20,640 nucleotides of DNA, taken from a virus. Position numbers and translations under genes: made by a program. Numbering within the stretch: position 1 is the stretch's first letter; each line of letters starts with the position of its first letter. Below, piece after piece: positions 1-20,640 of the stretch. The stretch lies in IMG/VR virus record IMGVR_UViG_3300031269_000106, positions 1-20,640 of that record, one strand, 5' to 3'. Under the pieces are notes generated by a model. It was not told the DNA's origin and searched no databases. It saw only the letters and a list, made by a program, of their open reading frames with translations.

Positions 1-314
1 CGGGCCGTCTTGGTCTCGGTGTTAAAATACCCATGCAGCCCGTCCCGAAACTGCCCGAGTCCGCGCTCCAGCATGGCCGAGCATTGCGCATCGGTGTATG
101 TGTCGCCCTGCCCTACGCCCCGCGTCTCGCCATAGCAGACCGTCCACACAGCAGGGCTGGCGATGGTGTCGAGGTAGGCGGTGTTCTTCTTGCCCTCCCA
201 TTTCGCCACCAACGGCACCAGGACACGCATGGTCGCCGCCTCTGTCGTGTTTGCAATCGGAACGGGAGGCGCAGCGGCACAGACAAAGATCGCGCATAGG
301 AATTCCTTAATCAT
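1..314 (-). CDS. Endolysin, GH24 phage lysozyme (partial, C-terminus off window)
   Basis: Degrades host peptidoglycan at the end of infection. I translated the minus strand from ATG at 314; the frame stays open to base 1, giving 104 residues, so the C-terminal part lies outside the window. The N-terminus has a hydrophobic stretch (about residues 5-21, FLCAIFVCAAAPPVPIA) that looks like a secretion signal or signal-arrest-release anchor. The lysozyme core follows: WEG with E40, YLD with D49, then WTVCYGET with T58. The E-to-D spacing matches the T4 Glu11/Asp20 pair, and the T.C.G.T pattern is typical of the P21/P22-type GH24 enzymes. The start overlaps the holin stop by ATGA. An internal ATG at 230 (residue 29) would give a form without the signal. 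The family call is firm; the export mode is inferred. Confidence 0.9.
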   Translation of the reverse strand, partial: MIKEFLCAIFVCAAAPPVPIANTTEAATMRVLVPLVAKWEGKKNTAYLDTIASPAVWTVCYGETRGVGQGDTYTDAQCSAMLERGLGQFRDGLHGYFNTETKTA

Positions 315-520
315 CGGGCGATTCCCTGCGATACAATCCGGCCCGCGATGCCTGCGATAATCAGGCCAAGGCCAATCGCCAACCACATATGCGGGTTGGT
401 GTCCCGACCAGTGGAAAGGTAGATCGCGTCTGGTGCCATTATCGCCGCGATGCCGCAGTAATTAGCCCACATCGAATAGGACTTGAGCGCCACCGTCTTT
501 GCGTCTGGTATCAGTTTCAT
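311..520 (-). CDS. Holin-like small membrane protein
   Basis: A 69-residue protein with two hydrophobic segments, about residues 17-32 (MWANYCGIAAIMAPDA) and 45-62 (MWLAIGLGLIIAGIAGRI), and short charged ends. The shape MKLIP...SYSMWA...GIAGRIVSQG resembles a family of small phage proteins that sit directly before endolysins and are thought to be holins (DUF7940-like, from memory). It would make holes in the inner membrane so that the endolysin is released or activated. It overlaps the upstream gene (ATGA at 517-520) and the endolysin (ATGA at 311-314), which puts it in the middle of a three-gene lysis cassette. The role rests on size, membrane segments and position, so holin is a good but untested call. 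Confidence 0.75.
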   Translation of the reverse strand: MKLIPDAKTVALKSYSMWANYCGIAAIMAPDAIYLSTGRDTNPHMWLAIGLGLIIAGIAGRIVSQGIAR

Positions 521-747
521 TTCGCCATTCCCCTTAAAATCTCTTTGATGTCCTGCGCAATCTCATCAAGGCGCCTATCGCTCTTGTCCCGGCTATCCTT
601 GGCCGCCTCCATGTCCTCTTTGCGCTGCGTCCAGAGGCGCTTGATTTCAGCGGCGTTTGAAACCCCGCGCGCCTCCAATCGAACCAGCCACACGACCACG
701 GCGAAACCGCCCGCAAACAGGGTCCAGAACTCCCTTAAAACGTCCAT
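517..747 (-). CDS. Small membrane-anchored coiled-coil protein, possible lysis accessory (spanin-like)
   Basis: A 76-residue protein from ATG at 747, chosen because AAAGGG lies about 6 nt upstream. An in-frame ATG at 768 would add seven residues but has no clear ribosome site. Residues 6-22 (EFWTLFAGGFAVVVWLV) form one N-terminal membrane segment. The rest is highly charged and helical, rich in K, R, E and D (AAEIKRLWTQRKEDMEAAKDS...), which suggests a coiled coil in the periplasm or cytoplasm. Its stop overlaps the holin-like start by ATGA. A single N-terminal helix plus coiled coil beside holin and endolysin is the layout of an inner-membrane spanin, but I see no outer-membrane partner in the window. 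It could equally be another small lysis or membrane protein. Confidence 0.65.
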   Translation of the reverse strand: MDVLREFWTLFAGGFAVVVWLVRLEARGVSNAAEIKRLWTQRKEDMEAAKDSRDKSDRRLDEIAQDIKEILRGMAK

Positions 748-776
748 ATCGCGCCCTTTATTTTGCATGTGATCGG

Positions 777-1124
777 CTATTTGAATTTGAAGACGACGAC
801 GCCCAGCACCATGACCAAGCGTTCAAGGCGCGACACACCAGAGGCCCGAAGAGCCTCGGAGAACGCCGCATCGGCGCTTACCCTGTCCCAGCCAAGAGAC
901 AGCGCATAATCATGCAGGGCGGCAGCTTTAAGGTATCGTGGGTCGTGCGGTGAAAACAGCCAGCGCAGGCCGCGCGGGACCGATACGTCGAAGCTAAACC
1001 CCGGCGGCACGTTCAGCCACAAACCCGAGCCGACAGTTCCGATCTCCCAACGCACGAATTTGACCGTGGTGTAGCCTGCGCCTAGCCTCTCGGACCAGTC
1101 ATGGGCAGCGGTGTAGGGGGTCAC
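777..1124 (-). CDS. DUF1353-family phage protein
   Basis: 115 residues from a GTG start. It has the DUF1353 (PF07087) signature: the VPPGFSFDVSVPRGLRW segment at about 39-55, corresponding to the family pattern P.GF..D..S.PR; an HD pair at 71-72 in AALHDYAL; and RVSADAAFSEAL at about 81-92. The C-terminus is hydrophobic (LVMVLGVVVF). The family is common in tailed phages, often near lysis or head genes, and its biochemical role is unknown to me. The GTG at 1124 overlaps by GTGA the stop of an 8-codon reading frame that has a strong AGGAGG site, so translation probably starts by coupling. A frameshift that split one longer gene is the alternative. Confidence 0.8.
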   Translation of the reverse strand: MTPYTAAHDWSERLGAGYTTVKFVRWEIGTVGSGLWLNVPPGFSFDVSVPRGLRWLFSPHDPRYLKAAALHDYALSLGWDRVSADAAFSEALRASGVSRLERLVMVLGVVVFKFK

Positions 1125-1147
1125 TTGGTAGAAATACCATCAGCCAT
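1121..1147 (-). CDS. Eight-codon mini-ORF (MADGISTK) with strong ribosome site
   Basis: The minus strand reads AGGAGGCCAAAATG, an ideal Shine-Dalgarno site 5 nt before an ATG, followed by MADGISTK and TGA. The TGA shares GTGA with the GTG start of the DUF1353 gene, which has no good ribosome site of its own. This looks like a tiny leader that loads ribosomes for re-initiation at the GTG. A frameshift or sequencing error that cut off the true N-terminus of the next gene is the other reading. Confidence 0.45.
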   Translation of the reverse strand: MADGISTK

Positions 1148-1164
1148 TTTGGCCTCCTGTTGAT

Positions 1165-1455
1165 TTAGTAGCTGCCTTCCCAGACGCGAAACGCGCTGAC
1201 ATCGCCGCTGAGCAGTTTCTTGTGCATAACCTCGCGGCGGGCCTCTACATCAGACCAAGACACGCCAGCCTCTTTGCACCATTCATTTATGAGCCAAAGA
1301 GGCACGCGGGCCACCAGGCGGTTTTCGCCTTGGCCCATCGCGCCCGCTGACTTCAACGCCTTCACCTGCTCAAGTTGAGGCGTGGCGTCAAAAACCTTTT
1401 TAATGTGGAATTTGTTGGGGTGGTCGTCTGCGATGAATTGCTCTGAGATCTTCAT
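1165..1455 (-). CDS. Conserved-looking phage protein of unknown function
   Basis: A 96-residue soluble protein. Its start ATG at 1455 overlaps the stop of the upstream 52-residue gene by ATGA, which supports this start. I do not recognise a named domain. The sequence has the look of a conserved small phage protein: a central VARVPLWLINEWCKEAGV helix region and an aromatic C-terminus ending FRVWEGSY. There are no membrane segments or signal peptide. It lies between the capsid terminator and the lysis cassette, a place where many short-tailed phages carry small late proteins. A virion or assembly role is possible but not shown. Confidence 0.7.
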   Translation of the reverse strand: MKISEQFIADDHPNKFHIKKVFDATPQLEQVKALKSAGAMGQGENRLVARVPLWLINEWCKEAGVSWSDVEARREVMHKKLLSGDVSAFRVWEGSY

Positions 1456-1610
1456 TTCTTCGCCTTTTTTGGCTCCGGAACGACCTCAAACATTCCTCTT
1501 GTTTCATCGGCAGCATCAGCCGCGAATGTGTCCGCCACGTCAACAACCTCACCGACAAGCCAGCGTTTACCGTTCGCCCGAAGGCGTTTGTTCAGAATCT
1601 TGATTTTCAT
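1452..1610 (-). CDS. Small phage protein, 52 aa, downstream of capsid
   Basis: I read this frame by hand: ATG at 1610, 52 codons, TGA at 1452-1454. It begins MKIKILNKRLRANGKRWLVG, continues EVVDVADTFAADAADE, and ends in a lysine-rich tail (PEPKKAKK). The pattern MK-K-L...GKR...GEVV-V-D resembles small proteins of unknown role often found just after phage capsid genes. The ATGA overlap with the next gene supports it as a real gene. It starts only 23-28 nt after the capsid terminator, so it must depend on read-through or on a promoter inside the terminator. Confidence 0.65.
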   Translation of the reverse strand: MKIKILNKRLRANGKRWLVGEVVDVADTFAADAADETRGMFEVVPEPKKAKK

Positions 1611-1632
1611 GCGGGATGGTCCGTTGTTAAGG

Positions 1633-1660
1633 AAAAAAGGGCGCCCCCGAAGGGACGCCC
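1633..1660 (-). terminator. Strong intrinsic terminator after the capsid gene
   Basis: On the minus strand: GGGCGTCCC, loop TTCG, GGGGCGCCC, then TTTTTT. The stem is 9 bp (one G-U pair) with a stable UUCG loop and a U tract. It lies 6 nt past the capsid stop at 1667. It resembles in position the T7 terminator that follows gene 10 and would lower expression of the downstream small and lysis genes. Confidence 0.92.
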
Positions 1661-1666
1661 TTGCCG

Positions 1667-2626
1667 TTAGGCTGTGGTATTATCAGCCACCAGACCAGAG
1701 GCTTTTTCGTTCTTGCTGATGAGCGTGTATTCACCGACGATCTGCATTTTCGTTGCGTCGCCCGTCTTTGCAAGCTCGGTCGATTTCCAGCTGCGCTTGA
1801 CGCCAACCGCCCACATATCATCTTGCAAAACAAGAACGTCGCGCGCGCGGTTGAACCGCGAAAGCTGCATTTCCAGCTTGCCGAAAGGCGAAATGTAGAT
1901 GTCCATGCTTTTAATAACGGCGTTCTTCGTCTTGCTGGCGTCGATGGTCGAACGCTGGTTGTTCGAGCCAGTGAACCCGCTTGCGATGTCCTGCTGGAAT
2001 GCAGAGAGGTAAACCGTGGTCGGCTTGCCGCCTTCAGTCCAGCACGATTGCATGACGGTATCAAGGCGCGCTTGCGAAAACGCGAGTTGCGTCCCATCTG
2101 TGCGCCCGTCAGTGCCGTCGCCTTCCGGCTCAGCGGGGGAACCGGCCACGGCTACAGACGTATTTGTGTGAATCCACGCCAGCGCACCAGCCATTTCTGC
2201 CGCACCGGTAGAGCTACCCGCTGCCTTCGCATAGTTGCTGAATAGCGCCATTTCGAGATCCGTGCGCAATTCCTTGCCCATCTTCATCTGCTGGTAAATA
2301 AGCTCCCGCTTTCGGCCAGCCTTGTCGGTGCTGTCGTCAGTGTCGGGAATGCTCACCGCATCCTTGATGGTCTGGGAATAGTTGCCCAGACGCACCGTTG
2401 CGACCTTAGCCGTCGCAGTGGTGTCGTCGCCCTGAATATGCTTGTTCCGGGCCGCTGGACGCAGCGCGTCCGTCTGAAATTCATGGTAGTGCGCGCTGAT
2501 GCTTTCCGTCGCGCAGTTTGAAAAGAAGGGCGTGTCGTAAGGATCAATATTGTTGATCTTGTCCGACAAGGATTCCCGCGCGCCCACGGCGTCGTAGGAA
2601 TCAAAAGTATTGGTAGGTTGTGCCAT
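1667..2626 (-). CDS. Major capsid protein (SU10 / DUF5309 type)
   Basis: 319 residues; builds the icosahedral head shell. The N-terminus MAQPTNTFDSYDAVGARESL followed by NIDPYDTPFFSN is the hallmark of the SU10-like major capsid family (DUF5309, PF17236), an HK97-fold group. Other supporting parts are the QIVGEYTLISKNEKA C-terminal strand and the SRFNRARDVLVLQDDMWAVG segment. ATG at 2626 has AAGGAG 8 nt upstream. It follows the scaffold gene by 19 nt and is followed at once by a strong terminator, as expected for the most highly made virion protein. There is no N-terminal propeptide like that of HK97, which fits use of a separate scaffold protein. Confidence 0.93.
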   Translation of the reverse strand: MAQPTNTFDSYDAVGARESLSDKINNIDPYDTPFFSNCATESISAHYHEFQTDALRPAARNKHIQGDDTTATAKVATVRLGNYSQTIKDAVSIPDTDDSTDKAGRKRELIYQQMKMGKELRTDLEMALFSNYAKAAGSSTGAAEMAGALAWIHTNTSVAVAGSPAEPEGDGTDGRTDGTQLAFSQARLDTVMQSCWTEGGKPTTVYLSAFQQDIASGFTGSNNQRSTIDASKTKNAVIKSMDIYISPFGKLEMQLSRFNRARDVLVLQDDMWAVGVKRSWKSTELAKTGDATKMQIVGEYTLISKNEKASGLVADNTTA

Positions 2627-2645
2627 CGTTTAGGCTCCTTGGGAT

Positions 2646-3644
2646 TTATGAGGATTCCGCCATGAACGCATCAACCGCATCGTGGATCGATCCGGTCTTT
2701 TTGAAGCGCGCATTAACGGCTTTGGCTTTTGCATCAGGGGCTGGCTTGCGTGCCGCCTTAGACTTCACATTGCGCGAAGGTTGCGGCGGTTTTTTTGACG
2801 CCGCTTGACCGTTCTTTAGGTTGCGCCAATTCATAGCGTCCCGCAGAACCTCAAGCGCGCGAGGGTCGTCAATCCCACCCAGTTCATCACCGGAAAACCC
2901 GTAATCAGACCCAGCTTTTAACAGCTTCCGCGCGTATTCCGGTCCAGCCTTTTCATCAGCCATTTCGGGAATTCGCGTTTTCAGCACCTCGAATTGAGCC
3001 GCGATATTCTGGGCCTGCTGGTGCTGCTGGTATGCAAGGCGCTGCTGGTGGATTTTCGATAGTTGCGCCTGTTCACCCTGATATTCACCAATTGCCGTTT
3101 CGTACCGAGCGCGCTGACGCATGTATTCGGTCGGGTTGGTTTCGATCAGGTTGTGATCTGGCGCTTGCGGCGGAGCCTTAAACCCGCCTTGCTGTGCCTG
3201 CTGATGCAGTTGCAGGATTTCCGCCTGCTGATCCATCATTGCCCTTGCGGCCTGCTCTAATTGCTTTCGCGTTGAAGCGTTCGCCGTCAAGTCTTTTTGG
3301 ATCTTGGCTTGCCCAGAGTAACCGCGCCGAAGTTCCGCGAGATCCACAGATTGCTCAGTACCGTCTACAGTAACGGTGAACATCTGTGGTTCGTCGTCTT
3401 CGTCGTCCTCTGCCTCGTCCTCGTCGGATTCTTCTGCCTCATCCGCGTCGGCTTCATCGGGTTCAGCTTCCTCGCCCGCGTCGGTGTCGGTTGTGTCCTG
3501 ATCGGACGCCTCGGCCTCGGCTTCGTCGGTGTCGCTTACTTCGGATTCATCGCCCTCGGTCGTCTCCGGTGCCGGGGCGTCGTCTTCTGCCATGTAAGCA
3601 TCTACTGCCTGGTCAATGGTCAGGGGTTCTGTCGTGTCATTCAC
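2646..3644 (-). CDS. Capsid scaffolding protein
   Basis: Guides assembly of the procapsid and is removed before or during packaging. I chose GTG at 3644 because AGGAAAAGG lies just upstream and GTGA overlaps the stop of the preceding gene. That gives 332 residues. The order is: short helix with AVDAYMAE (about 13-20), a long acidic Asp/Glu-rich low-complexity stretch (about 20-90), a small domain with TVTVDGTEQSVDLAELRRGY, a long Gln-rich helical part (about 120-220), and a basic C-terminus ending SIHDAVDAFMAESS. The acidic N-terminal half plus helical Q-rich part and basic tail, directly before the capsid gene, is typical of scaffolds. The near-copy of the N-terminal helix at the C-terminus is unusual. 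Confidence 0.85.
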   Translation of the reverse strand: MNDTTEPLTIDQAVDAYMAEDDAPAPETTEGDESEVSDTDEAEAEASDQDTTDTDAGEEAEPDEADADEAEESDEDEAEDDEDDEPQMFTVTVDGTEQSVDLAELRRGYSGQAKIQKDLTANASTRKQLEQAARAMMDQQAEILQLHQQAQQGGFKAPPQAPDHNLIETNPTEYMRQRARYETAIGEYQGEQAQLSKIHQQRLAYQQHQQAQNIAAQFEVLKTRIPEMADEKAGPEYARKLLKAGSDYGFSGDELGGIDDPRALEVLRDAMNWRNLKNGQAASKKPPQPSRNVKSKAARKPAPDAKAKAVNARFKKTGSIHDAVDAFMAESS

Positions 3645-3880
3645 GGTGCAGACCTTTTCCTTTTGTCCGCAATTTTCTTGGCGTCGGACCAAAGCCCAAA
3701 GCGATTGCGGATTGCCTCTATTGCGCGCACATCCTGATGCGCCTGCTCACGGTCCTCTTGTGTCGAGGCCGTATTCAGAAACACCGCTGTTGCAGTGTCT
3801 CGAATTTCTGCGAAGGCCATTTGCAAGCCTTCGTCGTCCATCAACCTCTTGGCGGTAATGGCCTTTTGTTCTGTGTTCAT
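3641..3880 (-). CDS. Small conserved protein between portal and scaffold
   Basis: 79 residues from ATG at 3880, which has GAGGAAGG 5 nt upstream. An upstream TTG at 3895 is less likely. It is helical and charged, with DVRAIEAIRNRFGLWSDAKK near the C-terminus. I have no named family for it; similar short helical proteins with an R..v.Aie..r pattern occur at this place in related phage head modules. Its stop overlaps the scaffold start by GTGA, so the two are probably made together. A role as a minor head or scaffold-associated protein is inferred from position only. Confidence 0.75.
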   Translation of the reverse strand: MNTEQKAITAKRLMDDEGLQMAFAEIRDTATAVFLNTASTQEDREQAHQDVRAIEAIRNRFGLWSDAKKIADKRKRSAP

Positions 3881-3891
3881 TGTGGCCTTCC

Positions 3892-5865
3892 TCAATAGCG
3901 CGGCATGGCCTGCTCTTGCGCAAGCTGCTGCTGATTGACCTGAATTCCGTATTCGCCAAGCAATTTGACGGCTTCCATGACGCGATCCTGCGCCATTTCA
4001 TCGCGGCGGAAGTCATCGTCCATCTTCGCCTTCTGGCCTTCCAGCATCAGCTTGCCCGCGTCGGTTTTCTCTTTCGACTGCGCTTTAATCATCTCAGCTT
4101 CAGCCAGAGGGTTTGATTGTTGTTGCGGTGGCTGCTGCTGTTGTTGCTGCGCCATCATTTGCATTTCGCGCTGACCGAACGGCTTGACGAAAGACGACAC
4201 GTCATAGATACCCATCATCCGATAATAGTCAGCGATGCCCGCGCGGATCTCGGCTAGGCCCACAAGCGGATTGTCTGGCCCGAGCGTCTGAAACATATTC
4301 ATCTGCATCTGGACCATTGACCCCATGGCCGCCGCACGTTCTTCGGTGCGATTGGTGCCAAGGCCGACATTCACAGTCACGTCCGCATCTGCCGACCATG
4401 ACCGGGGATCGACTTCCACAAACTCACCACTGACCTGCATCATTTTGTTCTGGTCGGGATGCTGGCGCACAAGGGCATCAACCAGCTTGAACAGTTGTTT
4501 CATCCCGCCTTCGGCCAGCGTGCGGGCGATAAGCTCTGTCTGGCCCATAGCGGCCCGCTCAGCGATGTTCGCGGATGTTGCCGACTGGTTCTGCAGCGCG
4601 TCCGCATCAAGGCCCATGCCGACGCCCTGCACGCCTGTCTTGGCCTCTAAGCGCTGCTGGTGGTACTGCATGGCAGGCAGGGCCATTGTCGCACCGTTGC
4701 CCATAGAAAATTCACGCACAGCATCTAGGCGGTCGGCCCAGATTATACCGCCCGTCTCGTTGTTCATCAGGCTGTCAACGTCCACCTGCCCCTTCACCGC
4801 CACAACGCGCGGGGTGTTCGCCATGTTAATGCTGTCGATCACGCCGCGCTGCATCGATGTTGACGCGTCTTGATCCTGCAATAGCAACTCGGCCAGAGAG
4901 CGGCCAAAGAAGCTGTGCGGGATTGGATCAACTTCGAAAATTGCAAACGGGACCGCATCGCAAGGCTCATAGTGCAGCACTTTGAATGAAGTGCCGCCCA
5001 GGATGAACTTGTATTTTCGCGGAACGCCGGTGCCTTCAATGTCGGCATCCATATAGGCCTCAGTAACAAGCACCCGCTTCATAAGGGGGTCAGTAGATTC
5101 GACTTCTTCTGTCAAGAATCGCTCGTCAGATTCTATATCGAGATCGTCCGAATCCAGTCCCTCGACTTCCTCTAGGTCAAAGCCTAATGCCACCAAGTCA
5201 CCGACCGTCTGATTTTCTGCGTGGCCGCATACGCTGGCAGTCTCGAGGCTTTTAGCCTCAGCGTTTACAAAGAACGTCTCGGGCGGTAGCGCGACAATGG
5301 ATATGCGGCCCTTGTCGGTCGTGCGCGATACCTTCATGGACACGCTGCCGTCTGGTTCTTGCGTAGCGCTTTCTACCTCGATTTCGGGCTGCTGAGAAAT
5401 GTAGTAAGCGGCCTCCATCGACAAGCCTGTATATTCGTCAAACTCGATTTCTTCTTTTTCGTCCCAAGATACCTTGGCAATGCCGACCTTTTTGACGAGC
5501 GCATCATCGAAAACGTCATGCAGGACCATAAACCCGCCCTCGCGCTCAAAGATATAGCGGGCCATTTGCGTGCGCTGCTTAGCAGATTGCACCGATTGCG
5601 CGCTTTCCGGCACGAACTCCACCGGGTCAGACTGCAAAAAAAGCCGCATGAGCGCGGGCTTCACGGCGCGGATCGTGTCAGATACCGGCGTTGCGACAAC
5701 GCGAGATCTGCCGTCCTCGTGTCCAATATCAACCTCGCCGTTTCGATACCGGTCCGCCTTGATGCGGTCCGGCGCTACGTCCGCCTGGATGAATTCGCGG
5801 GCGGCCTCCACCTGCTCTTTGACAGTGGATTGCACCTGATCGCTGATTTTCATATCTGTTTTCAT
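3892..5865 (-). CDS. Portal protein (P22/SU10-like)
   Basis: About 657 residues; forms the dodecameric ring at one capsid vertex through which DNA is packaged and ejected. Features supporting this are the size, the N-terminal segment ATPVSDTIRAVKPALMRLFL, the DPIPHSFFGRSLAELLLQDQ stem-region motif, and QRGVIDSINMANTPRVVAVK, all typical of podoviral portals of the P22/SU10 kind. The C-terminus carries a Gln tract (about residues 570-585) and then a charged helical barrel-like tail. I prefer ATG at 5865 because GGA lies 6 nt before it; ATG at 5871 is also in frame. It opens the head module but sits directly behind a terminator (5878-5904). Genes that usually neighbour a portal (terminase) are about 12 kb away. 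Confidence 0.9.
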   Translation of the reverse strand: MKTDMKISDQVQSTVKEQVEAAREFIQADVAPDRIKADRYRNGEVDIGHEDGRSRVVATPVSDTIRAVKPALMRLFLQSDPVEFVPESAQSVQSAKQRTQMARYIFEREGGFMVLHDVFDDALVKKVGIAKVSWDEKEEIEFDEYTGLSMEAAYYISQQPEIEVESATQEPDGSVSMKVSRTTDKGRISIVALPPETFFVNAEAKSLETASVCGHAENQTVGDLVALGFDLEEVEGLDSDDLDIESDERFLTEEVESTDPLMKRVLVTEAYMDADIEGTGVPRKYKFILGGTSFKVLHYEPCDAVPFAIFEVDPIPHSFFGRSLAELLLQDQDASTSMQRGVIDSINMANTPRVVAVKGQVDVDSLMNNETGGIIWADRLDAVREFSMGNGATMALPAMQYHQQRLEAKTGVQGVGMGLDADALQNQSATSANIAERAAMGQTELIARTLAEGGMKQLFKLVDALVRQHPDQNKMMQVSGEFVEVDPRSWSADADVTVNVGLGTNRTEERAAAMGSMVQMQMNMFQTLGPDNPLVGLAEIRAGIADYYRMMGIYDVSSFVKPFGQREMQMMAQQQQQQPPQQQSNPLAEAEMIKAQSKEKTDAGKLMLEGQKAKMDDDFRRDEMAQDRVMEAVKLLGEYGIQVNQQQLAQEQAMPRY

Positions 5866-5877
5866 GGGCATTCCATT

Positions 5878-5904
5878 AAAAAAGCCCCCTGAAAAACAGA
5901 GGGC
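5878..5904 (-). terminator. Intrinsic terminator just before the portal gene
   Basis: On the minus strand: GCCCTCTG, loop TTTTT, CAGGGGGC, then TTTTTT. The stem is 8 bp with one G-U pair. It ends the transcript coming from the ejection genes, yet its U tract is only 7-12 nt from the portal start codons, so any promoter for the portal must lie before it. Confidence 0.85.
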
Positions 5905-5960
5905 CGTGGGTTTGTGTGTTCCGCATTGCTTGATCGCCCGGCTTGGGGCATGATTGGCGA

Positions 5961-6170
5961 ATGGATTTGAGCATGTTCTTGCAGGTCATCTGCGCTGTAA
6001 TTGTGGCGAATGCGGTTTGCGCTGCTTTCGTTGTCGCGGCGATTACTTCGGTTCGTCTTGAAAAGCAGGGTGTTTCGCAGAATGATTTGCCGATGTGGGT
6101 TTATTTCTGCTTCATTCTACCGTTTATCGCTGCGCTGCCCGGCGCGTGGATTGGATACTCTTTAATTTAG
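5961..6170 (+). CDS. Small two-helix membrane protein on the opposite strand
   Basis: The only convincing plus-strand gene here. From ATG at 5961 it has 69 residues (ATG at 5973, with GGA 7 nt upstream, and TTG at 5943 are alternatives). Segment one is LQVICAVIVANAVCAAFVVAAI, then a charged turn SVRLEKQGVSQNDLP, then segment two MWVYFCFILPFIAALPGAWI. It fills the gap between two minus-strand modules and its stop overlaps the end of the 672-residue gene by 9 nt, convergently. A weak plus-strand promoter-like pair, TTGCTT and CATGAT 17 nt apart, lies at about 5927-5955. I do not recognise a family. Possible roles are an early or lysogenic membrane protein such as superinfection exclusion, or a holin-type protein. 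These are guesses from topology and orientation. Confidence 0.55.
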   Translation: MDLSMFLQVICAVIVANAVCAAFVVAAITSVRLEKQGVSQNDLPMWVYFCFILPFIAALPGAWIGYSLI

Positions 6171-8180
6171 AGCGGGCCGCGCCGTATTCCGAACGATTGA
6201 CTCAATAACCCGCCGCTGAATCTGTCCACTGGCATCTTGACGCAAGGCGGGCGCGAGAGCCGCCATTGGGTCTGTGGAAAGCAACGCCCTTGCGATAAGC
6301 TGGCGCGTTGCCTCGGTTTGCCCCCTTGCAGCTGGGCCGAGCGTTGCCATGATTTGAGCGACAGCATCGCCCATCTGGAAGTTAGCGCCCTTTTGAGCCG
6401 CAGCCAGTAGCCCGCCGGACGCCGAATTGGCGCGCTCTATGTCTTGCAGATTGTCAGCGGTTTTGGACCCGCGAAGAGCGGTATTCTGCGTTTCCCACAT
6501 GGTGCCTTCCCGCCCGAGACGGCGCGCATACTGCTCTGGGTCAAGCGCCATGGCCCGCGCTTCCGCATCCATCTTAGGGCTGCGTACTGTTTTGGCGCTG
6601 TTCGCCGTTGGTGCTTTGTTGGCCTCAATCTGCGCTTGCATCTTGCCGCCGTATCCAAGGCGCGCGGCTTGCTGCTGGTCAGGCGTCATGGCCCCAAATT
6701 GCTGCGTCGTGTCCGCCGCCCGGCGCTCGCCGCGCATCATCCCCGCGCCCTCGTTGATTGCGCCTATTTCTTGCGACCGCGTGCGGAACCCGTCATTTGC
6801 GGCGCGATACATGTCAGATGATTGCTCCAACGCGCCGTCCAGTTCGTTCATCAGCTTGCCCAACTCGCGCGCCTCGTTGTTTCGGCCCGCGCGAACAGCC
6901 GCGCCAATATCATCCTGCACTGATTGCTTGACGCCCAAAACGCGGTCAAAATCGCTCAACTCGCGCGAGATTTCGCCATCAGGCGATCTTTCTGCCACAA
7001 GCCTGCGCCGATACCCGGCCAGCTTGGCGTCGATGCCGTCACCTGTAACGCCGCTGCCCTGCATCCCGCCGATGCGGTCGTCAATCGCGCTCACTGCGCC
7101 GCGCACGTCCACCGGCGCAGCATTGCCCCGCGCCGCGCCATAGTCTCGGTCCGCCGCAGTTGATCGCTCGGCCCTCATGCTGTCCTCGGCTTGGGCTGCT
7201 GTTCTGCCTTGCATCCCGAAAGCATCATCGACAAACCCGCCAACGCGCTCGGGCTGGCCCCGCTGCCGCATTTCCAAAAACTCCGCAATCTCGCGCGCTG
7301 CGTCGCTGTCACCACCGCGCACAATGCCGTTTGCCGTGCGCTGGCCCGACATCCCAAGGGCGTCCATTAAGCGGAATTCAGGTTGCCCATCACTAAGCGC
7401 GCGGGCCAGATCGTCCGCAACTTGGCTTGGTTGTCTCCCGCTGCCTTCGAATGTAGATGCAATTGCGCGGTTTGCCTTGCCCGTGTTGGCGCGGTTTAGG
7501 GCCATGTCAAATAGGCCTGAAATTGGGTCAGATACGCCGCGCGCCACCCTTGATCCGGCGGCGACCCCAACGGGAGCGGCGCCACCAAGAATCGTCCCCA
7601 GCAATCCGCCCATTGCAGCACTCTTACCCGTTTCTACGCCGTCCGCACTGCCCGCGCCCGCAATCGCTCCCTCAACCCCGCCGATGCCCATGCCGCGCAG
7701 CACAGTGCCGAGAAGCCCTCTGCCTGTCGCGGCGGGCAAAGCCGCCAAAGACGTGCCGACCATGCCGCCAATATTTCCAGCGCCAAAGGATGCTGGGTTA
7801 GCATCGCGTGACCGACCAAGCCGCGCGCGCTCTGCGTCCCTGCCTTCCGCATACCGGCTGCCCATTGTGCCGGAATAATCGCCAAAGGTGCTGGTTCCGT
7901 CCGGTTGGGCCTGCACTCCCATCAACGCCGAACGCACACCAGAAAGGTTGTCTCCAAGGTTAAATTTGGCACCCTCTACGGCACCGTCAAATGCGCTGCC
8001 GATGCTGCTGCCCAATTCAGCAACAGCCGCGCTGTTGGTCGCAGACCCGCCTTGTGGCGTATCCGGGAACCCCATGCCTCGCTGTGTTTTGTATTGGGCA
8101 AGCGCATTCTGCATCACCTCCCGGCTAGTCCCCTCGGGAAACTCAACAATCGTGCCGTCTGGCATTTCAATTTCGATCAT
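6162..8180 (-). CDS. Large internal virion / DNA-ejection protein
   Basis: 672 residues. The N-terminus EIEMPDGTIVEFPEGTSREV is a short module I know from the start of large internal virion proteins of podoviruses, followed by a region rich in Gly, Ala and Ser (about 60-240) with hydrophobic glycine-rich stretches such as GGLLGTILGGAAPVGVAAG. The remainder is helical and charged with many Arg, Asp and Glu. No catalytic motif is visible. The start ATG at 8180 overlaps the upstream stop by ATGA and has GGGAG just before it. It is the last gene of the long operon, next to the transglycosylase-like protein, which is the arrangement of T7 gp15/gp16 and P22 ejection genes. The likely job is to leave the head and help DNA cross the cell envelope; this is inferred. 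Confidence 0.75.
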   Translation of the reverse strand: MIEIEMPDGTIVEFPEGTSREVMQNALAQYKTQRGMGFPDTPQGGSATNSAAVAELGSSIGSAFDGAVEGAKFNLGDNLSGVRSALMGVQAQPDGTSTFGDYSGTMGSRYAEGRDAERARLGRSRDANPASFGAGNIGGMVGTSLAALPAATGRGLLGTVLRGMGIGGVEGAIAGAGSADGVETGKSAAMGGLLGTILGGAAPVGVAAGSRVARGVSDPISGLFDMALNRANTGKANRAIASTFEGSGRQPSQVADDLARALSDGQPEFRLMDALGMSGQRTANGIVRGGDSDAAREIAEFLEMRQRGQPERVGGFVDDAFGMQGRTAAQAEDSMRAERSTAADRDYGAARGNAAPVDVRGAVSAIDDRIGGMQGSGVTGDGIDAKLAGYRRRLVAERSPDGEISRELSDFDRVLGVKQSVQDDIGAAVRAGRNNEARELGKLMNELDGALEQSSDMYRAANDGFRTRSQEIGAINEGAGMMRGERRAADTTQQFGAMTPDQQQAARLGYGGKMQAQIEANKAPTANSAKTVRSPKMDAEARAMALDPEQYARRLGREGTMWETQNTALRGSKTADNLQDIERANSASGGLLAAAQKGANFQMGDAVAQIMATLGPAARGQTEATRQLIARALLSTDPMAALAPALRQDASGQIQRRVIESIVRNTARPALN

Positions 8181-9862
8181 TCAATCGCTCCCGTTTCAGG
8201 GTTAAACTTGAACCGTTGGGGCGAAGTCTTTCCAATCGCGGGCCTGTCGCCAAACTTCACCTGTCCGTCATCATCCAGCGCCCACGTCCCTTGCCCGTAT
8301 GCGGTATCAAGCATGACCTCGCGGAATTTTCGAGCCGCGCGCAGGTATTCGGTTTTGCTGGTATATGATGACATCGACGTAGCCGCGATGCCGATAGCCT
8401 CACGTTCGCTGTCAGTTAGCTGCCCAACCGCGCCGCCTGTCGGGCTGTTGTCCCGCATGTTTTGGACTTCATCCAAAGCCGCGCGCGTTTGGATTTGCTG
8501 TGTTCGGTTGTTGAAGTCGGATGCCTGACTGCCGGGGATCTTTGCCCCCATCGCGCCGATCACGCCTGTAACAGGAACCCCGCCATCTTCCAGTTCCTTG
8601 ATGTTCAAATCAAGACTTCTAAGCGTTGTCCCCATCTTGATGCCGGATTGGCGCTCGGTTTCGAGGCCCTTCTGCTCTAGTGCTCGACTTTCAGTAGCCG
8701 CGCCGCTGCCCGGAATAAGCTCGTCAACCCACGTCCCCAACTCTGCGTCCCATCGGCGCTGGAAGTCCTTAGACGGCTTGTCTGCCATTGGCCTACTGTC
8801 TGGCTGCTCGCCGGTGTTGACCGTCGTGCTGATGTTAGGCGCCGCCGCCGATGCCCCGCTGTTTTGCCAGTCCTGAAGGCTGCCCCGATACCCTTGCGAT
8901 CTGGCGAATTCATATTCCTGCATATCGCTTGTGGGCTTTACCGGCTCTGGATTCGCCGCCTTGTAGACTTGCTCCACGCTTATCGCGCCACCGTCAAACG
9001 CGCCCAGGTGTTGCGGGCTGTTCTGCTCGATCCATCCGCGCGCCTGTGCGCGCATCTGCGCCGCGCGCTGTTGCTCGGCCTGCCTCTTGGCGCTGTCAGC
9101 GTCGATACGCTGCTGCTGTAGGGCTGTATCGCGACCGAACTGAGTATCCCCCGCCGCCGATGCCCTGCGGCCATCCATGCGGCCCATGGCAGCGTTGTAG
9201 ACGCCTTGGTTGTTGACGCCCTGCATCCCTGCCAGACCTGCGCGGATACTGTCGGCACGATCCGGCGACATATTCTTGAAAATCATGCCCAGCAATCCGC
9301 CGACATTTTCTTCGGCTGGCTTGAATCGGCCCAGAAGTCCGCCCGGTTGTTCCATTGTGTCCGCTCCCTGTGTGCCTGCCATCGTAGAAGACCCGCCTTG
9401 TGGGCCTAATGCGCCGCCCTGTGGCGCCCCGCGCGACTGACCGCCATGCGCGCCCGCGTAGTCCGAAAGACTGGTCCCGAATGAATCAGACGGATTATAG
9501 CGCCCGCCGGTCTGCACGTATTTCCGCGCGCCGCCCGCGCCGCCGAGATGCCCCATTGCGACCAGAGAACCCATGTCCAGCGCCCTGCCGTTCACGACTG
9601 ATCCGACCAGTGGGCCGAGGTTCTTTTCTAAGTCCGCAAAGTGCCAGTTTTCCGCCGCCACTTGTAATTCAGGGGACGCCATAAACTGCTGTGGCGTTAC
9701 GCCTTGTGGAATGGCCCCTGCGTTCATTGCGTCTTGCAGCCGGGCCTGCCCAAACTGCACGCGGCCAAAGTGTCCAGCCTTCCCGCCAGCGCCCATTTCG
9801 CTATTTTGCGCACCCCAATTCCCGCCACTTTCAGACTGGATCAGCGAGTCAAGATAGCCCAT
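8177..9862 (-). CDS. Virion-associated lytic-transglycosylase-like protein
   Basis: 561 residues from ATG at 9862, which has AAAGGA at a good distance; a GTG at 9868 is also in frame. The N-terminal 110 residues look like a lysozyme-fold transglycosylase: LDSLIQSESGGNWGAQN with candidate catalytic Glu11, then HFGRVQFGQARLQDAM, and AMGHLGGAGGARKYV near 105-120. The rest (about 130-561) is Gly/Gln/Ala-rich and then helical, without a recognised domain. Such proteins ride in the virion and open a local hole in peptidoglycan during DNA entry, like T7 gp16. Position among other ejection candidates fits. It could instead be a structural relic of the enzyme, since I cannot check the full active site. 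Confidence 0.75.
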   Translation of the reverse strand: MGYLDSLIQSESGGNWGAQNSEMGAGGKAGHFGRVQFGQARLQDAMNAGAIPQGVTPQQFMASPELQVAAENWHFADLEKNLGPLVGSVVNGRALDMGSLVAMGHLGGAGGARKYVQTGGRYNPSDSFGTSLSDYAGAHGGQSRGAPQGGALGPQGGSSTMAGTQGADTMEQPGGLLGRFKPAEENVGGLLGMIFKNMSPDRADSIRAGLAGMQGVNNQGVYNAAMGRMDGRRASAAGDTQFGRDTALQQQRIDADSAKRQAEQQRAAQMRAQARGWIEQNSPQHLGAFDGGAISVEQVYKAANPEPVKPTSDMQEYEFARSQGYRGSLQDWQNSGASAAAPNISTTVNTGEQPDSRPMADKPSKDFQRRWDAELGTWVDELIPGSGAATESRALEQKGLETERQSGIKMGTTLRSLDLNIKELEDGGVPVTGVIGAMGAKIPGSQASDFNNRTQQIQTRAALDEVQNMRDNSPTGGAVGQLTDSEREAIGIAATSMSSYTSKTEYLRAARKFREVMLDTAYGQGTWALDDDGQVKFGDRPAIGKTSPQRFKFNPETGAIE

Positions 9863-9864
9863 GA

Positions 9865-10236
9865 TCACATTCCTTTAAAGAAGTTGCCGATTTTGGAAAG
9901 GTTCCCGCCGCCTTCAAACGCGCCGCCCGACTTGCCCATGCCGCCGCCATCGAACATATCGCCAATGCCACTGAATCCGCGAAATCCGCCAGAAAACTCT
10001 GGCCCGCTTGCGCCCGGCCCGCCGCCGTTGAACATATCAAGGCCGTTGGTAAAGCCACCATAGCTAGGCTGTTCGGGCTGTTGCTGTTGGCCGCCCATCA
10101 TCTGCGTAATGACTTCGTAAAGCGCGGGATTGCTTTGCTGCAATGCCTGCAATGCTTGGGGGTCTATGCCCCGCTGGCCCATAGATTGTTGCTGCTGCTG
10201 CTGCTGCGGTTGCTGAAACATATTGAGGATGCCCAT
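9865..10236 (-). CDS. Gly/Gln-rich small virion-like protein, unknown function
   Basis: 123 residues, start ATG overlapping the upstream stop as TGATG. The N-terminal part has a run of seven Gln (QQPQQQQQQQ) and more Gln near 70; the C-terminal half is rich in Gly, Phe and Met (GFTNGLDMFNGGGPGASG, GGFRGFSGIGDMF). There is no recognised domain. Its final codons overlap by GTGA the region of the next gene's start. Low complexity of this sort is shared with the flanking ejection genes, so I place it as a minor virion or ejection component by context only. Confidence 0.65.
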   Translation of the reverse strand: MGILNMFQQPQQQQQQQSMGQRGIDPQALQALQQSNPALYEVITQMMGGQQQQPEQPSYGGFTNGLDMFNGGGPGASGPEFSGGFRGFSGIGDMFDGGGMGKSGGAFEGGGNLSKIGNFFKGM

Positions 10237-12125
10237 CAGAGGAATATCGACGCTATATCAAGCAGGCCCGGCGTTGACTTGGATTCTTCACTGACTGGCG
10301 ATGGAACGCCGCCTATCGCCGCCAAAAGCCGCGACAAAGCATCGTCGCTAAAGTTTGTGTCTGCCATCGTTTGATCCTTTGCCAAGTCAATGATTTGCTG
10401 AATTAAGCCTTGCTGCATGTTGCCCGCGCCCATTTGTGCATCAAGCGCCGATTGGCCGCGCGTAAAGCCCATGTTTGACAATCCTGCCAAATAGGATGCG
10501 TTTTGCGAACGCTGTTGATTCGTTGAAAGAGAATTCCGAGCGTTCGCCAGCTGGGCTTCCAGTTGTGCGCTTTGATTCCTTTGGTCAGCGCTTAGAGTGT
10601 TGCCAATGTTTTGGAACGCAGTGTTCCGATCCATATCAAGCGCCGCAAGAGAATTCCGAGCGTTTGCCTGTTGGGCTTCCAGTTGTGCGCTTTGATTCCT
10701 TTGGTCAGCGCTTAGAGTGTTGCCAATGTTTTGGAACGCAGCGTTCCTATCTGAATCAAGCGCTGATTGGCCGCGCGTAAAGCCCATGTTTGACAATCCT
10801 GCCAAATAGGATGCGTTTTGCGAACGCTGTTGATTCGTTGAAAGAGAATTCCGAGCGTTCGCCAGCTGGGCTTCCAGTTGTGCGCTTTGATTCCTTTGGT
10901 CAGCGCTTAGAGTGTTGCCAATGTTTTGGAACGCAGCGTTCCTATCTGAATCAAGCGCTGATTGGCCCCGCATAAAGCCCATATCTGCCACATTAGCCAG
11001 CGCCGACGCGTTCTGCGTACTCTGCTGATTCGCCGCAAGCGAATTCTGAGCGTTCGCCAGAGAAGACTGCAATTTCGCGCTTTGATTCCCTTGGTCTGCG
11101 CTTAGGGTGTTGGCAATGTCCTGAAACGCGGCGCCCTGAGCCTGCATGAAGTTATCGGAATTCAGCCCCGCTGCTGTGCGCGCCGCAATGTCGCCGAAGC
11201 CTCTGTTTGTTTCCGCCTGCATGACGCCTTGTCGAGATCCGCCGAACGCGCCAGACGCTGCCGAATTGGTCTGATTCATCGCAATTTGGCGCTGGCGGTT
11301 TAGTTCGCTCATCGTCGTGTCGATCACGCCGCTGGTAAACGGATTCATATAAGGGTTCAGATCAGTTTCGCTTACCTGCCCGGCCCGCACGTCTCCCGCC
11401 TCAACCGGTGCGGATGGGGGCCGGGCCGCTATGTTGTTAAGCATATCTCCAGATTGCCTTAAAAACCCCTGTGACTGGTCGAAGATATTGCCAATTTGGC
11501 GCTGGCGGCCCGGACCGCTCATCGCACTGTCGCTATACTGTCCAGCCTGCACGTTTTGCGAGCCGATCTGAGGCAGTTGGGTCTGACCAGCCAATCCGCT
11601 GAACACATTGCCTGCTTGCGTATAAAACCCCTGTGACTGGTCGAAGATATTGCCAATTTGGCGCTGGCGGCCCGGACCGCTCATCGCACTGTCGCTATAC
11701 TGTCCAGCCTGCACGTTTTGCGGACCGATCTGAGGCAGTTGGGTCTGACCAGCCGAATACTGTCCAGCCTGCACGTTTTGCGAGCCGATCTGAGGCAGTT
11801 GGGTCTGACCAGCCAATCCGCTGAACACATTGCCTGCTTGCGTATAAAACCCCTGTGACTGGTCAAAGATATTTTGTTGCGGTGGCTGTTGCTGCTGTTG
11901 CTGCGACTGGGAAAACTTCCCGGCCTCGGCGCTGCCCATGATGTCATTGCGGATCATATCAAACGACGATCCGCCATCCAGCGCGCTTTGGTAAAACGAC
12001 ATACCCGCATCATCCGGCGCGCGGCCAAGGGCGCTCTGGTACAGCGCGGCAAGGTTATTTGCAGGCATTTGCTGTTGGCCCATTGCGCCCGATTGCTGTG
12101 TTTGGCCGAATTGAGGTGTGAACAT
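10236..12125 (-). CDS. DUF4214 protein with long internal repeats, probable virion/ejection protein
   Basis: 629 residues. Near the N-terminus, about residues 23-69, LYQSALGRAPDDAGMSFYQS and the following GSSFDMIRNDIMGSAEA match the DUF4214 domain seen in surface-layer and secreted proteins. A Gln tract follows (about 73-84). Then come copies of a unit containing GNIFDQSQGFYTQAGNVFSG and GQTQLPQIGSQNVQAGQYS (about 84-225), a middle part, and copies of an Asn/Gln/Ser/Ala-rich unit with RGQSALDSDRNAAFQNIGNT and LSADQRNQSAQLEAQLANAR (about 330-590). No transmembrane helix or enzyme motif is visible. It starts directly after the upstream TAA with AAGGGA as ribosome site. Position suggests an ejected or tail-associated virion protein, perhaps fibrous or helical; the role is inferred. 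Confidence 0.75.
   Translation of the reverse strand: MFTPQFGQTQQSGAMGQQQMPANNLAALYQSALGRAPDDAGMSFYQSALDGGSSFDMIRNDIMGSAEAGKFSQSQQQQQQPPQQNIFDQSQGFYTQAGNVFSGLAGQTQLPQIGSQNVQAGQYSAGQTQLPQIGPQNVQAGQYSDSAMSGPGRQRQIGNIFDQSQGFYTQAGNVFSGLAGQTQLPQIGSQNVQAGQYSDSAMSGPGRQRQIGNIFDQSQGFLRQSGDMLNNIAARPPSAPVEAGDVRAGQVSETDLNPYMNPFTSGVIDTTMSELNRQRQIAMNQTNSAASGAFGGSRQGVMQAETNRGFGDIAARTAAGLNSDNFMQAQGAAFQDIANTLSADQGNQSAKLQSSLANAQNSLAANQQSTQNASALANVADMGFMRGQSALDSDRNAAFQNIGNTLSADQRNQSAQLEAQLANARNSLSTNQQRSQNASYLAGLSNMGFTRGQSALDSDRNAAFQNIGNTLSADQRNQSAQLEAQQANARNSLAALDMDRNTAFQNIGNTLSADQRNQSAQLEAQLANARNSLSTNQQRSQNASYLAGLSNMGFTRGQSALDAQMGAGNMQQGLIQQIIDLAKDQTMADTNFSDDALSRLLAAIGGVPSPVSEESKSTPGLLDIASIFL
10450..11160. repeat. 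Direct repeats inside the DUF4214 gene (set A)
   Basis: The segment 10450-10621 recurs at 10765-10936, by eye identical over about 172 bp and 315 bp (105 codons) apart. A shortened, slightly changed copy lies at about 10648-10741, and more diverged copies lie at about 10970-11160. All are in frame, encoding the SALDSDRNAAFQNIGNTLSA type unit. The sharp joint in the short copy suggests recombination or slippage between units. Confidence 0.9.
11466..11880. repeat. Direct repeats inside the DUF4214 gene (set B)
   Basis: A unit starting cccctgtgactggtc occurs at 11466, 11628 and 11850, so the first period is 162 bp (54 codons). The second period is 222 bp because an extra 60 bp sub-unit (about 11700-11815, tactgtccagcctgcacg) is present. 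It encodes repeated GQTQLPQIG(S/P)QNVQAGQYS. All lengths are multiples of three, so the frame is kept. Confidence 0.88.
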
Positions 12126-12584
12126 TTACTTATCCCTTCCCTCCATGAAGTAACCCGGCTCACCGAAGCGCGCTGGCCCGGCGTTTGACATAGGTTGCCC
12201 TTGCTGCGCCCCCTGCGGGTCCATCCCGCCGCCCGTCAGCGCTCGAAGAGCCGCGAAAAGGTCCGGGTTTGCCTTCTGAAACATATCCATGTTGTTTTGG
12301 TAAAGAGGCTGTGAGGAATGACCGAAAACGCCGCCTCCAAAGTCTGTTGGCTCCGGTAAGTGCTGTTTCTGCGTGGGCAGCCCCAAAGACTGCGCCATAA
12401 GGTTGCTGCCTTCCATTGCCTGCATCTGCATGGGGTTAAACGCAGCTACCTCTGGCCCGTAAAATGGCGCAAACCCCAGTTTGTTGCGACCTTGTGCAAG
12501 GCCGATTGCGTCCTTTGATGCGTCCTCGATATACTTAGGCACCGACGCTTGCGTTGATTCGCTTCCTGATAATCCGTCAACCAT
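12126..12584 (-). CDS. Unknown virion-region protein, 152 aa
   Basis: 152 residues starting at an ATG that overlaps the upstream TAA as TAATG. I recognise no domain. The N-terminal third has YIEDASKDAIGLAQGRNKLG followed by PFYGPEVAAFNPMQMQAMEG. That last pattern (tyrosine-proline motif then a helix rich in Met and Gln) is common in small phage virion proteins placed before ejection proteins. The C-terminal half is Gly/Gln/Pro-rich. No signal or membrane segment. It lies between the gp13-like protein and the DUF4214 protein, so a role in the ejection apparatus or as its assembly partner is plausible but unproven. Confidence 0.65.
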   Translation of the reverse strand: MVDGLSGSESTQASVPKYIEDASKDAIGLAQGRNKLGFAPFYGPEVAAFNPMQMQAMEGSNLMAQSLGLPTQKQHLPEPTDFGGGVFGHSSQPLYQNNMDMFQKANPDLFAALRALTGGGMDPQGAQQGQPMSNAGPARFGEPGYFMEGRDK

Positions 12585-12934
12585 TAAAGTGACCTTTCCA
12601 TTGTGACGGTGGTTTCGCGCCAGCCGCGTTTATTCAGAATACGCCGCCAGCCGCGCCGCCCGTTTTGTGTCATTGCCGTGCAGCCCTGCGCCTTTGCCCA
12701 GATCGCCGCCGCTTGCTCCATTTGCTCAAGCTCCGCGATGTCGCCTGCCGCGCAAAGTACGTGGCAAACCTTTTTGCCTGGCCTGTCGAATATTTGCGTG
12801 ATTGCAACCGAACGCTGCCCCGGCCAGACCTGCATCCGGCCCGCCTTTACGGCGTCCTGTATTTCGTCTGCCGTGTGCGGCCCGCGCCTGATAGCTTTGG
12901 CGAGAAGCGCGGTTAAGTCACGCACGCCGTTCAA
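12584..12934 (-). CDS. T7 gp13-like / GNAT-like small phage protein
   Basis: Up to 116 residues. The pattern WPGQRSVAITQI, then VCHVLCAAGDIAELEQMEQA, AIWAKAQGCTAMTQNGRRGW and ILNKRGW resembles a family of small phage proteins with an acetyltransferase-like fold that includes T7 gp13 (DUF2833, PF11090, from memory). T7 gp13 is needed for proper virion assembly; whether this protein has enzyme activity is unknown. The start is uncertain: TTG at 12934 or GTG at 12925. Neither has a strong ribosome site, and both overlap the end of the previous gene, so coupled translation is likely. Its neighbour downstream starts at a TAATG overlap. The family assignment is moderate. Confidence 0.65.
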   Translation of the reverse strand: MNGVRDLTALLAKAIRRGPHTADEIQDAVKAGRMQVWPGQRSVAITQIFDRPGKKVCHVLCAAGDIAELEQMEQAAAIWAKAQGCTAMTQNGRRGWRRILNKRGWRETTVTMERSL

Positions 12935-13547
12935 TAATCACAGATGTTTGGCCGCTCAACTGCGTAACTGCCCCCGCGCTACCGCGTGTTAAGCCCTGAA
13001 CTCGGATAACGTCATTTACTTCAACATTAAATCTAGTGTAGATGTGGCTGCTAGATGTGTTGTGATTACTTGCCGCCCGAATATATCCAGACTGCCCAAT
13101 GCCACTGACTTTGTTGTTATTTTTAGTAATCCGAATCCCGACGTTTGTTCGTGCCGTTGACCCTGTTTGTGTAACGTTTGCAGTCACAGAAACTACGCCG
13201 TCGAATTTGACGGTAATAGACGTCGAAGCGATAGTGTAATCATCGCCGTCAACGTGGTCTGTCGTCCCCGAAAAGGGAATGTCCGTCCAGCTTGAGGTGT
13301 TTATATCTGTCGATGTGTCTGTGTTGCTAACGTTGACGTATGAAGCTGAACTCGCGCCGCCTGCGCCACCTGTGCTTACATTGCCGGAATTATCCACTGC
13401 CAGCGTCCACCAAGTCCCGTCAGGGCTGCGAAGCCTAATCGTTCCGCTGATGTCGTTTTGGCGCGCGCGCTTCACGTTTTCCCGATCCGCCTTCTCGATC
13501 TGCCTGTTGCGTGCGTTCTGCGCGCTATCGCCGCCGGGAAGGTTCAT
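12918..13547 (-). CDS. Probable fibre/receptor-binding protein with jelly-roll-like C-terminus
   Basis: 209 residues. A charged helical N-terminus (about 10-32, NARNRQIEKADRENVKRARQ) could form a trimeric coiled coil. It is followed by a short strand segment SPDGTWWTLAVDNSGNV and a glycine linker. From about residue 70 there is a beta-rich domain: ITVKFDGVVSVTANVTQ, TNVGIRITKNNNKV, YTRFNVEVNDVIRVQGL, and a final SGQTSVIIERRA strand. This order of strands recalls C1q/TNF-like jelly rolls, with a GD-V-like turn at EVNDVIRV. Such domains occur in phage fibres and head decorations. ATG at 13547 overlaps the upstream stop by ATGA with GAGGGG before it. The fold is my reading of strand pattern only. 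Confidence 0.65.
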   Translation of the reverse strand: MNLPGGDSAQNARNRQIEKADRENVKRARQNDISGTIRLRSPDGTWWTLAVDNSGNVSTGGAGGASSASYVNVSNTDTSTDINTSSWTDIPFSGTTDHVDGDDYTIASTSITVKFDGVVSVTANVTQTGSTARTNVGIRITKNNNKVSGIGQSGYIRAASNHNTSSSHIYTRFNVEVNDVIRVQGLTRGSAGAVTQLSGQTSVIIERRA

Positions 13548-15016
13548 CGTCTGCCCCTCGGCTGAACGTCAAGCCGCTGCGCGCCTACCCTGAAGTCCCG
13601 GCCCGTCGCGCCATCAACGCGCATCCTGAATTGCCGCCCAGTGAATCGAACGCTGGTTGGATTGCCCAAAACATATGGCCCGTGACTGGTTTCCGTAGCG
13701 TTGGGATACAGCCGTGTTTTGAATGTTGCCGTTACGTCGCCCTGCGTTTCCTCGTCAGGGTACAGCCGCAGCGCCGTGAACGTCTGTTCACCACCGTTCA
13801 AGCCAACCGGTCCAGACTCGGCATAGACCGGAAAGCCTGCTGGGATCGTGCCTGCCTCATGCTCATAAAGCGTGTCGTCTGCTATCATCAGTGGGTATGG
13901 GAACACGCCGCGATCAATGCCGGACGTGCGCGAAAGGTTGCCTGTGGACCATGTGCCGCGCTCGTAGTTAAAGGAGACGTAGCGTTCGTTATCGGTGCCG
14001 GTAGATGTCGTGTAAAACCACCAGACCTCCGAGAATTCGCCGATCCTTACAGCGCTGACGTGCGCCCCCGTAAATCGCCCGATGTCGTCAAACACGTAGT
14101 CTGAAACTTCGCATGGAATGCGCTGGACCTGCCCGCCGGAGTAAATGTAGAAGCCGCCGCGCCCCATCCATATCGCGCCTATGTCCGTTACTGCGACCGC
14201 ATTGCGCCCCGCAGCGCCGCATGAGGTTCCGACCTGCTCGAACTCATGCACAAGCTGCGGACCGACATACCGCGCAGCGTGCGCGTCCTCGTCGGTCAGG
14301 ATTAGAACCTCACCCTTAACGGATACGCCTGTTTGAATTGATCCAGCCGTATTTAGCTGAAAATCGCCCGCTTCGTTTGTCGCGCTCGACTCCCAGACCG
14401 TGTAATCCTCGCGGTCAGACCACGCCACCAAGCGCGGATCGCCGCCCGCACCGAATGCGAACAGAAAGCGATTGTCTGAAACGCATGTAGCGAGGCATCC
14501 TGTCGGCGCGTTTGTAATCACTACGGCATTTGCGTCCTCATCGCGCTGCCAAAGCAGAATGCGGCCATCGACATCATTGCACGCGATAAGATCCTGCCCC
14601 CAGTTGTCTAGGCTCCAGAGCGTTGCGGCGGCGTCAATCGAGTCGTCGTCATATTCGGAACTCCAGCGACCTCGGCCCCATGTTCCGCTGCCCCATCCTG
14701 TTCTGGTTTCCGACGCCGCGCGACCTGTGGCGAGATCGGAAGGCGTGATGTCAACAATCGCCCGGTCCTCATTGTAGACCTCAAGAGCGTTGGCACTGCC
14801 CATCACGACATAGCGCACGCCTGCAATGGACTGAAACGAATGGATCGCGCGAACAATGTCATCTGCTTCGCCTGCCGTAAACAAACCCCAGCCGCCGACC
14901 GGGCGCATCGTGCCTTCGTGCCAGCGGACCAGCGAGGCATCCCGCCAGCGCCCGCGCGATTGCAGGTCGGTGCCGTTGCGGAATTGGCCGGGCGGCAGTT
15001 CAATGGGGATCAGCAT
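13544..15016 (-). CDS. Tail hub / nozzle protein, P22 gp10-like (phage stabilisation family)
   Basis: 490 residues. It starts MLIPIELPPGQFRNGTDLQS with RGRWRDASLVRW soon after, the standard opening of the phage stabilisation family (P22 gp10, PF11134) and related podoviral nozzle proteins. The middle repeats short strands such as RYVVMGSANALEVYN, GQDLIACNDVDGRILLW and AIWMGRGGFYIYSGGQVQRI, consistent with a beta-propeller-like body. In P22 this protein caps the head-tail connector after packaging and keeps DNA inside. It sits downstream of the adaptor and fibre genes here, with its ATG immediately after the upstream TAA. The assignment to this group is good; the exact subfamily is not resolved. 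Confidence 0.82.
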   Translation of the reverse strand: MLIPIELPPGQFRNGTDLQSRGRWRDASLVRWHEGTMRPVGGWGLFTAGEADDIVRAIHSFQSIAGVRYVVMGSANALEVYNEDRAIVDITPSDLATGRAASETRTGWGSGTWGRGRWSSEYDDDSIDAAATLWSLDNWGQDLIACNDVDGRILLWQRDEDANAVVITNAPTGCLATCVSDNRFLFAFGAGGDPRLVAWSDREDYTVWESSATNEAGDFQLNTAGSIQTGVSVKGEVLILTDEDAHAARYVGPQLVHEFEQVGTSCGAAGRNAVAVTDIGAIWMGRGGFYIYSGGQVQRIPCEVSDYVFDDIGRFTGAHVSAVRIGEFSEVWWFYTTSTGTDNERYVSFNYERGTWSTGNLSRTSGIDRGVFPYPLMIADDTLYEHEAGTIPAGFPVYAESGPVGLNGGEQTFTALRLYPDEETQGDVTATFKTRLYPNATETSHGPYVLGNPTSVRFTGRQFRMRVDGATGRDFRVGAQRLDVQPRGRR

Positions 15017-15430
15017 TTAAGGCCAGCGGCTTTCGTTCGTCGCGTAGTCTTGCGGGATCGGGTCAAGCCGTTCGATCACATTGGACGCCGTGCGGATTGC
15101 TTGGATTCTTGCCCAAATAACCTCGCCCGCGTCCCATTCCGCCGTCTGTTCTGTTGTCCAGTTGTCCACGCCGATTTTCGCCAGCACAGCCGCCTGGGCT
15201 GTTAGGTTGCGCTGCATCCATTCCGGGGCGCTTGCAGTGATGCGGCGGCCAGCCTCGGCCTTGACTTGGGCTGCTGTGATAGCGGGAAGGGCTGGTCGGG
15301 CAAAGGCTGTGCCGTCCCATGTGTCGCCAATGCTGGCCCCCGTGGATGCAATCCAGCCGTTTGCCGCTGCAGTGTCAGCATCGGCCATCACGATATTTGC
15401 GACTTTGCCGTTTTGAATGATTGCGTACAT
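15017..15430 (-). CDS. Tail fibre assembly chaperone-like protein
   Basis: 137 residues. N-terminus MYAIIQNGKVANIVMADADT followed by NGWI, IGDTWDGTAF and P is a common module in proteins coded just after tail fibre genes. The second half contains ASAPEWMQRNLTAQAA and IRTASNVIERL, which match the helical part of phage fibre-assembly proteins. Chaperones of this sort bind the fibre tip and help it trimerise. It has AAGGGGGCGG before its ATG and follows the fibre gene by 10 nt. The pairing with the fibre supports the call. It may also remain in the virion as a small fibre-tip protein. Confidence 0.75.
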   Translation of the reverse strand: MYAIIQNGKVANIVMADADTAAANGWIASTGASIGDTWDGTAFARPALPAITAAQVKAEAGRRITASAPEWMQRNLTAQAAVLAKIGVDNWTTEQTAEWDAGEVIWARIQAIRTASNVIERLDPIPQDYATNESRWP

Positions 15431-15440
15431 GACCGCCCCC

Positions 15441-16760
15441 TTAGCCGATTACTGTGATGGTGATTTGGCCCGCGCCGCCTGCGCCTGCTGTTCCGCTGCT
15501 ACCTGCACTGCCGCCGCCGCCCCCCGGAACAGCGCCAGAACCGGCGGTTTCCGAAACCGCCGCACCCGCACCACCGTTGCCCCCGTCAACAGATGTTCCG
15601 CCTGCGGTGCCGTTAGTTCCGCCGCCACCGCCGCCACCTTTTATTGCGTTACCTCCTGCCCCGCTGTTCGAGCCACCGCCGCCGCCAGAATAGCCACCGC
15701 TCCCATCACGAAAGTTAGTAGAATTAATTCCTCCATCTTGACCGCCGCCCGACACACCGCCGCTGCTACTGGTTGAGGCTACGCCACCCGGCGCCGTGGC
15801 AAGTGCGCCAAAAGTTGTGTCTCCACCGTTACCCCCGGGATCACCGCCCGCGCCACCTGCGCCAATGGTAAGCGCAACGCTGCTCCCAAGAGCATCCGCA
15901 GGGGTAATCATGCTTGCGTAACCACCGCCGCCGCCGCCGCCCTCATTTATACCCCCTCCGGCCCCGCCGCCCCAAGCCTCAACAATAACAATCCTCGCCC
16001 CGGCTGGTTTGGTCCAAGTGGCAGAGGTGAGGTACGTGGTCTTGGTGGCGATAGGCGGAGCGCCAGCCTTCAAAAGCGTGCCACTCGTCCCGTCAAATGC
16101 CACCGTGCCGCCATCTATAGACGACGCGGGGCCAAGAACATTGCCGCCGCCCGATACCGTCGCAAAGATAAGATTGCCCGCGCCGTCTGTTCGCAGAACC
16201 TGCGTGTCGGCGCCGTCAGATGTCGGGTAGGATATGCCCGACAGAGTGGTAGTGCCAGTCACCGCCAGCGTCCCGCCGACCGTTACAGCGTTTTCTGCGG
16301 CAAGCGTGCCAGACACGGTTGGGGCCAGTTGCTTGCCGTCCTCGGTGATCTTGTGGCTGGTCTGGTAGACATTGCCCGCGCCGTCCGCATAGACGCTGCA
16401 AAACACGTTCGCCTCGATAGCAACAGTCGTGGTGCCTGTAGATGTTGTGATCGTCGCGGTGCTGTCTGAGTTGTTGTAGATTACCCAGCCCTTCTGGACT
16501 TCCGGCATCGTCAGCGTGAAGCCTGCGTCGGGCGTTCCGGTCAGGATCAGCAATGACTTGCGCGCTTGGTTGCTGCTGCCCGCGCTTGCCGTGCCATCCG
16601 TGATAACCAGCGACGCATCGCCCGTAATCGCAATAGATGCAAACTGCCCGATGGCTTCATCGAGTTGCGCAAAAACCCCGTTGGCAACAGCGCCCCATGT
16701 GTTCGAGTTGGCGGCGTCCGCCTGTAGTGTTACCGCGAGTGAGGTTGAATAAGTCGCCAT
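15441..16760 (-). CDS. Tail fibre with glycine-rich C-terminal domain
   Basis: 439 residues. Residues 1-130 (MATYSTSLAVTLQADAANSN, TWGAVANGVFAQLDEAIGQF, then SLVITDGTASAGSSNQARKS and a YADGAGNVYQ strand) match the N-terminal region of many phage fibres that start with a TWG..TN motif. A spacer of beta strands follows. From about 255 the protein becomes extremely rich in glycine: ARIVIVEAWGGGAGGG, then runs of G with S, T and N to the C-terminus, ending GAGGAGQITITVIG. That is the glycine-rich tip domain of receptor-binding fibres, where packed polyglycine II helices are known in some phages. GGAGAT precedes its ATG. The tip sets host range in such fibres; the receptor is unknown. Confidence 0.85.
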   Translation of the reverse strand: MATYSTSLAVTLQADAANSNTWGAVANGVFAQLDEAIGQFASIAITGDASLVITDGTASAGSSNQARKSLLILTGTPDAGFTLTMPEVQKGWVIYNNSDSTATITTSTGTTTVAIEANVFCSVYADGAGNVYQTSHKITEDGKQLAPTVSGTLAAENAVTVGGTLAVTGTTTLSGISYPTSDGADTQVLRTDGAGNLIFATVSGGGNVLGPASSIDGGTVAFDGTSGTLLKAGAPPIATKTTYLTSATWTKPAGARIVIVEAWGGGAGGGINEGGGGGGGYASMITPADALGSSVALTIGAGGAGGDPGGNGGDTTFGALATAPGGVASTSSSGGVSGGGQDGGINSTNFRDGSGGYSGGGGGSNSGAGGNAIKGGGGGGGTNGTAGGTSVDGGNGGAGAAVSETAGSGAVPGGGGGSAGSSGTAGAGGAGQITITVIG

Positions 16761-16764
16761 GTGG

Positions 16765-17367
16765 TTATCTCCGCGCCGGGATTACGAGGGTGCCACCCCA
16801 CTGACCGGCATTGTCAGCGGCGTTCAGGTTTGAAACCGCTGCAGAATACAGCCCGGACCACGTTTGAAGCCGCATGTCCTCGACTAGAAACGGTGCTGCG
16901 TGGATCAGCGAGCCATAAAGGTACGCATCTGGCGCTACCTCCAGCAACCAATTCGTCGGGGCCGCATCCGATAGCGCCGGGATCTTGCGGTAGTATTGCA
17001 GCGTGCCGGTGTAGCTATCGGCGGGCGTTGGGAATACCTCCACCTGCACGCCCATCGGAGCGTAGTTTCGAGGCTGGCCGCCTGCGGTGCCTTTGTCGCG
17101 CCGGTCAATCATGTCGTCTGTGCTGATGGCAGTCAGGCGGTTGCCGTCGCAGTCCAGCCGAATAGTTTTGATGTGGTCAGCGGGCAGATCAACGAACCGC
17201 GCGGCAATCGTTAGATCAGCGCTCGCCACCATGCTGCGGTGCCGCACATCGCGCTGGAATTGAGCCTCTGCGATTGTGATGAAGTCTTTGACCACCGCAG
17301 TCAGGTCGTCCCGGTCAAGCCATGACGCGATGGACGCTTGCAGTTCTGCGAATGTCGATAAGGCCAT
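16765..17367 (-). CDS. Head-tail adaptor protein (SU10 / gp6-like)
   Basis: 200 residues. The helical N-terminus MALSTFAELQASIASWLDRD, with FITIAEAQFQRDVRHRSM, and the C-terminal part TGTLQYYRKIPALSD, NWLLEVAPDAYLYGSLIHAA, LVEDMRLQTW are typical of phage adaptor proteins of the SU10 type. The adaptor ring sits beneath the portal and links it to the nozzle. Its ATG overlaps the upstream stop as TAATG with AAGGTGG ahead. Together with the SU10-type capsid and P22/SU10-like portal 11-15 kb away, this supports a shared head-connector origin even though the genes are now separated. Confidence 0.85.
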   Translation of the reverse strand: MALSTFAELQASIASWLDRDDLTAVVKDFITIAEAQFQRDVRHRSMVASADLTIAARFVDLPADHIKTIRLDCDGNRLTAISTDDMIDRRDKGTAGGQPRNYAPMGVQVEVFPTPADSYTGTLQYYRKIPALSDAAPTNWLLEVAPDAYLYGSLIHAAPFLVEDMRLQTWSGLYSAAVSNLNAADNAGQWGGTLVIPARR

Positions 17368-18458
17368 TACGTACCACCTTCTTTGTCTGGCATGAACAGC
17401 GCCAATAAACCGCCGATGCTTGCCGAAAGGTTAGAAAGCTCTTTCAAGCGCGGGTCAAAGCGGGCGAAACGGCTGCGGATGTTGGCGGGGTCGAACGTGA
17501 CCCTTTCACCGGAATTGCTTATAACACCGCTGTATCCGTTCGCGCTCATTGCGTCAGCAGTGTTTGAAAAGCCTCCAACTATGGCTTCTGGCGTCATTGC
17601 GTCCATATTGTAAAAATCATCAGTCAATGCGTCCTCCCACTGCATTTTCCTAGCGTATGTTGCCGCCGCTGGCGTAACGATAGGGATTGTGCGCGCCCCA
17701 TCTGCTCCCCGGCCGACGGCATAATCTTGAACGTCCACGGCCTCGTCGCCGCTATAAACACCGCGCCCTGAAAGGCCTGTCTGGCTTGGCTTGAACTCTT
17801 GGAAGTCAGCATTTGTCGCGTGGTACTGCATGTCGCCGAACCCCATGCCCTCGGCTCGCGCTGTTCGGCTCGCTGCGTCCATCGGCATGTTCATGCCCGT
17901 AGCGCCGCTTTCGTACAGCCTAAACATTTCTTGCGGGTCAACACGCGCCATCATGTCGTCGGTTACATCAGCCGCATCGCCACGCTTTAGCATTTCAGCA
18001 ACTATCTGGGCTTCTGTCTGCACTGGGCCGCTCGGGGTTGACCCGCTTTGATCCGCTGCGAACCTCCTGCCCGCATCCGTTGCGGCCTCGCGCGGCATCG
18101 CGCCAATACCTAGAAGGCTGTCGATCACATCGCTTGCGCCCTTCGCGCTTGATCCTGCAATCCGCCCCGAAATAGCAGGTGCCAGAACAGCCGCCATGTC
18201 TGTTGCCATGCTTGCGCCTGAATCAAGCCGCTGCCGTGGTGTCCTGCCGGGTTCGAGCATTTCCTCGCTGGCCTGCATTGATCTGCCAATATCAGACACG
18301 GGGTTGAACATATCTAGTAGGCTCGCCGCTTTATCAACGTCAACGCCCGGTCCCGCAAAGTACTGCACGTGGTCCAGCAGCCCCTGAGCGAATTCGTCTA
18401 TCGCCGTGCGCCGCTTCTGGCCGGATTCCTTGCTCAATATGTTTTCGAGGATTCCCAT
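17367..18458 (-). CDS. Protein with C-terminal ADP-ribosyltransferase-like domain
   Basis: 363 residues, start ATG directly after the large terminase stop. The first ~150 residues are helical and Ala/Gly-rich with no domain I know. The C-terminal half has the order seen in ART-like domains of phage polyvalent proteins (ART-PolyVal type): QYHATNADFQEFKPSQTGLS with H213, GRGVYSGDEAVDVQDYA with Y235, and ANGYSGVISNSGERV with E319, then TFDPANIRSRFARFDP at 321-336. H, Y and E would form an H-Y-E-type active site. A short hydrophobic tail ISIGG-like segment (about 345-355) is near the end. If active, it would transfer ADP-ribose from NAD to a target; it may be packaged and injected. Function and target are inference. 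MuF-like or inactive structural roles are alternatives. Confidence 0.6.
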   Translation of the reverse strand: MGILENILSKESGQKRRTAIDEFAQGLLDHVQYFAGPGVDVDKAASLLDMFNPVSDIGRSMQASEEMLEPGRTPRQRLDSGASMATDMAAVLAPAISGRIAGSSAKGASDVIDSLLGIGAMPREAATDAGRRFAADQSGSTPSGPVQTEAQIVAEMLKRGDAADVTDDMMARVDPQEMFRLYESGATGMNMPMDAASRTARAEGMGFGDMQYHATNADFQEFKPSQTGLSGRGVYSGDEAVDVQDYAVGRGADGARTIPIVTPAAATYARKMQWEDALTDDFYNMDAMTPEAIVGGFSNTADAMSANGYSGVISNSGERVTFDPANIRSRFARFDPRLKELSNLSASIGGLLALFMPDKEGGT

Positions 18459-19952
18459 CTAAGCAATCCCCTGTAGGTTCCTGCGCGGCGGCGCCTTCCA
18501 TCCCGACTGGCGTTTGTAGCCCGTCGCAAATGTCATGTAGGCGTCTGCGCCGTTGCTGTTGATGTCGTGCAGCGGGCGGTCTTTCCAAACTCCGCGCCGA
18601 TCATCCCACTCTTTGCGGTAGTGCCTCAGCCGCTTGAGTCCCAACTCACAGGCTACCGCGTCAAAATCACTGTTCGGGAACGCTGAGCGGGCCGCTTCAA
18701 TCGCCAGGATCTTGTCAGACACGCGGGGAACGATTTTAGGCGTAAAGCCCATCGCCTTAACCTCGCCAAGCCGCCCATTCTCCAGAAACAGATCCTCGCG
18801 CGCGCCATCGTGAGGCCAGTAGTGGTCGCCCCATCCGGCTTCGCGCTGCTTGAGCCAGTCCTTGAGCCAGTTCAAATAGTGGCTGATGTGCTCTCCGCTG
18901 TTTTCATAATAGCCAATCCACCGGTCGCGCCCATTGATGTCCTGATGCAGCCAGATCGCCGTCTGGTCATTGCGCCCGAGATCCCAGAAGGTATTGACCT
19001 GGTGGCGCGGATCAAATGGAAATGCGCCAATGCCGTCGCGCTTGATCGTGTGCGCTATTTCTTGCTCGAAGTACGCGCCCTCAAGCGCCTGCTCAAAGGC
19101 CTCGCGCGGCGTGGCGGGGTATTCCCGCTTCATCTTGCCGCCCTGCGTCTTTTCCTGCTGGACCCACCAAGCCTGTTGGCCTGCGTTCAACTCTATGCCC
19201 TCGTCGTATTTGAGGTTCTCGAAGTATTTAGTGTCAGCTTCCGTGACCCGCACAAGCTCGGGCGCGGTTTGATAATCTGGATTGTCATACCAAGGGTAGA
19301 AGTGAATGCGCCAGTCAAGCGGGCTTAGAGCCTCGCCCTTGGCTTCCTTTTCAAGCGCCTCCTGCGTCATGCGGTAGAACGCGCCGTCTTGCCCTTCTGC
19401 GGTGCTTTCGATTGTGATGTGACCGTTTTCCGCAGCCGGGAACGATCCGCTGATGATCTCATCGGCCTTGTCCGGGTATCGCGCGCATATCTTGCCAAAT
19501 TCCGAAACGTGCAAGCGTTGCAGCGTGCCGCCGCGTGCGGATGATGTCACCACTACGCTGCTATTGTTCGCCATCGCCAGCGTGTCGGCTGCGTCATTAA
19601 CCAGCGGGCAGGCGATCTTGATGCCTTCCGGGAGGTTATCGTACGGGAACCGAACCTTTGTCTTGAGGATCTTCTGTGCGTCGGCCTTGGTGTGCGCGAT
19701 GATCGCAGCTGACCAGTTTGGCGTAAAAACGCATTCATCCAGCGCTACAATCGCGGCTAGCGTTGTGAAGCCAAGCTGGCGCGCTTTTAGCACGATGTCG
19801 CGGCCATGAATGTTCAGCAGATAGTCAAGCTGTTGAGGGTTGGGCGTGAACCGAATGACGTGGCCGCGCTTGTCTACGATGTCGTAGAGGTTGTGCAGCC
19901 GCCAAAGGGGATCGGCGAACTGACCTTTAATCTTCGCCGATACGTTTGCCAT
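18459..19952 (-). CDS. terL: Terminase large subunit
   Basis: About 497 residues; the ATP-driven motor and nuclease that packages DNA through the portal. Motifs (numbered from ATG 19952): adenine-binding NPQQLDYLL (about 38), Walker A-like KARQLGFTT at 56-64, Walker B-like RLHVSEF near 146-152, coupling motif IESTAEG near 181-187. Nuclease acidic residues: FWDLGRND with D324, WPHDGAR with D381, and NGADAYMTF with D470. It overlaps the small terminase gene by 26 nt. ATG 19952 has a weak GGCGGG nearby; ATG at 19964, which adds MWRA, is also in frame and has no ribosome site. The length is normal for the family. Confidence 0.93.
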   Translation of the reverse strand: MANVSAKIKGQFADPLWRLHNLYDIVDKRGHVIRFTPNPQQLDYLLNIHGRDIVLKARQLGFTTLAAIVALDECVFTPNWSAAIIAHTKADAQKILKTKVRFPYDNLPEGIKIACPLVNDAADTLAMANNSSVVVTSSARGGTLQRLHVSEFGKICARYPDKADEIISGSFPAAENGHITIESTAEGQDGAFYRMTQEALEKEAKGEALSPLDWRIHFYPWYDNPDYQTAPELVRVTEADTKYFENLKYDEGIELNAGQQAWWVQQEKTQGGKMKREYPATPREAFEQALEGAYFEQEIAHTIKRDGIGAFPFDPRHQVNTFWDLGRNDQTAIWLHQDINGRDRWIGYYENSGEHISHYLNWLKDWLKQREAGWGDHYWPHDGAREDLFLENGRLGEVKAMGFTPKIVPRVSDKILAIEAARSAFPNSDFDAVACELGLKRLRHYRKEWDDRRGVWKDRPLHDINSNGADAYMTFATGYKRQSGWKAPPRRNLQGIA

Positions 19953-20379
19953 TGCCCGCCACATGCTTGAGGAGTTCGATCATCGGGTCGGATATGTCGT
20001 GCTTGTTATCCACCTCAATCTTTTCGCCGTACACTTTGGGCCGCAGCTTACCCGCCATCCATTTGCGGGCGTCGATACGTAACCGGCTGCGTTGGATATG
20101 CTCGCCGTTCGCTTGCCAGCCCGCGTCCTCCTCGCCGTTGCGCTCCATCCAATCGTTTTGTGCATCGTCCGCAATAGTAAGGATTTCATCGAAGATGTGA
20201 TCGGCTTGGTCTGATCTCGCCCGCGCGTACTGGGCGACGAGAGTTTCATCCTTTGCGAGCCATTTCCTTACGCCATCGCGGTGCGGCATATCTTCATCTT
20301 CGCAGATTGCGCGCAGGCTTTCGCCATTAGCGATCCGCAGGCAGATTGCATCGAATACCTTTTGTGTGAATTTGACCAT
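19927..20379 (-). CDS. terS: Terminase small subunit (Sf6 gp1-like)
   Basis: 150 residues; binds the packaging site and regulates the large subunit. The N-terminal ~45 residues form a helix-turn-helix (AICLRIANGESLRAICEDED, HRDGVRKWLA). The middle is a helical oligomerisation region (ARARSDQADHIFDEILTIAD). The C-terminal SRLRIDARKWMAGKLRPKVY with GEK is the characteristic block of the Sf6 gp1-like small terminase family. GAGGTG lies 6 nt before ATG 20379. It is the first gene after the leader at the right end and overlaps terL. The site it cuts cannot be located from this window. Confidence 0.9.
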   Translation of the reverse strand: MVKFTQKVFDAICLRIANGESLRAICEDEDMPHRDGVRKWLAKDETLVAQYARARSDQADHIFDEILTIADDAQNDWMERNGEEDAGWQANGEHIQRSRLRIDARKWMAGKLRPKVYGEKIEVDNKHDISDPMIELLKHVAGNGKRIGED

Positions 20380-20515
20380 TTGCTACACCTCACCAGTCCG
20401 CTTGCGCGGGTGCCGGTCCTTGTGATTTTAACCCGGTTGGAAATCATGACGAAACCAAGCCGGGACGCCTCGCGGGCCTTTTGGGTGAAGTCTCCGCTGG
20501 GTGTGGGAATACAAA
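20380..20515 (-). other. Leader of the terminase operon, no clear gene
   Basis: About 136 bp between the terminator and terS. It has a good ribosome site for terS at its end. One frame on the minus strand, running through ATG at about 20447, is open and even reads plausibly (RLGFVMISNRVKITRTG), but it runs into terS out of frame and has no ribosome site, so I do not call it. I saw no convincing -35/-10 pair. Confidence 0.4.
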
Positions 20516-20545
20516 AGCCCGCCGTCGCGTGATGCGGGGCGGGCT
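20516..20545 (-). terminator. Intrinsic terminator upstream of the terminase genes
   Basis: On the minus strand AGCCCGCC pairs with GGCGGGC(T) around a 14-nt loop that can form a short inner CGC/GCG stem; TTTTGTATT follows. It would end minus-strand transcripts entering from beyond the right edge, or attenuate a promoter in 20546-20640. Confidence 0.75.
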
Positions 20546-20600
20546 ATGTTGAGTGAGTTGTTGAGTTAGATGCATCGCCTGGCGGCGGAAATCGTCGTGC

Positions 20601-20635
20601 GATTATCACGTAACGCAAATAATCTACTGTGTCAA
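20601..20635 (-). promoter_or_regulatory. Possible promoter/operator at the right end
   Basis: On the minus strand a perfect TTGACA (20630-20635, preceded by GC as in many alphaproteobacterial -35 boxes) is followed by a 24-nt inverted repeat with arms GATTAT and ATAATC (20601-20624, 12-nt spacer). No good -10 lies at 16-18 nt; the best, GATAAT, is at 22 nt. A repressor- or activator-controlled promoter is possible but weakly supported. Confidence 0.3.
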
Positions 20636-20640
20636 GCGGC

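Follow-up and report, generated by a model that had tools for sequence, protein, structure and literature searches.

An ART-PolyVal-type protein of a marine podovirus whose core is exchanged like a cassette between related phages

Results

The ART gene lies between the terminase and adaptor genes

The stretch of DNA analysed here (the window, 20,640 nucleotides) is a 20.6-kb virus record whose source phage is a marine podovirus. A gene for a protein with an ADP-ribosyltransferase (ART)-like domain is found among its packaging and connector genes, and the relevant features are the following.

19927..20379, minus strand: terminase small subunit (TerS); Pfam PF20901, E 8.7e-44
18459..19964, minus strand: TerL, directly upstream of the ART gene; PHROG phrog_2, E 7.7e-32; 55% identity with TerL as annotated in Octadecabacter DB virus 2
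17367..18458, minus strand: gene of the ART-PolyVal-type protein, 363 aa; open frame, Pfam PF18760 (E 2.7e-5), homologues
18018..18458, minus strand: N-terminal helical chassis, residues 1-147; helices in the model, recurs with other payloads in the relatives L008, L016 and L027
17826..18017, minus strand: conserved linker, residues 148-211 (AADVTDDMMARVDPQEMFRLYESGATG..MPMDAASR..RAEGMGF); alignment of 67 cores
17478..17825, minus strand: ART core cassette, residues 212-327, with H213, Y235, E318 and D323; Pfam, alignment, model, cassette clade
17367..17477, minus strand: conserved tail RS.FARFDPRL..L.NLSA and hydrophobic/polar C-terminus, residues 328-363 with the stop codon; alignment of 67 cores
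16765..17367, minus strand: SU10-type head-tail adaptor; Pfam PF24175, E 1e-31; 1-nt overlap with the ART stop codon
3892..5871, minus strand: SU10-type portal protein of the same late gene block; Pfam PF23899, E 3.9e-158

The ART gene starts with ATG, and the plus strand over 17367-18458 is full of stops. The TAG stop codon of TerL abuts this ATG without a gap, and the stop codon of the ART gene shares one base with the ATG of the adaptor gene (TAATG). The first-pass annotation had given the same coordinates and had placed the gene directly after the large terminase, within the packaging/connector block; the coordinates are correct, with the open frame on the minus strand, and both placements are borne out by TerS and TerL before the gene and the adaptor after it.

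A similar arrangement is seen in the relatives. The downstream ORF at 71 loci, some of which are near-duplicates, encodes the adaptor in 41 cases, the portal in seven and the scaffold in two, and the adaptor gene mostly overlaps by 1 or 4 nt. The sole annotated close relative is gp6 of the Octadecabacter Antarctic DB virus 2, a 39-kb podovirus. In HTVC106P, MJing1 and two uncultured phages with a related adaptor, no such ART gene precedes the adaptor gene, and other, mostly small genes occupy this site. Since these adaptor relatives lack it there, the ART gene is an accessory of the late operon and not essential to the connector.

Three further products are encoded on the minus strand of the window. 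A 563-aa protein (8177-9868) matches an endolysin PHROG at its N-terminus (E 1.2e-57) and another phage family at its C-terminus, and is likely, from these matches, an ejection protein that carries a peptidoglycan-cutting domain. The protein encoded at 10236-12125 contains long in-frame repeats (copies of NIFDQSQGFYTQAGNVFSGLAGQTQLPQIGSQNVQAGQYS...) and is possibly an internal virion or tail protein. In addition, a small late-block protein (12584-12934), kept in several relatives, is akin to DB virus 2 gp16, which is annotated as an acetyltransferase.

Profile match and predicted fold of the ART domain

The Pfam model ART-PolyVal (PF18760) matches residues 212-329 of the window protein with E 2.7e-5, covering profile positions 10-132 of 140; the score of 25.4 bits is below the curated gathering cut-off of 31.2. 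The same model matches 19 of 40 homologues, and some relatives exceed the cut-off (for example L042 and L060), but via a second ART copy. This is the only enzymatic domain recognised in the window protein, whereas relatives carry two or more. Searches of PDB sequences, with phmmer for the window protein and with a profile of the 40 homologues, returned nothing useful, and NCBIfam gave no relevant match.

An AlphaFold2 model built from 40 natural homologues has a pLDDT of about 80-93 over residues 206-332, with confident strands at 207-215, 225-228, 231-237, 256-263, 311-315 and 318-321. Aligned with VIA-align, residues 206-332 match ART-superfamily structures with Z of 6-9 (MbcT 8.7, ParT 8.3, Tpt1/KptA 8.1, PARP13 7.2, and also tankyrases), values that are middling on the program's own calibration and concordant with profile and motif. 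Foldseek ranks chain B of the cyanophage A4 pre-ejectosome first (PDB 9k3a; E 4.7e-3, Z 8.4), and predicted viral structures in BFVD named ART-PolyVal match with E 4.6e-5 to 2.9e-4. A relative with neither Y, E nor D in its ART core (L087) gave a low-confidence model without a match to any ART. The ART resemblance of the window protein is thus above chance, given the profile match, the 19 of 40 homologues and the predicted fold. The earlier proposal of an ART-like domain of the phage polyvalent-protein type, made from motif order and spacing, agrees with the PF18760 match, and the fold itself appears in the predicted structure.

Putative catalytic residues

H213 is located in YHAT on the strand 207-215 and Y235 in GRGVYSG on the strand 231-237; both had been assigned correctly at first pass, while the glutamate of GERVTFDPANIRSR is E318 and not E319. 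The corresponding minus-strand codons are 17820-17822 (H213), 17754-17756 (Y235), 17505-17507 (E318) and 17490-17492 (D323).

Conservation was counted over 67 distinct cores from viral contigs. The histidine is kept in 64 of them, position 235 is Y in 31, F in 16 and W in nine, E318 is E in only 20/67, and D323 is D in 39/67. At 50% identity the 67 proteins fall into 39 cassette types, four of which contain H, Y and E together. Because Y and E are often replaced across the wide family, some of its cassettes may be inactive.

The cassette clade of the window, after extension, comprises six distinct cassettes (window, L024, L025/L026, L028/L101, L100 and L102), which sit in dissimilar backbones with differing N-termini and middle segments. 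All six have HAT, GRG[VI]Y[ST]GD and GERVTF without exception, so that H213, Y235 and E318 are invariant, whereas the position of D323 is D, N or E. The proposed check on H/Y/E conservation in homologues therefore has a divided outcome, with frequent loss of Y235 and E318 in the wide family and full retention of all three residues in the clade of the window. From the invariance of H, Y and E, the ART domain of the window protein is probably catalytic, and from the invariance of E318 beside a varying D323, the third catalytic residue in this clade is likely to be E318. This is unlike the H-Y-D residues that PMC5512222 describes for the Tox-ART-HYD2 clade.

The ART core is exchanged between a constant linker and tail

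The window protein and its relatives have the linker (window residues 148-211) and the tail (328 onward) in common, and the sequence between them differs. Two motifs, FARFDPRL and VTDD.MA, served as seeds of the search, so their constancy carries no weight here. The exchange is evident in 73 pairs with an identity of 80% or more over the N-terminal 110 residues, pairs which are not independent because they were drawn from five chassis groups. Their ART-core identity is bimodal, with 48 pairs at 18-27% and 25 at 57-99% (nearly all 80-99%); the shuffled-sequence baseline is 17.8 +/- 3.0. Linker and tail identity across the same pairs is about 75-100%.

Sharp boundaries are also found at the nucleotide level. 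Between L032 and L044, identity is 93-100% along 700 nt upstream, drops to 7-53% within the core and is 77-98% after it, and L025/L091 and L002/L010 are further clean swaps. Conversely, L079 and L094 share an ART core that is 99% identical, while their N-termini are 25% identical. Exchange also affects the stretch preceding the linker, which is either absent or consists of a GNAT domain, a second ART, LPD23 with an HExxH stretch or a ParB-like domain. Queried by itself, the N-terminal 140-aa part found only a near-identical contig, and the search of genome contigs yielded two loci. A diversity-generating retroelement was considered as the source of variation and rejected, as core lengths differ (79-171 aa) and identity is about 20%.

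The ART core is thus swapped like a cassette between related phages, within constant ends. The first-pass annotation had described an Ala/Gly-rich part fused to an ART, of which the ART was right; the exchangeable chassis and the core swapping had been missed. This modularity, in which the ART core is exchanged rapidly and with sharp boundaries inside a constant linker and tail, is the new point, and no description of it was found in the accessible text of PMC5512222.

Two related arrangements were observed. In L079, the ART gene is immediately preceded by a gene (L079:6021-7649) for a protein whose first 98 residues are ~94-95% identical to many family N-termini and are followed by a different, unrecognised payload. 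Moreover, the linker-ART-tail unit forms the N-terminus of 1150-1920 aa proteins in L042, L046, L048, L058 and L059, which contain further ART, GNAT and peptidase M15/VanY domains.

Discussion

On balance, we favour the reading that the window protein belongs to the polyvalent-protein system as a reduced member with one enzyme, and is a late ART effector with an exchanged core that is probably packaged and ejected. Such a modular late protein of a short-tailed SU10-type phage would be made alongside the proteins of head and connector and would hold an ART core (H-Y-E active site, probably using NAD+) between a constant chassis plus linker and a short tail. It would be packaged in the virion and ejected with the DNA, with the constant parts as its packaging/ejection address, and would then ADP-ribosylate a host molecule, aiding take-over or blunting defence. 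Phages would exchange the ART core, and any additional enzyme domain, under arms-race selection. We infer the enzymatic activity, packaging, ejection and target of the window ART; delivery in the virion with the DNA is suggested by the late-operon position, and the cassette-like exchange of the catalytic part suggests a host-modifying protein carried in the virion. To this extent the packaged effector proposed at first pass is supported. No virion proteomics was found for family members, and the accessible text of the OANV2 paper reports none.

A connector or ejectosome structural or assembly protein that captured the ART fold for binding only, with catalysis lost in most members, seems rather unlikely to us. 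The gene precedes the adaptor or portal, Y and E are missing from many cassettes, and an ART-like fold occurs in the solved cyanophage A4 pre-ejectosome, all as this alternative would have it; however, the core is quickly replaced beside nearly identical neighbours, unlike a structural part, the exchanged partner domains are enzymes, and the site is without this gene in several related phages. The invariance of H-Y-E in the clade of the window, across dissimilar backbones, likewise argues against a loss of catalysis. We also consider it unlikely that the ART is expressed late and acts, unpackaged, in the producing cell, for example against host defence or superinfecting phages. T4 ModA and ModB act from inside the cell and offer a precedent, and a late-operon position is by itself no proof of packaging. 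Yet the N- and C-terminal parts stay constant as the enzyme changes, which suggests an address or docking role, and the published pattern favours the head: in PMC5512222 and PMC9503650, polyvalent-protein ARTs and ARTs adjoining terminase/portal genes are predicted to be packaged.

The best match among solved structures, the RES-type NAD+ phosphorylase MbcT (tied with ParT), raises the question of another NAD+-consuming enzyme with an ART fold, either a RES-type phosphorylase or an NADase. This is very improbable, as the profile match is to ART-PolyVal and to no RES family, and H-Y-E with the GERVTF strand resembles PARP-type ARTs such as PARP1. The combination of a constant carrier with a variable ART domain also recalls the toxin of a toxin-antitoxin or polymorphic-toxin locus. 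With TerL abutting before and the adaptor overlapping after, neither side leaves space for an immunity or antitoxin gene, and PADLOC gave no match; the chance of such a toxin is extremely slight.

The packaged and ejected effector might belong, as we propose tentatively, to a virion-delivered polymorphic effector system, in which the constant chassis, linker and tail would provide the packaging/ejection address and recombination would insert the 39 types of ART core seen in 67 proteins, together with second enzymes. If this holds, closely related phages would deliver different host-modifying activities. Polyvalent-protein ARTs are predicted injected effectors, yet they are big multi-domain proteins that are hard to test. 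The present family supplies small single-cassette versions in ~39-kb podoviruses, with at least one cultured relative. Natural swap pairs that differ mainly in the ART core make the host target of each core directly addressable, and also let one ask if the constant ends act as a transferable signal for ejection.

Comparison with known systems

The window protein resembles ART-PolyVal (PF18760; Tox-ART-HYD2 clade, Iyer et al. 2017, PMC5512222) in its profile match, H on strand 1, Y on strand 2 and late phage context, and its relatives have the same companions, namely GNAT, ParB, MPTase-like and LPD domains. It differs by its score below the curated cut-off and by its single enzymatic domain; polyvalent proteins have at least two unrelated functional domains each, and relatives of the window protein carry two or more domains. 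For the strand-5 Asp of the HYD type, the window protein has D323, a position that is D, N or E in its clade, whereas E318 is invariant there. DB virus 2 gp6 (MW805364, DB2_6, hypothetical protein) is of the same family (46% identity over residues 139-353) and likewise lies between the terminase genes and the adaptor. It has another N-terminal chassis, an added ParB-like middle segment and a different ART core, with Q at the E position, and two small genes separate it from TerL, whereas the window has none there.

T4 Alt, ModA and ModB are also phage ARTs, and Alt is packaged and ejected. They are R-S-E enzymes, in contrast to H213-Y235-E318 here, and no Alt-type profile (Pfam, PHROG) matches the window protein, so the likeness to them drawn at first pass is not supported. 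Polymorphic toxins (Rhs, CDI and the like) share the design of a constant carrier with an exchangeable enzymatic cassette; in the window family, the cassette is internal with a constant tail, has no immunity gene, and its carrier is in a phage late operon. MuF-fused effectors have a MuF domain in the same protein, while the window protein has no Pfam match to MuF at E up to 1. Cyanophage A4 pre-ejectosome chain B appears to have an ART-like part, aligned over 125 residues, in an internal virion complex; this chain is far larger (1071 modelled residues), and no sequence match to the window protein was found. Such a part would document, at the level of structure, that ART folds occur in virion proteins that are ejected.
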